A stretch of 64,000 nt of DNA. Source: a virus. Where the stretch lies: the IMG/VR virus record IMGVR_UViG_3300018080_000122, positions 1 to 64,000 of that record; one strand, given 5' to 3'. The notes under the pieces are model-generated. The model did no database searches, was not told the origin of the DNA, and saw nothing but the letters and a program-made list of their open reading frames with translations. Of this stretch, positions 1-64,000 are shown in pieces. How positions within the stretch are numbered: the stretch's first letter is position 1; each line of letters begins with the position of its first letter. The translations under genes were made by a program, and so were the position numbers.

Positions 1-5896: not shown

Positions 5897-7642
5897 TCAA
5901 ATAGATTTGATTTCAACCGTGGCTTCCCAATCATGAAGGCGACGTACAATGATAACGCTCCCGTCACACACTCGTATTTCTGCCTTTCGGCGTCGGCTTC
6001 CCTGTATAGAGCCTAATACTAGTGTAACGGCGTCTTCTAGTAGCGCCACAACTTTCATTTTACGGCCACGGATTATAGAGATGGGGACCCTGGCGTAGTT
6101 TCGATTGGGAGTAGGAGATGCTATTTTCAAGGACGCCAGATTGTTCAAGCGATCCCGAAATAATGAGAGGTGGATTTCTGAGGCGCCCCTTGAAGCCGTG
6201 CGAGCTTTCCGCATCACTTTCTTAATGCTCTTCCTGGCCTCAACGATGTCGAACTGAGCATCTAGAGATGATGATGGCATGGGGGGCGCGTAGACACGGG
6301 CAGCCTCGGTGTTCAGTACGGCCTGGGCTCCATTGGCCCTGATGACCAGACAATCGCTACCGCGCTCCAACCTAGACTTCCCGCCCGACCGCAGCATCCC
6401 ATACATCCATCTGATGGATTGTGTGCCGATCTTGAAGCCTTCAAACTCTACGGCCTCGCCAATGCGGCATCTGGCTCGTATGCTAGAGTTACTAGCGCTG
6501 ACCACCAAGTGGCCGTCCTCGAAATTGAAATGGATTGGCAGATTCAAGTGGGCAAAATACATCAATAAGGACAGCAGCCTACTGACCAGGATCTCTGACT
6601 TCAGTAACGGTGTACCTTTCACGGGCGGTACATGAGGTACTTCCGACGACTGGGCCACGGAAATCCCACCGCTACCCGACTTGACGGCCTGCAACCAAGC
6701 ATTTGCCGCGAGTCCTTCCAAGAAGACCTGGTTGGGGGTTTTTCCAAGCCAAACGATGGAAGCCTTGGGCCCTTGAATCGCCATCTTGCTGTCCGTTAGG
6801 GCCACACTACATGGTGGGGTTCGCCCATTCCGGATGGGTAGGTTGACCTTACTAACCCTAGAAATGCTGAAATACTTGCGTTCTTGGCGATCTACAATCG
6901 GCCTGCCGCGCATGTAGACGCAGTGTGGTCCCCTCTCCATGACCAGAACGGGGATCTCTACCAGCTGACGCATCCTGTAGGGTTGAAGCGTTTTTATTAT
7001 CTCCAGGAGCATGGGGCCGTCGACCCAGAAAGGCATCGATGGCTCATGAATTGCCCCGCCCCTGATCTCACAAGACCCTTTCGATCCAATGCCTACATGG
7101 TCGTCAAAGGCTACGTCGAATCTGCGCTCCTTAACCGCCACCGACTCTAGGAGTCCTGCTAACTTAGCAGGCGAAATCCCCAAATACCCTGGCCTGGTGT
7201 CCCGAATCACATTTCTGAATTCTTCCCAAGCATAGAATTCATCTGACTCACAGAACATAGATGCAGATTTAGCGAAGAAGGTCTCATACTCTGTGAAGAA
7301 GGTGAGCCCTGCAGGCTTAGATAAAACATGGGCGTCGCCAGATTGGATAGCATCGCAAACTTGCGTTATCCTATGCGGTTTAACGAAGCCTCCCCGTGAA
7401 GCCCTCACTCGGGAACCGCGCGCCATCCAACTTACAGCCGTGGCCCAGGCGTTTGACGACGCCCAAAATAGCGTTGATTTGCGAACCCCGTACTGAATGA
7501 GGTTGCTTTCGGTACCATGAGAATAAGGAATACCTTTCCTCATGGAAGTTTTGATGATTAGAGAAGCCAGGTCGGCGGCCATCCGTATTTTGTCGATGCG
7601 AACGTTCTCTGCGACGAGACCTACGGAGTGCCATAACAGCAC
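5897..7642 (-). CDS. large unknown protein (581 residues), possibly clamp-like
   Basis: GTG start at 7642, three bases after the upstream gene's stop. The protein has no motif I can name. Two segments resemble the strand-helix units of DNA sliding clamps: ISPAKLAGLLESV with following strands (about residues 155-230), and FKIGTQSIRWMYGMLRSGG ... DCLVIRANGAQAVLNTE (about 400-460). This is weak pattern similarity only. The N-terminal ~130 residues are helical. Alternatives include a structural or DNA-binding protein. Confidence 0.7.
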   Translation of the reverse strand: MLLWHSVGLVAENVRIDKIRMAADLASLIIKTSMRKGIPYSHGTESNLIQYGVRKSTLFWASSNAWATAVSWMARGSRVRASRGGFVKPHRITQVCDAIQSGDAHVLSKPAGLTFFTEYETFFAKSASMFCESDEFYAWEEFRNVIRDTRPGYLGISPAKLAGLLESVAVKERRFDVAFDDHVGIGSKGSCEIRGGAIHEPSMPFWVDGPMLLEIIKTLQPYRMRQLVEIPVLVMERGPHCVYMRGRPIVDRQERKYFSISRVSKVNLPIRNGRTPPCSVALTDSKMAIQGPKASIVWLGKTPNQVFLEGLAANAWLQAVKSGSGGISVAQSSEVPHVPPVKGTPLLKSEILVSRLLSLLMYFAHLNLPIHFNFEDGHLVVSASNSSIRARCRIGEAVEFEGFKIGTQSIRWMYGMLRSGGKSRLERGSDCLVIRANGAQAVLNTEAARVYAPPMPSSSLDAQFDIVEARKSIKKVMRKARTASRGASEIHLSLFRDRLNNLASLKIASPTPNRNYARVPISIIRGRKMKVVALLEDAVTLVLGSIQGSRRRKAEIRVCDGSVIIVRRLHDWEATVEIKSI

Positions 7643-7645
7643 GGC

Positions 7646-8008
7646 TTACGACGGATCCCCATACACGAGCCACTCAACTGTGGCCGCCTCGGTTCCATTG
7701 TTGGTGAGAATGAGGCTGGTGAATTCACCTCTCATGTGGATGTCCGTGACGTTGTTCATGCCGGGATTGGCGCCACCAACCAGCTGGATGGTCAGGGGAG
7801 ACGAAGATTTGATGGCAATACCTTTGATGGGAGCAAATCCAGTGATGTCCACTGTCGTGGTGCCGCCGGACGCGGCAAGCTCGTCTTCGCTGCTGATCTT
7901 TTTCTTGATAGTGATATTTTCAATGGACGCGGTAATGCCATCCTTCTTTGTGGTTATGGAGCTGGGCTCTACAAGTTTGGTTTCCATCGTGGTGATAACC
8001 GTGAACAT
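7646..8008 (-). CDS. strand-rich small protein, possible virion component
   Basis: A 120-residue product dominated by short beta strands and Thr/Ser (KLVEPSSITTKKDGI, TTTVDITGFAPIKGIAIKS, FTSLILTNNGTEAATVEWL). Such sequences are typical of small phage decoration or tail-associated proteins. AGGAGGGCAGT precedes the ATG. It is the first gene of the leftward operon. No exact family recognised. Confidence 0.55.
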   Translation of the reverse strand: MFTVITTMETKLVEPSSITTKKDGITASIENITIKKKISSEDELAASGGTTTVDITGFAPIKGIAIKSSSPLTIQLVGGANPGMNNVTDIHMRGEFTSLILTNNGTEAATVEWLVYGDPS

Positions 8009-8079
8009 ACTGCCCTCCTAAAAGGTGCCCCGTTGCGATCAATATAGCGTAGATAGGAGAGTAAGACAAGAATAGAAAG

Positions 8080-8132
8080 GGGGCCGGAAGGAGCGCGAAG
8101 CTCGAACAGGAAAGTGTGGTAGGACCGGCCCC
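8080..8132. other. inverted repeat with nested hairpin
   Basis: An 8-bp perfect stem GGGGCCGG (8080-8087) / CCGGCCCC (8125-8132) encloses a small hairpin GAGC-GCGAA-GCTC at 8091-8103. It lies upstream of the leftward operon. Read on the minus strand it is followed by CCTTTCTATTCTT, so it could be a weak terminator or a structured leader. Confidence 0.5.
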
Positions 8133-8272
8133 ATAATCATTCTAGATATTATCAAGAGGAAGTCAAAGGACAAGACCCCACCATTTTACATTTCTGTGAC
8201 AAATTCCTTTTTCGTAAGTGTACTTGCGACAATTAGTTCCGAAAAGCCTTTCAAAATAATGAGAAATCACGG

Positions 8273-8300
8273 TTGCGCAGGCAAAACATACGGGTAGAAT
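8273..8300 (+). promoter_or_regulatory. promoter TTGCGC-16-TAGAAT
   Basis: TTGCGC at 8273-8278 and TAGAAT at 8295-8300 with a 16-nt spacer, matching the recurrent promoter of this genome. It points toward the replication operon, and transcription would start just before a row of hairpins. Confidence 0.7.
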
Positions 8301-8305
8301 GACAA

Positions 8306-8510
8306 GTGATGGGTGTCCTGCCCATCCCACAGGCACGCAACGTGCCATTACGCATACTACTAGTCCAAAGACTGTCTATACGCTCTAGTCAAGCGGTTGA
8401 GGACAGTCTGTACCTACACTTACAAGCAATCCTATTTTTAAGTGGTGCCTACAGGCATCTCAATATAAAATGGATAGATCGTGTCCTCCAGTGGGCTGTC
8501 GGCTGGAGGA
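8306..8510 (+). ncRNA. candidate structured leader or small RNA upstream of replication genes
   Basis: Five perfect short hairpins follow the promoter: GATGGG / CCCATC (8308-8326), GGCACG / CGTGCC (8332-8346), AGACTGTC / GACAGTCT (8369-8409), TGCCT / AGGCA (8446-8457) and TCCTCCAG / CTGGAGGA (8484-8510). No convincing gene occupies the interval. It could be a regulatory leader of the initiator gene, a free small RNA, or part of a replication origin between divergent operons. Covariation in relatives would decide. Confidence 0.4.
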
Positions 8511-8626
8511 ATGGGCATGACTAGACAGCAAGGACGGTAATATGCAAAAAACAACCAACCCAGCTGCCTGCACCCCTGACAGCAAAGTCATCTGTCTAAT
8601 GGAACTCCAACACGATGGAGATCGTT

Positions 8627-10135
8627 ATGCCTGTACCGCCGATCCGTGCTTTGACGAAGCAAATGTTTATTACCGCTGGCTTTATCACAGTTCCTATGAA
8701 CCTGTGGTTCGATGAAAACCTGAGCCAGAACGCAAAACATATGGTCGTAACGCTTTCCTCCCTCATGACTTCCAAGTTCGACGCCGTCATCGAAGTCGCC
8801 CAAAAACACCTGGCGCAGCTCCTGAAGTGGAGTGAGCGAAAAGTGATCAGGGCGATAAAGGAACTTATTGAGGCCGGAATCTTGACCAAGATAAAGAGAC
8901 GAAATAAATGTAATTGGTACGCATTTACCAGCCTGGAAAGCGGACTGAAAGAAGACTACGAATACATGTACCGATCTGGTACTGTAGAGCACGATTTGAG
9001 GGGCTCCCATCCATGGCCGATAGCCAAAGGAAGCCCTAACAAACGGGCCAATACCTTCCCAGGCGACCCTAAGTACCATATTGACAAGAGGAAAAGCGAA
9101 GCGAGCGGCCTTGATGAGCCGCCTTTGTCACTTCTACTCAAGGTGACAAATCCGTCACCTAGAGCTTTAAGTAATAAGGATGATGTTAAAGAAAACCATT
9201 CTTCAAATCATCCTAATTCAAATGAAGACGATATCTCTAAGACTAAACTAAACCCATCACCATCTCATAACGTCCCGATCAAGATGACCCCGACAAACAC
9301 AGAGACGATGAAAACTCCTCGGCCCCCCTCTGTCGTTTCTCCCAACTTTGAAAAAGGGTCAGCCGAAGATGTCAAACCCGAAAATACGATTTCAGAGGGC
9401 ACGGCCCTCTCCATTCACAAACAGGCAGAATGCCCGAGCTCCGACGGGGCTGTTTGCCGCTGGGGCGGCGTCCAACGACAACGGCCCTCTGCTGGGGGGA
9501 ATTTCGCGCTGTTAGGTATTTGTGAGGGTTGTTCAGATTTAGTGAATCTATTGAAAAAAGTTGCAGCGAAACAGGAATGGTTGACTTACACTGTAACTGG
9601 GAGCCCAATCATGCAACAGGTTAGCGGCATAAATCCTCCTGCCCCGGAAAGAAAACCCCAGAAAAGAAAACTATCGAAGAAAAATAAGCAAGGCAACCCC
9701 GAGAGGTTCCTGCCCAAGAAGATGAAAAAAGACTCTGGCCTCCGACAGACCGCCATTCATTTTGCTCAACTCATGCAGAAGACGTTCCCTGGCAAGCCGT
9801 TCTATCTGCAGGGCAAGGATTGGAATTCCGCCAAGCGCTTCCTTGAACTTATGGACGACGACGTAGAGATGACCAAAGCCTTCTACCGATGGATCTTCAA
9901 GGAATGGAAGAGGACCATACCTCAAAATATTAGTCCGATTGCCAAGATCAAACGCCCGTCACTGCCTGTGCTGATAGGCTTTAGGATGAGTTTGCTGGAC
10001 CTGTTCTACGATCAGGTGGGGGGAAAGAAGAAGAGCAAGAAGATGTCCAGAATCATGGACATTATGATGAAGCGGACGGAGGAGCGGTTGAAAAAGCACG
10101 CTGCCAAAAAACGGGAGGCCCATAAAAATGGCTAA
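8627..10135 (+). CDS. winged-helix replication initiator-like protein
   Basis: The N-terminal ~110 residues resemble phage and plasmid replisome organizers: FITVPMNLWFDENLSQNAKHMV followed by a winged helix (HLAQLLKWSERKVIRAIKELIEAGILTK). A low-complexity Ser/Pro/Asn linker (about 170-260), a cysteine-containing middle part and a C-terminal basic domain with FYRWIFKEW and VLIGFRMSLLDLFYD follow. A similar C-terminal module occurs in the HNH protein at 29891. ATG 8627 is preferred over 8615 because GGAG lies six bases upstream. It leads the loader-helicase-primase operon, which supports an initiator role. Confidence 0.7.
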   Translation: MPVPPIRALTKQMFITAGFITVPMNLWFDENLSQNAKHMVVTLSSLMTSKFDAVIEVAQKHLAQLLKWSERKVIRAIKELIEAGILTKIKRRNKCNWYAFTSLESGLKEDYEYMYRSGTVEHDLRGSHPWPIAKGSPNKRANTFPGDPKYHIDKRKSEASGLDEPPLSLLLKVTNPSPRALSNKDDVKENHSSNHPNSNEDDISKTKLNPSPSHNVPIKMTPTNTETMKTPRPPSVVSPNFEKGSAEDVKPENTISEGTALSIHKQAECPSSDGAVCRWGGVQRQRPSAGGNFALLGICEGCSDLVNLLKKVAAKQEWLTYTVTGSPIMQQVSGINPPAPERKPQKRKLSKKNKQGNPERFLPKKMKKDSGLRQTAIHFAQLMQKTFPGKPFYLQGKDWNSAKRFLELMDDDVEMTKAFYRWIFKEWKRTIPQNISPIAKIKRPSLPVLIGFRMSLLDLFYDQVGGKKKSKKMSRIMDIMMKRTEERLKKHAAKKREAHKNG

Positions 10136-10844
10136 GCGAAAAAGGAAAATAAAGCCGCTGGATTTCAAAAATACGAAAGTCCGGCCACCCAATAAGCGGA
10201 AACGTAGAGTGCGAGATGTGTCAAACATTGACGTATCTGGTTTCGAAGAGTCGGCGCTGCCAGATAAACAGGAACGTCTGGTGATAGTCCCCAAAGCCAA
10301 AAGCGACCTTAGCGATGTAGACGAGTCGGCCATGTTTGATCTCGGTATACCCTTGAGGTTTGTGAAGCTAGAAAAAGAAGACGTCCCCTTCGAGCGTTAC
10401 GTATCTTTTATAGAGTCAGCGGTTGCTGGTGCTCAAGGGGACGTGCTCCCAGGAAGACTGACCGTAATAGACGGCCCAATTGATAGCGGCCGGGACGCTA
10501 TCGCATTCATAATCACCAAAAATTTCAGGCGAGCCCGATTCCTGGGTTACTGTTTGAACGGCCGCAAACTTAAAGACGAAATCCTTAGCTTGGACTCACT
10601 TGTCGATATCCATAGACTGGATTTTTTGGTGTTTTATGATGTGAACCCCAAGACGCTCAGCGAGTTTGAAGCCAAATTTTTATCTTCTGCTACCATGGAA
10701 TTCCTGACTAACAACAAGACAGTACTGTTAGCAGTAAACGATTTCTCTGAAATGGAGAGTAACACATATTTGGGGGACTTACCCGCAGCTGCAGAGCATT
10801 GGGGAGAAGTCCTGCCGTGTGACGAGACGTGGATGCCTAAATAG
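10128..10844 (+). CDS. putative helicase loader or degenerate P-loop protein
   Basis: A 238-residue protein with a very basic N-terminus (MAKRKRKIKPLDF). Residues ~120-135 read RLTVIDGPIDSGRDAIAFI, which resembles a Walker A loop in which the Lys-Ser/Thr pair is missing, and LDFLVFYDVNP resembles Walker B. Its place between an initiator-like gene and a DnaB-type helicase suggests a loader, but the ATP site looks non-functional. It overlaps the upstream gene by eight bases. Confidence 0.5.
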   Translation: MAKRKRKIKPLDFKNTKVRPPNKRKRRVRDVSNIDVSGFEESALPDKQERLVIVPKAKSDLSDVDESAMFDLGIPLRFVKLEKEDVPFERYVSFIESAVAGAQGDVLPGRLTVIDGPIDSGRDAIAFIITKNFRRARFLGYCLNGRKLKDEILSLDSLVDIHRLDFLVFYDVNPKTLSEFEAKFLSSATMEFLTNNKTVLLAVNDFSEMESNTYLGDLPAAAEHWGEVLPCDETWMPK

Positions 10845-10876
10845 TTTTATCGAAACAGAACAAGGACATTATATTC

Positions 10877-12250
10877 ATGGCAACAGATGACAAGGACATC
10901 GAGCTCTGCTGTGCCATCTTGCAAGAGAAAGCAGTAGAGTTCCTGGTAAATGACGACATTAAACCGTCATTTTTACGAAAACGCGGGCGCAAGATTTTCG
11001 AGTATATGAAAGGGCACTACGCCAAATTCGGAGATCTTCCTACACTCGACACCATTCACGGCCAGTTATCCCTCGAAGATGGGACCATGGACGCTTTCTT
11101 CGATGAGCTGGACACCGTGGATTACTACATTGACTTGCTGCGGAACCGCGCTGTCTGTCTAGAAATAGATTCATGGAAGGGCAAGGTCGGCAAAGCCCTC
11201 ATCAAATCCGACGGCGAAGAAGCTGTGGAGTGCGTGAAGGAGCTGTACGAGAAGATACTGAAAATGCAGTCCTCAACCACAGGGGAAGTCAGCATGGCCG
11301 ACTTCTCCGAGACGGCAGAGGAACGGTGGCAAGACTACAAGCGCGCTGAGAAGATGAAGGGCGGGATCATAGGCTACAAATTCCCTTGGGACGTCATGAA
11401 TCAGAAGACCCAGGGAATCCAGGATGGCAACTTGATAATCATAATCGGCAGCACGGGGATGGGAAAATCGTGGCTGCTGTCGTTGATAGCAAAATGTTTG
11501 TATGGTCAGTTCGTTCCTGGGTTTCCCGAGGGTGAAGACAGTAAAGTCGTGGTGCTGCTTATCACCATGGAAATGACTCGTGTAGAGATGGAGCGCCGCA
11601 TTGACGCTATCATGACAGGCCTCCCATTCCATAACTTGAAGCGCGGCATGCTGGACGACGTCTCCGGCAGGCAGAAATACAAAAACTACCTACTGTCGCT
11701 GAAAACCGAGGGCCACGACCGGCTCTACATTGCTGACGCTGGTTGCGCCAGAACCGTTACCGACATTGAAGTTCTGATGTCGCGTGTGCAGCCGCACGTG
11801 GTTCTAATAGACTCGTTCTATAAGCTGACCACTTGGGGGGCGCGTGAGCGAAAGAGGGAAGAGCGCGTCTCTGACGTGTCCTGGCAGATCAAACAGCTCG
11901 CCCTTCGCAAGAGCGTACCCATCGTGGCCACCACGCAGTACAACCGACAAGTGGCAATCAAAGCCAAGAAACATAAACACAAGGCTGGAGGAGCAGAAGG
12001 AGCCGGGTTCTCCTATGCGATCTTCCAAGATTGCGACCTGGGCATCAGTATCTACGGAGATGACCAGACCTTTAAATCCAAAGAACTCCACATCAGCCTG
12101 ATCAAGAACCGGAACGACCCAGGAGATTTAGCCTTCAGAACTGAGTGGGATCTGGAACAGATGGATTTTGATTATATAGGCCCACTTTACTTGCCGACCG
12201 GGGGCGGGTCTTCCACCGATTTCGACACTGAAGACGTGGACTGCAGTTAA
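10877..12250 (+). CDS. replicative DNA helicase, DnaB family
   Basis: A 457-residue protein. The N-terminal ~140 residues are helical as in DnaB N-domains. The RecA-like domain contains Walker A IIGSTGMGKSWLL (about residues 192-204), VVLLITMEMTRVEMERR, the Walker B-like VVLIDSFYKL and later IVATTQYNRQ. These match DnaB/gp41-type hexameric helicases that unwind DNA at the phage fork. The gene is flanked by the putative loader and the primase, as in many phages. Confidence 0.88.
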   Translation: MATDDKDIELCCAILQEKAVEFLVNDDIKPSFLRKRGRKIFEYMKGHYAKFGDLPTLDTIHGQLSLEDGTMDAFFDELDTVDYYIDLLRNRAVCLEIDSWKGKVGKALIKSDGEEAVECVKELYEKILKMQSSTTGEVSMADFSETAEERWQDYKRAEKMKGGIIGYKFPWDVMNQKTQGIQDGNLIIIIGSTGMGKSWLLSLIAKCLYGQFVPGFPEGEDSKVVVLLITMEMTRVEMERRIDAIMTGLPFHNLKRGMLDDVSGRQKYKNYLLSLKTEGHDRLYIADAGCARTVTDIEVLMSRVQPHVVLIDSFYKLTTWGARERKREERVSDVSWQIKQLALRKSVPIVATTQYNRQVAIKAKKHKHKAGGAEGAGFSYAIFQDCDLGISIYGDDQTFKSKELHISLIKNRNDPGDLAFRTEWDLEQMDFDYIGPLYLPTGGGSSTDFDTEDVDCS

Positions 12251-12251
12251 T

Positions 12252-13238
12252 ATGAAATATGAGGATCTTCTTTATGTGATAGACGAGTTGGGGTGTAAGC
12301 ACAAAGGTAATTTTGGCAGCAACAACATCCCTATAACTTGCCCGTTCGCCAAATTCAAAGATGAAGATCCCAACTCCATAAACTACGGGGACTATTTTCA
12401 CAGCGGCGGCGTAGATAACTCGCCATCTGTAACAATAAAAGTGAACCCTAATGGGCGGTCCCTATTCAGGTGTTGGTCAGCGTCGTGCATGCATCAGGGC
12501 ACACTTCAAGATATGATCGCACTTCTACACCATCTCGAAGGCTACACATACGGAGATCTACTTTGGTTCGTCCACGAAACAGAAGAAGAGCTGGAGGCAA
12601 AGAAGCACAGCGTTGTAAACCACTCTAAACACCAGTCACGAAAACAGGGTTACATGGTTTACAGCAAAGAGGAATTGGGGCAGTTTTCTTCAAAGTATCC
12701 CAGGTATCTTAGAGAACGTGGGATTACAGAGGAAACCTACCAGCGGTGGGATCTCAGATGGGACCGAGATGAGGGCCGAATCATTCTTCCTATTTACAGC
12801 AGGAAGAAAGAATTGGTTGGCATACGGTATCGTAAGATCGCCAAGAAACTTTACAGGCCTTTGCTCAGATTTGATCTCCAACGATGGTTTTTCGGGGAGC
12901 AGTTCTTCAGTAAAACCGATGAGTATGTGATCGTAGTTGAGGGCGAATTCGACGCAATGAAACTGGATCAGATGGGGTTTTCCGCAGTTGCTATTTTCGG
13001 GTCTACTCTCAAGCGTCGGCAACTGCGGAAGCTCCGTTCTTTTGAGGGCATCATTTACCTCATGTGGGACGACGACCTGGCAGGAAGGCGCGGCGCCAGC
13101 AGCGCCAAAGAAGCGCTACCTCACGCTAGGATTGTGAAACTGCCGCACGGAATGGACCCAGGTAACATCGATGACCCCAACATAGTGGAAGATCTTTTGG
13201 ATAAAGCTGACGAGGAGAGTGGCGATTGGATGAAATGA
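12252..13238 (+). CDS. DNA primase, DnaG type
   Basis: A 328-residue protein with an N-terminal zinc-binding region (ITCPFAKF, later SLFRCWSASCMHQGTLQDMI) and a TOPRIM domain (YVIVVEGEFDAMKLDQMGF, IIYLMWDDDLAGRRGA). These are the expected elements of DnaG primases that lay down RNA primers. It is shorter than bacterial DnaG because the C-terminal helicase-binding domain is absent or reduced. It starts two bases after the helicase stop. Confidence 0.9.
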   Translation: MKYEDLLYVIDELGCKHKGNFGSNNIPITCPFAKFKDEDPNSINYGDYFHSGGVDNSPSVTIKVNPNGRSLFRCWSASCMHQGTLQDMIALLHHLEGYTYGDLLWFVHETEEELEAKKHSVVNHSKHQSRKQGYMVYSKEELGQFSSKYPRYLRERGITEETYQRWDLRWDRDEGRIILPIYSRKKELVGIRYRKIAKKLYRPLLRFDLQRWFFGEQFFSKTDEYVIVVEGEFDAMKLDQMGFSAVAIFGSTLKRRQLRKLRSFEGIIYLMWDDDLAGRRGASSAKEALPHARIVKLPHGMDPGNIDDPNIVEDLLDKADEESGDWMK

Positions 13239-13537
13239 ACAAAGAGTGCCGGAATACCCTTTACGCGCTCACCGAGACCATGATCTCCAGGTTGAAAGCC
13301 GATGATATCGAAGGGGCCAGCAGGGCGCTAAGCTGGTTTGAACACATCGCCAAGTACGAGCACGAAAAACCATTGAATACTTTCGATTCTGAGGGCGTGA
13401 TCTATGCAGAGGCGTTATCATGGATGTTGGGACTGCAGAACGCGGTCTCCAGGAAAAAGCCACACGGCATAGGTACTTTCGTCGCCAACAGTCGTAAGTG
13501 CCTATCAAAAATAACTAAGAGGAAGAAAAATGGGTAG
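13226..13537 (+). CDS. hypothetical helical protein
   Basis: A 103-residue, helix-rich, charged protein starting MDEMNKECRNTLYALTETM and ending in a basic tail (KITKRKKNG). It overlaps the primase by 13 bases and the next gene by eight, so it belongs to the replication operon. No family recognised. Confidence 0.65.
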   Translation: MDEMNKECRNTLYALTETMISRLKADDIEGASRALSWFEHIAKYEHEKPLNTFDSEGVIYAEALSWMLGLQNAVSRKKPHGIGTFVANSRKCLSKITKRKKNG

Positions 13538-13832
13538 CTTTTCAAGCGAAGGTGCTTGGCAATACGGAGGCACTAATCCTGGACAACCCTCTTACGTACA
13601 TACTAACTATGACTATGGTTATCTAGGGAGTATTCCAGGCTTGACGTGGTTACCCCCTGTTAACACCATAGAAGATCTTGATGAACTAACGACCGGAGAT
13701 GGCAGCGCTGCTTATGTTATAGAAGACGACAGCTTCCATGTATTCAGTAGGGGTATGTGGGTTAAAGTAGCAGGCCAGCCTTCGCTTCCTTGCGGGGAAG
13801 TGAACGGTCTTCCAATGGATGGCAACATGTAA
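13530..13832 (+). CDS. possible tail/fibre-type protein, N-terminal part before in-frame TAA
   Basis: The 100-residue frame contains GDGSAAYVIEDDSFHVFSRGMWVKV, which resembles modules in the gene at 19782 (VVVVEDQSKAYQYNGMGGWEAV; TAVFVDSELRYRQYKKGIW). It ends with TAA at 13830, but the same frame stays open for 105 further codons to 14150, through WPSNTTDAANGHINPG and two hydrophobic segments. The two parts may be one gene split by a recent stop, or read through. A CUA tRNA should not read UAA. Confidence 0.55.
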   Translation: MGSFSSEGAWQYGGTNPGQPSYVHTNYDYGYLGSIPGLTWLPPVNTIEDLDELTTGDGSAAYVIEDDSFHVFSRGMWVKVAGQPSLPCGEVNGLPMDGNM

Positions 13833-13934
13833 TGGCCATCCAACACCACAGATGCCGCTAACGGACACATCAATCCAGGTCGAGGTCTAACACTGAGCAG
13901 CACTACCACAACCGTTGACGATGACGACTACGAT

Positions 13935-14150
13935 ATGTACGAAGTCCCATCAGCCGCGACTATGAAGCAATTGTCATTATTGCTGCTGGGCGTCAGCCTA
14001 GCCATACTACGTGCATCTAGGCGCGACCTTGGCAACTCTGCGAAGACTACCATGACCAGGTGGTGGGGCCGGATCTTGAGCGCCATTCTACTTTCGACGA
14101 TTTGGTTCATTTTCTTTGATTGGCAAACGGTACTTGACGTCCTACAGTAA
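13935..14150 (+). CDS. membrane protein; probable continuation of the preceding frame
   Basis: From ATG 13935 the product has two hydrophobic segments (LSLLLLGVSLAIL and ILSAILLSTIWFIFF) separated by a basic loop. No ribosome site precedes this ATG. It is in frame with 13530-13832, and the intervening 13833-13934 is open, so it is probably the C-terminal, membrane-inserted part of that gene. Confidence 0.5.
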   Translation: MYEVPSAATMKQLSLLLLGVSLAILRASRRDLGNSAKTTMTRWWGRILSAILLSTIWFIFFDWQTVLDVLQ

Positions 14151-14161
14151 ATAGAATTTTG

Positions 14162-14189
14162 TTGCGCTAACTCTCCCCTCTGTTACACT
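14162..14189 (+). promoter_or_regulatory. promoter TTGCGC-16-TACACT
   Basis: TTGCGC at 14162-14167 and TACACT at 14184-14189 with a 16-nt spacer. The leader that follows (14190-14351) holds a GC-rich hairpin (AACCGTCGCC / GGGGCGGTT, about 14309-14330) and no convincing gene. Confidence 0.7.
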
Positions 14190-14351
14190 GATTACTAACA
14201 GGAATGCCCAATAGCGGATATGGAAGGAACGTAGTGACAGACTTCAACCTAATGGACTAGCGGAGTATATAAAGGACAATGACCTTGATGAAAGGTGAGA
14301 ACCGTCGCCTGCGGGGCGGTTGCGTTGGTGTGTGAGGAAAGGAAAAAAACA

Positions 14352-14540
14352 ATGAGAATCGATGAAATACTTGATGAGTACAACTCGGAAACCCTCCTAA
14401 CAGCAGCGCGAAACTGCCTTACGCCCGCCGTGTTCGCCTCGCTAATGGCGGAGGACGCGGAAGACGTTGACGAGGCACTGGAGCGTGTCCGAATCATAAT
14501 TGATGAGGACGGAGAAGGGGAGGACCGGAAAATATTATGA
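14352..14540 (+). CDS. small acidic protein (62 residues)
   Basis: ATG 14352 is preceded by GAGGAAAGG. The product, MRIDEILDEYNSETLLTAAR and onward, is acidic and helical (DAEDVDEALERVRIIIDEDG). Upstream codons in the same frame lack a ribosome site, so the shorter start is preferred. Family not recognised. Confidence 0.6.
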   Translation: MRIDEILDEYNSETLLTAARNCLTPAVFASLMAEDAEDVDEALERVRIIIDEDGEGEDRKIL

Positions 14541-14594
14541 AAACTTGTTCGTATAATCCTGATTTTGGTCGATATAACTAGTGATACGACTCTT

Positions 14595-14620
14595 GGCGGC
14601 AGGTATTCGATCAAGGTTTG
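14595..14620 (+). repeat. 26-nt direct repeat, copy 1
   Basis: GGCGGCAGGTATTCG followed by ATCAAGGTTTG occurs here and, with one base changed, at 34708-34733. Here it lies just before the start of a 68-residue gene and also reads GGRYSIKVWE in one frame, so it may be a remnant of a duplicated coding segment. Confidence 0.6.
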
Positions 14621-14629
14621 GGAGTGACA

Positions 14630-14836
14630 ATGGACAAGCACAAGCTTAAGAAAACAGGTCAGCAGCGTTATGACATTTTGTTAGAGGGTAAGGTTGTTGG
14701 GTCAGTGTACAAAACCATATCGTGGGGCCGAGAAGTGTGGAGGCACTCCAGGGAGTCACAACCTTCATTAGGTTATCGGACTAGAAAGATAGCAGTTTTT
14801 TATTGTCTTGATGCTTATAAGGAGTCAGGAACTTGA
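14630..14836 (+). CDS. small hypothetical protein
   Basis: ATG 14630 has GGGAG five bases upstream. The 68-residue product has DILLEGKVVGSVYKTISWGREVWR, which suggests a small strand-rich fold. Function unknown. Confidence 0.55.
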   Translation: MDKHKLKKTGQQRYDILLEGKVVGSVYKTISWGREVWRHSRESQPSLGYRTRKIAVFYCLDAYKESGT

Positions 14837-14878
14837 TTTCTTTTTTGAACAGATTGTTAAGTCCTTTTGGGGAACCAA

Positions 14879-15043
14879 GTGAGTGACGACCGCTTGCTAC
14901 CAATCTCAGAAGCCGCAGAGATGCTCGGTGTAGGGATAAGCACCTTACGCCAGTGGGACGCTGATGGCACGTTGGAGCCTATACGTACTCCTGGTGGTCA
15001 TCGACGTTACCGTCTCTCAGATGTGTTTGAAATGCAGGACTGA
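14879..15043 (+). CDS. MerR/excisionase-type helix-turn-helix protein (54 residues)
   Basis: From GTG 14879 the product reads LLPISEAAEMLGVGISTLRQ, then WDADGTLEPIRTPGGHRRYR and LSDVFEM. This is the MerR-type winged helix with the PxxTPGGHRRYR wing, as found in excisionases and in the N-terminal domain of IS607-type resolvases. It is only the DNA-binding domain. GGGGAACCA precedes the GTG. It could be a small transcription regulator or excisionase. Confidence 0.75.
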   Translation: MSDDRLLPISEAAEMLGVGISTLRQWDADGTLEPIRTPGGHRRYRLSDVFEMQD

Positions 15044-15135
15044 GACCAGACGAAGCGACCTTCCTGAGACTAAGTCTTACATCAAGAGTAGAGAACCCAG
15101 CGGTTTAGACTACCAGGGAAACCAGAGGAAAAAAC

Positions 15136-15912
15136 ATGTCTGATAAGCTTGGTGACAGAATGAAAGCCTACGAGAGAGAATACACGGCTGAGAGAATAGG
15201 TCCAGGTGTTTACTCCGTGGTGCGAATAGACGGCAGAGCCTTTCATACGTTCACAAGGGGTATGGATAGACCGTTTGACTTTTACTTTGCGAGATCGATG
15301 GTTAACACTGCCAGCCATCTGGTGCGTAACCACAAGCCTCTTGTAGCGTACGTACAGTCTGACGAAATCTCACTGGTGTTTGCTCCAGGTAAGCTTCCGT
15401 TTGGAGGTAAGGTCTACAAGATAAACTCAGTCTTAGCCTCTGAGACTGCTGTCTTTTTCCACGAGTGTATACAGAGGCACGCGGCCTTGAGTTCGACACC
15501 CAGGTTACCCTCTTTTGACTGCAGGGTCTGGACAGTGCCTAACAGGGCTGAAGCTATGAACGCCGTTCTGTGGAGGTTTTTCGACGCTAAACGCAACAGT
15601 GTGTCTATGCTCTGTAGGGCTCACTTCTCGCACAAAGAGATGTTTCGCAAGGACTGTCAGGGTCAGATCAATATGCTCGCGGAAAAGGGTGTCTCCTGGC
15701 ACGATCTCCGTCCCCTAGAATTTAAATGGGGAATATTCCTGGTAAGGAGGGTGGTTGAGAAGACTCTAACTGAGGAAGAGCTTACCAGGCTACCAGAGAA
15801 ACATAGACCTGACGGACCCGTTATGCGCTCTACGGTAGAGGCTGTGAGAATACTTGGAGAGGAAGACCCAGTGCACGAGGTTCAACGGTTTCTCAGTAGC
15901 GTGATTACATGA
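15136..15912 (+). CDS. tRNA-His guanylyltransferase-like protein (Thg1 family)
   Basis: A 258-residue protein with the Thg1 signatures VVRIDGRAFHTFTRGM (metal-binding Asp) near residue 32 and YVQSDEISLVF near residue 76. Thg1 and Thg1-like proteins add nucleotides in the 3' to 5' direction to tRNA 5' ends, in tRNA-His maturation or repair. Length matches the family. GAGGAAAAAAC precedes the ATG. A phage copy suggests repair or editing of tRNAs, possibly those cut by host anticodon nucleases; that is inference. Confidence 0.88.
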   Translation: MSDKLGDRMKAYEREYTAERIGPGVYSVVRIDGRAFHTFTRGMDRPFDFYFARSMVNTASHLVRNHKPLVAYVQSDEISLVFAPGKLPFGGKVYKINSVLASETAVFFHECIQRHAALSSTPRLPSFDCRVWTVPNRAEAMNAVLWRFFDAKRNSVSMLCRAHFSHKEMFRKDCQGQINMLAEKGVSWHDLRPLEFKWGIFLVRRVVEKTLTEEELTRLPEKHRPDGPVMRSTVEAVRILGEEDPVHEVQRFLSSVIT

Positions 15913-16220
15913 AAAAGAAAAAGCCGCATAGGTGGATCACTCTTCCTCTTAAACACTTCAAGTGGCCTGTCTGCAAAAGGTGTGGACTTATATTGTTGAA
16001 CAACGAGCTTACTACATTTATAGGTCAGAGGGTAATTTGCTATGACGGACAGAATAAAAGAACTAGAAGACTTTCTCAATGGCAGATGGCTGATTACGCT
16101 GACGCGCTCGTGGCCGTTTGGGATGGGGAATCACGTGGCACAGTGCATATGATCTGTCGTGCAAAAGAGAACGGGCTGAAAGTCTACGTAGTTGATAAGA
16201 ACGGGGACATGTATGTTTAA
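15909..16220 (+). CDS. chimeric protein: zinc-ribbon start fused to truncated SLOG/DUF2493 end
   Basis: Residues 1-35 (WPVCKRCGLILLN) resemble small phage zinc-ribbon proteins. Residues ~60-100 (MADYADALVAVWDGESRGT, then HMICRAKENGLKVYVV) match the C-terminal half of DUF2493/SLOG nucleotide-binding proteins. The N-terminal half of the SLOG domain is absent, so the gene looks like an in-frame fusion after deletion. It overlaps the Thg1-like gene by four bases. Whether it is functional is unclear. Confidence 0.55.
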   Translation: MKKKKPHRWITLPLKHFKWPVCKRCGLILLNNELTTFIGQRVICYDGQNKRTRRLSQWQMADYADALVAVWDGESRGTVHMICRAKENGLKVYVVDKNGDMYV

Positions 16221-16974
16221 CCCATCACGAACTCGTGTAGATACCTCTAGATCTCACAAGTCATACAAACAATGTCGAGGGTGCCACAACTGCGGCTATG
16301 TCTTCATTTACTATGACTACGACGCGGCCACAAAATATTACTGCGCGTTCAAGGCGCCCCCACGACCAAAATGTATGAGCATGGCCATGCGCTCTTATGA
16401 AGAATACGTTGACATGGACACTGAAGGCGAAGAGGCCTGGTACGCAGCTTACGATGCATGGGATGAGTGGCGTAAGGGTAGAGAGGTTCATCCTTGGGGC
16501 AAGTGCGACCACCACCAATCAGCCTTTTGGGTCTCTGTTGACGGGGCCTCAAGAGAATTTGCGTCGTTGCCAGAGTCTCTGCAAAAGGCCGCCAAAGCAC
16601 AGGTGTATCCTGACTGGGCAAAGACACACCAGAACATTACCGAGGAAGGGCAGGACATGACTAGAGAAACATGTAGATGTGTGTTCTGCGGCAGCACAGA
16701 CAGACCGATGAGAACGTCTGGTTATGGAGACTGCTGCATTAGGAGCTATAAGAAGTTGGGTCTGATTGCTTTTCTGAACAGGCTGCTGGACTACGAGAAG
16801 GAGATACTAAACAAAGGCGTGTATGGAGACTTGGAGACGCTACAGAAGGTAAGAGGTTTGGTGTACCTCGCAGGCTACGACATCGGCGTCTCCATTGAAG
16901 ACCTAGTCACAAAGGAGAGCAGGGACGATGAAACTGTCGGAGATGATAAAGGAACTGCAGAGTCTGCAGGTTGA
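16213..16974 (+). CDS. cysteine-rich hypothetical protein
   Basis: A product of about 253 residues with CRGCHNCGYVF, CAFKAPPRPKC, WGKCDHH and CRCVFCGSTDRP, several likely zinc sites. A helical C-terminal region follows (LLDYEKEILNKGVYGDLETL). The start is uncertain: 16213 or an earlier in-frame codon at 16192. It overlaps its neighbours. No family recognised. Confidence 0.6.
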   Translation: MFNPSRTRVDTSRSHKSYKQCRGCHNCGYVFIYYDYDAATKYYCAFKAPPRPKCMSMAMRSYEEYVDMDTEGEEAWYAAYDAWDEWRKGREVHPWGKCDHHQSAFWVSVDGASREFASLPESLQKAAKAQVYPDWAKTHQNITEEGQDMTRETCRCVFCGSTDRPMRTSGYGDCCIRSYKKLGLIAFLNRLLDYEKEILNKGVYGDLETLQKVRGLVYLAGYDIGVSIEDLVTKESRDDETVGDDKGTAESAG

Positions 16975-17110
16975 TGATGGTCCTGACTACAAGGTGCGTA
17001 TATTGGCAGAAGAAGACGACGACTACATAGAGGCGCCTATCACTAAGATCTCGCTTGATCAGAGTCCTCGATTTGGTTCTCATGTGTTAATTCAAGGAGA
17101 GCGTAAATGA
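16928..17110 (+). CDS. small hypothetical protein (60 residues)
   Basis: MKLSEMIKELQSLQVDDGPDY, then a strand-rich end (YKVRILAEEDDDY, SHVLIQGE). It overlaps the upstream gene by 47 bases and the next by four. GAGCAGGGACG precedes the ATG. Small proteins of this type (short helix plus beta strands) are common in phage early regions. Function unknown. Confidence 0.6.
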   Translation: MKLSEMIKELQSLQVDDGPDYKVRILAEEDDDYIEAPITKISLDQSPRFGSHVLIQGERK

Positions 17111-17454
17111 GCAGACAGTACACAGAAGAGGAGGTCCTAAATAGAGTGCTGGACCATATATGGCATCTTATAGGGTACTGGAATTCCGAAGGCTACAGCA
17201 ACGTTGAAAAGACTAGATCTACCCGTGAACGGATGGAAGGCCTGGCCTTCTCTATCCTGGCGATGCTAGACGGTTCTTGCATGGATATCCCCAAATTCAT
17301 AGTGGCTCCAGATCCGCACCCAGCGGACAAAGAATACCACCAAGATAACGATGAAAACTGGTTTCCTGACAACAGCGAGGCCAATATCGAGTGCGATTTG
17401 GGTGGTGGCCTTCACGAGTTATTTAATAGCAGGAGACCCAAGAGTGTTCATTAA
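17107..17454 (+). CDS. conserved hypothetical protein
   Basis: The 115-residue product contains STRERMEGLAFSILAMLDG and PHPADKEYHQDNDENWFP. I recognise this arrangement (RERLEGLAFSIL...LDG, HPxDKxYH) from many phage and bacterial hypothetical proteins without known function. It overlaps the upstream gene by four bases. Confidence 0.7.
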   Translation: MSRQYTEEEVLNRVLDHIWHLIGYWNSEGYSNVEKTRSTRERMEGLAFSILAMLDGSCMDIPKFIVAPDPHPADKEYHQDNDENWFPDNSEANIECDLGGGLHELFNSRRPKSVH

Positions 17455-17458
17455 AATC

Positions 17459-17710
17459 ATGTGCTCCTGGTGTCATGGTAGAGGCAAAGATTATTTTGAC
17501 GGGCCTTCTTGTAAAAGGTGCGATGGTAGGGGGCAGATTTGGAAGGACGTGGAAAAGGTGCAATCCATTGGCCTCCTAATCTACAATGGAATGATTGTGG
17601 ACCCAGATAACTACGAAATAAAAGAAGACGAAGTTGTCATACATGACCCCGAGGTGCGCGTGGATCAAGACGATAGGCTTATTTTCTGGACGCCTTTTCC
17701 AAGCAAATAG
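17459..17710 (+). CDS. DnaJ-type zinc-finger protein
   Basis: From ATG 17459 the product begins MCSWCHGRGKDYFDG, then CKRCDGRGQIW: two CxxCxGxG elements that form one DnaJ-type zinc site. The remaining ~55 residues are acidic and strand-rich. A longer frame from 17351 would overlap the previous gene without homology. Function unknown; such fingers often bind protein or RNA. Confidence 0.65.
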   Translation: MCSWCHGRGKDYFDGPSCKRCDGRGQIWKDVEKVQSIGLLIYNGMIVDPDNYEIKEDEVVIHDPEVRVDQDDRLIFWTPFPSK

Positions 17711-17722
17711 AAGGAGCCTTTA

Positions 17723-17905
17723 ATGCCTGCCCCTGTTTGTAGCCAATGCGCCCACTGCCTCATCATCAAGCGTGAAATCGGTCACGGGATGCAGTGGTTC
17801 TGCAAGATCCTAAAGAGGGAAATGGACGCAGACATTACTGCGTGCAGCGATTTCTATATGCATCCATCCATAGAGGAAGACCATGAAAAAGCACCTGGTA
17901 GTTAA
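17723..17905 (+). CDS. small cysteine-rich protein
   Basis: A 60-residue product with CSQCAHCLIIK and later WFCKILKRE and ACSDFY, enough for a zinc site. AAGGAGCC lies about ten bases before the ATG. It overlaps the AdoMet decarboxylase gene by 23 bases. Function unknown. Confidence 0.55.
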   Translation: MPAPVCSQCAHCLIIKREIGHGMQWFCKILKREMDADITACSDFYMHPSIEEDHEKAPGS

Positions 17906-18281
17906 ATATAAGAACTGCAACCAGATCATCATAGACACGCCCGCCAGGTTGGAGCGCATTCTCAAGACCGTGGCCGATAAATGCGGCCTGACCAGTTTGG
18001 GCAGCGTAAGCCATAGATTCGCGCCCCAAGGAGTCACGGCAGTCCTCATAACTGCAGAGAGCCACATCAGGATATCAACGTGGCCAGAAACAGGTGAAGC
18101 CTATGTGGATTTCTTTTCCTGCAAGCCAAAGACTAATTTCATGCTGGCCGTCAAGGTTATTGCCAAAGAGATAAAATCTACCCAGTGCGACGTGGCGATT
18201 ATGGACAGAGACCACCACAAAATTCTTGACAGGTTTAGTCTTTCCGTAATTGAAGAGTGCACAGCAGAGGAGCTGATATGA
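17883..18281 (+). CDS. speD: S-adenosylmethionine decarboxylase, prokaryotic type
   Basis: A 132-residue protein with the hallmark HRFAPQGVTAVLITAESHI, then RISTWPETGEAYVDFFSCK. In this family the Ser of ESH becomes the pyruvoyl cofactor after self-cleavage; ESH and the conserved Cys of FFSC are present. The usual HTWPE reads STWPE here, so one normally conserved His is replaced by Ser. The enzyme makes the aminopropyl donor for spermidine. Why a phage carries it is unknown; polyamines neutralise packaged DNA. Confidence 0.85.
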   Translation: MKKHLVVKYKNCNQIIIDTPARLERILKTVADKCGLTSLGSVSHRFAPQGVTAVLITAESHIRISTWPETGEAYVDFFSCKPKTNFMLAVKVIAKEIKSTQCDVAIMDRDHHKILDRFSLSVIEECTAEELI

Positions 18282-18709
18282 GCAGGCAATCCGACTTCGT
18301 AGAACAGGATATTCTTAAAAAGATTAGAGAACTTGGAAGGCTGTCCCTCTTCAACATGTATATAGATAAAGATGGCACTATAAACACTCTACACAAAGAT
18401 GACGCCGAACAGCAGAAAAAATCTTTGTTGGACAACATAGAATTATGGGCAAGGGATCTGATCAAATCTGATTCCGTAGACGCCGTGATTGAAAATGCCC
18501 CCACTAAAATCGTGGTATCGTTTGGCACGGAAGACGAACCAATGCCATCTATGACATTTGACCATACGATGGCAGGTCTAGTGTCTGCACTTGTTGAGGC
18601 TACAGAGTTCGTAGCAGATCATGATATCAGAGCAGACACGGACAACGGTGCCATAGTTACCTTCACCGCACCTGGATGCGGGTGGGTTATGATCCACAAG
18701 GCTAAATAA
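18278..18709 (+). CDS. hypothetical protein
   Basis: ATG 18278 overlaps the speD stop (ATGA) and has AGAGGAG upstream. The 143-residue product starts MSRQSDFVEQDILKKIREL and ends with a strand-rich part (GAIVTFTAPGCGWVMI). No family recognised. The TAA stop overlaps the methyltransferase ATG. Confidence 0.65.
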   Translation: MSRQSDFVEQDILKKIRELGRLSLFNMYIDKDGTINTLHKDDAEQQKKSLLDNIELWARDLIKSDSVDAVIENAPTKIVVSFGTEDEPMPSMTFDHTMAGLVSALVEATEFVADHDIRADTDNGAIVTFTAPGCGWVMIHKAK

Positions 18710-19755
18710 TGAGGTTTATCGGGTCCAAGAAAACCGTCCTGCCTGCCATTCACGACGTGCTACATAAGCGTGGGCTACAGGTAGACGGCCTCGTGTTTGT
18801 GGACGCTTTCGCAGGGACGGGCGCGGTGGGCTCCGACATGCGGAGCTTGGGCGCCACGGTAATAGGTAACGACTTGTTGTTCTTCAGTTATCTTCGACAA
18901 ATTGCCCTGCTTAGTTTATCATCTCCTCCATCATTCGAAGGAGTGGAGGAGTTCGATGGAATCGGGTCTGCCAGAAAGTTTCTCCTGGGAATTCCAGGGC
19001 AACAGGGAATCATCTCGAAAACCTTTGGTGCTGACGGAGAAGACAGACTCAATTACTTCAGTGACCGTGTGGCCCGGTGGGCGGATGGGGTTCTTAGCTT
19101 TCTCCGACGACAATTTCGGACTGGAAGACTCTCCTGGACCGAATACGCCGTCCTGATCAGCGAAATCATCGAAACGCTAGATCATGCCGCCAACACCACA
19201 GGAGTCTACGCAGCGTGCCTCAAAACGCCTCCACGGGTAAAAGAAATCGCAGAGATCAAACCCGTGCTGGAGATCAGTGGCCCAGCAGGTTTCGCCGCCA
19301 ACACAGACGCCATCAATTTAGTAGCGGGTGTTGACGCTGATATCGTCTACGTTGACAGCCCATACAACACCAGACAGTACTCGTCTTACTATCATATACC
19401 TGAAATCATCGCCAGGCTTCCATTATGCGAACCAGAAGCATTCAGGGAGTCTTTGGTTAATACTACCAAAATGCTTCCGTACAGGCTGAAGTCGAAGTTC
19501 TCTACAAAGAGGGGCGTAGAGGAAGCTTTTCTGAATCTGTTTCGGGCGTGCACAGCCCCCGCTATCTTAGTTAGCTACAGTGAGGACGGCATAATCCCAA
19601 TCGATGACCTTGTCATCTGCATGGAGAGGTTCTACGGAAACGTCTATAAGCACGCGGTGCAACACGCAAAATATAAATCTTCTGATCTATGTAAAGAACG
19701 AAAAGTCAAGGAATACCTAATTTTTGGAATAGATATGGCGCGGTACGAAGACTAG
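18709..19755 (+). CDS. DNA adenine methyltransferase, D12 class
   Basis: A 348-residue protein starting MRFIGSKKTVLPAIHDVL, with the SAM-binding motif VFVDAFAGTGAVGSDM and the catalytic DSPYNTRQYS (DPPY class). These match D12-type N6-adenine methyltransferases such as Dam. It probably methylates phage DNA to evade host restriction or regulate replication. It overlaps the upstream gene by one base. Confidence 0.87.
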   Translation: MRFIGSKKTVLPAIHDVLHKRGLQVDGLVFVDAFAGTGAVGSDMRSLGATVIGNDLLFFSYLRQIALLSLSSPPSFEGVEEFDGIGSARKFLLGIPGQQGIISKTFGADGEDRLNYFSDRVARWADGVLSFLRRQFRTGRLSWTEYAVLISEIIETLDHAANTTGVYAACLKTPPRVKEIAEIKPVLEISGPAGFAANTDAINLVAGVDADIVYVDSPYNTRQYSSYYHIPEIIARLPLCEPEAFRESLVNTTKMLPYRLKSKFSTKRGVEEAFLNLFRACTAPAILVSYSEDGIIPIDDLVICMERFYGNVYKHAVQHAKYKSSDLCKERKVKEYLIFGIDMARYED

Positions 19756-19781
19756 CGTAGACTGGTATCGGAGAGTTGACG

Positions 19782-20735
19782 GTGGCTACGCCAAGCGAAT
19801 ATCAAGACATCATTGCAGTAGATTCTGTGCTATCCCTAGCGAGGATGTGCCCAACATTAGGGGCTCTTAGACGCCTACCAACTGGCACGATCTACAAAGG
19901 CTACGGTATTTATTGGCGTAAAATAATAAGTGGATTTGGCACTGCACAATTGCTAACAATCTATCCCGTAGATAAGTCCTTGCCTATGTCAACGTTGCCT
20001 GCAGATCTAAAATACAGGACAGCCGCTAACAGCGCTAGAGTATCCGTGATTTCCACTGGATCTGTATATGAGTACGAGGCCAAATGGGAGGTATGGTGGT
20101 TAGTATGGACACCACCACAAGATCTGCGTCACTATGAGTGGAGCACTCCTATAGCTGTTAGTTACCACCCAGTGGTGCCCTCTATAGGAGATCTGAGGCA
20201 CACGCCTGTTCGTGGCCATAAAGTGGTAGTGGTTGAAGACCAATCCAAGGCATACCAATACAACGGCATGGGAGGATGGGAAGCAGTATCACCGCCAGAC
20301 GAGGAAGTCATCAGGCCCCATGAAAACAAGATTCCAGACGTGCCTGGGCACAGAGTGGCGAGCAAGTATGATCTTCTCACATTGAAACAACACGAAGACA
20401 CCGCAGTATTTGTGGACAGCGAACTGAGGTATAGGCAATACAAGAAAGGTATTTGGACTATATATCCCCACCGCGTTATACCTTGGTTGGATGCTGAATC
20501 GCCGCCCCCCAAAACCAAAGACGCCGCGAAGATAGAGCAGGGGTTTTCTGGGGTTATATTACTTGGCAACGATGACACTATGTACACTAAAAAGGAGGTT
20601 CAAAAGATCGTAGAGTCCGCCCTTCAAAACAAGATGCAGGAAACTGCAGAAAAGCCTCCGTTAGATAAGTCTAAACCTAAGATGCCGAGGCGTTTTGATG
20701 GTTCTATCAAAAGAAAATTCAGAAAAGGAGAATAG
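19782..20735 (+). CDS. repeat-containing protein, possibly virion-associated
   Basis: GTG 19782 is preferred because GGAGAG lies six bases upstream. The 317-residue protein has repeated strand modules of the form V-x-V-x-D...Y...G-x-W (VVVVEDQSKAYQYNGMGGWE; TAVFVDSELRYRQYKKGIW), similar to the gene at 13530. A helical part with LDKSKPKMPRRF and a basic end SIKRKFRKGE follows, loosely like the GAPxxRxF tails. A tail or fibre role is inference. Confidence 0.6.
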   Translation: MATPSEYQDIIAVDSVLSLARMCPTLGALRRLPTGTIYKGYGIYWRKIISGFGTAQLLTIYPVDKSLPMSTLPADLKYRTAANSARVSVISTGSVYEYEAKWEVWWLVWTPPQDLRHYEWSTPIAVSYHPVVPSIGDLRHTPVRGHKVVVVEDQSKAYQYNGMGGWEAVSPPDEEVIRPHENKIPDVPGHRVASKYDLLTLKQHEDTAVFVDSELRYRQYKKGIWTIYPHRVIPWLDAESPPPKTKDAAKIEQGFSGVILLGNDDTMYTKKEVQKIVESALQNKMQETAEKPPLDKSKPKMPRRFDGSIKRKFRKGE

Positions 20736-20834
20736 CCCCTGGATACCATACAGAGAATGCAGTAAGATAGGCTCGGACTATCAGTCTGAACGGCCCAGAG
20801 AGGCCACTAGGAGCAAAGGAAAAAGGAGGCCATA

Positions 20835-21632
20835 ATGGCACCAAGAAGAAAAAAGAAAGACTCCGCTCGCACTCACACAATTTCCGATGACGATTGGATG
20901 GTTGGCGAAGGATATGAGGATATCCCAGAGGAAGAAGACGGTATGCCTTGGCGGGTCTGGCTTGAAGCCGGGGCCGAAAAAGAGGTTGTCTTCTTAGATG
21001 GAGATGGGCTATTCTCGCCGCGCGAGCCGTTCATGTTTTACCAGCACCAGATGAAGATTGATGGGAATTGGGGCAACTACGAGACGTGCGTCCCTGGAAA
21101 ACAGGACGGAAAGAACGTTTGTTTTCTCTGTTCTCCTAAAATGCGGCGCGTGAAAACCATGAACCGCAGCTTCGTAGGTGTCTACACTGTCATCGTTACC
21201 ACCCCCCACATCATCAAAAAGGGCCGCAACAAGGGCAAAAAGATTGAGAACAAAAAGATGCTGCTCGTTGCCAAGACGAACACTCTCAAGCTGATCAAGA
21301 GGATCGTTGAGAAAAAAGGTGTCTTGACCGGAGCAAAGGTTACTCTCTATCGTCCTGATGCGGACTCGGCCAACACCGGAACTCCTGAGTTCGACGAACA
21401 TCTCGTTGACCCCAAGAAAATCCAGAAGTGGGCTGAGCAAGGCGACGACGGATTCGAGATGGCCATGGACGCTATTGCCCAAGAGATTGGGATCGATCCC
21501 GATATCGTTGAACCCTACGACTACAGCAAGCTCTTCAAGCCCAAGCACTGGGACGATCTGAAGGAAGAGTACAGTCAACTGGCTTCCAGCAAGTACGACG
21601 AAGAAGAAGCCTCCGACACCAACTACGACTAG
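20835..21632 (+). CDS. putative single-stranded DNA-binding protein
   Basis: A 265-residue protein with a basic N-terminus (MAPRRKKKDSAR), a core with WLEAGAEKEVVFLDGDG, a zinc-like set CVPGKQDGKNVCFLC, and an acidic C-terminal tail (YDEEEASDTNYD). Acidic tails and a zinc-containing core are features of T4 gp32-type SSBs, and I know similar sequences annotated as phage SSB. AAAAGGAGG precedes the ATG and a strong terminator follows, which fits high expression. Confidence 0.6.
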   Translation: MAPRRKKKDSARTHTISDDDWMVGEGYEDIPEEEDGMPWRVWLEAGAEKEVVFLDGDGLFSPREPFMFYQHQMKIDGNWGNYETCVPGKQDGKNVCFLCSPKMRRVKTMNRSFVGVYTVIVTTPHIIKKGRNKGKKIENKKMLLVAKTNTLKLIKRIVEKKGVLTGAKVTLYRPDADSANTGTPEFDEHLVDPKKIQKWAEQGDDGFEMAMDAIAQEIGIDPDIVEPYDYSKLFKPKHWDDLKEEYSQLASSKYDEEEASDTNYD

Positions 21633-21646
21633 AACTTAGCACGCTT

Positions 21647-21686
21647 AGTAGAGGCAGGGCACATGTAGGATCGTCCTGCCTCTACT
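21647..21686 (+). terminator. rho-independent terminator
   Basis: A perfect 12-bp stem AGTAGAGGCAGG / CCTGCCTCTACT with a 16-nt loop, followed by CATAATTTTAG. It lies 14 bases after the SSB-like gene. The stem is long and the T-tract short. Confidence 0.8.
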
Positions 21687-21707
21687 CATAATTTTAGGTG
21701 CCCTATA

Positions 21708-22016
21708 ATGAGTACGAGGGGTGATAGCGACTACGCCAAATTCGTTTACTATGGGTATGCCTGCGAAGTCATTCAGGGTGGGCAAGAGGTAGGCGGCCAT
21801 TTTGTTTGTTATGTTTCTTTACCAGACAATCATCCATACGTGGGACTCGCAGAGACTTTCCCAGTCATCAAAAGCCTGCGAGTCCCAAACGGGGTTAGGT
21901 GGTGCGGCAATATCGCAGGTAAGTGGACCATAGCTTACGACACAGCACCTATCAATGACTTCGAGCGCGTTCTGTTACATGCGTATGATCTCATTAATCA
22001 ACTAAGGAGAGCATAG
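21708..22016 (+). CDS. hypothetical protein
   Basis: A 102-residue product with a strand-rich core (YYGYACEVIQGGQEVGGHFV, WTIAYDTAPIND) and a C-terminal helix. ATG 21708 lies 22 bases after the terminator stem. No family recognised. Confidence 0.6.
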   Translation: MSTRGDSDYAKFVYYGYACEVIQGGQEVGGHFVCYVSLPDNHPYVGLAETFPVIKSLRVPNGVRWCGNIAGKWTIAYDTAPINDFERVLLHAYDLINQLRRA

Positions 22017-22017
22017 G

Positions 22018-22395
22018 ATGCCAGGAGATTTCGAGAGGCCTGATGTATCACCCATATATGGTATGCCAGAAAGCAAAGAAACCAAGCACACTCTTAAATG
22101 CGGAATGCCAGACGTTCCAAGAGAAGGTCTTCCTTTGCCAACCCAACCAACAGATATAAGTTTGCCAGAACAGGTGGACCACCCCAGCCACTACGGTGGA
22201 AAGGAAAATGTCTACGAGGCCATCAAAGTCATAGATGCCTGGAGACTTAATTTTTCATTGGGGAACGCTGTCAAATACATCGCCAGGGCCGACAAGAAAG
22301 GGAAGCCTATCGAGGATCTCAAGAAGGCCCTCTGGTATTTGAATCATGAGATCGAAATAAGAGAGGCCGCGACCCATGAAGATAGTGAAGCCTAG
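22018..22395 (+). CDS. DUF3310 protein (nucleotide kinase-like)
   Basis: A 125-residue protein. The C-terminal half, VDHPSHYGGKENVYEAIKVI, then LGNAVKYIARADKKGK and DLKKALWYLNHEIE, matches DUF3310, a small domain abundant in phages and sometimes labelled nucleotide kinase. It overlaps thyX by 20 bases, consistent with a nucleotide-metabolism pair. Biochemical activity is not established. Confidence 0.85.
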   Translation: MPGDFERPDVSPIYGMPESKETKHTLKCGMPDVPREGLPLPTQPTDISLPEQVDHPSHYGGKENVYEAIKVIDAWRLNFSLGNAVKYIARADKKGKPIEDLKKALWYLNHEIEIREAATHEDSEA

Positions 22396-23041
22396 CGCAA
22401 AGCTGGATTGGATCACCCCCAACCCTCTTGAAGTAATAGAAAGAGCGGGCCGCACGGCGTACAAATCTGAATGGAAGATCGCCCCTGGCAGTGCAGAGAT
22501 GTTCGTGAGGATGATCATGAAGCGCGGCCATCTATCTGTTATTGAGCACGCTTCCGCAGCCTTCAGGTTCATCTGCGACCGGGGAGTCTCACATGAGATC
22601 GTGAGACATAGATTGGCTTCTTATACTCAGGAGTCGACGAGGTTCTGTCGCTACAGTAAAGAGAGGTTCGGTAAAGAGATTTCAGTAATAGCACCGTCTC
22701 ATCCTACACCTCTTGAGCCCAGATCATATTCCATTTGGCTTGACGCTATGGTGGACGCGCAGGACGCTTATTTCAAGATGCTGGATGCTGGGCAACCAGC
22801 GCAGATTGCCAGGAGCGTTTTGCCGACGTGCCTCAAAACAGAGATTGTGACCACGGCAAACCTCCGTGAATGGACTCATATATTCAGGATGCGGTTGAGC
22901 AAGGCGGCGCACCCCCAAATACGTTACATTATGGCGTTGGCGTGCAGGGATCTCATCAATAGATGTCGTCCCATTTTCGAAAGCTACGAAGGCCCGGCAA
23001 AAGAAATACTAGAAAAATACGAGCAGGTTAAAGATGAATAG
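22376..23041 (+). CDS. thyX: FAD-dependent thymidylate synthase ThyX
   Basis: A 221-residue protein with the ThyX motif RHRLASYTQESTRFCRYS and the supporting SVIEHASAAFRF and HPQIRYIMALACRDL. It converts dUMP to dTMP using methylenetetrahydrofolate, NADPH and FAD. Length is typical for the family. Flanked by DUF3310; thymidine kinase is encoded near 57.6 kb. Confidence 0.93.
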   Translation: MKIVKPSAKLDWITPNPLEVIERAGRTAYKSEWKIAPGSAEMFVRMIMKRGHLSVIEHASAAFRFICDRGVSHEIVRHRLASYTQESTRFCRYSKERFGKEISVIAPSHPTPLEPRSYSIWLDAMVDAQDAYFKMLDAGQPAQIARSVLPTCLKTEIVTTANLREWTHIFRMRLSKAAHPQIRYIMALACRDLINRCRPIFESYEGPAKEILEKYEQVKDE

Positions 23042-23247
23042 AGAAGAGGCTCTGAAAGCGATTGAAGAATTGGATCTTGCCAGGGCGTGCGTGCTCGACT
23101 ATACCAATACAGCCTGCTACCCAAGATCACCCAGATCCTCCCAAAGAGGCCACACCCAAACAACCTGCTGAGTCAGCGCCCAAGAAGACTACCCTTAAGC
23201 CTGGTGCCCCAGTGAAGAGAGTTTTTAGAAAAAGGAGAAGCAAATAA
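23034..23247 (+). pseudogene. frame-interrupted gene ending in GAPVKRVF tail
   Basis: ATG 23034 (inside the end of thyX, AGG seven bases upstream) opens MNREEALKAIEELDLARAC, which stops at 23170. The plausible continuation lies in the +1 frame: DHPDPPKEATPKQPAESAPK, then LKPGAPVKRVFRKRRSK, ending at TAA 23245-23247. The two halves join only by a +1 shift near the C-rich stretch at about 23118-23140. It may be programmed, an assembly error or decay. The tail belongs to the GAP[PV]xRxF set. Confidence 0.45.
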
Positions 23248-23262
23248 AAATAACCCTTATGC

Positions 23263-23290
23263 TTGCGCTAACCAAAAGTCATGATACACT
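23263..23290 (+). promoter_or_regulatory. promoter TTGCGC-16-TACACT
   Basis: TTGCGC at 23263-23268 and TACACT at 23285-23290, 16-nt spacer, followed by AGGAGGAAATTC before the next ATG. The flanking GCTAACCAAA is shared with the promoter at 41574. Confidence 0.75.
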
Positions 23291-23330
23291 GGAATCGAAC
23301 CAAAAATAATCTAGAGTAAGGAGGAAATTC

Positions 23331-24365
23331 ATGGCTGAGGCAATGACGGACAAGGAACACCGCGCGTTTGTGCGCAGGCTTAAGGCAGACCTGGATAGAG
23401 AAGCGGAATCCCTCACCCCTGAGAACGCCAGATATTTGGTGGACATTTACTACCAACAGCAAGAAGACCGCAAGCGTGCCGCCAACCAGGCGCGAGCCGC
23501 AGGCGATGACGACGAACCTCATTTCCTGGTGGCATGGTTGGCGGCAGAGTTCAAGGCTTTAGAGAACCTGGTGAAGCACGTCATGGACGTGTACACCAAT
23601 CAGTTCGTCGTAACCAGGTGGGCCAAATCCCTGTTCGGCGTTGGACCCGTCCTAACTGCAGGCATTTTCGCCCACATCGATATCAACCGCGCTCCCACGG
23701 CGGGTAGCCTGTGGCGCCTCTCAGGATATGACCCCACGGTTATATGGACTGGGTCTGCAGAGACCGAGAAGATCCTGAAGAACATTCTCAGAGAGCGCAG
23801 AAAGAAAGATAAGATCGGAAATAAGTCTGCGATCTCCGAAGAGGAGATCGCTGCTGTGGCCGCGTTCTTCGGGCGCAACGTCAAGACGCTCATCAAAGAC
23901 GCCACCACGTCCAAGACCGGTAAACCTAGACAGCTCAACGTGGAGAATCTAGTCAAGGCGACCGCAAGGCGTCCCTGGAACAGTAGATTAAAAACCTTGC
24001 TGTGGAAATTCGCTGACGTCCAGAAAAAGTTCAGTGGCAACGAGAAGTGTTTCTATGGGCGCCTCTACAAAGAGTACAAGACCAATCTGAAGATGCGCAA
24101 CGAAAACGGCGACTTCGCTGAGGCTGCGGCAGAAGTACTGAAGAAGAAGCCCAGCCACAAACAGAAAGCCGCGTACGCTGAAGGCAAGCTGCCAGACGGC
24201 CACCTGGACGCTAGGGCAATGCGTTGGGTGTCCAAGCTCTTCCTCAGCCATCTGCATACCGTGTACTACGAGGCCACGTTCAACGAGCCCGCGCCCAAAC
24301 CCTACGTGATTGCGCATCTCAATCACGTTCACATGATTGAGGTCCCTAACTGGCCCATGACGTAA
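23331..24365 (+). CDS. helix-hairpin-helix protein, IS110-transposase-like C-domain
   Basis: A 344-residue protein. Residues ~105-140 read GVGPVLTAGIFAHIDINRAP, then GSLWRLSGYDP, which resembles the helix-hairpin-helix DNA-binding part of IS110/IS116 transposases. I see no DEDD catalytic domain in front, so it is probably not an active transposase. It has its own promoter and a strong AGGAGG. It may be a phage DNA-binding or recombination protein. Confidence 0.65.
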   Translation: MAEAMTDKEHRAFVRRLKADLDREAESLTPENARYLVDIYYQQQEDRKRAANQARAAGDDDEPHFLVAWLAAEFKALENLVKHVMDVYTNQFVVTRWAKSLFGVGPVLTAGIFAHIDINRAPTAGSLWRLSGYDPTVIWTGSAETEKILKNILRERRKKDKIGNKSAISEEEIAAVAAFFGRNVKTLIKDATTSKTGKPRQLNVENLVKATARRPWNSRLKTLLWKFADVQKKFSGNEKCFYGRLYKEYKTNLKMRNENGDFAEAAAEVLKKKPSHKQKAAYAEGKLPDGHLDARAMRWVSKLFLSHLHTVYYEATFNEPAPKPYVIAHLNHVHMIEVPNWPMT

Positions 24366-24374
24366 GGAGGAAAG

Positions 24375-24485
24375 ATGAAGCAGCCACAACAGATGAGTCC
24401 TATGAAGCCCTTGTTCACAAATGGAAAAGTGCTCTACAAGGGACGTCGGAGTGTTGTTGTGGAGACACAGACCTATGACGGGTAA
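24375..24485 (+). CDS. small hypothetical protein (36 residues)
   Basis: ATG 24375 follows AAGGAGGAAAG. The product MKQPQQMSPMKPLFTNGKVL continues as YKGRRSVVVETQTYDG, a small strand-rich protein. It overlaps the next gene by 11 bases. Function unknown. Confidence 0.6.
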   Translation: MKQPQQMSPMKPLFTNGKVLYKGRRSVVVETQTYDG

Positions 24486-24834
24486 AACAGGAAGAGACTG
24501 CCCAGCGTGCGGTAAAATGGCCAACGTGGTGACTGAGAAGGAAGAATCTTTCTACGTTGGCGTTGTCAGTGGCGCCCCAGTGTTGGAGTATTTTAGATGC
24601 CCTAACTGCAGGCTGTGTTGGGCTGAGGGGGCCAGCATTGATGACATACTGGAGATGAATAAGCGTGTGTGCCCCCTATGCAAGCTGCACGCTACCATGC
24701 TGTTCTCCGACGGTTCGCACCCTGCTGTGTGTTACAAGTGTTACGCCGCCAACGATTTCAGGGACGAAGAAGACCGATTGGCAGAGGCCGAAAAGTGGTT
24801 CGCTGGTTGGGGCTGGGGTAGCGAGCATCCTTAG
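24475..24834 (+). CDS. multi-zinc-ribbon protein
   Basis: From ATG 24475 the 119-residue product contains CPACGK, CPNCRLCW, CPLCKLHA and CYKCYA, four Cys pairs that could bind two zinc ions. A longer frame exists from 24421 but it overlaps the preceding gene. No specific family. The next 120 bases (24835-24955) carry no convincing gene. Confidence 0.6.
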   Translation: MTGKTGRDCPACGKMANVVTEKEESFYVGVVSGAPVLEYFRCPNCRLCWAEGASIDDILEMNKRVCPLCKLHATMLFSDGSHPAVCYKCYAANDFRDEEDRLAEAEKWFAGWGWGSEHP

Positions 24835-24955
24835 TCTGTTATCCACCAAAAGTAAAGAGGATTCTAAATTGTGGTGGCGCACGCGCAGAATTGAACGATG
24901 ATGGTTTAGACGACGGTGACATCACCATCAACAAAAACAAACAAGGAGGACAGTA

Positions 24956-25015
24956 ATGGCAAAGAAAAGGAGGAGAAAGATACCGCAGAAGCGAGTGGAT
25001 AAGGTGATTTCATGA
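24956..25015 (+). CDS. basic micropeptide (19 residues)
   Basis: ATG 24956 has AAGGAGGACAGTA directly upstream and the stop overlaps the next gene's ATG. The product is MAKKRRRKIPQKRVDKVIS, nearly half Lys or Arg. The strong ribosome site argues that it is translated, either for itself or to couple translation of the downstream membrane protein. Confidence 0.45.
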   Translation: MAKKRRRKIPQKRVDKVIS

Positions 25016-25254
25016 CGCGAAACAATACCAGCAACGCCACATTGTTCTGGGCCACTTTGGCTGTACTCTCCATGGCTTTTCTAGCGCTCTCTTTATTGGG
25101 AGACCCAAAACAGGCGCCCGAGGCGCACATATGGCTGGATGACGTGAGTGGTGAGACTTGGTTGACCCTCGTAGACGGCAGGGAGTACTTGTTGGATGAA
25201 GTCGTCCTGGCTGTAGAAGAGTCTATGGAACGCAATGACGTTGACAGGAGGTAA
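25012..25254 (+). CDS. small single-pass membrane protein
   Basis: An 80-residue product with a transmembrane helix at residues ~10-30 (LFWATLAVLSMAFLALSLL) and an acidic soluble part (DDVSGETWLTLVDGREYLLD). The ATG overlaps the stop of the preceding micropeptide. Function unknown. Confidence 0.6.
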   Translation: MTRNNTSNATLFWATLAVLSMAFLALSLLGDPKQAPEAHIWLDDVSGETWLTLVDGREYLLDEVVLAVEESMERNDVDRR

Positions 25255-25327
25255 AAATGGGAGGCCACGTCGTAGGTGGAGGAGTGTGACATTCAATGAC
25301 CGACGACGAGATACGGTAGGCGACTCA

Positions 25328-25615
25328 ATGGAAATACGAAAAGAGACGAAGACATTCTTTACCACGGAAGACGGGAAGCCTTTCGCCACACGTGCGGAAG
25401 CAGAGAAGTACGCTTCGGACGTGACGGACAAGAAGATTCTCGATGATTTTATCGATGGTTTTATCTCCTGGAACGACGATTATTGGGATATCTCCATTCA
25501 AGACCTTCGGTCCGAGTGGCCCAACCTCACGGCGGCCATAAGGCGGCACGGCCACCTGAAAGTCTACGTCGTATCCTCCGGGGAATGCAACGGGGGCGGT
25601 CGGCAGGCCCAATGA
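25328..25615 (+). CDS. hypothetical protein
   Basis: The 95-residue product starts MEIRKETKTFFTTEDGKPF, followed by ATRAEAEKYASDV, a small strand-strand-helix unit common in phage and plasmid proteins. The start at 25328 is preferred because the recognisable fold begins there, although its ribosome site is weak; an AGGAGG at 25247 would serve only a 10-codon frame. It overlaps the next gene. Confidence 0.55.
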   Translation: MEIRKETKTFFTTEDGKPFATRAEAEKYASDVTDKKILDDFIDGFISWNDDYWDISIQDLRSEWPNLTAAIRRHGHLKVYVVSSGECNGGGRQAQ

Positions 25616-25728
25616 AGCACTTTGTACATTGTGGAGCCATTAGGCATTTACGCTTGAATCGTGGAGTCCCTGATGGTATAGTGGAGTTGACTGCCAAACT
25701 GGAAATAATCAGACAACTGGAACAATGA
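25612..25728 (+). CDS. small hypothetical protein (38 residues)
   Basis: ATG 25612 overlaps the previous stop and its own stop overlaps the next start (ATGA at both ends). The product is MKHFVHCGAIRHLRLNRGVP, then a short amphipathic helix. The double overlap is the main evidence for translation. Function unknown. Confidence 0.5.
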   Translation: MKHFVHCGAIRHLRLNRGVPDGIVELTAKLEIIRQLEQ

Positions 25729-26468
25729 GAAGCGAATCCAAAGGCGGGGTGATTAACGTTTGGGGGACGTTTGACTACGAGCCTGGTGACATCTATATGG
25801 AATCCCACGAAGAAGATGTCGTAGGGTTTGTAGCCCATGTAACTCTATGCTATAACAAACCTAATATAAACCTACCAAAAGGGGTCCGCCTCAGTAGAAG
25901 GCTACGTTATGAACTCAAGGTGAGCGAATTTTACAGGGTCACTTCATGCTCCATAAAAGATCCTGACTACCTAAAGTGGCCCTACCGGTATGGACTGGCG
26001 TTTCGTAGTATTCCTGGGTATGGGCGCGTAATCTTGAAAATTAGGGATTACAAGAAATGTAAGGAGTTGATGCCTCCTCTGCTCGACAACAAACCTAAAA
26101 AACCTAAAAAGAAGAAACCAAAGAAGAAGCACAAAAAGTTTGATGACGTTGTGTTCATCGATAAGATTCTTGACGAGATGGACAAGGCGTCGCCACCCAA
26201 AAAAACAAAGAAAAAAGAGAAAAACCTCAATTTTGGCATGTTGTGGGGGATGCCCCCGAAGGCTTTACCTGATGATCCTTACAGCGATGATATATTCACC
26301 GACGACGATCTGGATGACTCCCTTGCAAAGTTGAAGGCACTCAACACTAAGATGAAGAAGCAAATCGCAGACACCAAGAAGAATAAGGAGGAGAAGCCTA
26401 TCGAAAAGCCAAAGCCGATCCGCAAAATAGGCGCCCCCGTGCACCGCAAATTCCATAAGCGGAGATGA
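25725..26468 (+). CDS. hypothetical protein with Lys-rich linker and GAPVHRKF tail
   Basis: The 247-residue protein has an N-terminal strand-rich domain (~1-120), then a lysine/proline linker (NKPKKPKKKKPKKKHKK), an acidic stretch (YSDDIFTDDDLDDS), a helix and the ending KPKPIRKIGAPVHRKFHKRR. The tail is in frame here, which shows that the GAPxxRxF motif is a real protein C-terminus. Function unknown. Confidence 0.65.
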   Translation: MRSESKGGVINVWGTFDYEPGDIYMESHEEDVVGFVAHVTLCYNKPNINLPKGVRLSRRLRYELKVSEFYRVTSCSIKDPDYLKWPYRYGLAFRSIPGYGRVILKIRDYKKCKELMPPLLDNKPKKPKKKKPKKKHKKFDDVVFIDKILDEMDKASPPKKTKKKEKNLNFGMLWGMPPKALPDDPYSDDIFTDDDLDDSLAKLKALNTKMKKQIADTKKNKEEKPIEKPKPIRKIGAPVHRKFHKRR

Positions 26469-26501
26469 TAAACCGCATGAAAAAACATAGGAGAATAGGA
26501 A

Positions 26502-29174
26502 ATGAAGCTGTTATATCCCAATATGGAGGATATTGCTCACCAAGTCAGTAAAGCAGACGAGTTCTCGTTTGATATTGAATGTTTCGCCCCTGGAGAGGGC
26601 GCCGGGAAGCTGGAACACTTGGACCCATTCAAGACGCAGATAGTAGGTATATCCCTAGCCACGAAGCACAACGCCTGGTACATCCCGTTCGGTGTAGACC
26701 CCAAGACAAACAAGAAGTACGCGCCCTTCCTGGAGTTCAAGAGGATCTTCAAAGATATCTTCTTAGACAAGGACAAGCGTGGGGTTGCCTGGAGTTGCAA
26801 ATTTGACTATAAGATCTTGACATTCAACGACTTACAGATAGACAACGAGCTGGTTGACCCCATGATCGCCTCGTTCCTGTGCGACGAGAACTTCCCACAC
26901 GGACTAAAGGCCACCACGGCGCGTGAGCTTGGAATTCTACAGACTAAAATCACGGAAGTGTGGGACAACCCGTATTCACAGGAGTTCTTTGATTATGGTC
27001 GTGATGACGCCATCTACACGCTCAGACTATGGAAGGAGGTCTTCGAGCCGCGTTTGGCCGAAGAGGGAATGGAGAAGCCGTTCTGGGCTTTCGAGATGCC
27101 GTGCGTCAAGATCGCGGCCGAAATGGAAATGAACGGCATCTTGATGGACGTGGCCTACATCAATGACTACGTGATCAAAGCTACGGGGCAGTTGAAGAAG
27201 ATCGAAGAGGATCTCTTCAACATGGCCGACAAAGAGTTCAATATCAATTCTCCCAAGCAGATTGGTGCCATCATGTTTGGGGACGCAGTAACGGGCGAAC
27301 CGGGTCTGGGCCTCCCAACAAGCTGCACGTCCAAAGGAAAACCCATCGGTAAAGCTGGTATTCGCTACTGGAAAACGAATGAAGCCGTCCTGCAGAGATT
27401 GGCCCTCCTGAAAATTCCTGAAGCGGAGTTCCCCAGGCTGATCTTGAAGTACAGAAAGATCACCAAACGTATCAGCACATACTGCCGCCCCTACCTGGAT
27501 AAGTACACCAAGACCGGGGACGGCCGCATCCATTGCTCCTTCAATACGATCGGTACCGAGACAGGACGATGGTGCGTAGCTAAAGGTACCCCTGTGGAGG
27601 TTCTTAGAGACGCTAACGCGTTCCCAAAAGGGATTCCTATTGAAGACGTCAAAGCAGGGGACCTGGCCTACACCTATGATGATAATCTTCAACTGACACT
27701 TAAGAAGGTGAAGTGGGTTGGAAAAACAGGAAATAAACCTGTAGTGCGTGTTCATTGGAGAGGGCAAGGACGTAAGCACACAGGTTACGTGGATTTGACA
27801 GAAGACCACGAAGTCAGATTGACAACGGGGATCTATGTCCAAGCCAAAAATCTGGTGCCAGGTGATTCCATACTGGCTCTACACAGATCCAAAGACAAAG
27901 ACGGCTACCAAAGGATGTGGGCCACAAACGAAGGTGAAATACAAAGAGAGCATCGTTGGGTATACGAGAAAATTCATGGCGGTATCCCATGGGGAACATA
28001 CGTTCATCACGAAGATGAGAATCGGAGCAATAACAAGTTAGATAACCTAAAAGCAATGCCTGTATTCGATCACCAGTCCATGCACTCCAAAAAGGTCGCT
28101 CACGCCAGAAGTTTACCCACTAAGCTGGCGCAGAGATACGTCGGTAAGAATTACTACAAATTCAAGGAATTACAAGAATATTTCGGCTTCGTGAATCCCT
28201 ATAACCACACTGTCGTAAAGGTTGAAAGATTGCCTGGGACTGTGGATGTCTACGATATGGAGGTTGAGGACACACACAATTTCATTGCCGGGGAGTTGTG
28301 CGTTCACAACTGTTCAAGAAATCCCAATATGCAGAACCTTCCCCGTGCCTCTAAAGAGTTTTCGTTGCGACGTGCTGTGATTGCTGAAGAGGGTTTCTAT
28401 ATCCTCAGCTCGGACTTTTCCCAACTCGAAATGAGGCTTATGGCAGAGGTTTCCATGGACCCTGTCCTCATAGAGATCTATAAACGCAACGGCAAATGCG
28501 ACTGCGCGACGTGGAAGGCGTCTTACGCTAAGGACCCGGAAGAGCCGCGATGCCGTCACGTTGACGTTCACACCAGGACTTCTGAAGACGCCAAGATCTC
28601 TAGACAGGACGCCAAGCCCTTGAATTTCGGCGCTATCTATGGAATGGGTTGGAAGGCCCTGATTGCCCAGGTCTTCAAGTTCACTGGCGGGACCAGGATC
28701 ATCTCCGAGGCACAGTCCAAGCACATGCTCCGCTCTTTCTTCAACACCTACAGGAATGTGAAGCGCTACCATAACTGGGTGAATGAGCGCTGCATTGACA
28801 GAGGGTGGATCAAAACGCTCCTTGGGCGTAAGCGCCGCATTTTCCACGTGGACAAAAGCGACTGGCGTAGTAAAGGCGCGGCCTTCCGTGAGCTCACGAA
28901 TGCAAGTGTCCAAGGCAGCGCAGCAGACATTGTTATGTTAGCCCTGCGCAACGTTGCCAGAGAGCGTGATGCTCGCGCTAAAGAAGATCCACGATACGCA
29001 CAGTGCAAGTTCATCTCCATGGTGCACGACGAAATGATTATGGAAGTTCCCATCGAAATCGCCAAAGAGATGAAGGAGATGGTCGTCTATGAGATGAACA
29101 ATTGTGTGAAGCTGAAGCATGTCCCGCTCGCCAGTAACTGCGGCATTGGGCCGAGTTGGGGCGACGCTCACTGA
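26502..29174 (+). CDS. polA: DNA polymerase I family A, intein-containing
   Basis: An 890-residue precursor. The N-terminal 3'-5' exonuclease domain has FSFDIECFAP; the polymerase domain has motif A SSDFSQLEMRLMAEVS, motif B RQDAKPLNFGAIYGMG and motif C SMVHDEMIMEVP. No 5' nuclease domain is present. An intein of 246 residues interrupts the TGRW / CSRNPNMQNLP site, so the mature polymerase would have 644 residues. It is the replicative polymerase candidate of this phage. Confidence 0.93.
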   Translation: MKLLYPNMEDIAHQVSKADEFSFDIECFAPGEGAGKLEHLDPFKTQIVGISLATKHNAWYIPFGVDPKTNKKYAPFLEFKRIFKDIFLDKDKRGVAWSCKFDYKILTFNDLQIDNELVDPMIASFLCDENFPHGLKATTARELGILQTKITEVWDNPYSQEFFDYGRDDAIYTLRLWKEVFEPRLAEEGMEKPFWAFEMPCVKIAAEMEMNGILMDVAYINDYVIKATGQLKKIEEDLFNMADKEFNINSPKQIGAIMFGDAVTGEPGLGLPTSCTSKGKPIGKAGIRYWKTNEAVLQRLALLKIPEAEFPRLILKYRKITKRISTYCRPYLDKYTKTGDGRIHCSFNTIGTETGRWCVAKGTPVEVLRDANAFPKGIPIEDVKAGDLAYTYDDNLQLTLKKVKWVGKTGNKPVVRVHWRGQGRKHTGYVDLTEDHEVRLTTGIYVQAKNLVPGDSILALHRSKDKDGYQRMWATNEGEIQREHRWVYEKIHGGIPWGTYVHHEDENRSNNKLDNLKAMPVFDHQSMHSKKVAHARSLPTKLAQRYVGKNYYKFKELQEYFGFVNPYNHTVVKVERLPGTVDVYDMEVEDTHNFIAGELCVHNCSRNPNMQNLPRASKEFSLRRAVIAEEGFYILSSDFSQLEMRLMAEVSMDPVLIEIYKRNGKCDCATWKASYAKDPEEPRCRHVDVHTRTSEDAKISRQDAKPLNFGAIYGMGWKALIAQVFKFTGGTRIISEAQSKHMLRSFFNTYRNVKRYHNWVNERCIDRGWIKTLLGRKRRIFHVDKSDWRSKGAAFRELTNASVQGSAADIVMLALRNVARERDARAKEDPRYAQCKFISMVHDEMIMEVPIEIAKEMKEMVVYEMNNCVKLKHVPLASNCGIGPSWGDAH
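27573..28310 (+). other. HNH-endonuclease intein in DNA polymerase
   Basis: The intein starts with Cys (CVAKGTPVEVL) after TGRW and ends in VHN before Cys +1 (CSRNPN). Splicing blocks include DLTEDHEVRLTT (block B-like) and DVYDMEVEDTHNFIAGELCVHN (blocks F/G). An HNH_3-type endonuclease is visible: HRWVYEKIHGGIPWG, then VHHEDENRSNNKLDNL. All expected splicing residues seem intact. Confidence 0.9.
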
Positions 29175-29217
29175 GCGTCTTCATTAGAGTGAAAACGACG
29201 CTAGAAACGGAGTTTAT

Positions 29218-29814
29218 ATGGATATAGATTTAGACGCTTTGAATTGCTCCCGTTATGAAGTATACGGGCAGCACCTGGTGATTTGGATAACGCCCGACGG
29301 AAAAGCCATTTCGAGGCAACAAATAGACAATTCACAAATCATCAATTATTTTTCACTGGAGAACCACGTGGCGCGTTGGGAGCGCTGCGATATGGAGTCT
29401 TCTACACTCACGTCTCCTACAGAAGCAGTCGTAACCGTATCGGATCTAGAGATTTTGATTTCGAAAATAAGTAAACGTCCATTTGATAGAGAGGACCACA
29501 AAAGGGACAAATGTTACGACTGCTGCGCGTACCCTGGCGAACTACACGAAGATGGTTGTGATGTCGAGCTGTGCAGTATGTGCAGCGGCCAACGCATATC
29601 CTGTAGATGCGATCCTAGCCATGAAGTCGTCAGGTTGAAGTGGACTGGCGAATGGCCAGGCGTAGCAGACGCCGTGGAATTCGGGTGGTACACGTACTCA
29701 GACGATATTGGGGTAGAGCCAGATATTGACAGAGTACACGCCGCAGCAACAGGAAAGGTCAAAGGGTACCGCTGGTCTACGTCAGATGGCAAAGTGGTTA
29801 AGACTAAAGACTGA
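29218..29814 (+). CDS. cysteine-rich conserved hypothetical protein
   Basis: The 198-residue product has in its C-terminal half CYDCCAYPGELHEDGCDVEL, then CSMCSGQRISCRC and WTGEWPG. I recognise the DGCDVxxCxxCxGQxISCxC pattern from many actinobacterial and phage hypothetical proteins; it should bind zinc. The N-terminal half is strand-rich and unknown. Confidence 0.65.
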   Translation: MDIDLDALNCSRYEVYGQHLVIWITPDGKAISRQQIDNSQIINYFSLENHVARWERCDMESSTLTSPTEAVVTVSDLEILISKISKRPFDREDHKRDKCYDCCAYPGELHEDGCDVELCSMCSGQRISCRCDPSHEVVRLKWTGEWPGVADAVEFGWYTYSDDIGVEPDIDRVHAAATGKVKGYRWSTSDGKVVKTKD

Positions 29815-29825
29815 CATGTATTAAC

Positions 29826-29853
29826 TGGCGCTAACTAAAAACAGCGTTACTAT
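29826..29853 (+). promoter_or_regulatory. promoter TGGCGC-16-TACTAT
   Basis: TGGCGC at 29826-29831 and TACTAT at 29848-29853 with a 16-nt spacer, followed by GCTACATTAATAAGGAAC before the HNH gene. One -35 base differs from TTGCGC; the following TAACTAAA matches the other promoters. Confidence 0.65.
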
Positions 29854-29890
29854 AAAATTATAGGGCGCTACATTAATAAGGAACATTGGC

Positions 29891-30538
29891 ATGACCAAAG
29901 ATGATTACAAGAGGTATTTAGCCAGCGACCATTGGAAGGAGACCAGAAAGGCTGCGTTGGCGCGCGCCAAATGGAAATGTCAATTGTGTTGTAGTTTTAA
30001 AGATCTCAACGTGCACCACCGGACGTATGCCAACCTGGGTCACGAAGAGGATTGTGATCTGACAGTGTTGTGTAGAGACTGCCATGCTAAATTCCACGGT
30101 GACCTACCAAAAGCGTCTCCAGATAGCAATAAAGATAAACCACTTGTAACGCTTGCCATGTTTTGTACCTCAACGCCGAAGCCAAATGATGTGACCATCA
30201 ACGGCAAACTGCTGCCGAGGCGCACCTCAAATTTACTAAAACGAGATGACGCTTTAAAGGATACAGTAGTAGAGTACTCCAGGTTACTTAATGCTAGAGT
30301 GCCTTATAATTACACACTGTCCCACAAAGAGGTAATAACAGCCAAGAAGATACTGGAGCGCGTAGGCAACCCAGAGACAGTGCTAGACTTCTACCGTTGG
30401 GTATTTAGAGAATGGGACGGTCCCATCATAAAGAGCCTATCTGGAGTGTGTGATATACACACGCCAACGCTCCACGTGCTGTTGGGTTTCACTTCTATAC
30501 TAGACTGTTTTTATGAGCGCAAACAAAACCGTGGATAA
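29891..30538 (+). CDS. HNH endonuclease with initiator-type C-terminal module
   Basis: Residues ~1-75 form an HNH nuclease: YLASDHWKETRKAALARAKW, CQLC, LNVHHRTYANLGHE and VLCRDCHAKFHG. The C-terminal ~60 residues (AKKILERVGNPETVLDFYRW, VFREW, VLLGFTSILDCFYE) resemble the C-terminus of the initiator-like protein at 8627. A shared partner or DNA-binding module is likely. It could be a free-standing homing enzyme or a functional phage nuclease. Confidence 0.8.
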   Translation: MTKDDYKRYLASDHWKETRKAALARAKWKCQLCCSFKDLNVHHRTYANLGHEEDCDLTVLCRDCHAKFHGDLPKASPDSNKDKPLVTLAMFCTSTPKPNDVTINGKLLPRRTSNLLKRDDALKDTVVEYSRLLNARVPYNYTLSHKEVITAKKILERVGNPETVLDFYRWVFREWDGPIIKSLSGVCDIHTPTLHVLLGFTSILDCFYERKQNRG

Positions 30539-30541
30539 GAT

Positions 30542-31057
30542 ATGGGCCTGAAGATAGAGGCAGTTCTAGGTAGAAAAATATATCAACTGATATGCGATGA
30601 TTGCTTCGCTGAAGGCCCTATTTCCATCAGCATAGACCGCCTCATTAAAAAGAAGGAAAAAGCCCACTGGAAGATGTGGAACAACAATGGCCTGTGGCGT
30701 GTCAAGTGCGCTGACTGTAGCCGTGGCATGTTCAGAGACGAAACGGGCACCAGAATCTGTATTCAGTGTGGCCGTGCTTTCTACCCCTCCAAACCCACCG
30801 TCAAGCGCTGCTCCCCAGAATGTAGCCAGAAGTCACAGAGGAAAGCGGAGCGACCCACAAAGGCACGACTACGTGAACTGGTATGGGAAATGCCGACCAC
30901 AGACGTGGCCAAAATGTTCGGCGTCAGCGACAAGGCCGTCTCTAAATGGTGCAAAAAGTATGAGATAGAGAAGCCTCCTCGCGGATACTGGGCGAAGCAA
31001 AAAGCTGATAAAAAAACGAAAAAAAGACTAGCAAAACGTGTAGTCCTGCTACAATGA
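30542..31057 (+). CDS. zinc-ribbon and helix-turn-helix DNA-binding protein
   Basis: The 171-residue product has CDDC, CADCSRG, CIQCGRAFYP and RCSPEC pairs (likely two zinc sites) and a C-terminal helix-turn-helix (MPTTDVAKMFGVSDKAVSKW, CKKYEIEKPPRGYW). Similar Cys/HTH proteins occur in phages as putative regulators. Its last ~40 bases are duplicated after cas12 at 34580, in a different frame. Confidence 0.7.
   Translation: MGLKIEAVLGRKIYQLICDDCFAEGPISISIDRLIKKKEKAHWKMWNNNGLWRVKCADCSRGMFRDETGTRICIQCGRAFYPSKPTVKRCSPECSQKSQRKAERPTKARLRELVWEMPTTDVAKMFGVSDKAVSKWCKKYEIEKPPRGYWAKQKADKKTKKRLAKRVVLLQ
31016..31056 (+). repeat. 40-bp direct repeat flanking the CRISPR cassette, copy 1
   Basis: The segment from ACGAAAAAAAGACTAGCAAA to TACAATG recurs at 34580-34619 with two substitutions and one A fewer. 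Here it codes for the C-terminus of the zinc/HTH protein and also contains a promoter. The two copies bracket the structured RNA, array and cas12. Confidence 0.85.
31028..31055 (+). promoter_or_regulatory. promoter CTAGCA-16-TACAAT upstream of the CRISPR leader
   Basis: TACAAT at 31050-31055 preceded, 16 nt away, by CTAGCA at 31028-31033; spacing equals the other promoters although the -35 is weaker. It overlaps the inverted repeat GACTA / TAGTC (31026-31045), a possible operator. Transcription would begin near 31063 and run through the structured region into the array. Confidence 0.6.
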
Positions 31058-31062
31058 ATTAG

Positions 31063-31270
31063 GGCCAGAAGAAACTAAGATTTCAACTGTCCCTTGCTGC
31101 TTGACAATTGGCTATTGGGTATCCTGCCAACCCAAAGGGGGAGGAGGGGAATTGCATCGGCATTTCCCATGACGCCTCCCCGAAGCGAGCGGGCTTCATG
31201 GCACTGGCCTAAGATCATTCGGTGGTGCCATGAAGTGAGCAGGCCCTGGTAAGACTTGGAGCCCGCATCC
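31063..31270 (+). ncRNA. structured RNA upstream of the CRISPR array
   Basis: No gene fits here, but there are strong nested stems: GGGGAGG (31138-31144) / CCTCCCC (31175-31181), a perfect 11-bp stem CTTCATGGCAC (31194-31204) / GTGCCATGAAG (31225-31235), and GCGGG (31189-31193) / CCCGC (31262-31266) closing around the latter. A promoter lies directly upstream. It may be a tracrRNA-like or accessory RNA of the Cas12 system, or a phage small RNA. A full anti-repeat to the CRISPR repeat was not found. Confidence 0.5.
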
Positions 31271-31476
31271 ATTACTAGGGAGCACTAGTCGAGCGGCTAC
31301 ATCGTGCTGAAATACGTGGGTTCACTCGCAGCAATATAACTCAAACAATCACAAGTAGTTACTACACGGATCATACACATAGATAGTGTAGGTGCCCTAA
31401 CAATAGCAGCACATACACATACACGCTCGAAAACACTACCATAAACCCATGACAGTATTGAAAATACGACGTGGGG
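31271..31476 (+). promoter_or_regulatory. CRISPR leader, AT-rich, no gene
   Basis: About 200 bases between the structured region and the first repeat. No credible reading frame. Two 7-nt pieces are complementary to opposite ends of the repeat (GCTGAAA near 31307 and GCAGCAC near 31406), too short to call an anti-repeat. Leader orientation is inferred from the mutated last repeat at the other end. Confidence 0.5.
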
Positions 31477-32971
31477 GTTTCAGCTGCTAAATGAATCTTT
31501 CAGTGCTGCAGGACCACCTACGTGATGCTTCGATACGGCGGAGACCTTACGTTTCAGCTGCTAAATGAATCTTTCAGTGCTGCAGGCAGGCTCTCAAAGA
31601 GAGGCACCCCGACATTGCAGCGGAGTTTCAGCTGCTAAATGAATCTTTCAGTGCTGCAGGTACATAGGTTATACTTGCCTTTATGTTTTATGGGCATTTC
31701 GTTTCAGCTGCTAAATGAATCTTTCAGTGCTGCAGGTCCCCAGGAGCACTGGCGCGCCCATGTCAGGCCTGTGTTTCAGCTGCTAAATGAATCTTTCAGT
31801 GCTGCAGGGTTCGAAGCAGATACCTTCTCCGCATACATTGACGCCGTTTCAGCTGCTAAATGAATCTTTCAGTGCTGCAGGTCTCACCCTCATCGCCCAC
31901 CCACGTTCGACGTCAGCAGTTTCAGCTGCTAAATGAATCTTTCAGTGCTGCAGGAATGGGGCCTTGCGGCCCTTCGCAACCAAAACAGGGTTTCAGCTGC
32001 TAAATGAATCTTTCAGTGCTGCAGGTATTAGAAGACCAACCAAGGCAGGTATGGGGATTGGTTTCAGCTGCTAAATGAATCTTTCAGTGCTGCAGGGACC
32101 AGAACTCTACTCAGGATTTATCGGCGTGGCCAAGTTTCAGCTGCTAAATGAATCTTTCAGTGCTGCAGGGCCTGCTCCTTGGCCTGCTGCTTGGCCACCT
32201 TGGCGTTTCAGCTGCTAAATGAATCTTTCAGTGCTGCAGGGTGCTGGACACCTGCATCCGTCTCCCACTCGGCCAGTTTCAGCTGCTAAATGAATCTTTC
32301 AGTGCTGCAGGTGCTAACCTTTCGGTCCAGCGGCCTATCAGCATGCTTCTTGTTTCAGCTGCTAAATGAATCTTTCAGTGCTGCAGGAGAGCCGCCTGGA
32401 TGATGCCAGACGCTTCCCGCCACGCAGTTTCAGCTGCTAAATGAATCTTTCAGTGCTGCAGGTCTGTCGAACCTGTCGCCTAATCTACTGCCAGTTGCCT
32501 TCGTTTCAGCTGCTAAATGAATCTTTCAGTGCTGCAGGTGGCTTGCCACAGCAAGCTCTCTACGATCTCTAGGCGTTTCAGCTGCTAAATGAATCTTTCA
32601 GTGCTGCAGGAATCCCTGGTATTTCCTTCTTCTTAGCCATTCTCTAGTTTCAGCTGCTAAATGAATCTTTCAGTGCTGCAGGTTAAAACACCAATCTTAG
32701 ACGCGTATGACAGGAGAGTTTCAGCTGCTAAATGAATCTTTTAGTGCTGCAGGCCGTTCCTCGAATCAAAGTATTTTCCAGGTGGCTGTTTCAGCTGCTA
32801 AATGAATCTTTCAGTGCTGCAGGGGATTCTTCCTGGAGTAGACTCTGGCCGTGGCGTTCACTGTTTCAGCTGCTAAATGAATCTTTCAGTGCTGCAGGTG
32901 GCTACTCATCGTCTGCCTGCCCCGCTTTCTTCTTCGTTTCAGCTGCTAAATGAATCTTTCAGTGCTGCCGG
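31477..32971 (+). CRISPR. CRISPR array, 21 repeats of 36 bp, 20 spacers of 34-40 bp
   Basis: Repeats start at 31477, 31551, 31625, 31701, 31773, 31846, 31919, 31990, 32061, 32134, 32205, 32276, 32352, 32427, 32503, 32575, 32647, 32718, 32788, 32863 and 32936. Each begins GTTTCAGCTGCTAA and ends CAGTGCTGCAGG. Repeat 18 has one C-to-T change and repeat 21 has CCGG instead of CAGG, so the cas12-proximal end is the older, trailer end. CTGC / GCAG and CAGC / GCTG can pair within a repeat. All spacers differ. Confidence 0.99.
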
Positions 32972-33000
32972 GATTAACGCTGTTTACCAACGCTGAAAAA

Positions 33001-33027
33001 GTTTACGCTGCTAGACTCATCTAGCAG
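33001..33027 (+). promoter_or_regulatory. repeat-like hairpin in the cas12 5' leader
   Basis: GTTTACGCTGCTAGACTCATCTAGCAG resembles the first 27 bases of the CRISPR repeat (GTTT, GCTGCTA, ATCT, CAG in register) and forms a perfect 8-bp stem CTGCTAGA / TCTAGCAG at 33008-33027. It ends three bases before the GAAAGGAG ribosome site of cas12. It could be a diverged repeat, the array terminator, or a site where Cas12 binds its own mRNA. Confidence 0.55.
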
Positions 33028-33044
33028 ATGGAAAGGAGTTTCTA

Positions 33045-34577
33045 ATGGATAAAAGCAAGAGAATACTAGCTGTTTTACGTGCTGATTTGGGTCTGCCTAC
33101 ACTTAATAAAGATAAGAGGCAGGAGTGGGCCGCCAAAAGCACGACGTCCGCAAAGCGCCTACTACAGCAGTCTGACGAGTTTGAACTCATACGGGAACGT
33201 CTGGCCATACTGCGCAACCTCTCCCATCGTGTGCACAACAAAGCAATGACTAGCATTTACTTCACCAAAAAGACTAATTATCTAAAATCCAAGAAAGGTG
33301 AATCTGGAGTAAACGCGCAGTCCCAAGCCTATAGAGATGTGCTGAACGATAATGACGATCCTTTAGCGTCACATCTCAAAGATCAAGGCGTCCCAACAGG
33401 ATTTATAACGACTACAATAAATTTTGTCTCGCAGTGTTACAACAAAACCAAGGAAAAGCAGGTCAACATGGGCGACCAATCTCTACCATCATGGAAGTAC
33501 CCCAGCCCTGTAAGTTTTGCACGAGCGCTGTGGCGTGTAGAGAAGATGGATTATGTAACTATGGACGGTACCGTCAAGAAAGTCGACGCCATACGAGTGC
33601 CTTTGTGGAGCAGAGACGCAGCTAAAGACGCCGGGAGGAAAGGCACTAGTAAATGCTCAGCGTGTATCCCCATATTCCCTCCAACCAAGAACAAAAACGG
33701 TAAGAAGATAGCCCACAACGATTATTGGTGGGCAAGGTTCAAAAAGCTGCTAGATAACGCCAGCGCACAAGGTGGCCTCAAAATAATCTGGGACAAAAAG
33801 AAGAAAAAATGGTGCGCCCTCATATCTGTGTATGAGGACAAAGCAGAGCCGTCCACAAAAAACAAAATCCTTGGAGTAGACATCGGAATCACTAACCCGG
33901 TCGTGTGTGCCGTTGGCCACGGTTGGGGAGTTAAGTTCATAGGGAGCAAGCGAGAAATGCTTAGAAAGAAAGGGTATTTCAAAAATAAAATTAGGGAGTG
34001 CGGCCGCTCCAGCAAGGGCAGAAAGTGGGTTCCTGGTAATGGTGGTCGGGGGTTCAAACGGCGCAACAAAAAAATGATGCAAATACAGAACGCGGCGGCC
34101 AGATACTGTAACACCAAGTGCCAACAATATGCCGCTAAGGTGGTCAAGATGTGCAAGAATTTGGGATGCGGCATCATAGCCATCGAGAAATTCAGAAAAT
34201 CTCCTGTTAAACAAGCCCAGGAGAAGTCCGCCAATGACAGGGGATACGTTGAGAAGAAAGTGCTAATGTGGCGCCCATATCTGATGCATATGGCCATTAT
34301 CAATGCAGCTACTCGCGCAGGTATACAAGTTATTCAGGTAGACGCTGGGTACACATCACAGAGATGCGCGCAATGCGGATGCATACTTAAGGCTAACAGG
34401 GACGTCAATAATGCCCAAGAGTTTTGTTGCCAGAAATGTGGGCATAAAGAAAATGCAGACGTCAATGCTGCCCGTAACGTGGCGCAGCAAGCCGCAGGGG
34501 AGTGGAAGGCCCCCAAAAAGATCAAAACCAAATCCAACGCAAAAAACAAAATCAAGGCCAATAAAAAGATAGGGTAA
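33045..34577 (+). CDS. compact Cas12/TnpB-type CRISPR effector (510 residues)
   Basis: RuvC motifs: ILGVDIGITNPVVCAV (D279), CGIIAIEKFRKSP (E381) and GHKENADVNAARN (D472). A zinc ribbon CAQC (441-444) / CQKC (462-465) lies between RuvC II and III as in TnpB and Cas12. Residues 1-250 would form the recognition lobe. At 510 residues it is larger than most TnpB (~400) and smaller than Cas12a-e, in the range of Cas12f, Cas12m/n or other phage-borne subtypes. It is adjacent to and co-oriented with the array; no cas1, cas2 or cas4 is near. The subtype cannot be fixed by eye. Confidence 0.88.
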   Translation: MDKSKRILAVLRADLGLPTLNKDKRQEWAAKSTTSAKRLLQQSDEFELIRERLAILRNLSHRVHNKAMTSIYFTKKTNYLKSKKGESGVNAQSQAYRDVLNDNDDPLASHLKDQGVPTGFITTTINFVSQCYNKTKEKQVNMGDQSLPSWKYPSPVSFARALWRVEKMDYVTMDGTVKKVDAIRVPLWSRDAAKDAGRKGTSKCSACIPIFPPTKNKNGKKIAHNDYWWARFKKLLDNASAQGGLKIIWDKKKKKWCALISVYEDKAEPSTKNKILGVDIGITNPVVCAVGHGWGVKFIGSKREMLRKKGYFKNKIRECGRSSKGRKWVPGNGGRGFKRRNKKMMQIQNAAARYCNTKCQQYAAKVVKMCKNLGCGIIAIEKFRKSPVKQAQEKSANDRGYVEKKVLMWRPYLMHMAIINAATRAGIQVIQVDAGYTSQRCAQCGCILKANRDVNNAQEFCCQKCGHKENADVNAARNVAQQAAGEWKAPKKIKTKSNAKNKIKANKKIG

Positions 34578-34579
34578 TA

Positions 34580-34619
34580 ACGAAAAAAGACTAGCAAAAC
34601 GTGTAGTCCTGTTATAATG
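34580..34619 (+). repeat. 40-bp direct repeat flanking the CRISPR cassette, copy 2
   Basis: Copy of 31016-31056, starting three bases after the cas12 stop. It lacks one A, so the reading frame of copy 1 is not kept, but the promoter-like part is retained and closer to consensus (TATAAT). Confidence 0.85.
34591..34618 (+). promoter_or_regulatory. promoter CTAGCA-16-TATAAT
   Basis: CTAGCA at 34591-34596, 16-nt spacer and TATAAT at 34613-34618, inside the second copy of the flanking repeat. It could drive the small genes at 34757-36732. The interval 34620-34756 contains no convincing gene apart from the 26-nt repeat. Confidence 0.65.
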
Positions 34620-34707
34620 TATAGAGCGAACAGGAACCGCAACCAGATGGAGTATTTCAGATCCCAAACCATGTTCAGGTGCACGGATCGTGTGAACTGC
34701 AACCACC

Positions 34708-34733
34708 GGCGGCAGGTATTCGGTCAAGGTTTG
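34708..34733 (+). repeat. 26-nt direct repeat, copy 2
   Basis: One base differs from 14595-14620. It lies in the non-coding stretch before a small membrane-protein gene. Confidence 0.6.
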
Positions 34734-34756
34734 TGGGCGCAAGAGCAGGATAGGCC

Positions 34757-34876
34757 ATGAGGCTCCAGTTCAGCAGACAGGTGGCTCCGCGAGTATTCGT
34801 TGCCGTTGGATGGCTGGCCGTGATGTGGTGGGGATGGGATAACGGCAGACTAGAGATCAGGTGGGATTGGAGATGA
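34757..34876 (+). CDS. 39-residue hydrophobic micropeptide
   Basis: ATG 34757 gives MRLQFSRQVAPR, then VFVAVGWLAVMWWGW and a short charged end. One possible membrane helix rich in Trp. Its TGA overlaps the next ATG (ATGA), which supports translation. A weak AGGATAGG precedes it. Confidence 0.5.
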   Translation: MRLQFSRQVAPRVFVAVGWLAVMWWGWDNGRLEIRWDWR

Positions 34877-35085
34877 GCATCTTGCACGATACATCCGTTG
34901 ACTACTACGGCATTTTCGATAAGGCGTCCGCCGCTGATGACATCAACATGGTCGTGGTGGATGTCAGCCTCGATCCAGCGGACGGTCAGTGGCATATCCT
35001 CGTAAGGTCAGACGATCTGGATGTGAGCCGAGCGCGTCGTAGGTGGGAGACTGCTATCGAGAAGCGCAGGATGGAGAAGTCATGA
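34873..35085 (+). CDS. small hypothetical protein
   Basis: ATG 34873 overlaps the upstream stop. The 70-residue product has a strand-rich core (DINMVVVDVSLDPADGQWHI) and a basic helical end (RARRRWETAIEKRR). Its TGA overlaps the next ATG. Function unknown. Confidence 0.6.
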   Translation: MSILHDTSVDYYGIFDKASAADDINMVVVDVSLDPADGQWHILVRSDDLDVSRARRRWETAIEKRRMEKS

Positions 35086-35486
35086 GCGAACCTCATCAAG
35101 TCAGCGAGCCGGAACCAAATCCTCTCAGCCTCTACCGCGAGAACCAACGCCTTCGTGCAATGATTGCACATATGAAAGACGGCGGATGCCATGCTGCGCA
35201 TCCGGGCGAAATCACCTACGAATGCTCCCTACACATTCCTGGCGGCAAATGTTGGGCGTGTAGAGCACGTGCCGCGATGGAGCCTGAAACAGACAACGAT
35301 TCTCTGCGCCGTGCGATTCGCTTGGTGATTGATGCTGCCGAGACGCTAAGTAGCGCGGCGGGCTACGAGCCCGATGGTGAAGGTGGAATGGACCATCGTG
35401 GTATGTGTCAGCAAGAACTGGATGCTGTAGAGCGCGTGAAGAGATGGCTTGGGCCGAGGCCGATCACACCCGAACTAAGGGACTAG
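35082..35486 (+). CDS. hypothetical protein with coiled-coil and Cys sites
   Basis: ATG 35082 overlaps the previous stop. The 134-residue product has a short coiled coil (LYRENQRLRAMIAHMKDGG), then C, CSLHIPGGKCWAC and a helical C-terminus. The CxxC and His residues could bind zinc. Codon choice looks richer in G+C than in neighbouring genes, a hint of different origin. Confidence 0.6.
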   Translation: MSEPHQVSEPEPNPLSLYRENQRLRAMIAHMKDGGCHAAHPGEITYECSLHIPGGKCWACRARAAMEPETDNDSLRRAIRLVIDAAETLSSAAGYEPDGEGGMDHRGMCQQELDAVERVKRWLGPRPITPELRD

Positions 35487-35526
35487 TCCTAGAGTGCATC
35501 GATCTACTGGACGCGAGGAATCTGAA

Positions 35527-35733
35527 ATGAGACTGAGCGACAAGAATAGGGAGATCCGTCGAGAGTTCGACCTGGGTAAGCGGTTGGTGATCCGATGCGC
35601 TGATTGCCGTCGCGTAGTCGCGAGCACCCCCTGGGTAGTGCCTACATGGTCTTCGCCTAAAGAAGAAGTCTACGCTTTGTGCGGCTGGTGTAGGAAGCGC
35701 AAGGGGTCAGCCGATGAATCACCGCCTGAATAA
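35527..35733 (+). CDS. small zinc-ribbon protein
   Basis: ATG 35527 gives a 68-residue product starting MRLSDKNREIRREFDLGKRL, with RCADCRR and LCGWCRKR, one zinc site. It overlaps the next gene by 20 bases. Function unknown. Confidence 0.6.
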   Translation: MRLSDKNREIRREFDLGKRLVIRCADCRRVVASTPWVVPTWSSPKEEVYALCGWCRKRKGSADESPPE

Positions 35734-35980
35734 ACTCGCTGAAGCACTCTGCATAACGCCGACAAACAACCTGCGTCTCGAACTGTCGCATGTCGGTGGA
35801 AAGCGGGCGTGGTGGCTCTGTGGCTGCAAAGAAGGCGATCAGGCTCTTCCACAGACCGGCAACGCCGAGACAGCCGAGGAAGCCCTGGGGAATGCCGAGA
35901 GATGGCTCGCGCCGGAACTGGATCGTCTGGATTGGGAAGATCGAGAAGCAAAACGGCTGATGTACGAGGGAGAGGAGTGA
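35714..35980 (+). CDS. small hypothetical protein
   Basis: An 88-residue product, MNHRLNKLAEALCITPTNNL, then a strand region WWLCGC and an acidic helical end (TAEEALGNAERWLAPELDRL). Its stop overlaps the following ATG. Confidence 0.55.
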   Translation: MNHRLNKLAEALCITPTNNLRLELSHVGGKRAWWLCGCKEGDQALPQTGNAETAEEALGNAERWLAPELDRLDWEDREAKRLMYEGEE

Positions 35981-36360
35981 TGATGAATCTAAACGATGTA
36001 GAGATGGATGATCTGACCCCGTTTAAGCGACCTGTCTGTAGATGGGCAGTTCATCCTGTCATCGACGACGATAAAGTAATCGGTCATGAAGTCCTGCTGC
36101 GGCTCGGATTCCACAAACAATATATTCCGATCACCGAAGACCAAGCCAAAACCCTGAAGGCGATGCATCTAGATGCTTATGGAGCCCAGTGTGCGGCTGA
36201 GTTGGCCAAGAATCCCGTCATGCCGTCCGACGAGAAAGAAATACTTGCTGCCGCTGAGAATTACGAAGCGACAGTGGAGCAGGCTATGGACGACGCAGAA
36301 CGCATGTTGCCGCCGCTTATTGAAGATCTGATGGCTTGTGAGCAGCAGAAGATACGGTAA
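35980..36360 (+). CDS. hypothetical protein
   Basis: ATG 35980 (or ATG 35983) follows GAGGAGTG. The 126-residue product has a strand-rich front (WAVHPVIDDDKVIGHEVLLR) and a long acidic helix (AAENYEATVEQAMDDAERM). No family recognised. Confidence 0.6.
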   Translation: MMNLNDVEMDDLTPFKRPVCRWAVHPVIDDDKVIGHEVLLRLGFHKQYIPITEDQAKTLKAMHLDAYGAQCAAELAKNPVMPSDEKEILAAAENYEATVEQAMDDAERMLPPLIEDLMACEQQKIR

Positions 36361-36363
36361 AAT

Positions 36364-36732
36364 ATGTCACTCAAATGTATAGTCTGTAGCAAAAACATGG
36401 AGTTAGCCACTTTGCCCAACACTAGGCGCGGGCTCGTTCCAGTGCTGGACGGCGTAGTGTGCTACACAAGCGGGTCGTTCGGCTCCAACGTGTTTGAAGA
36501 ACTGAACATCGGCAAGTACACCAGAAAACTGCTGCAGTTTGTTATATGCGACGACTGCCTGAAGAAGAACGCGGACAACATCTTCTTCGTGAAAGAAGTG
36601 ACCACTAAGTCTGTAGTGGACTACATGACTTTAGAGGATTACTGCGCCAGGGAACAGCAGAACCTGAAAGACATGTACAGTAAGCTCGTGTTCAAATCCA
36701 CAGAGAAGAGGAACAAAGATGAAAATACGTAA
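36364..36732 (+). CDS. zinc-ribbon hypothetical protein
   Basis: The 122-residue product begins MSLKCIVCSKNMELATLPN and later has VICDDCLKKNADN, giving a CxxC / CxxC zinc site. It overlaps the first member of the FVSNSSSSSF family by 14 bases and may be co-translated with it. Function unknown. Confidence 0.6.
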   Translation: MSLKCIVCSKNMELATLPNTRRGLVPVLDGVVCYTSGSFGSNVFEELNIGKYTRKLLQFVICDDCLKKNADNIFFVKEVTTKSVVDYMTLEDYCAREQQNLKDMYSKLVFKSTEKRNKDENT

Positions 36733-37210
36733 CGGATTTGTATCTAATTCTAGCAGCTCAAGTTTTGTGGTGGGGTTTAACCCCGTCCCAGAAACCAAAG
36801 AAGAGTTGAAAGAAATGCTCTGGGGTGACCTAGAAGCCTTGGGAGCCTACGACTACGGCATCACCACCGAAAGGGCAGCTGATATTGTCTGGCAAGACTT
36901 GCAAGAGCAAGAAGGTCCTCTGACTCGTGAAGAGATCATTGCGATGATTTCACAGGACTACATGCCAGAACTAGACGGGCACAAATGGTGGAGCATCACA
37001 GATCTCAAAGAACAAGAAAAGGCCCGCGAGAAATACTACAATAAGAAGATAGAGCGCGCCACAGAATTGGCCAAAGAGATGTTCGAGAAAGCTGGCGAAG
37101 GCACCAAGTTCTTCCAGTTTCGTTACCACGATGATACTTCAAACGGAACTGTGCTCGAACATGGGGACGTCTTCAGGAACGTGCCCAGCTACAGAATAAA
37201 CGAACACTAA
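36719..37210 (+). CDS. FVSNSSSSSF family protein 1
   Basis: Starts MKIRNGFVSNSSSSSFVVGF. This N-terminus recurs almost unchanged in eight genes of this block. The remaining ~145 residues are acidic and mixed helix/strand and resemble member 3 at the start (VVGFNPVPETKEELKEML versus TVGFNGKPPNKKEILEMF). I know the N-terminal signature from many phage and bacterial hypothetical proteins, but no function is established. AGAGGAACAAAG precedes the ATG. Confidence 0.8.
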   Translation: MKIRNGFVSNSSSSSFVVGFNPVPETKEELKEMLWGDLEALGAYDYGITTERAADIVWQDLQEQEGPLTREEIIAMISQDYMPELDGHKWWSITDLKEQEKAREKYYNKKIERATELAKEMFEKAGEGTKFFQFRYHDDTSNGTVLEHGDVFRNVPSYRINEH

Positions 37211-37219
37211 GGATGAAAA

Positions 37220-37585
37220 ATGAAGATACGAAACGGTTTTGTGTCCAACTCCAGCAGTTCCAGCTTCGTGCTCATCGTCCATCCCAATGATCACAAAAAA
37301 GCTATGGAACAATTCTCAGGACATGAATCTAAGTTCCTGAATGCCTTGGTCTCCTGGCGTAAAGTCCTTGGTGAGTGGGCACGTGTGTTTTCTGGCGAGT
37401 TCAGCACGGAGAACGCGTGTATTGATATAAATAAATTATTCATGATGTGGGAGGGGGATTTCTACAAAAAGCACCCAGAATTCCAGATGTGCTTCGATGA
37501 AATGCGCACGTGCTTCCAAAATTACAGACGGTACGTGACCAAGATCGCCAAATTCAAACCGTTCTATGACGAGAAAGATTACTAG
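37220..37585 (+). CDS. FVSNSSSSSF family protein 2
   Basis: Starts MKIRNGFVSNSSSSSFVLIV. The body (121 residues in all) is helical and resembles member 8 at its start (VLIVHPNDHKKAMEQF versus ILIVTEDAHQGVLKHI). The pairing of short hydrophobic strand plus helix after the Ser run is shared. AAGGATGAAAA precedes the ATG. Confidence 0.8.
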   Translation: MKIRNGFVSNSSSSSFVLIVHPNDHKKAMEQFSGHESKFLNALVSWRKVLGEWARVFSGEFSTENACIDINKLFMMWEGDFYKKHPEFQMCFDEMRTCFQNYRRYVTKIAKFKPFYDEKDY

Positions 37586-37594
37586 GAGATAGAC

Positions 37595-37990
37595 ATGAAG
37601 ACCAGAGACGGGTTCGTATCCAATTCCAGCAGCACCAGCTTCACTGTAGGTTTCAATGGCAAACCTCCAAACAAAAAAGAAATACTAGAAATGTTTGGAG
37701 TTGAGGAGCATTCCCCACTTCGGAGTTTGGCCTGGGAGCTGTCAGACTTCTTCGCGAAACGAATCCGTGATCTGGAGAAACACGAAACGGATTCGAAAGA
37801 CGATTGGGAAAGGGAGTGCGCCGAACGCGACACGAGGCTGTTCAAAGAAGTTGGCCTGACATATCAAGGTTTCTTCAGATGTGAGCGTGATTTCGCGGAG
37901 TGCAATCAGCCCATGGCTGGGTGGGCTATTCCCTGGATAAAGAACGAAAAGCTTTATATTGTCAACCATGAACGGGGAGACATGAGATAG
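37595..37990 (+). CDS. FVSNSSSSSF family protein 3
   Basis: Starts MKTRDGFVSNSSSTSFTVGF: one Ser of the run is Thr, a conservative change that keeps a hydroxyl. The 131-residue protein is charged, with a Cys-poor helical centre and a strand-rich end (KNEKLYIVNHERGDM). It overlaps the following GTG by one base. Confidence 0.8.
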   Translation: MKTRDGFVSNSSSTSFTVGFNGKPPNKKEILEMFGVEEHSPLRSLAWELSDFFAKRIRDLEKHETDSKDDWERECAERDTRLFKEVGLTYQGFFRCERDFAECNQPMAGWAIPWIKNEKLYIVNHERGDMR

Positions 37991-38190
37991 TGCGCTACCG
38001 TGTACGATCATACAGTCATCCCAGTTATGAGGATCTCCCTCACGAAGTCATGATACTTCGCGGGGCCGAAGCCAAGGACCTGTCATTGGTTGTCCCGGTC
38101 ATGTTTGGTATGGGAGCCAAGAAAATCATAATTGAAGACGAAGATGAGTGGCTGGCCGCAGAGAAAAAGGCAGCGGAGGATTGTACATGA
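37990..38190 (+). CDS. small protein within the FVSNSSSSSF block
   Basis: GTG start; 66 residues, beginning MRYRVRSYSHPSYEDLPHEV. It lacks the shared N-terminus. Its stop overlaps the start of member 4, so it is translated in the same operon. Function unknown. Confidence 0.6.
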   Translation: MRYRVRSYSHPSYEDLPHEVMILRGAEAKDLSLVVPVMFGMGAKKIIIEDEDEWLAAEKKAAEDCT

Positions 38191-38864
38191 AAGTCAGGAA
38201 TGGTTTTGTGAGTAATTCCAGTTCTTCCAGCTTTATAGCGCAGAAGATATATCTGTCCTACATGCATCTTAAAGCCATCAGAGAGCACGGCATTCTCCTC
38301 AAAGACATCTCGCCAACCGACCCTTGGGGTTTTGGTATTGTCTATCCAGATGACTTAGAGCACGACCGCGCCTCAGAAACACCTATAAGTCAGAAGCAGC
38401 TTAGAGAGTGGCACGATCTTCGCTACGCTGATGACGCTTGGATTATTGATGAGACGGATTCCCATATTGCTGGCGCTACCATCATGGATAATTTCAGTTT
38501 CAAATGGTTCCTGCGCGCCATCGGCGTACCAGAAATAGCCTTCATGTGCTTCGAGAATGAGCATTTTGATTGTTGTCACCGTGTCGTTGAAGATATGCTG
38601 ACCAATAGATGTGGGTATAAACAACAAGCGTATCGTTACGACAAGTGGGCAGAAGTGGCCAGCGCAACCGTTTTTGTAGATCCCGAACCCGATGAAGAAG
38701 ATCTTATAGCAGCAATACGTGACGCGATCTACCCTCTTGGAAAAACAATAACAGGCATCAGGAAAGAAATCAAAAGCAAAACGGTTGCGCCATTTAGGAT
38801 TTCGATTATGACTGAAGAGTGGCTCATTAAAAGAAGGGAGGCAATAGATGGGGCTAAGTCATAA
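38187..38864 (+). CDS. FVSNSSSSSF family protein 4
   Basis: Starts MKVRNGFVSNSSSSSFIAQK; at 225 residues the longest member. After the signature comes a helical region and FMCFENEHFDCCHRVVEDML, with a few Cys/His that could bind metal. The start is fixed by the signature; an upstream extension lies inside the previous gene. Confidence 0.8.
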   Translation: MKVRNGFVSNSSSSSFIAQKIYLSYMHLKAIREHGILLKDISPTDPWGFGIVYPDDLEHDRASETPISQKQLREWHDLRYADDAWIIDETDSHIAGATIMDNFSFKWFLRAIGVPEIAFMCFENEHFDCCHRVVEDMLTNRCGYKQQAYRYDKWAEVASATVFVDPEPDEEDLIAAIRDAIYPLGKTITGIRKEIKSKTVAPFRISIMTEEWLIKRREAIDGAKS

Positions 38865-39186
38865 TATTTATGTCGGCCCGTATCTGCAAATCAAAGGCGC
38901 AGATGATTTGTGGGAAATCCTAGAAGACCTGGGCGAGCGTTTAAGCATCTTCAATCAAGAGTACGGACCCGACGACTATGATTTGGTAACTCCCAACGTG
39001 GATTGGGGAGTTGGTCGGGAGACCTACCTGGACAGGAATTGGTGTGGCGAGATGTTGATGAGCGGCGCCCGCATCGGTAAAGAGAAAGAAGAATTTGCCA
39101 GGTTTTTCTTTACAGACATCTTGAATCTTCAAAACCGATGCGGCAGTGTGATCTTGGAGTGGGGCATTCTAGGAGAGATAATCTAA
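38848..39186 (+). CDS. hypothetical protein within the FVSNSSSSSF block
   Basis: A 112-residue protein beginning MGLSHNIYVGPYLQIKGADD. I recall MxLSHNxxVGPYL-type starts from phage hypothetical proteins often found beside this family. It overlaps members 4 and 5. No signature of its own. Confidence 0.65.
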   Translation: MGLSHNIYVGPYLQIKGADDLWEILEDLGERLSIFNQEYGPDDYDLVTPNVDWGVGRETYLDRNWCGEMLMSGARIGKEKEEFARFFFTDILNLQNRCGSVILEWGILGEII

Positions 39187-39677
39187 TGAAGACCCGCCAC
39201 GGATTTGTTAGCAATTCGAGCAGCTCGTCGTACACGTGTGATCTCTGCGGTGTAGCGCGCGTCTCGTATAATGAAGGCCTAGACGGCACAGAGATGGTCT
39301 ATTGTGTTGGCTGCCACCATACCATATGCGAAGAACATCTTGCAGAACAAGATTTCGCAGGGTGGCTAGCTGAGCGCGAACACGCGCTTAAAAGAATAGG
39401 AGATGATATTACACTTGCACTTGAACAAGAAGAGTATGACTTGCTGGCGCGGCTGGCCAAGACCGCGTCTGACATAAAGCAGGACGTGAATAGCCCGCGC
39501 GATCCAAACACGGTGACGCCACAGTGGTGCCCCATATGCCAGATGGAGCGCCTACCGAATGTTCTGCTATTCCGGTACCTAACCAAAATTCAAAACACTC
39601 ACCTGGATATCATCCTTGGAGAGATCCAAGAAAGATTTTCTGACTATGAGTCTTTCATGAAGTTCATTGAAGGCTAG
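39186..39677 (+). CDS. FVSNSSSSSF family protein 5, zinc-finger type
   Basis: Starts MKTRHGFVSNSSSSSYTCDLCG. The signature runs straight into a zinc module: CDLCG, then YCVGCHHTICEEHL, and a distal WCPICQMERLPN. Members 6 and 7 share this architecture and the C-terminal helical region, so the three are tandem paralogues. Confidence 0.8.
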   Translation: MKTRHGFVSNSSSSSYTCDLCGVARVSYNEGLDGTEMVYCVGCHHTICEEHLAEQDFAGWLAEREHALKRIGDDITLALEQEEYDLLARLAKTASDIKQDVNSPRDPNTVTPQWCPICQMERLPNVLLFRYLTKIQNTHLDIILGEIQERFSDYESFMKFIEG

Positions 39678-39692
39678 ATAAAGGAGGTAAAA

Positions 39693-40187
39693 ATGAAGAT
39701 CCGGCATGGTTTTGTATCAAATTCCAGTAGTTCAAGTTTCGTGTGCGAAGTTTGCGGTCATTCAGAAGTGAGCTACGCAGACCCTGAAGACATGGTCTAC
39801 TGTGAAGATAAGGCCCACCTGTTCTGTAAAGAGCATTTGGTTGGAGTGGATTTAAACGACTGGATAGAAGAGCAGCGAAAAGAACTTCAGCGACTGAAAG
39901 AGAAGGTTGCCGAAGCGGTTGAAAATGATCTATACCATTTGGTGCAGTCTCTTACCAGGGAGATCAACCACATAAAAAATAAGATGGCAAGGGGGCGCCC
40001 AGAAAGTGAAAATGGCGACGGCCACGTCCCGTCGTCCCAGTGCCCACTATGCCAAATGACGGAATTCCATGACCGCATTCTACTCAACTATCTCATGAAG
40101 AAGCACAACACGGACAAGAAGACCATCACTGCAGCAATTCGAGGGCAATACAAAACTTACAAGGATGTTCAAGATTCTTTATCCTGA
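39693..40187 (+). CDS. FVSNSSSSSF family protein 6, zinc-finger type
   Basis: Starts MKIRHGFVSNSSSSSFVCEVCG, then YCEDKAHLFCKEHLVG, a coiled helix and QCPLCQMTEFHDR. Paralogue of members 5 and 7. AAGGAGGTAAAA lies directly before the ATG, the best ribosome site of the block. Confidence 0.8.
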   Translation: MKIRHGFVSNSSSSSFVCEVCGHSEVSYADPEDMVYCEDKAHLFCKEHLVGVDLNDWIEEQRKELQRLKEKVAEAVENDLYHLVQSLTREINHIKNKMARGRPESENGDGHVPSSQCPLCQMTEFHDRILLNYLMKKHNTDKKTITAAIRGQYKTYKDVQDSLS

Positions 40188-40202
40188 GCCAAGGAGATTT
40201 TT

Positions 40203-40787
40203 ATGAAAGTACGCTATGGTTTCGTTTCAAATTCCAGCAGTTCATCCTTTACATGTGATGTGTGCGGCCACAATGCTTCTGGGTGGGACATGGATTGTGC
40301 TGAAGCGCAGATATTCCTATGTGAAAATGGCCACTCTATTTGCTACGAGCACGGGCTCATATCAGACAGGTTCAAAAAATACATGGTCGACCTGAAAGCC
40401 GGTATTGAAAAGGCCATAAAAGATGATGATTTCGAAAGCCTGGATAAGTACCGCTCTGACTGTGTCTACATTGAGAACCTTGCAGGGGCCACCGAGACGT
40501 TAGAAGAAATTCAGGATTTCCTGGAAGATCCAACAATGGCCAATATTCCTAAAATTGGGGATTATCGTGATGAGATGCTTTATGCCGCCCCCGCAGATGT
40601 ATGCCCTATATGCGCCATAAAGAACATCGACATCCATACTATGGCCAGATACCTCCTCCTGAAAACCGGGCAGACGGCGCGAGAAGTAGCTTCAGAGATG
40701 TGCGACGCCTTCGTATCTCACAAGAAAATGCACGAGAAGCTGCGTGAAGTGGATTTACCAAAACACACCGTGGAAGTAGTTAAGTAG
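40203..40787 (+). CDS. FVSNSSSSSF family protein 7, zinc-finger type
   Basis: Starts MKVRYGFVSNSSSSSFTCDVCG, then FLCENGHSICYEHGLI, a central helical region, VCPICAIKNIDIHTMARYLL and a C-terminal helix. At 194 residues it is the longest of the three zinc-finger paralogues. Confidence 0.8.
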   Translation: MKVRYGFVSNSSSSSFTCDVCGHNASGWDMDCAEAQIFLCENGHSICYEHGLISDRFKKYMVDLKAGIEKAIKDDDFESLDKYRSDCVYIENLAGATETLEEIQDFLEDPTMANIPKIGDYRDEMLYAAPADVCPICAIKNIDIHTMARYLLLKTGQTAREVASEMCDAFVSHKKMHEKLREVDLPKHTVEVVK

Positions 40788-40801
40788 GAAGGAGACTAGC
40801 C

Positions 40802-41185
40802 GTGAACATTATTCTGGAGGGCATCAACAGAGAGTTCACCATCTGGTGGACATATCTCGATGACCGCCCAAAAGATAAGTTGGATCTCATAACTGCCATG
40901 CATGCCGTTGGCCAGATATATAGAGAGGGCGCGCGGAAGATAATGTGCACCCTATTTGACAATACTAGAGAAGTGGCATGGACCGGGTTCGCTCAATGTT
41001 CCTCTTCAGACCATTTCTCCAAACCGGCTGGGCGTAAAATAAGCCTCACCAGAGCCCTGGCCAATTCCGACATCGACAAGCCCATAAGAACCAAGATCTG
41101 GAAAGAGGTCGCGAAGACGTCCCCGAAGACACTCAGATGCAGCGTAGGCCACATACAGACGAGAGGATCCAAAAGTGAAGATTAG
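40802..41185 (+). CDS. hypothetical protein within the FVSNSSSSSF block
   Basis: GTG start with AAGGAGACTAGCC upstream. The 127-residue protein starts MNIILEGINREFTIWWTYLD and lacks the shared N-terminus. It overlaps member 8 by 11 bases. Function unknown. Confidence 0.6.
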   Translation: MNIILEGINREFTIWWTYLDDRPKDKLDLITAMHAVGQIYREGARKIMCTLFDNTREVAWTGFAQCSSSDHFSKPAGRKISLTRALANSDIDKPIRTKIWKEVAKTSPKTLRCSVGHIQTRGSKSED

Positions 41186-41570
41186 ATCAGGTTTTGTCAG
41201 CAACAGCAGCACCAGCTCTTTCATTCTGATTGTGACGGAAGACGCTCATCAAGGGGTCCTAAAGCACATACCAGAAGAGTACCATCCAATGTTAAACTAT
41301 GGATTTAGGGAGACCAAAGTCTTTGGGCGGCCCGCTAGGGTATTCACGATCCTTTCAGATCACGGTGGCAGTTACTCCAGCATGTGCTTGGAATATTGCC
41401 GCGAGGACATCAGTTTCCCTTGCCCTCCACCCAAGATTCAGCCTGAAGGCATGGACCTACCAAGACGGGCGCAAGAACCTGAGTGTGAGTACGAGCTGAA
41501 GAATGCCTACGAAGAAATCCTCAAAATAGTCGCCCCAGACGGGTTTTTTTCCAAGAGTATTGGCGATTAA
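41175..41570 (+). CDS. FVSNSSSSSF family protein 8
   Basis: GTG start; MKIRSGFVSNSSTSSFILIV. One Ser of the run is Thr. The 131-residue protein resembles member 2 after the signature. It is the last member before the promoter and the radical SAM gene. Confidence 0.8.
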   Translation: MKIRSGFVSNSSTSSFILIVTEDAHQGVLKHIPEEYHPMLNYGFRETKVFGRPARVFTILSDHGGSYSSMCLEYCREDISFPCPPPKIQPEGMDLPRRAQEPECEYELKNAYEEILKIVAPDGFFSKSIGD

Positions 41571-41573
41571 TCC

Positions 41574-41601
41574 TTGCGCTAACCAAATCTCTTGCTACGA
41601 T
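41574..41601 (+). promoter_or_regulatory. promoter TTGCGC-16-TACGAT
   Basis: TTGCGC at 41574-41579 and TACGAT at 41596-41601, 16-nt spacer; the intervening TAACCAAA equals the promoter at 23263. It gives the radical SAM gene its own transcription start. Confidence 0.75.
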
Positions 41602-41634
41602 ATTACCAGAGCAAAACAGAAAAGGAGGCAATTA

Positions 41635-42705
41635 ATGAATCGTCAGGTGATTACTGTAGAGGGATTTGGTGACGTCACCATTGCAGATTCCGAATACGCC
41701 AAGGTGATTAGGTCCGAAAACTACAACATGGGGTTCAACAAAATCACTGGATATATGGCCAGGTGGGGGAAAACTCACGATGACGATCCAGACTACGGCC
41801 CCGGACCAGAGTTGCTTGACATAGAGATTAGCGTCAATGACTGCCCCAACAATTGCCGTTTTTGTTACAAGGGCAACACGAGTGAGCCCGGCAGGCACAT
41901 GTCGCTGGAGACCTTCAAGCGCGTCATGCAAGGTATGCCCAAGACGGTGACGCAGATCGCCTTTGGCATAACAGGATTGAAGGCTAACCCAGACTTTATT
42001 CCTATCCTGAAGCATTGTAGGGATCTGGGCATCGTTCCCAATTTCACCCTGTCAGGCGTAGGTCTCGACGAAGACTTTGCGCACCAGGTAGTGCCCCTTG
42101 TTGGCGCGGTCGCTGTCAGTGCCTACGAATCCGACAAGAACGTGTGTTACAACGCGGTGGAGATGCTTAGCCGCCATATCGACCAGACGAACATCCACTT
42201 GCTCATATGTAAGGAGACCGTGCCTTTCGTGGAGGAAGTTCTGGAAGACATTTGCCACGACCAAAGGCTTGCGAAACTTAGAGCAGTGGTATTCCTCTGT
42301 CTGAAACCGAAGGGGCGGGCTGCTGGCAGGTTCCACCAACCGTCGCAGGCAGACTACGATAAGGTCATCAACTACTGCTTGGAGAGGGATATCAGGTTTG
42401 GTTTCGATTCGTGCGGTGCGCCCAAATTTGAAGAATCCGTGATTGCCTCCAAAGCGTTGAAGGCACATCAGAAGCAGCAGCTCATCCAGTGTTCGGAGCG
42501 GTGCGAATCGTTCGGCATGTTTAGTGCCTACATCAACGTTGATGGTAAGTACTATCCGTGCTCATTCTGCGAAGACGAACCGGGGTGGGAAGACGGCTTA
42601 GAATTTGACAATTTCCTGACCGACGTGTGGCTGTCCGACAAAGTAAAGGCGTGGCGCGATAAGGCTTTGTCAGCCAAACGCGAATGCGTGATGTTCGATC
42701 TGTGA
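41635..42705 (+). CDS. radical SAM enzyme with SPASM-like C-terminus
   Basis: A 356-residue protein. The cluster-binding motif CPNNCRFCYKGN (Cx3Cx2C) lies near residue 70 after DIEISVND. The barrel region follows (QIAFGITGLKANPDF, NFTLSGVGLDED). Near the C-terminus, CSERCESFGMFSAYINVDGK and YYPCSFCEDEPGW contain several Cys as in SPASM/twitch extensions that hold auxiliary Fe-S clusters. Such enzymes often modify peptides. It directly follows eight proteins with a conserved Ser-rich N-terminus, which makes them candidate substrates. AAAAGGAGG precedes the ATG. Confidence 0.85.
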   Translation: MNRQVITVEGFGDVTIADSEYAKVIRSENYNMGFNKITGYMARWGKTHDDDPDYGPGPELLDIEISVNDCPNNCRFCYKGNTSEPGRHMSLETFKRVMQGMPKTVTQIAFGITGLKANPDFIPILKHCRDLGIVPNFTLSGVGLDEDFAHQVVPLVGAVAVSAYESDKNVCYNAVEMLSRHIDQTNIHLLICKETVPFVEEVLEDICHDQRLAKLRAVVFLCLKPKGRAAGRFHQPSQADYDKVINYCLERDIRFGFDSCGAPKFEESVIASKALKAHQKQQLIQCSERCESFGMFSAYINVDGKYYPCSFCEDEPGWEDGLEFDNFLTDVWLSDKVKAWRDKALSAKRECVMFDL

Positions 42706-42723
42706 CCAAGGAGACGACGGGCA

Positions 42724-42939
42724 ATGCTGACGCTAGGAGAAAAGTTATTCATTGCTGACCAGGTGATCGTGTTCACCAAAAAGATGTTTGAGGTAGAAGG
42801 GCCTCTGGCCCAGCACTGGAATGAGTTGGACAGAGACGGTGAGCACGAAAAGTGCGACAGACTAACTGCAGAGGCGCGCAATTTCTGTCACCACCTGCGT
42901 GCACACGTACGCCAGGCCATCGAGAGGGGGCGTCTGTAG
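42724..42939 (+). CDS. small helical hypothetical protein
   Basis: A 71-residue product, MLTLGEKLFIADQVIVFTKK and onward, helical with Cys and His in the second half (KCDRLTAEARNFCHHLRAH). It lies 18 bases after the radical SAM gene, so probably in the same transcript. Function unknown. Confidence 0.6.
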   Translation: MLTLGEKLFIADQVIVFTKKMFEVEGPLAQHWNELDRDGEHEKCDRLTAEARNFCHHLRAHVRQAIERGRL

Positions 42940-42941
42940 CC

Positions 42942-43166
42942 GTGTGGTATCTTACTAAGGTGTGGTTGTCCTGGCTGTGGCCGCCCAACGCTATCAATTT
43001 CATAAAATTCGTAATGGAAGATGATGGGGGCGCTGGCTCAGGACCGGCGTTAGCCCGAGGCGCATTGGCCCTTTTCGGCTGCCCACTGGCGTTGCTGGCC
43101 ATGCTGATTAGCGCTAGTATAGTAATTGGCGTGGCAGCTGTAATAGTCACAACGATAGTAAAGTAA
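42942..43166 (+). CDS. small membrane protein
   Basis: GTG 42942 gives a 74-residue product: VWYLTKVWLSWLWPP, an acidic Gly-rich part and a hydrophobic C-terminal stretch (LALLAMLISASIVIGVAAVI). One transmembrane helix is clear. It starts two bases after the previous stop. Confidence 0.6.
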   Translation: MWYLTKVWLSWLWPPNAINFIKFVMEDDGGAGSGPALARGALALFGCPLALLAMLISASIVIGVAAVIVTTIVK

Positions 43167-43177
43167 AGGAGGGAACA

Positions 43178-43564
43178 ATGTGGACGCGTTTGATAAAGCT
43201 GGAATGTGATTTGTGTGGCAAAACCGTTACAGTAGAAAACCACAATCCCACTTCCGTGCCGCTTCCAAGCGACTGGAGGAAGTGGAGCGATATATCGACG
43301 CGCAAACTACTATGCAGCAAACGGTGCAAAGATCTCCATACGGAGATGACTGAAACCATAGCCGCAAAAACTGGAGAGTTAGAAGTGCGTGTAAAAGCCC
43401 GGTTCAAACAACTGGCAACGGGCCAAATTAGAATGCCAGAATGTCATGGATGCGGCGACGAAGTCCCCACTCCTCTGTTGGGGTCGGACGAGCAGGAGTA
43501 CTGCAAGGAATGCTGGAGCGAGAAGTATGACGACAACGGGCTCCCTAAAACATCCAAAACTTGA
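43178..43564 (+). CDS. zinc-finger hypothetical protein
   Basis: The 128-residue protein has LECDLCGKTV, LLCSKRCKDLH, MPECHGCGDEV and YCKECWSEKY, four Cys pairs for two zinc sites, with a helix between. AAAGGAGGGAAC precedes the ATG. Function unknown. Confidence 0.65.
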   Translation: MWTRLIKLECDLCGKTVTVENHNPTSVPLPSDWRKWSDISTRKLLCSKRCKDLHTEMTETIAAKTGELEVRVKARFKQLATGQIRMPECHGCGDEVPTPLLGSDEQEYCKECWSEKYDDNGLPKTSKT

Positions 43565-43639
43565 AGAGGCACATCAACTAGTCATACCAGCAGTAACAGC
43601 ATAGCACCAATCCATTACAGAAAATACCTAGAAAACACG

Positions 43640-43667
43640 TGCCCAAAACGCGCTCTCTTGCTATAAT
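43640..43667 (+). promoter_or_regulatory. promoter with TATAAT, weak -35
   Basis: TATAAT at 43662-43667. At 16 nt upstream lies TGCCCA (43640-43645), a weak relative of TTGCGC. The leader holds a 6-codon frame (MMCQDD) overlapping the helicase GTG. The interval 43565-43639 shows nothing else. Confidence 0.55.
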
Positions 43668-43704
43668 ACTAAGGAGCACGGGACACAAGAGACAAGGACA
43701 TGAT

Positions 43705-46551
43705 GTGCCAGGACGACTAGACTCGATGGTTTGGATACCTCGCAACGATCTTCCAGACTATTCTATAGACGCCTCCGACCTGAAACTAAAATACCAATCT
43801 GGTTATGGTGCTTCAGAACGAGTAGAAACTCTGAAGCTATACGTGCCAGAAAAACTGGTGGTGGGCATTCCGAGAGCTTACTTCTACCGTGCTGCTGGTA
43901 GCGCGGCAGGAAGTGTAAAAGACTGTAGAACGCGGGGGCGACACGTCAAGTTCCCTTTCAAGAGCACCCTCCGACCTAACCAAGTTGAAATCACGGACAC
44001 CTTTTATAAGCACCTTATAGACTCCCCTCATAATGGCGGTATCTTATGTGCACCCTGTGGCGCTGGCAAAACGGTCATGGCGTTGCATACCATTGCCAGG
44101 CTTGAGCGCTCTACCTTAGTCATTGTCCACACGTCAAGACTGCTTAATCAATGGATTGAGCGCATAGAAGAGCACATGGGAATCACAGCAGGGGTCATTA
44201 GAGAAGACGCTTTCGAGACGGACGCAGACATTGTAGTGGCAATGTTGCAAACTTTGCTGTCCAGGGGATACACAGCGAAAGACTTGAGCATGTTCGGCAC
44301 TTGTGCCGTGGACGAAACCCATCGCGTTGCAGCGCCCACGTGGTCTAGCGTTATCAAATCCCTTCCTATGAAATACCGTTTGGGTCTCACAGCGACTCCA
44401 AGACGATCAGACAAACTCGACAACGCTTTTTTCTTTCATATAGGGAAAGTGCTGGCCAAATCTGAAAAGAGAGAAATGAAGCCTCGCATTTATTTTGTCA
44501 ATACTAACGTGGGATTCAGGGTGCCCATGCTGGGAAACGGCAAAGTGAACAGAGCCCGCGCATTGAATATCCTGGCCAAGAATAAAGAGCGAAACCGTAA
44601 GATATCCAAAGAAATAGTCAAAGCTATAAAGTCGGACCGAGTGATTCTGGTATTATCTGACCGCATGGAGCTGCTGTATCATCAACGTAGACTATTAAAG
44701 GAACGGGATATCCCAGACGACAAGATAGGTTGGGTAGTAGGAGCCCACTGGGCAGGCGTTGATCCTGATGACCCATCAGAAGACCTTGAACAAGAAAGAA
44801 CCGCTAGCGGGCCTCCCAAGGCCGTCCTGCGGGCTGTCAAGAAGATAGTTCAAGAGCACGCGCCTCACGAGGAAGTCACGGTGGAAGGAAAGTGGATATT
44901 CGTCAGTGGCGCCAATACGCTTCCAATAGATGATTTGCTTGCGATACCAGGGCTCACAAAAGGTAAATACAAAGGGAACACAATAGGACTGGCAACTAAA
45001 ATAGTTGGTGGGCAGCCCAAAACAGTGAAGATCCCAGAAGCGCAGATGAAGGAAAACCAAAAGAGACAAATACTTTTGGCCACATTTGGGCTTGCCTGTG
45101 TAGATATAAATACTAATATTGTCGACCCATTGACTGGGCATAGCAATCTTCTAAGAGACCTAATAGGCACCAAACCAGAAATCGTGAGTGCCAGTAACTG
45201 CACAGGAAAATTAGTAACGGCGTCTTGTGTCGCTTATTCTGGAATAAAGGAGTGTGTAAAAGTCACTATTGCAGACAACTCGTTAGTGTTGTCAAACGAT
45301 CATTTAGTCTTCACACACAGAGGGAAAGTGCCAGCGGGGGATCTTACCACACAAGACTACATACTGCGGCCACGTATTGTAAAATGCCCCACAAGAAGCA
45401 TAGATGTAGACAAAGACGACATGTGGCTGGCGGGCATGCTATTGGGTGACGGGGCTATATCACAAATACACAAAAGGATAGCGCAGGTTATAAATGCCGA
45501 TGAAGAGGTTTTGGAACATGTTTCCAGTATTTTAAATAACAGAGGAATGCTAATCAAAAAAGTAAAGTGCAGGGACTACCACTACTGGATACGTTCTAAA
45601 AAAGGTAAGGCTGGGCGCGGAGCGAAGACATGGCTACGCAGATTTGTTGAACGTTGGGGCCTTTCAAACACAGCAAGATTTAAACATATACCTATAGAAT
45701 GGATGATGTCAAGCACCCACCTTATTAAATCTTTGCTTGGCGGGTTGTTTGCGTCGGACGGACATGTAGACAATAGGGGAACACCCGGATTCTCAAGTTC
45801 CAGCCGCAGAATGGCAGAACAAGTTCGTTTCTTGCTGTGGAGGTTGGGACTGCAATCCACTATACGTAAATCTGAAAGCACGTGGTCGATTGGGGTACCA
45901 GCCAGTAGTGCTTTGCGTCTAGACATTGATTGGCGCATAACAAGAAAAGCCAATAGACTTGACGAGCACAACCGTATGCATAACAAGTTATCTTTGGGCA
46001 CTTGGAATAAAATACCTGTACATCTGGTTTTGCGCATTAAAGAGATAGCTAAGACCAAGGGCGTCAAAATAGAAGAAATGATTAGGTTATGCAGGAAATA
46101 CGGCTACGCTGCGACTAACCTACGCCATAATCAACTAGAGGTAACTTACGAAGTAGCGTCTCTGCTAATGGAAATTCTCGGAGTAGAGGATGCTCCAGAA
46201 TTACAAAATATTAAAAATTTCCATTTTATGCCTGTGCTGAATATTGAAACGGTTGGGCCTAGACCAGTAGGAGATATGACAGTACCAGGACTGCACCGTT
46301 GGGTGACGAACGGTATGTTAATACATAACAGCGAAGGGCTCGATATCCCCGCCGTTGACGTTTTAGTATTAGCAACACCACGGTCGGACGTGGAGCAGGC
46401 TGTCGGTCGTGCTCTTAGAACACTTCCGGGTAAGAAGCAGCCGATAATAGTTGATTTTGTAGACGCTGCCTCGTATTTCCAAGCGCTAAAGGGTAAGAGG
46501 CGAAGGCAGTATCGCAAGCTGGGCTACGAAGTAGTAGAAACGAGGTCATAA
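43705..46551 (+). CDS. SF2 DNA helicase (UvsW/XPB-like), intein-containing
   Basis: GTG 43705 is chosen because AAGGA lies about nine bases upstream; ATG 43726 is an alternative. Motifs: LRPNQVEI (Q-like), GGILCAPCGAGKTVMAL (Walker A), CAVDETHRV (DExH), LGLTATPRRSD (III) and VEQAVGRALRTL (VI). An intein of 411 residues interrupts TFGLA / SEGLDIP, leaving a mature protein of about 537 residues. Such helicases handle replication-fork and recombination intermediates in phages. Confidence 0.88.
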   Translation: MPGRLDSMVWIPRNDLPDYSIDASDLKLKYQSGYGASERVETLKLYVPEKLVVGIPRAYFYRAAGSAAGSVKDCRTRGRHVKFPFKSTLRPNQVEITDTFYKHLIDSPHNGGILCAPCGAGKTVMALHTIARLERSTLVIVHTSRLLNQWIERIEEHMGITAGVIREDAFETDADIVVAMLQTLLSRGYTAKDLSMFGTCAVDETHRVAAPTWSSVIKSLPMKYRLGLTATPRRSDKLDNAFFFHIGKVLAKSEKREMKPRIYFVNTNVGFRVPMLGNGKVNRARALNILAKNKERNRKISKEIVKAIKSDRVILVLSDRMELLYHQRRLLKERDIPDDKIGWVVGAHWAGVDPDDPSEDLEQERTASGPPKAVLRAVKKIVQEHAPHEEVTVEGKWIFVSGANTLPIDDLLAIPGLTKGKYKGNTIGLATKIVGGQPKTVKIPEAQMKENQKRQILLATFGLACVDINTNIVDPLTGHSNLLRDLIGTKPEIVSASNCTGKLVTASCVAYSGIKECVKVTIADNSLVLSNDHLVFTHRGKVPAGDLTTQDYILRPRIVKCPTRSIDVDKDDMWLAGMLLGDGAISQIHKRIAQVINADEEVLEHVSSILNNRGMLIKKVKCRDYHYWIRSKKGKAGRGAKTWLRRFVERWGLSNTARFKHIPIEWMMSSTHLIKSLLGGLFASDGHVDNRGTPGFSSSSRRMAEQVRFLLWRLGLQSTIRKSESTWSIGVPASSALRLDIDWRITRKANRLDEHNRMHNKLSLGTWNKIPVHLVLRIKEIAKTKGVKIEEMIRLCRKYGYAATNLRHNQLEVTYEVASLLMEILGVEDAPELQNIKNFHFMPVLNIETVGPRPVGDMTVPGLHRWVTNGMLIHNSEGLDIPAVDVLVLATPRSDVEQAVGRALRTLPGKKQPIIVDFVDAASYFQALKGKRRRQYRKLGYEVVETRS
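45097..46329 (+). other. LAGLIDADG intein in the SF2 helicase
   Basis: Starts with Cys (CVDINTNIVDP) after TFGLA and ends MLIHN before Ser +1 (SEGLDIPAVD). Endonuclease blocks MWLAGMLLGDGAIS and SLLGGLFASDGHVD are typical dodecapeptides. Splicing blocks B (LVLSNDHLVFTH) and F/G (GDMTVPGLHRWVTNGMLIHN) are present. It sits in a conserved helicase motif, the usual place for inteins. Confidence 0.9.
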
Positions 46552-47123
46552 TGGGCAGCAGAGAAGTCTACAATAAGAACAGGAAGAAGCGCTATCATGA
46601 TGATCCTGAATACGCGGACTTGGTTAAGCAGCGTGTGCAGGAATACCGTGACAGGGTGCGCACTTCTAAGAAACGTAAACGCACACTAGAAACACAGGCG
46701 TTTGTGGCTCGTTGGCGTAAAGAAGGCATATCAGACGAGGAAATCGCCAAACGGCTGACGTATCTGGGGTCAAAGCCTCTTTCGCCAATAACTGTTGAAT
46801 TTGGGGGCAGAACTGTTAGACTGATTCCCATTTCCATACTAGGCGCGGAAATAGGTTTTGCTCCGTCCACTATCAGGAAATGGGAGCGTATGGAAGTGGT
46901 CCCAGAAGCCGCGCATCGAGATTCTAGCAACAGACGTTGGTATTCTCAAATTTATCTGTCCATATTGAAGGCCGCAGTTGGCGCGTGCATAAAGAAAGGC
47001 TGGAGCCTGAAGGGGCTCAAGCAGGAGGTTGATAAACGATGGCGAAAGGAAGTGGCTCCACACGGAAGCGAGGCAGACCTTCTAAGAAAGCAAAAAAGAA
47101 GCAAGAGGCTCCGGTTACGGTAG
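46551..47123 (+). CDS. MerR-like helix-turn-helix protein
   Basis: The 190-residue protein has a basic N-terminus (VYNKNRKKRYHDDPEYADL) and a MerR-type unit ISILGAEIGFAPSTIRKWER, then MEVVPEAAHRDSSNRRWYS. A basic helical C-terminus follows. Probably a transcription or DNA-structure protein. It overlaps the next gene by 85 bases. Confidence 0.7.
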   Translation: MGSREVYNKNRKKRYHDDPEYADLVKQRVQEYRDRVRTSKKRKRTLETQAFVARWRKEGISDEEIAKRLTYLGSKPLSPITVEFGGRTVRLIPISILGAEIGFAPSTIRKWERMEVVPEAAHRDSSNRRWYSQIYLSILKAAVGACIKKGWSLKGLKQEVDKRWRKEVAPHGSEADLLRKQKRSKRLRLR

Positions 47124-47461
47124 AAGGAGAAATACACACTAAGAAAAAGATGGGAATAGCAGAATCAAACAAGTCCGAACGCGGCGTGTTTGATTGCCCA
47201 GAGACCATTCATGGGATCGCGCCGGACACTGAAGTAGTTGGGCATGTGCATTACAAGCAGAAGGTGTCCAAGAATATTGGTGGGGTATGGGCCACGATAG
47301 AGTTTGGACTTAGTTGCCCTTGTGCCACCACCCACTTCAATAGAGCGCAGGAGTGGGTTCGTAAAGCGGTGGACATTACCATTGACGAAGAATATGAGGG
47401 AATGTGCCGTGAAGAATGCGAAGAGGAAGAAGCCGAAGGCAACGACAAAGAGTGGCGCTAA
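47039..47461 (+). CDS. hypothetical protein with AT-hook-like start
   Basis: The 140-residue protein begins MAKGSGSTRKRGRPSKKAKK, with the AT-hook core RGRP, then a strand-rich domain with C, FGLSCPCATTHFN and an acidic tail (CREECEEEEAEG). It precedes and overlaps recA by 53 bases. Possibly a recombination accessory protein; function not known. Confidence 0.6.
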   Translation: MAKGSGSTRKRGRPSKKAKKKQEAPVTVEGEIHTKKKMGIAESNKSERGVFDCPETIHGIAPDTEVVGHVHYKQKVSKNIGGVWATIEFGLSCPCATTHFNRAQEWVRKAVDITIDEEYEGMCREECEEEEAEGNDKEWR

Positions 47462-48923
47462 GAAAAAGAAAGCCACCAAAAAGAAAGCACCGAAGAAAAA
47501 GGCTCCTAAGAAGTCGCCCGCCCCTAAGTCAGAAGACGGGGCGAGCAGCAGTTTGAGTGATCTCGAAGCTGTTGTCAAAACCCTGCAAAAGAATAAGGGT
47601 AAAGGGGCGCTAACCATAGTTGGGTCCAAGTCTAGCTATGCTATGGCGCCCAAACACACCATCTCTACTGGCTGTTTCGCTGTAGACTACGCTATCGCTG
47701 GAGGCATCCCCGAAGAGAAGATGGTCATAATATATGGCGATCCCAATGTAGGTAAGACGTCCAAAGCCTACAGCATAATGGGGAACTCGCAGCAGAAGTG
47801 TCGCAACTGTCGGCAGCGTATCAGGACCAAAATAAATTTCAAGGGTCTGAGGAACGCCGATGGCGAAGAAATTCCTGTTGATAAGGTCATTGTAAATTGG
47901 CAACCGTCCAGGTATGTCTTCGAAGCGGTTTATCATGACGCTACTGATAAGATCTTGGCTGAGGCCAAGATGACTCTCGACCTTACAACCACAAAGTCGT
48001 GCGGCTGTAAAACTGCACCTGAACCTTACCTTATAGCCATAGCCTGTATGGACCGTAAGTTTGATCACGGTTGGGCCAGAAATTTTGGGGTGTCTGGTGA
48101 AGGGCTCGTTATTGTTCAAGGCGAGACGGGGGAAGACACTATCGATATCATTGACTCGCTCATTCGTGAGGGTGTTGTTGATTTGGTGGTCATTGACTCC
48201 CTAGCCCAAATGGTGCCCAAGAAAGAGATCAAGAAAGACGCAGACGACGAACAGCCTGCACTGCAGGCCAAGATGCTCAACAGGGCCATGCGTAAATGGT
48301 CCAATGCTCTGGTAGGCTATGGTGCAGACGATTTCGCCCCCACCATTATCATGATCAATCAGACCAGGTTGAATGTTGGTATGTTTGGTGGGCAGTTCAG
48401 GCCTGGAGGTCGCGGTCAACTATTCGCTAGCACGGTAGATATAAAGCTTAGCAGAGGTAAGTTTTCCTCTGGCGCCTGGGCCAAAAAACACGTTGCGTTG
48501 GACAAAAATAAACGTGCTGTAGCTCAGTGCGTGAAGTTCGCCATTACTAAATGCATGGTAGGACCACCAAATACTGAAGGGTACTATCAACTGAACCTCC
48601 GCCCATTCAAAGGGCGAACCCCCGGAACTGTGGACGATGAACACGCAGTGGCCAATTTTGCTACAATCACGTCGATGTTCAAGCCAGGAGAGGATTTATT
48701 CGGACGAAGTTTCCCATCCGAACCAAAACTGGTGCAGGAGTTCTTTTCTGACAGGGAATATTTTTACACAGTGCGAGAAGAGCTGATGAAATTCCTGCTC
48801 ACTGAATCCACAGACTGGATGGAATTTGGTGTGTGGAAGCCTGTTCAGAAACCCAAGAAAGAAGAAGAAGCCGACGTTATCCATGATGAGGATTGGATAG
48901 CCACCGAAGTGGAGTTCGACTAG
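47409..48923 (+). CDS. recA: RecA-like recombinase with Lys-rich start and Cys-rich insert
   Basis: GTG 47409 follows GAGGGA. Residues 1-40 are a lysine/alanine tail. Walker A is GDPNVGKT (110-117) and Walker B LVVIDSLAQMVP (259-270); IIMINQTRLNVGMFGG corresponds to the DNA-binding loop region. Between Walker A and the core strand there is an unusual insert (about 128-205) with CRNC and CGC, a probable zinc site absent from bacterial RecA. It catalyses strand exchange in phage recombination-dependent replication. Confidence 0.85.
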   Translation: MKNAKRKKPKATTKSGAKKKKATKKKAPKKKAPKKSPAPKSEDGASSSLSDLEAVVKTLQKNKGKGALTIVGSKSSYAMAPKHTISTGCFAVDYAIAGGIPEEKMVIIYGDPNVGKTSKAYSIMGNSQQKCRNCRQRIRTKINFKGLRNADGEEIPVDKVIVNWQPSRYVFEAVYHDATDKILAEAKMTLDLTTTKSCGCKTAPEPYLIAIACMDRKFDHGWARNFGVSGEGLVIVQGETGEDTIDIIDSLIREGVVDLVVIDSLAQMVPKKEIKKDADDEQPALQAKMLNRAMRKWSNALVGYGADDFAPTIIMINQTRLNVGMFGGQFRPGGRGQLFASTVDIKLSRGKFSSGAWAKKHVALDKNKRAVAQCVKFAITKCMVGPPNTEGYYQLNLRPFKGRTPGTVDDEHAVANFATITSMFKPGEDLFGRSFPSEPKLVQEFFSDREYFYTVREELMKFLLTESTDWMEFGVWKPVQKPKKEEEADVIHDEDWIATEVEFD

Positions 48924-50729
48924 GTGCCCAGAAAACGAGATAGGAAAATAGTGCCGCCCGCCATGCAAGAGAAACGCATGGATGGTGTTGCATCTTCGCG
49001 GCGGCACGAAACCCGTCTCAGCAAGAAGTTGGGTAAAAACGCCCATCGTCAGAGAGCCTCCGGGGCGCGGCAGGGTAAAAAAGGGGATATTGACTGGTGG
49101 GGCGACGGCGAAGATTGGTGGCGCTCCGTCAAGGTGGAAAATAAAACCACCGTGAACAAGGACAAGAAGTCATTTTCTATCAAGAAAGCACATCTAGAAA
49201 AGATAAGCAAAGAAGCAGCGGTGCATGACATGCTTCCTATGATGGCTTTTGAGATTCCTGGAATGACTACGCTAACACCACGAGATTGGGCGTTGGTGCC
49301 CATCCATAGTGAGGATGCTATGAAGAAAGTGCTTGCAGGACTCTCTAAAAATAGGAGACACGAGCCGCCGCCCCCGAAAGTTCGCCACAAGAAAATGCCT
49401 GGGTCGGCAGATTTTTTCAACAAGACGCTCTACGATTTCTTGAAAAAGCGAGCAGTGTACGGGACCAGGCAGCGTGAAGATGGTCTCCTTCACGTATCGG
49501 AGATGTATGACTTCTGCCCCAGAAGAGAAGTGTTCAAAATCTCTTTCAAAGGAGGCAGAAAAGATCCTCCAGATCCAGGCCTGCAAATGATCTTCGACCA
49601 TGGCACCATGACCCATTATTGGTATCAGAATGCTTATATGGGGCCAGCTGGACACCTGTGGGGCACATGGAAATGCGTTGCGTGCGGAGACACCAGGGAG
49701 GGTGTGATGCCGTCTAAACCCTGCCAGTGTTCTATTGACGAATGCGGGAGCGAGTGCACGCCCGACCCAGAAATTGGATGCCGCATGTGCGTGGCTGAGG
49801 GCATGCTCATATCCACAGAGACGGGGCCTGAGCCGATAGAGGACATTATCGCGGGCGTAAAAGTGTGGACGCACGAGGGGCGCTTACGTGAAGTCACAGG
49901 GGTATGGAAAGAACACAGCAGGCGGGAGACAGTGTCCATCACTGTTTACGACTGTATATATCCAGTGCTGCTCACAAAAGATCACCCGGTTCTCATCGAA
50001 GTTGATGGAGCCTTTGAGGATATGGACGCAGGCGATGTCAGAGTAGGCGACACAGCGTTCTTCTTGAATAACGGAAAACCTTCCCGCACTGAAGTCGTTT
50101 CTGTAGCGGAAGGTCCTCCCCAAGCAGTGTGGAACATGGAAGTGGCCCAAGATGCCTCATTCTATGCGGGCGAGATTTTGGTGGGTAATTGCACCACTTG
50201 GGGTAGATGGGAATTCGTAGAGCCTAGAGTATTCTTCAAGAAGTACGGCGTCATAGGATCATGCGACGGTGTGCTTATGAATCTCCCAGGAGATAAGAAG
50301 AAAAAGCGTGTTTGGGAAATAAAGACGATACACATGGAGGCCTTCAAGCGCTTATCATTTCCATACACTAAACATATAGCGCAAGCTAGTCTGTATGGTA
50401 TAGGGCTGGGCGTGGAAAACTTGATGATGACTTATATCCCAAAAGGCGACATGGGTGAACCGCCCAAGGCTTTCCGGCTTGAGACAGATGAAGGTTTGGC
50501 CTACGAAGCGCTAGGCAAAGCTGAAAAATTCTGGAACGCCATCAAGAGAGGATTGTTACCACCAAGATTGTGCAATGCCAGGACAGCTCCCAAGGCAATC
50601 AAGTGCCCCCACAAGAAGATCTGTTTTACCAACACAGCCGAAGCCGACGTCAAGAAGATCTTACAAGAGAAGAAGGAAGAGGGAGAGCTGGAATGGGTGA
50701 AATCATCATTGGAGTTGATCCAGGGATAA
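48924..50729 (+). CDS. two-domain nuclease: Hjc-like plus Cas4/RecB-like, with mini-intein
   Basis: GTG start directly after recA. Residues ~40-110 look like a PD-(D/E)xK resolvase-type domain (RASGARQGKKGDID, VKVENKTTVNKDKKSFSI). From ~160 a second nuclease resembles Cas4/RecB: MYDFCPRREVF, VIGSCDGVLM, VWEIKTIHMEAF and a C-terminal Cys set (LCNARTAPKAIKCPHKKICF) suited to a 4Fe-4S cluster. A 134-residue mini-intein is inserted at GCRM / CTTWGRW. Mature length about 467. Probably an end-processing exonuclease acting with RecA. Confidence 0.75.
   Translation: MPRKRDRKIVPPAMQEKRMDGVASSRRHETRLSKKLGKNAHRQRASGARQGKKGDIDWWGDGEDWWRSVKVENKTTVNKDKKSFSIKKAHLEKISKEAAVHDMLPMMAFEIPGMTTLTPRDWALVPIHSEDAMKKVLAGLSKNRRHEPPPPKVRHKKMPGSADFFNKTLYDFLKKRAVYGTRQREDGLLHVSEMYDFCPRREVFKISFKGGRKDPPDPGLQMIFDHGTMTHYWYQNAYMGPAGHLWGTWKCVACGDTREGVMPSKPCQCSIDECGSECTPDPEIGCRMCVAEGMLISTETGPEPIEDIIAGVKVWTHEGRLREVTGVWKEHSRRETVSITVYDCIYPVLLTKDHPVLIEVDGAFEDMDAGDVRVGDTAFFLNNGKPSRTEVVSVAEGPPQAVWNMEVAQDASFYAGEILVGNCTTWGRWEFVEPRVFFKKYGVIGSCDGVLMNLPGDKKKKRVWEIKTIHMEAFKRLSFPYTKHIAQASLYGIGLGVENLMMTYIPKGDMGEPPKAFRLETDEGLAYEALGKAEKFWNAIKRGLLPPRLCNARTAPKAIKCPHKKICFTNTAEADVKKILQEKKEEGELEWVKSSLELIQG
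49788..50189 (+). other. mini-intein without endonuclease
   Basis: Starts CVAEGMLISTETGPEPIED and ends YAGEILVGN before Cys +1 (CTTWGRW). Block B is present (LLTKDHPVLIE). At 134 residues it has only the splicing domain. The penultimate residue is Gly instead of the usual His, which may slow splicing or require another residue to assist. Confidence 0.85.
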
Positions 50730-51259
50730 ATAATTTTGGATTCGCTGTCTATGACGTAGAAGACGACAATTTCATAGACAGCGGAATATTCAGTGCACCC
50801 CCAGCAGGCAAGAAGGCACGTTTGCATTTTTCGGATGATTTTTCAAGAAGGTTCCACCTGCTAAGTGTAGAAATCAGAAAGATGATCCGTTGTCATAGAG
50901 AGGATTTGGGGTTGGTCGCTTTCGAAGGTTTCACTTTTCTAAGGCACGCTAAAGCCTCCACACTTGTCGGCGGGTCCATAGCAGCACTAATAAGCCACTG
51001 TGTCGCTTGGAACGTGCCCATATGCACAGTACTGCACGCGGAGATAAATGAATGGTTAGAAAAAAAGACAAGAAGCAAAAAGGAAAGAAAAAAAGAAATA
51101 GCAAAAAAAGTCCTAAGCCTGTGGCCAAACCCAAGTCACCCGTGGCCAAAGGAAGGAAAAAGAAAGCCAAAGATAGCGCAGCACCCTCTGGACGGCGCGG
51201 CACTAGCAGTAGTGGGAAAAATAAAGAGGGACAAGTTGAAATCGACGATGATAATGTGA
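50693..51259 (+). CDS. RuvC-like Holliday junction resolvase
   Basis: ATG 50693. The 188-residue protein has RuvC motifs IIIGVDPGINNFGFAVYDV, LVAFEGFTFL and HPLDGAALAVVGK, with the acidic residues needed for metal-dependent junction cleavage. The last 208 bases are also read in another frame as the N-terminus of the next gene. It overlaps the upstream nuclease by 37 bases. Confidence 0.85.
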   Translation: MGEIIIGVDPGINNFGFAVYDVEDDNFIDSGIFSAPPAGKKARLHFSDDFSRRFHLLSVEIRKMIRCHREDLGLVAFEGFTFLRHAKASTLVGGSIAALISHCVAWNVPICTVLHAEINEWLEKKTRSKKERKKEIAKKVLSLWPNPSHPWPKEGKRKPKIAQHPLDGAALAVVGKIKRDKLKSTMIM

Positions 51260-52125
51260 CCTACTTGCCGGTGGAAGAGCGCACATTCACTGCAGACATG
51301 ATCCCGCGCGCTAACCAGGTTCTAGAAAAGATCCTGAAGCTCAACGAAGAACGCAAAAAAATACAGATGAAGCTGGCGAAGCTTCTATACGAAGTCAAAC
51401 AAAATCAATACTATGTCCACTACAAAGACGACGATGGGAATGCATTCAATAGTTTTGAAGGATTTGTAGTAGGTAAGCTCAAAGAGGATCTCCGAAAAGC
51501 GTATGCCCTGAAGCAGATTTGGGCCAAACTACATGTCGAGGGCGGTTTGAGTGCCAAAGAGCTTGAACAAATTCCCTGGACCAAAGCGCAGATGATCGCT
51601 TCGGAAAGCAATTCACCTGAAGAAATGGAAGAGTGGAAAGAAAAAGCCATTCAGATGCCCTACGGGCAGTTCAAGAAGGAAGTAGATAAGAACAGAAAAA
51701 ACAAACGCCGCCGGAAAGAGATCGTCAATCACAAAAATTTCGACAACAGCTTCGACGATGAGGATACAGAAAAGAAACCCAAGACAGACGAGAAGTGGGA
51801 GCGGCTTCTAGTCTACTTGTCTGAAGACCAAAATGAAGTAATTGAGGCGGCAATAAAGGCCGCCACAGGCCCAGCTAAAAGTGAAAAGAAAAACCAAGTC
51901 CTAAGCCTTATTTGCCAGGAATGGTTAGCATTCTACTCCAAAAATAAGACAGAGCACGAGCGTTTGGCTGCGCTGTTAGCACGGCTGTCTACCAACAGCG
52001 GGTACGAAATTTATTCTTTCCCAAAGAATGTGCGCAGCAAGAAAGCGCGCAAAGAAATAGTCAACAATATCCTGGACGATATTTACGATCTGTTTGGGAT
52101 AGAGGCGCATATCGCGGATGAGTGA
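51052..52125 (+). CDS. Lys-rich hypothetical protein overlapping the resolvase
   Basis: ATG 51052. The first ~70 residues (MVRKKDKKQKGKKKRNSKKS and further) are lysine-rich and encoded in the same DNA as the RuvC C-terminus. The remainder (357 in all) is helical with ERTFTADMIPRANQVLEKIL and WERLLVYLSEDQNEVIEAAI, the latter like a ParB/CopG-type helical segment. Function unknown. A start farther downstream is possible but no better ribosome site was found. Confidence 0.6.
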   Translation: MVRKKDKKQKGKKKRNSKKSPKPVAKPKSPVAKGRKKKAKDSAAPSGRRGTSSSGKNKEGQVEIDDDNVTYLPVEERTFTADMIPRANQVLEKILKLNEERKKIQMKLAKLLYEVKQNQYYVHYKDDDGNAFNSFEGFVVGKLKEDLRKAYALKQIWAKLHVEGGLSAKELEQIPWTKAQMIASESNSPEEMEEWKEKAIQMPYGQFKKEVDKNRKNKRRRKEIVNHKNFDNSFDDEDTEKKPKTDEKWERLLVYLSEDQNEVIEAAIKAATGPAKSEKKNQVLSLICQEWLAFYSKNKTEHERLAALLARLSTNSGYEIYSFPKNVRSKKARKEIVNNILDDIYDLFGIEAHIADE

Positions 52126-52128
52126 TTC

Positions 52129-52584
52129 ATGGCCCAGAAGAGAATACGCCGTAGGGAGTATTGGCATAAGAGAGCCGACAAAGGTATTTCCTACGTGATA
52201 TCCAATATAGATTTTGAGGAATGCCGAGCTATCATTCAAAAAATGGTAAAAGGTTTTCCCACGGCGGAGTACCGGATTACCTACGGAGAATGCGATTGTA
52301 AAGGCTTCCGTTACAGAGGCAGCTGCGCTCATGTAAATTTCCTCAGTTGTTTAGTTGACGGTAAAACGGCTACTGAGAAAGAAGCGAGCCTTATCTGCAG
52401 CACGATAGTGCATTCTAGGCAGTTCAAAAAATATAAAGCAGAAATCATTGAGCGTGAAGGCAAAGTCGAACTCTTACATATCCGTGCGGAAGTTCCAGAT
52501 CTCCCTACCACCAGGGTCGTAGAGTGGTATTCTGGTCTGCCTGTTATTACTGACATCAATATGAAAAAAGGTGGCGCAGATTGA
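52129..52584 (+). CDS. SWIM-type zinc-finger protein
   Basis: The 151-residue protein contains ECDCKGFRYRGSCAHVNFL, a CxCx(n)CxH SWIM finger, which binds DNA or protein and is common in recombination-linked proteins. It lies three bases after the previous gene. No further domain recognised. Confidence 0.7.
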   Translation: MAQKRIRRREYWHKRADKGISYVISNIDFEECRAIIQKMVKGFPTAEYRITYGECDCKGFRYRGSCAHVNFLSCLVDGKTATEKEASLICSTIVHSRQFKKYKAEIIEREGKVELLHIRAEVPDLPTTRVVEWYSGLPVITDINMKKGGAD

Positions 52585-52599
52585 TTTCTGGACTACACT
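52572..52599 (+). promoter_or_regulatory. promoter TGGCGC-16-TACACT
   Basis: TGGCGC at 52572-52577 and TACACT at 52594-52599 with a 16-nt spacer, inside the end of the SWIM gene and 35 bases before the next ATG. Confidence 0.65.
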
Positions 52600-52633
52600 G
52601 GAACCAACTGCACCCCGGTAGTGAGGACGACCA

Positions 52634-52999
52634 ATGAAACGTGCTATCAGGAGCATGCGAAGGAAGACGACTAGAAAGGAAACGTTAGCCGCCAGGCTAT
52701 CTTTATTGTGTGACCAAAAGAAAGAGATCGACAAAGAGATAGCGCTTCTCAAAAAGGAAGTGGTTGATACGTTTGGGGAAAAGGAGCGTGTGGGCAGAAT
52801 CGTCCACAATATCACCCAAACCAAAGTGGTTACTGAGGAGATGCTAGACAAGTTAGACGAAGATGGGGTGCTAGAAGACGTGCTTGCCCCCGAGCGCGTG
52901 GACATGAAAAAACTGAACGCCCTGATCAAAAGTTGCCCTGAGTACGAAAAATACTTAAGATACACCACTCGCAGTAGAGTAGATGTCAAGAAAGCCTAA
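52634..52999 (+). CDS. small coiled-coil hypothetical protein
   Basis: The 121-residue protein begins MKRAIRSMRRKTTRKETLAA and has a heptad-rich helix (QKKEIDKEIALLKKEVVDTF). The rest, VVTEEMLDKLDEDGVLEDV and DMKKLNALIKSCPEYEKYL, is helical. No family recognised. Confidence 0.6.
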   Translation: MKRAIRSMRRKTTRKETLAARLSLLCDQKKEIDKEIALLKKEVVDTFGEKERVGRIVHNITQTKVVTEEMLDKLDEDGVLEDVLAPERVDMKKLNALIKSCPEYEKYLRYTTRSRVDVKKA

Positions 53000-53002
53000 C
53001 GA

Positions 53003-53974
53003 ATGAAAGTCAATAAACTGAACGACTTGGACGGCTCTAACTGGCTTAGACTTACCAAATCTTGGTGGACTCCCACAGGAAAATGGGCTGCGTGTCTTGA
53101 CATCGAGAATTCATGGTGGGAAACCGAATACCCCATTGACCCCACGCACAAAATGAGATCCTACATAGGTTGTGCCAAACCCCCATCAGTTGCGCGTGAT
53201 CTAGTCATGATGTTCACCAAGCGGAAAGAGTGGGTTATCGACACTTTTTCTGGCACTGGAGGCCTCATCCTCGGTGCTGCATTAGCCAACCGCCAGTGTG
53301 TCGCGTCTGACATTAGTCAACAACACCTGCAAAGACTGGACGAAGTGTCTAAAGAGTTTGTCATAGTGGACAAGCATCGTAAAGAGGCCATCACCCGCCG
53401 CGTTCGTAAGAAGAAAAAAGTCGTGTCTGAGACGGTGAACGTTGATTTATGGGAGCCTACTTTTGTCCCCGCCGATAAGTGTGAAGGCAAGCACAGAAAA
53501 ATAAACATTGAAACCATATGTGGCGGGTACAAAGACGTCATGGACACTTTCGAAGACGAATCTTTCCATTTTATTATTACCGATCCCCCCTATGGGGTCG
53601 GGCACACCGTCAAGTTTGACGAGGCCTGCAAAATGGAAGGCATATCTTCAGAAGACCCCGAAGACATAGGCAACCTCCAAAACATGAAGCAGTTTCACGC
53701 CGCCATGATATCTTGGGCGCACGAAGCCTACAGAATACTTAGAAAAGGCCGTTACGTTGTGGTGTTCATGGGTGACCGTTACATGGATGGCGAGCTGGTG
53801 CCTCTGGGCTGGACCGTGGCCCAGGTGATGCGCACAGCAGGTTTCAAGCTAAAAGGTGTGTGTCCATGGAGGAATAAGACTACACAGAGACCGTTGAAAC
53901 CTTATGCTTTAGGGCATGCTTACGTGCCTAACATTATCCACCAATATTTTATTGTGCTACGAAAAGAGGGTTAG
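53003..53974 (+). CDS. DNA methyltransferase, DPPY class
   Basis: A 323-residue protein with VIDTFSGTGGLILGAAL (SAM site), a long insert with basic residues, FIITDPPYGVGHTVKFDE (catalytic DPPY) and AYRILRKGRYVVVFMGD. Motif order (FxGxG before DPPY) fits alpha- or gamma-type amino-methyltransferases, N6-adenine or N4-cytosine. Probably modifies phage DNA against restriction. Confidence 0.82.
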   Translation: MKVNKLNDLDGSNWLRLTKSWWTPTGKWAACLDIENSWWETEYPIDPTHKMRSYIGCAKPPSVARDLVMMFTKRKEWVIDTFSGTGGLILGAALANRQCVASDISQQHLQRLDEVSKEFVIVDKHRKEAITRRVRKKKKVVSETVNVDLWEPTFVPADKCEGKHRKINIETICGGYKDVMDTFEDESFHFIITDPPYGVGHTVKFDEACKMEGISSEDPEDIGNLQNMKQFHAAMISWAHEAYRILRKGRYVVVFMGDRYMDGELVPLGWTVAQVMRTAGFKLKGVCPWRNKTTQRPLKPYALGHAYVPNIIHQYFIVLRKEG

Positions 53975-53977
53975 CGC

Positions 53978-55453
53978 ATGGGAATCCTGGAAGCAGTAAA
54001 GGCCAAGCATCCTTTAATTTGGCTCGTGGCCGACGACGAAGTAGACGTAATGCGCTTCTTGGCTGACATGAAGACTAAATTTTCGGTTTGGTCACGTTCG
54101 GGACTATCGCTTCCAGGAGATGATGCCAACATCGGTGGGTTCACGCCCCCTGCAGCAACAATAATGTCCTACTTGAAATTGAAGCGCCCTTCCTACCTGG
54201 TGTTACCTGACGCACACAAACGCTTGGAATCTGCCGAAGCGCAGCGAGAGTTCAAAGAATTGGTGATGGCCTGCGCACGCAGCCACGTAGGCACGAAAGG
54301 TGTTGTTGCCATCGCTTCTACTCCGGCGGTGCCAGAGGATCTTAGGACGCTAGCGTACATAACTCAATTCCCAAGGCCAACAACGGAGGATCTGAAGCAT
54401 GTGATCATGGACGTTGGCACGGACACAAATAAGAAAATATCTGAAGACCGGGCTTCCCAACTGGCTTTTGCTCTATCTGGCCTTACTAGGACAGAGGCTG
54501 AGTTGACGTCCAGATTACTATTGACGAGCAACAAGAAGACAGTATCTGCGTTCGCCAAAGCAAAGGCTAGGCAGATTTCTGCAGGCACACCGCTACATTG
54601 GGTCGATACGTCCGACGTGACGTTGAACTCGGTTGGCGGCATGGACAAATTAAAACGCTGGATAGAGACCCGTGCCTATGCGCTGGACGCTAAAAGCGGC
54701 TTACCCAGACCACGAGGCATCTTGCTGTGCGGTATCCCTGGTGTTGGTAAATCCCTTGTGGCTAAAGCAATTTCTACTGCGTGGGGACTGCCCCTCCTAC
54801 GTTTCGATATCGGCGCCGTTTTTGGTCCTTTAGTCGGGGCATCAGAAACCAACATGCGTAGGGCGCTAAGTATCATCGACGCCTGCTCTCCATGCGTCGT
54901 ATGGATTGAAGAACTTGAAAAGGTGACTGCTGGGGCTCAATCTTCTGACCGCACCGACGGAGGTACCACGGCACGGGTAATCTCTGATTTTCTGGTGTGG
55001 TTGCAGGAGAGGGAATCTTCAGCTTTTGTTGTGGGGACGATCAATAACGCCGATGGGGCTTCCCCAGAAATGGTAAGGAAAAGGCGTTGGGATGAAGTAT
55101 TCTGGGTGGACCTGCCCGGTTTAAAGGAACGCACAGAAATCTTCAAAATCATGTTTGACAGGTACGATGTTGGCATGTCTCTATCCAAAGAGGCAATAGA
55201 GATTTCCGAGAATCTCACGGGAGCTGAAATAGAGCAAGCCGTAGTAAACGCTATCTTTGACAGCTACGCAGATGACGCCAAATTGTCGTCGGACCATCTC
55301 GTAGCGTCAGTTAGATCTATGAAGCCGCAATCACACAGTTTGAAAATAGACTGGCATGAAATGCTGCGTAAATTCGCTGGCGCGTCCAGCGCACAGTGGT
55401 CTGTGCCAGTGCCAAACCGCCCCAAAGTGAAAGGAAAACGGAAGAAAAAATGA
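53978..55453 (+). CDS. AAA+ ATPase, FtsH/Cdc48-like
   Basis: The 491-residue protein has a divergent first half and a canonical AAA module: GILLCGIPGVGKSLVAKAI (Walker A), CVVWIEELEKV (Walker B, with EE in place of DE), AFVVGTINNADG (sensor 1) and MVRKRRWDEVFWVDLP (arginine finger region). No protease domain is present, so it may remodel proteins or nucleoprotein complexes. It ends in a basic tail. Confidence 0.82.
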   Translation: MGILEAVKAKHPLIWLVADDEVDVMRFLADMKTKFSVWSRSGLSLPGDDANIGGFTPPAATIMSYLKLKRPSYLVLPDAHKRLESAEAQREFKELVMACARSHVGTKGVVAIASTPAVPEDLRTLAYITQFPRPTTEDLKHVIMDVGTDTNKKISEDRASQLAFALSGLTRTEAELTSRLLLTSNKKTVSAFAKAKARQISAGTPLHWVDTSDVTLNSVGGMDKLKRWIETRAYALDAKSGLPRPRGILLCGIPGVGKSLVAKAISTAWGLPLLRFDIGAVFGPLVGASETNMRRALSIIDACSPCVVWIEELEKVTAGAQSSDRTDGGTTARVISDFLVWLQERESSAFVVGTINNADGASPEMVRKRRWDEVFWVDLPGLKERTEIFKIMFDRYDVGMSLSKEAIEISENLTGAEIEQAVVNAIFDSYADDAKLSSDHLVASVRSMKPQSHSLKIDWHEMLRKFAGASSAQWSVPVPNRPKVKGKRKKK

Positions 55454-55821
55454 ACAGAACGGATATGGTGGAGCACCTTAGAAAAAGGCGAGTCATCGGC
55501 ACGGATAAGAGGACGGTAGAAAACGCCGTGCTAGAAGTTCTCGGTGCGATAGCGCACGGGCTTTACCACGAAGGTGAAGTTAGAGTCATGGGCTTTGGGA
55601 CATTCTTGGTGAAAGAGCGCAAAGAAAGGATGGCACGGAACCCCCGGACGGGGGAGCCTGTAGTAGCCAAGGCGCACAACACCGTAGTTTTCAAACCCAG
55701 CAAAGACCTTAAAGAGTCCATCCAACCCAAGAAGAAAAAGAAGACCAAGAAGAAACCCGCCAAGAGCACAAAAAAGAAGGCTAAAGCTAAAGCCAAACCC
55801 AAGAAGAAAAAGAAGGGCTAG
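55450..55821 (+). CDS. HU/IHF-type DNA-bending protein with Lys-rich tail
   Basis: ATG 55450 overlaps the previous stop. Residues 1-90 match HU/IHF: MNRTDMVEHLRKRR, VMGFGTFLVKERKERMARNP, RTGEPVVAKAHNTVVFKPSK. The C-terminal ~30 residues are almost only Lys, Ala and Pro, like histone H1 tails. It should bend and compact phage DNA. Confidence 0.85.
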   Translation: MNRTDMVEHLRKRRVIGTDKRTVENAVLEVLGAIAHGLYHEGEVRVMGFGTFLVKERKERMARNPRTGEPVVAKAHNTVVFKPSKDLKESIQPKKKKKTKKKPAKSTKKKAKAKAKPKKKKKG

Positions 55822-55826
55822 ACGAA

Positions 55827-56018
55827 ATGCCTGTGAAATGCCGTAGAATTAAAGGCAAATACAGGGTGGTGGAATCTGCTACTGGGAAAATAGCAGTGAA
55901 CGCCGCCCTGACTCCTCTGGACGGAGGAGGCCACAACACCCAAGAAGGCTGTGCCGCGCAAGCGCGGGCCATCAACGCCGCTACCGAATCCAGAAAAAAA
56001 GATCGGGCGGAAGAATAG
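55827..56018 (+). CDS. small conserved hypothetical protein
   Basis: The 63-residue product, MPVKCRRIKGKYRVVESATG and CAAQARAINAATESR, has the strand-strand then QxRAINA layout of a small protein that I recall from other phages. It starts six bases after the HU-like gene. Function unknown. Confidence 0.6.
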   Translation: MPVKCRRIKGKYRVVESATGKIAVNAALTPLDGGGHNTQEGCAAQARAINAATESRKKDRAEE

Positions 56019-56023
56019 GGGGC

Positions 56024-56323
56024 GTGGTGGATCTAGCAACGCTGAAAGAGAAGACCGACAAAGAGCAGGAAGTGATTGCTACGTGGTTTTTCTTTCTGTG
56101 GGTGCCTTGTTTAATCCTAAAAGGCCTAGTATTGTCTTGCCTGATGTATTGGTTTATTCAGCCGGGCGTAGAGGCTCCCCTATCGCAATGCATAGGTATA
56201 GTTTTAGTAGCAAATTTGCTTATCCCACAGTACAGCCCCGTGAATCATCAAAAAATATATAGAATGATACTAGGGCCGACATTCGTTCTTGCTGCGGGTT
56301 ACGTAGTTCATCTGGTGGGGTGA
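56024..56323 (+). CDS. membrane protein with about three helices
   Basis: GTG 56024; 99 residues. Hydrophobic stretches: WFFFLWVPCLILKGLVLSCL, GIVLVANLLI and ILGPTFVLAAGYVVHLV. A short charged N-terminus precedes them. Holin-like size, but there is no lysis gene beside it. Its stop overlaps the next small frame. Confidence 0.6.
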   Translation: MVDLATLKEKTDKEQEVIATWFFFLWVPCLILKGLVLSCLMYWFIQPGVEAPLSQCIGIVLVANLLIPQYSPVNHQKIYRMILGPTFVLAAGYVVHLVG

Positions 56324-56394
56324 AAAACGGAGTCAGGCAAGTAAAACGAATGATAGGTGCCCCACCCAAACGGAAGTTCTACACAGAAAAGTGA
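56320..56394 (+). CDS. 24-residue peptide carrying the GAPPKRKF motif
   Basis: GTG 56320 overlaps the upstream stop (GTGA). The product is MKNGVRQVKRMIGAPPKRKF followed by YTEK. It is essentially the tail motif alone, which suggests that the motif works as a stand-alone peptide or was separated from a longer protein. Confidence 0.45.
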   Translation: MKNGVRQVKRMIGAPPKRKFYTEK

Positions 56395-56399
56395 GACAG

Positions 56400-56632
56400 A
56401 TGGTCAAAGGGAAATGGCCCATGGGGCTAGCAAAAGATAGACACCGCAACACAGGCAGATGTAGGAACAGGAAAAGCAGGAAGTCGCCGCCTCCTATGTC
56501 CCCCAATATATGCCCGACTGTGAAGGGAAAGGGTGGATCAAAACTTATAACGACTACGCAGGGACAAGATCTGAAATGCGCATAGAAGTGGTGCATTGTC
56601 CCGCTTGCAACGGCCTTGGATATCTTCTGTAG
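56400..56632 (+). pseudogene. interrupted DnaJ-type zinc-finger gene
   Basis: The end of the region clearly encodes PDCEGKGWIKTYNDYAGTR, then HCPACNGLGYLL, a DnaJ-type zinc site, with TAG at 56630. Upstream there are two ways to reach it. In the same frame from ATG 56414 there are two TAG codons (56438, 56462) in a Gln-rich context. Alternatively the frame from ATG 56400 (MVKGKWPMGLAKDRHRN) would join by a -1 slip at TGCCC near 56512, restoring CPDC. Both are unproven; assembly error is also possible. Confidence 0.4.
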
Positions 56633-56701
56633 ATTTCACCACAAAAGTGTGGATAATCGACTGAATGGACACAGGAATGATTGTACTTCAAGGAGAAGAC
56701 G

Positions 56702-57595
56702 ATGCTGCCATTCGCAGAGACCATGTGGGCTCCTTTTGTCCTAGCTATAGAGGGGCTCATTGGGTGTGGCAAGACCACACTCACCAGGACACTGTCATCC
56801 GCATTGAACTACAAAGCCTTTTTCGAACCCGTTGAAGGCAACCCTTACCTAGAAGATTTCTACAACGTCGTCACCCCGCCAGGCTGGCGCGAGAAGATAA
56901 AACAAGTGCTGCTGGGTCACGTGCAGACAGGCACCGCTGACAACATTATGTATAAGCTTGACAGTTTGGGCGTCACCTACAGCTCGATACCTGCGTTTAT
57001 GCAGCTGTTCCTGCTGACTCGACGCTTCCATCTCTACATGGCTGCGCTTTACTCCGATGCTTATGGGTTCAAAGGCGCTCTTCTAGACCGAAGTCTCCAG
57101 GGAGATACTGTTTTCGCACGTATGCTGCATGAAGACGGGTGGATCAACGACAGGGACATGGCCACTTACTGGGGGCACTGGCAGCGCTTCAAAGAGTTCG
57201 CCCCAAATCCACACGCCTTCCTCTACCTGGAAACGTCCCCTGAGACTGCGCTGGAGCGCATGAGAGAGCGCGCTCGTAGTGCAGAGGTAGGCGTGCCCAT
57301 AGAATACCTTCAACGGCTCTACGACCACTACGAGCACTTCCTGGAAGAGATGAGTCGTAGAGCAGTAATCATTAGGCTTCCCTACGACCCACCAAGGGAA
57401 GTCTACGACGCAAGAGAGTTTCCTGACGTCTACCCCAGCTTACAGGAGGAAGAAAACCCGGCCTTTAGAAAAGTCCTCCATCCAGATGAAGGGGATAGGG
57501 TGGTGCGCCTTTTGAAAGAGAATTTCCCCACCTACAAGTGGTTTGACAGGCACAGGGGCAATTCGGATCAGATGCTAAGCGGAGGGGACAAGTGA
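56702..57595 (+). CDS. deoxynucleoside kinase
   Basis: ATG 56702 has AAGGAGAAGACG upstream. The 298-residue protein has FVLAIEGLIGCGKTTLTRTL (P-loop), FFEPVEGNPYLEDFY, LLDRSLQGDTVFARML (DRS motif) and LYLETSPETALERMRERAR, the layout of dCK/dGK/TK2-type kinases. It phosphorylates deoxynucleosides for DNA synthesis. Followed directly by thymidine kinase. Confidence 0.88.
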   Translation: MLPFAETMWAPFVLAIEGLIGCGKTTLTRTLSSALNYKAFFEPVEGNPYLEDFYNVVTPPGWREKIKQVLLGHVQTGTADNIMYKLDSLGVTYSSIPAFMQLFLLTRRFHLYMAALYSDAYGFKGALLDRSLQGDTVFARMLHEDGWINDRDMATYWGHWQRFKEFAPNPHAFLYLETSPETALERMRERARSAEVGVPIEYLQRLYDHYEHFLEEMSRRAVIIRLPYDPPREVYDAREFPDVYPSLQEEENPAFRKVLHPDEGDRVVRLLKENFPTYKWFDRHRGNSDQMLSGGDK

Positions 57596-58206
57596 GAACA
57601 CGACACTCGCTTATTTTTTGCCGGTCCAACGCCATGTTTGCGGGCAAGTCCGAGACCGCGAAGAGACTGGTATCTATAGCTGAAAAGGGACGCAAGATCA
57701 AGTGGGCGTGCATTCGGCCTCTCGAAGCCAAACGCAAAGAGGATTCAACGTACTCCCACGTCACGCACGCTGGGGGCAAAGCTCACTGCTACTACGTTGA
57801 CACGGCCATGGAAGCTAAGCATCTCATCGACGATCTTATTGACGACGGGTGTGGCCTATTTTGGATTGACGAGCCTTTTTTCTGGTCCAATCTCACGGAT
57901 TTCAAATCCCTGGTGTTCAGCACGCTGGAGCGAGCAAATGTTATAATTTCTTCTCTAACGTGTACAAGCGAAGGAGAGCACTGGGAAGAACTTTCTATGC
58001 TCCTGGCGTTAGCCGACGAAATTTTTCAATGTAACGACGCCGTGTGCGTGGACTGCTGCAAAGTGGCGCTCAGGACGTGGCACGTTGGCAGAGAGGAAAA
58101 AACAGCAAAGGTGAAGGTTGGAGGGGCAGCAGACTATATTCCTGTCTGCGTAGACTGTTGGAACGCGAGGGCAGAGAGGGCAAAAGTTGGCGCTGAAAAA
58201 GGCTGA
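57592..58206 (+). CDS. tdk: thymidine kinase (TK1 type)
   Basis: GTG 57592 overlaps the previous stop. The 204-residue protein has SNAMFAGKSETAKRL (P-loop), GLFWIDEPFFW (Walker B region), a zinc site (CVDCCK and CVDCW) and the lasso VGGAADYIPVCVDCW that holds thymidine. With ThyX it supplies dTMP by both salvage and de novo routes. Confidence 0.88.
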   Translation: MRTRHSLIFCRSNAMFAGKSETAKRLVSIAEKGRKIKWACIRPLEAKRKEDSTYSHVTHAGGKAHCYYVDTAMEAKHLIDDLIDDGCGLFWIDEPFFWSNLTDFKSLVFSTLERANVIISSLTCTSEGEHWEELSMLLALADEIFQCNDAVCVDCCKVALRTWHVGREEKTAKVKVGGAADYIPVCVDCWNARAERAKVGAEKG

Positions 58207-58864
58207 CCATCAGGCTTTGTTGGATTTGGTAGACGTAGTCCACTTCCAAACCCTGGAAGAAATACCTGCCACCGAAATATCTTTGCAATGGTGGTGCGAT
58301 AAATTCCGTCCGGGAATAAAGAGGACGTCGCAAAAGCGCGCGTGGGAAAGATTCAAAGCCGCTTTGAAACGGCTGGATATTGCTTTCCAAGTTAAGCCTG
58401 GGCGAGTGATTTTTGAGGGGGATCTCGCCCAGGCTGTTCGTGATCGGCTAGAGACTCTAGTTGATGGCCCCAAAAAAGAGGCGCACGCAGAAAAACGGAG
58501 GGCTTGGCAGAGAGAGTATCTGGCCAAGAACAAAGATAAAAATCGACAGTGGGGGCGCAATTACAGGGAAAAGAATAGAGAGTACGTGAAGGCGTGGCGG
58601 CATCAGTACTACCTGGACAACCAAGAAAAGGCTAAGGCCCAAGCGAAAGCGTGGGCCAAGAAAAATCCAAAGAAAGTGCGGGCTAAACAAAAGAAATGGA
58701 ATGAAAAGAATAAGGACAAACTCCGAGAATACCGAAGAAAGCGCTACCACGAAAACGTAGAAGAAAGCCGCCGCAAGGCCCGAGAAAAGTACCATCGCAA
58801 CAAGAGGAAGAGGGAGACTAAAGAGGAACGAGAAAAACGGTTTGAGTCTCTATTGGAGGACTAG
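58187..58864 (+). CDS. basic helical protein with charged repeats
   Basis: TTG 58187 overlaps TK by 20 bases. Residues 1-95 look folded (ISLQWWCDKFRPGIKRTSQK, winged-helix-like). Residues ~100-225 are a run of Lys/Arg/Glu/Trp repeats (YLAKNKDKNRQWGRNYREKN; WAKKNPKKVRAKQKKW). Such tails are known from phage proteins with uncertain DNA or RNA roles. Confidence 0.6.
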   Translation: MALKKADHQALLDLVDVVHFQTLEEIPATEISLQWWCDKFRPGIKRTSQKRAWERFKAALKRLDIAFQVKPGRVIFEGDLAQAVRDRLETLVDGPKKEAHAEKRRAWQREYLAKNKDKNRQWGRNYREKNREYVKAWRHQYYLDNQEKAKAQAKAWAKKNPKKVRAKQKKWNEKNKDKLREYRRKRYHENVEESRRKAREKYHRNKRKRETKEEREKRFESLLED

Positions 58865-58866
58865 TT

Positions 58867-59424
58867 TTGAGCTACAGGCCCATAAGCGACATGATGATTT
58901 TGGCGCGCCCCAAAGTGAAATATTATGGGGCCTACCCGTCGGGATTTCTATCCAGAGCCAGAGAACTTTTGGGCGTGCATGCAGAAGAGCCAGTCCTTCA
59001 CGTATGCTCAGGTAAGATAGAAGAATACCCGTTCGCGGGGTTCGGACCAAACGACGCCACTGTAGATATTGATTCCTCTCTGTCTCCTGAATGGGTCATG
59101 GACGTTAGAGAAGAACTGCCGTCCTTGGACGCAGAATGGGGTGGCCCCCTATGGCCAGCGATCTTGGCGGACCCTCCCTACGGCGAGACGGAAGCAGAGA
59201 ACTATACGTGTGGAAGATCAGTACTGCCCGACCCGAACAAACTGTTGAAGATGTGTCTGGAGCACGTGCGGCCCGGAGGAAGAGTAGGGATGTTGCACTA
59301 CTTGGTGCCCAGACCGCCAAAGAAAATGGACGGAAAGAACACTAAATTTGTCGCCGTCTTAGGTGTGATGACGGGATTTGGGCAGAGAATAAGGGCCTAT
59401 TCAGTGTTTGAACGGCCCTTATAG
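58867..59424 (+). CDS. SAM-dependent methyltransferase-like protein
   Basis: TTG 58867 has TTGGAGGAC upstream. The 185-residue protein shows PVLHVCSGKIEEYPF, then AILADPPYGETEAENY and a Rossmann-like end (VRPGGRVGMLHYLVP). The DPPY motif indicates amino-group methylation of nucleic acid. It is small and lacks an obvious target-recognition domain. Convergent with the leftward block. Confidence 0.7.
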   Translation: MSYRPISDMMILARPKVKYYGAYPSGFLSRARELLGVHAEEPVLHVCSGKIEEYPFAGFGPNDATVDIDSSLSPEWVMDVREELPSLDAEWGGPLWPAILADPPYGETEAENYTCGRSVLPDPNKLLKMCLEHVRPGGRVGMLHYLVPRPPKKMDGKNTKFVAVLGVMTGFGQRIRAYSVFERPL

Positions 59425-59425
59425 A

Positions 59426-59656
59426 CTAGTCGTCACCAAGAATATTTTGTAGCTCTTCTTCTGATATGCCCATCTTCCTGGCCACCTTTATTATCTGTGA
59501 CCGGGAAGGGTCTACTCCTGTGCCGTTGGCCGCTGCAGCCACCGCTTTTCGCACTGTAGAAGAGGCTTGGCACTTTTTCACTAACCGCACAGCAGTTGCT
59601 CTTAGTCTGGCCTTGACCTGATCCCACTCTTTCTTCGTTTCAGGATCGGAAAGCAT
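59426..59656 (-). CDS. small hypothetical protein
   Basis: The 76-residue product, MLSDPETKKEWDQVKARLR and QIIKVARKMGISEEELQNI, is helical. It is the last gene of the leftward block. Function unknown. Confidence 0.6.
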   Translation of the reverse strand: MLSDPETKKEWDQVKARLRATAVRLVKKCQASSTVRKAVAAAANGTGVDPSRSQIIKVARKMGISEEELQNILGDD

Positions 59657-59665
59657 TCTAGCCTC

Positions 59666-60190
59666 CTATTGTTCCCCGTCGCTATCGCTAGCAGCAGGGT
59701 ATACCCCAGAACCACCCACGTCGTGGTGGTCCATACCCCGATCAAACCGCTTGCTGAACTCACTCATCTCACGGATCATCTCTCGGAGCTCTTCTCTCCA
59801 TTGTGTTTGTAAATCGTTTCGGCTGGTCTCAAGTTCCTTCACCCGAGCCTGGAGAGCCGCCGATTCTTTGAGGAGAGTTTCATGGCAGGTGACTTGCCCA
59901 GATTTTACAGTCAGTACTTCGGTAACCAAGGCGTCAATACGCTTCAGCTGCTCACGCTGTTCTTCAGTCTGAAGATTTTTGATTTTATCTTGGATGTCCT
60001 TGAGCTCTTTGGTGAGATCCCCAGTGTCCCTTTTTTTAGATTTGGTTTTAGACGTGCCGTTCTGCCTGCGCTCTTTGATGAGCGTGGCTATTATATCGAT
60101 CAGCTTGCCGAAACCGGCCACGCCTCCACTCACAATGGTGAGAATGAGGACCAGCGTCGTCACATCAATTTCGATTGCAGCAAGCACCAT
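59666..60190 (-). CDS. membrane-anchored coiled-coil protein
   Basis: The 174-residue protein has an N-terminal helix (TTLVLILTIVSGGVAGFGKL), a basic patch and a long coiled coil (LTKELKDIQDKIKNLQTEEQ; ARVKELETSRNDLQTQW). AGGAGAGGCTAAC precedes the ATG. A lysis or virion-assembly role is possible because structural-type genes lie upstream. Confidence 0.6.
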   Translation of the reverse strand: MVLAAIEIDVTTLVLILTIVSGGVAGFGKLIDIIATLIKERRQNGTSKTKSKKRDTGDLTKELKDIQDKIKNLQTEEQREQLKRIDALVTEVLTVKSGQVTCHETLLKESAALQARVKELETSRNDLQTQWREELREMIREMSEFSKRFDRGMDHHDVGGSGVYPAASDSDGEQ

Positions 60191-60253
60191 GTTAGCCTCT
60201 CCTCTGACCCTATTAAGCTAACCACCGCAACGTCGTCTCGCCATATGATGTCC

Positions 60254-60931
60254 CTAAATATAACAAAGCTCAGGGTTACCGTCCACGATCTTAACGTAGG
60301 TGAGGCCCTCTGGCCCAAAAGATCCGCTGTTCAAATACATGCGGCCCTTATATTCCCTTACTTCTGGGATATGGGTATGTCCTAGTACCACAATGTCGCC
60401 CAACAAATTTTCCATGGCCCTATCAGCGATGGGCTCCGCATATTTTTCTTTCCCGTTCATGGCCGCGAAAGAGTGGCGGACTTTTCGTTGGATTGACGTG
60501 CCAGGCCCCATAAAGTAGCAGGCGACCTTGTCCGCAGTCACAGCAACCCACGATGCCATTTTAGACGCCGTTCCGGAGAACGTGTCGAACTCGTTACCAT
60601 GAGCTAAGACTATACTTTTTCCTCCGTCACTGTAATTGTAAGGTTGGGCCGCAACACGCATGTTGTTCAAACGGCGCATTCCTTTGAACTCCGCGTCGTG
60701 ATTGCCCGGTATATAAATTACTTCATACGGAAGTACGTCAATCTCTAATAATATATCTTTATTTTGTTCTACTATGTCGCAGTAGTCGTAGTGCCAAAGA
60801 TCGAACACATCTCCAAGAAGGACCAGGCGATCCCACTTGTCCCTATGTATAAGTTTAAACAACTCCTTGTTGGCCGACCTGAACCTACCTGGTTGGCCAA
60901 AGTGTAAATCTGATACTACTAAAGTGCGCAT
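60254..60931 (-). CDS. metallophosphoesterase (calcineurin-like)
   Basis: ATG 60931 is preferred (MRTLVVSDLHFGQPG). The 225-residue protein has SDLHFG, VLLGDVFDLW, YIPGNHDAEF, VLAHGNEFD and VLGHTHIPE, the full set of metal-binding motifs of calcineurin-like phosphoesterases. It resembles LpxH/UDP-diacylglucosamine hydrolases, but the substrate is not known. Confidence 0.85.
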   Translation of the reverse strand: MRTLVVSDLHFGQPGRFRSANKELFKLIHRDKWDRLVLLGDVFDLWHYDYCDIVEQNKDILLEIDVLPYEVIYIPGNHDAEFKGMRRLNNMRVAAQPYNYSDGGKSIVLAHGNEFDTFSGTASKMASWVAVTADKVACYFMGPGTSIQRKVRHSFAAMNGKEKYAEPIADRAMENLLGDIVVLGHTHIPEVREYKGRMYLNSGSFGPEGLTYVKIVDGNPELCYI

Positions 60932-61467
60932 GGTGTGGCCCCCTCGCACAGCCTGAGCATCTTTAAATCTTCTGGAGACGTCAGGTCCGGCAAAAGATTT
61001 TTCACAGGCTCAAACGAATCGTTGCGAAGCATCCCATCCAAAAGATGAAGGTAACGTGCGACGACCTCGCTACAAAACATCTTGTCTGGCGTGTCAGGCA
61101 CGCACATTCGCGCCAGACGCTTGTTGACCTTCTCCAGCACCAGGTAAGCACAGAAGCGGCCGATGCCCGCGAAGTCGTACTCCGCCCCCAGCTCCCGAAA
61201 GATGATGTAGAGAGCTTTGGGACCCATTACATCGTCTCTAATTCGGAAGGCGTACATGAGTTTGTTGTGGTTGTCCCATCTTTCCGCCGCGACCAGGTTC
61301 ACTCCAGATCCAGTGGATTCAAGAACCCACCGGTAGCCTGTGGAGAATGGGCCGCCTATATGACTGAAGTGGATGGAGGCGTGGGAAACATCGGAATTGG
61401 TGATCTTACGAATGGCCCATGAGATCGGACTGCACGACTTTGGCCGGGATAGTACTATAGCAATCAT
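60919..61467 (-). CDS. permuted papain-like (NlpC/P60-related) hydrolase
   Basis: The 182-residue protein has SDVSHASIHF (His) early and KMFCSEVVARYLHLL (Cys) late, the order of permuted papain-fold enzymes such as YiiX. These cleave amide or peptide bonds and are found in phages as tail-associated or cell-wall enzymes. It overlaps the phosphoesterase gene by 13 bases. Confidence 0.75.
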   Translation of the reverse strand: MIAIVLSRPKSCSPISWAIRKITNSDVSHASIHFSHIGGPFSTGYRWVLESTGSGVNLVAAERWDNHNKLMYAFRIRDDVMGPKALYIIFRELGAEYDFAGIGRFCAYLVLEKVNKRLARMCVPDTPDKMFCSEVVARYLHLLDGMLRNDSFEPVKNLLPDLTSPEDLKMLRLCEGATPCAL

Positions 61468-61475
61468 GGCTCATA

Positions 61476-62498
61476 TCACAGATCTGGCATCGTCTTCTTA
61501 CGGCCAGCAACAGCCGTAACGCCGACTGTTCTTTGTGCGCCGCCCGTTTCCAAGTGAACTTTCACAGAGAGCTGCCAATGCGGGAGGAACAGTGCTGGGC
61601 GCACACTCTGCACGCCCATGAAGACCGTGTCATCTCCGAGCATGGGAATTCTGCACACCTGGCGACTCAGCGTGACCGGGACAGACATCAGGTGGCAACG
61701 AAGATTCTCTTTGGGGTCGTGAGCCGACGTCCAAATGAAAATCGAAGGCGTCTCGTAAGGATTCCAACCCCATATACCCGATGTGCTGGGGACTGGCACG
61801 AGGTTGTCGTTGATTTCGCCTTTGGTGGTGGTCTCGCCGTCTATATTGTGGGTAGATTCGCCCTCTGCACACGGGATAAAAACGTCAGACTGCACCTTGG
61901 CATTCCCAGTGCCCGCAGCTTCTGCAGGAGCGCTTGCAGGAGCAGTGGCCACAAAAGAAAAAGTGTCTTGGTATAGCCCATTCAAATGTCGAACGAAGCC
62001 GCCCACGAGGTAAACGTGCTCCAAGAACTGCCCCGTGATGGTATAGTCCCCCGCATCCGATTCCTGCAACTGTAGGAGGGTGCCGTCGCCGCGTTTGAGA
62101 TCGGTCAGATCGTCGAATGCCCCAGTGGTGAACTGGTTGTACCCCGCAGGGAAGACGTCCGGGTTGACCCTGACCGAAGCGCAGGTACCGTTGGTCCCGA
62201 TTGGGCTGACAGGTGCGAAGTTCACCCAATTTCCCGCCGCGTCCACGATGTGAACCTCATCCACACCAGGGGATTCCGTTGCGTCATGCGCGGCCACCAA
62301 TGCGTCCAGAATCGTCTCGTTCTCTGTTGAGAGATCTGCTTTGAAGGCCACTCTCATGGTGTCGTCTTCGGAATATGTCTCGTCTGTATCCAGGGCAACC
62401 GTGATGGCGCTCTGCTGGATGTCGTAGACGAAGGTGGCCACATTGACGGCGCCCTCGGGAAAATCGGTGCTGATCGTGTAATCCTTATACGTGGCCAT
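61476..62498 (-). CDS. virion structural protein (probable)
   Basis: The 340-residue protein begins MATYKDYTISTDFPEGAVNV and is strand-rich with many Asp, Thr and Gly (AAGNWVNFAPVSPIGTNGT; HNIDGETTTKGEINDNL). The style is that of phage tail, fibre or baseplate proteins. No exact family recognised. Its ATG overlaps the upstream stop. Confidence 0.65.
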   Translation of the reverse strand: MATYKDYTISTDFPEGAVNVATFVYDIQQSAITVALDTDETYSEDDTMRVAFKADLSTENETILDALVAAHDATESPGVDEVHIVDAAGNWVNFAPVSPIGTNGTCASVRVNPDVFPAGYNQFTTGAFDDLTDLKRGDGTLLQLQESDAGDYTITGQFLEHVYLVGGFVRHLNGLYQDTFSFVATAPASAPAEAAGTGNAKVQSDVFIPCAEGESTHNIDGETTTKGEINDNLVPVPSTSGIWGWNPYETPSIFIWTSAHDPKENLRCHLMSVPVTLSRQVCRIPMLGDDTVFMGVQSVRPALFLPHWQLSVKVHLETGGAQRTVGVTAVAGRKKTMPDL

Positions 62499-62953
62499 TA
62501 ATCCCTCCGAAGGTCTGCTTTACTGTGACAAATCAACGACGCCGTTGGGAGTCTGATCTTCCTGCCCATCTGCGCCGCCACAGGGTAATTTCTGACTTCA
62601 ATGTCGACTGTGTGATCACCTGGAGACAAGGTTACGTTGGCGAAACCGGATTTGCTGATCAGCTGTTTTAGGCTGCCTTTAACCTCTTCACTCATAAATC
62701 CATCACCGTTGGGATCTACTATTGGTGTGGTTTCATCAAGCATTACCCTGATATCGACACAGGTCTTGCCAAGGGCGCGGAATTCGCACTGCCAATCCAA
62801 CCGATAGTCGCCACCAGGGGCGTCGTTGGCCTCAACACGCAGATGCCTGCGCCACTTTGTGCCCACCATGGACATCTTCGTGAATGACTCCCCTGTGTAG
62901 ATGTGCTTCACAGTTGGGGCCGCAGCTTGGCGACAGATATCCTTCATTCGCAT
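62498..62953 (-). CDS. virion-associated hypothetical protein
   Basis: The 151-residue protein, MRMKDICRQAAAPTVKHIYT, contains strand-rich parts (YRLDWQCEFRALGKTCVDIR; GFANVTLSPGDHTVDIEVR). It lies between two larger structural-type genes, so a virion role is inferred. No family recognised. Confidence 0.6.
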   Translation of the reverse strand: MRMKDICRQAAAPTVKHIYTGESFTKMSMVGTKWRRHLRVEANDAPGGDYRLDWQCEFRALGKTCVDIRVMLDETTPIVDPNGDGFMSEEVKGSLKQLISKSGFANVTLSPGDHTVDIEVRNYPVAAQMGRKIRLPTASLICHSKADLRRD

Positions 62954-62955
62954 GA

Positions 62956-64000
62956 TTACGCCTCGTCTACCCGCCAGATGACAAAGTAGTCATCCAACGT
63001 GGGTGTGTGTTCTGTGTCCGTCGTGGTCAGATTGAATCGGACTTTCAGATTCTTTTTGTTGTCCCACGCTTCTGAAGCGTCCGCAGTTTCCAGAACGCCT
63101 CCAGCAGTAGTTTGCCACCAGTCCACCGCACGAGGAATCCCCAATCCAGTTTTCCAGTGGTTGCCGCCGTCCAAGGAAATGTCCATGCTGAGCGAGGTGA
63201 ATGGCGCTTCAAAACCATTCACATAAGGAAGGATTTCGTAGACGTCCAATCCATTCTGGATGACCTGTGCGTAGGATGTCAAACTGCCCGACGTATCGTA
63301 GATGGGGTTACTCACGCGCCGCCAGTTGTCCAGATTGCAGGTGTACGAAGTGCTCTTGCGAGTCAGCCTGAAATAGCAGTAGTACACAGACCCCCGACTA
63401 GCCGAACTGATATCGAAGATCGCGGTTTCCCAGTTAGTGCTGGATGTGGTGTAATAAAAATACTGTATCGGTGATCCACTAGAATAGAGCCCGAATTGCA
63501 CTTGCACGTTTGGAATACTGGTCTTGATGTCGATTTTCACAGCGCCATAGGATGACCAATCTTGGTAACTACCTATATTTTTTCGGATGCCGTACCAGAG
63601 CTGCTCTGTCCCTGTAGAGGTGTGGGTCATCTTCAACGAGCCTGTACCCTCATTATAGACCGAGGTGTCCAGAGCAAATGCACCATCTCCAGAGTACCAG
63701 ACTTCGTACCAGGGTGGTGTCGCGACAGCGTCGAGCGCGTCATACTGCGTGTCCGTCGTATTGGCATCCAAAGTAACTTCGCCACCAACGACCGAGATAT
63801 CTGCACTGCTCTCGATCTTTGATGAGTCCGCGAAGAAATCCACCAACGCGTTGCTCGCGTCGTCGAGACGGATATAGGTTTCGTCGTCTCCAAGAAAGGC
63901 TGCGACCAGGTGGTTGGCCAGACAGCCGCATTGAAAGCGGTCCATGTAACGCCCAGCAATAACCAGTTTGGAACCCGCAGCCTGGGAGATCTTGGATACC
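62956..64000 (-). CDS. partial virion structural protein, carbohydrate-binding-like
   Basis: The frame stays open to the right edge of the window, so the gene starts beyond 64000; the Met at 63945 is probably internal. The middle part (LKMTHTSTGTEQLWYGIRKN, VKIDIKTSIPNVQVQFGLYS, TSSTNWETAIFDISSASRGS) looks like a carbohydrate-binding or jelly-roll domain, typical of tail fibres. Repetitive strands follow. Confidence 0.65.
   Translation of the reverse strand, partial: VSKISQAAGSKLVIAGRYMDRFQCGCLANHLVAAFLGDDETYIRLDDASNALVDFFADSSKIESSADISVVGGEVTLDANTTDTQYDALDAVATPPWYEVWYSGDGAFALDTSVYNEGTGSLKMTHTSTGTEQLWYGIRKNIGSYQDWSSYGAVKIDIKTSIPNVQVQFGLYSSGSPIQYFYYTTSSTNWETAIFDISSASRGSVYYCYFRLTRKSTSYTCNLDNWRRVSNPIYDTSGSLTSYAQVIQNGLDVYEILPYVNGFEAPFTSLSMDISLDGGNHWKTGLGIPRAVDWWQTTAGGVLETADASEAWDNKKNLKVRFNLTTTDTEHTPTLDDYFVIWRVDEA

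Follow-up and report, generated by a model that had tools for sequence, protein, structure and literature searches.

We show that a short, serine-rich N-terminal sequence common to many unrelated small proteins of large bacterial and archaeal viruses (the tag) is associated specifically, reciprocally and on the same strand with one family of radical SAM enzymes. Since the same tag stands on so many unrelated proteins and one radical SAM enzyme is mostly present, often in the adjoining gene, the tag is most likely the substrate of this enzyme. We consider it probable that it is a portable substrate of a dedicated maturase, by which a panel of small phage proteins is modified and acquires one shared property. 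The proposal of an earlier note on this DNA, a modification system acting on the tag, is thus supported by sequence comparison and structure models.

The tag and the proteins that carry it

The window, i.e. the whole analysed stretch of 64,000 nucleotides, contains eight tag genes (36719-41570) with the consensus MKxRxGFVSNSS[ST][ST]S[FY], and a radical SAM gene follows them:

36719..37210, + strand: tag protein 1, 163 aa, 'VGF', phrog_7397 type (phrog_7397 E 5.6e-14; body cluster 4 with 25 members; AF2 model)
37220..37585, + strand: tag protein 2, 121 aa, 'LIV' (tag match; 47% identity over 58 residues to the 41175 protein)
37595..37990, + strand: tag protein 3, 131 aa, 'VGF' (tag match; phrog_7397 E 2.8e-6)
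38187..38864, + strand: tag protein 4, 225 aa, long form, 'MDNF' body family (tag match; body cluster 2 with 29 members at 29 loci)
39186..39677, + strand: tag protein 5, 163 aa, zinc-finger-like (body cluster 3; weak RING-type matches under the cut-off; Tyr at tag position 16)
39693..40187, + strand: tag protein 6, 164 aa, zinc-finger-like (body cluster 3; tag match)
40203..40787, + strand: tag protein 7, 194 aa, zinc-finger-like (body cluster 3; tag match)
41175..41570, + strand: tag protein 8, 131 aa, GTG start, 'LIV' (tag match; similarity to tag protein 2)
41635..42705, + strand: radical SAM/SPASM enzyme, 356 aa, candidate tag maturase (phrog_7293 E 4e-66; Pfam Radical_SAM and SPASM; alignment A2; AF2 model; VIA-align)

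The earlier note had read a common MKxRxGFVSNSSSSSF N-terminus in eight genes, and this was borne out. A degenerate DNA pattern of the tag matched seven of the eight genes in the window, against a shuffling expectation of 0, and a wider pattern also caught the missed gene, which encodes Tyr at position 16. Over the whole virus record of 115,571 b the wider pattern gave eight matches and the backward control none. The starts given earlier (36719, 37220, 37595, 38187, 39186, 39693, 40203 and 41175) are all correct, each being preceded by a purine-rich Shine-Dalgarno-like stretch. The tag genes do not form an unbroken run, since untagged ORFs interrupt the array at about 37990-38190, 38848-39186 and 40802-41185. 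Likewise, the bodies do differ as described, but the two proposed pairs hold only in part: the 'LIV' members (37220, 41175) are similar over the first 58 residues only, and the 'VGF' members (36719, 37595) over the first 34 only.

Identity of the tag among the eight genes is 85% at the amino acid level versus 65% at the nucleotide level, where 61% is expected with synonymous codons drawn at random, and the codon differences comprise 237 synonymous versus 65 non-synonymous ones. This confirms that the tag is conserved as protein while its codons are near random, on which ground a DNA-level origin of the likeness by gene conversion or shared regulatory DNA was rejected. When body homologues are compared, N10-S11-S12 is nearly invariant; rare variants carry Ala or Gly at residue 9 or Leu at residue 7. 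Within operons, neighbouring tag genes are separated by short gaps or overlap. Gaps of 9 and 15 b between tag genes of the window raised the idea of a polyprotein; read-through of stops fusing the genes in frame was rejected, as in-frame spacing is not enriched among the gaps of 125 gene pairs, many of these being overlaps of -4 or -1.

The tag is common to at least 12 unrelated body families, the proteins being 121-225 aa long in the window and up to 811 aa elsewhere. A Pfam scan of 10 body types gave no match above cut-off, and the modelled body fold of one tag protein had no match in the PDB, hence no function could be derived from structure. In the AF2 model of tag protein 1 (pLDDT 90) the body is folded and the tag is mobile, with a pLDDT of about 49 for residues 1-10. 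The tag might instead be the first strand of one ancient superfamily, conserved for the sake of folding on bodies that diverged past recognition, with the radical SAM gene travelling in the same cassette. In agreement with this, the tag of the modelled protein leads directly into a beta-strand, and two of the 91 body profile pairs compared are remotely related. However, the other 89 pairs show no profile similarity, the low model confidence of the first 10 residues is that of a mobile tail, and a nearly invariant tag is retained on bodies with only 24-38% identity, so that we regard a common descent of the bodies as highly improbable.

The radical SAM enzyme and its link to the tag

The gene after the array had been taken for a radical SAM enzyme with a SPASM-like end, and fold and domains agree. 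Its start is most likely ATG 41635, after AAAGGAGG, rather than the upstream TTG 41560. The CX3CX2C motif occupies residues 70/74/77, and C70, C74 and C77 as well as the additional C260, C290, C309 and C351 are invariant in the 47 sequences of alignment A2. Pfam Radical_SAM matches with E 1.7e-5 and 25.5 bits, slightly under its cut-off of 29.5, and SPASM with 23.4 bits, above its cut-off of 21.5. Cluster motif and domain place the enzyme in the radical SAM superfamily, and its C-terminal extension with auxiliary Fe–S cysteines is that of SPASM/Twitch proteins. Since the cysteines are fewer than the full seven of SPASM, the enzyme probably carries one Twitch-like auxiliary cluster. The AF2 model (pLDDT 95.4) has the RiPP maturases SuiB, SkfB and CteB and also anSME as nearest folds in VIA-align, with SuiB on top (Z 23). 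By fold and domains the enzyme therefore models as a member of the peptide-modifying SPASM/Twitch class. Apart from these two domains Pfam recognised no separate RRE (leader-binding) domain, and the cut-off of no named maturase in NCBIfam was reached; the N-terminal 45 residues of the model form five strands, the alignment to SuiB beginning at residue 15.

The earlier note would have counted its proposal as refuted if tag and radical SAM gene were found together no more often than by chance, and the link held. Among 50 long tag-bearing IMG/VR records 40 contain the phrog_7293 family, compared to none of 50 control records picked by an unrelated gene (0/25 for controls of at least 75 kb), which also lack the tag (0/50). 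For the reverse test, radical SAM-bearing records were found in IMG/VR by the DNA motif RWGKTxxDDP, since a single-protein search gave no match and the alignment proved too diverse; tags occur in 14 of 16 such further virus records and in neither of two false DNA matches (Fisher p about 1e-12 in each direction). Of the ten tag-bearing records without a phrog_7293 match, six lack any radical SAM match. Incomplete contigs are a possible but uncertain reason. The enzyme is present in 172 of 50,697 phage records, and two tag proteins are present in 175 and 174 of them; the organism tallies nearly coincide (one Straboviridae group). A further record with the enzyme that was examined, Vibrio phage D479, has five tags within 11 kb.

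Tag and enzyme lie at most 2.5 kb apart in 20 of the 40 records, versus 1.9 expected under random placement. Of 98 loci at which a single stretch contains both, 97 have their nearest tag on the strand of the radical SAM gene; the median gap is about 166-386 b. In T4-like phages the two are not adjacent but separated by about 19-24 kb. This distance, like the tag-bearing records without phrog_7293 and the negative RRE result, weighs against the substrate reading.

Gene neighbourhood does not distinguish a substrate from a partner, and the tag proteins could also be docking partners or regulators that bring the enzyme to another substrate, the tag being bound but left unchanged. Their folded bodies, unlike most RiPP precursors, would suit such a role. 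However, a single locus encodes up to nine different tagged proteins, which fits many substrates better than many regulators, N10-S11-S12 hardly varies among body homologues, and the nearest folds of the enzyme are peptide maturases; we therefore hold the partner role to be unlikely.

Chromosomal relatives and known systems

The system was proposed to be phage-encoded, but it is not restricted to phages: there is also a chromosomal clade, located for the most part next to Avs2-like STAND NTPases. Chromosomes seldom carry the tag (1/397 in a family-level genome search, too sparse for a per-genome table). Among 60 tag-bearing GTDB genomes, 54 contain the radical SAM gene, 43 of them with tag and enzyme inside one stretch of no more than 8 kb. 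Eighteen loci with the chromosomal form GFVTNSSST adjoin Avs2-like STAND NTPases, and PADLOC Avs2 models matched each of the six chromosomal neighbours that were scanned, with best E values of 7e-12 to 9e-48. By sequence, these neighbours of the chromosomal relatives are thus of Avs2 type; no STAND gene was seen in the window. To our knowledge, neither a radical SAM enzyme nor a tag protein belongs to described Avs2 systems. Ser or Thr at tag residue 9 tracks the enzyme tree, with 2 changes versus 20.5 when shuffled. Since this split is nearly that between viral and chromosomal forms, it reflects essentially one old event and not repeated coevolution. The sister pair beside Avs2-like NTPases suggests that the modified tag is involved in the conflict between phage and host, and on either side of it.

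These neighbours also bear on a reading in which the tag serves to localise proteins or to package them into virions, and the enzyme is a neighbour with an unrelated job. T4 internal proteins share one N-terminal capsid targeting sequence among several unrelated small phage proteins, and many different small proteins with one N-terminal signal, encoded by closely spaced or overlapping genes of an operon, do look like packaged or targeted proteins. However, the tag differs in sequence, has a dedicated enzyme partner and lacks the protease motif: it is Ser-rich, and its conserved positions contain no Glu or Asp in a position table of 333 distinct proteins, unlike T4-type prohead protease motifs, so that a T4-type capsid targeting sequence was rejected. 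Furthermore, the enzyme link is reciprocal and extends to bacterial chromosomes, where the partners are STAND NTPases and not virion genes. A packaging signal is in our opinion quite improbable. A type IV prepilin signal was also rejected: the tag does have G6-F7, but a Ser-rich segment comes next, Glu at +5 is missing and the hydrophobic helix of such signals would be expected there.

SuiB, SkfB, CteB, PqqE and mycofactocin MftC share with the phage enzyme the fold, CX3CX2C, auxiliary Fe–S cysteines and a gene beside a short conserved peptide sequence. In contrast to these maturases, the peptide here forms the start of many folded, unrelated proteins and does not belong to one small precursor, and the RRE and NCBIfam results given above may also set the enzyme apart. 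A RiPP precursor with short leader and core, followed by proteolysis, does not agree with the product lengths or with the one modelled, folded product, and no protease or exporter family recurs beside the tag genes in virus loci. The enzyme anSME (Z about 18) is likewise a SPASM radical SAM protein and acts on Cys or Ser of a full-size protein; its target in sulfatases is a CxPxR-type motif, whereas here a Ser-rich N-terminal tag is spread over many families. For the vWA-MoxR/FtsH ternary conflict systems of prokaryotes, a peptide effector has been predicted to be the target of a modifying radical SAM enzyme (Kaur et al. 2020, PMC7159879). As described in the relevant passage, those systems have other partner proteins and no such tag, compared to the phage arrays and Avs2-like STAND partners found here.

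Proposed function of the tag

In the following we infer that the tag is the substrate, which of its residues is modified, by what chemistry and to what biological end. The phage would produce a panel of small, unrelated globular proteins, each with a mobile tag, which would be recognised by the radical SAM enzyme (PHROG 7293 family), usually from the same operon or region, with K2, R4 and the aromatic residue at 7 as candidate recognition residues. Modification would most likely fall within F7-V8-[ST]9-N10-S11-S12, with its nearly unvarying Asn-Ser-Ser core. A three-residue cyclophane (F7-V8-[ST]9) is only one option, given the variants with Ala or Gly at residue 9 and Leu at residue 7. The modified end would confer one common property on the panel, most likely binding or acting on a shared host target in takeover or counter-defence. 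Some bacteria retain a sister form of the pair, often next to Avs2-like antiviral STAND NTPases. More tentatively, and with considerable doubt, one can imagine virus-wide tagging, in which one enzyme rebuilds an identical tag on unrelated panels as a handle for host targets or Avs2-like NTPases, so that phages and bacterial STAND systems would share the modified tag as two sides of an arms race.

No description of the tag string, of a phage radical SAM/RiPP system or of a radical SAM/STAND pair was found in the open-licence papers searched, and no matching family in the libraries searched. The tag-enzyme pair occurs in numerous large phages, among them cultivated T4-like phages that infect Escherichia and Klebsiella, as well as in contigs attributed to Asgard archaea and spirochaetes; the isolates RB16 and KP15 open it to immediate testing. 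If the tag is the substrate, it would define an undescribed post-translational modification system and offer an entry point to a large class of small phage proteins of no known function, while pointing to new peptide chemistry and tying phage accessory proteins to STAND-type immunity.

Tag proteins and radical SAM enzyme of the virus

Eight genes on the + strand of the window (36719-41570) encode products starting with MKxRxGFVSNSS[ST][ST]S[FY], a pattern with no match in shuffled sequence, which bears out the common N-terminal tag described in the earlier note. By this pattern, the full virus record of 115,571 b contains the same eight genes and none beyond them. Three untagged ORFs are interspersed, and a Shine-Dalgarno-like stretch is present at all eight starts. 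Nucleotide identity within the tag is 65% compared to 61% expected from random synonymous choice (237 synonymous and 65 non-synonymous codon differences). Since the codons differ almost as much as under random synonymous choice, selection acts on the protein. In the AlphaFold2 (AF2) model of the first tag protein (overall pLDDT 90) the body is confident, but residues 1-10 are poor (about 49); the tag therefore looks like a mobile tail running into the first strand. No PDB match was obtained for this body, and a Pfam scan of ten body types gave no family above cut-off.

The next gene encodes the expected radical SAM enzyme with its SPASM-type end:

41635-42705, + strand: radical SAM protein with SPASM-type end (PHROG 7293); ATG start, GGAGG upstream

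Its AF2 model is confident (mean pLDDT 95.4), and the nearest structure is SuiB (Z 23.2, 301 residues, 3.5 A), besides SkfB, CteB, anSME, and PqqE (Foldseek, VIA-align 2). NCBIfam peptide maturases are matched weakly, far below their cut-offs. Invariant Cys residues comprise the radical SAM triad and four more, and a conserved N-terminal block, YNxxFNKxxGxFxRWGKTxxDDP, is a candidate for the tag-binding part. In a 180,500-b record likened to RB43 (L190) the enzyme appeared in the search output as two pieces with stops, unlike the open copies in records likened to RB16 and KP15.

Other features of the same virus are:

2547-2618, + strand: tRNA with the amber-reading anticodon CUA, named tRNA-Pyl (ARAGORN); TAG nevertheless ends 10 of 29 larger ORFs checked
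26502-29174: intein or Hint domain in DNA polymerase A
33045-34577, + strand: TnpB/Cas12f1-like gene (IS605 OrfB)
43639-46551: intein or Hint domain in DEAD/ResIII helicase
48924-50729: intein or Hint domain in one more gene

Tag and enzyme occur together

Co-occurrence above chance had been set as the test of a modification system acting on the tag, and the link held. Among the matches listed, 50 long virus records with the tag were searched for phrog_7293 and 40 of them matched (best E per positive record ≤1.3e-66), compared to 0 of 14 control genomes. A second control set, 50 records picked via a PhoH motif unrelated to either (25 with a length ≥75 kb), contained neither enzyme (0/50) nor tag (0/50). 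In the reverse direction, an enzyme DNA motif led to 18 records not included in the tag set. The enzyme is genuinely encoded in 16, and 14 of these have tags; the two false matches have none. A tag lies ≤2.5 kb from the enzyme in 20 of 40 records versus 1.9 expected (among the matches listed), where some distances are upper bounds, because tag positions come only from fetched stretches, and a few hand-read coordinates are accurate to a few hundred bases. Among the matches listed, 98 loci have both in one stretch; the closest tag and the enzyme share a strand in 97 of them, and the median distance is 166-386 b.

The tag DNA pattern retrieved at least 119 stretches from IMG/VR and 60 from GTDB genomes, among them clostridia, spirochaetes, and Asgard archaea. 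Tag and enzyme were together in 43 of the GTDB stretches and the enzyme was elsewhere in 11 further genomes (just past the stretch edge in four), giving 54 of 60. A set of 50,697 phage records includes 172 with the enzyme, 175 with one tag protein, and 174 with another, and the three organism tallies nearly coincide. These isolates are essentially one Straboviridae group (RB16, RB43, and KP15 kin) and Vibrio phage D479, and count as about two events rather than 172; D479, detected via the enzyme alone, has five tags close to it.

The tag-enzyme link is demonstrated about as strongly as genome evidence allows. The simplest reading, which we consider probable, is that the tag is the substrate of the enzyme. 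No description of the tag or of the pairing was found in the open-licence literature searched.

One tag on many bodies

Conservation of K2, R4, G6, F7, V8, and N10 is partly circular, because the search pattern fixes some positions; profiles built from bodies alone give a less biased view. Homologues found with them nearly always carry the tag, including real variants (GFISNSS, [SNC]FVSNSS, GFVANSS, GFVGNSS, G[YW]VSNSS), and N10-S11-S12 is nearly invariant (Arg at 12 in one example). The 333 distinct tag proteins form 99 body clusters (among the matches listed). Just two of the 91 profile comparisons among the 14 largest families revealed kinship, so that at least 12 are unrelated, in line with the unrelated bodies described in the earlier note. 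Tag genes form tightly packed operons (gaps mostly -11 to +21 b), whose spacing has no frame preference for fusion. The body of one RB43 tag protein (L076:373-837), encoded amid small hypothetical genes, matches the head-tail adaptor phrog_132 (E 3e-10).

A chromosomal sister system

In the enzyme tree, 26 chromosomal enzymes form a clade (support 100/100). GFVTN tags accompany 24 of them, while viral enzymes pair with GFVSN; these labels require 2 changes on the tree versus 20.5 when shuffled. A STAND/NACHT-like protein (mostly 680-1315 aa, shorter ones being cut by stretch ends) occurs in 18 loci, and all six scanned, several with a trypsin-like N-terminus, matched PADLOC models of Avs2, antiviral STAND NTPases. 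In 16 loci the tag protein is preceded by a small protein (about 130 aa) that has no tag. The cassette of Avs2-like STAND NTPase, ~130-aa protein, tag protein (GFVTNSSST), and radical SAM enzyme (GTDB loci L131, L148, L164, L165, L177, L183, and others) looks like an undescribed antiviral system. A second chromosomal form (L136, L151, L152, L170, L178) comprises the enzyme, a large tagged protein, and a ~300-aa protein with hydrophobic segments; large tagged proteins have an HExxH stretch in L136 and L137, and a hydrophobic segment directly after the tag in L151 and L178.

One body family, cluster 0, is common to phage and chromosomal tag proteins. Because of this sister system, with its Avs2-like neighbours and the common body family, we propose that the tag and its enzyme belong to phage-host conflict.
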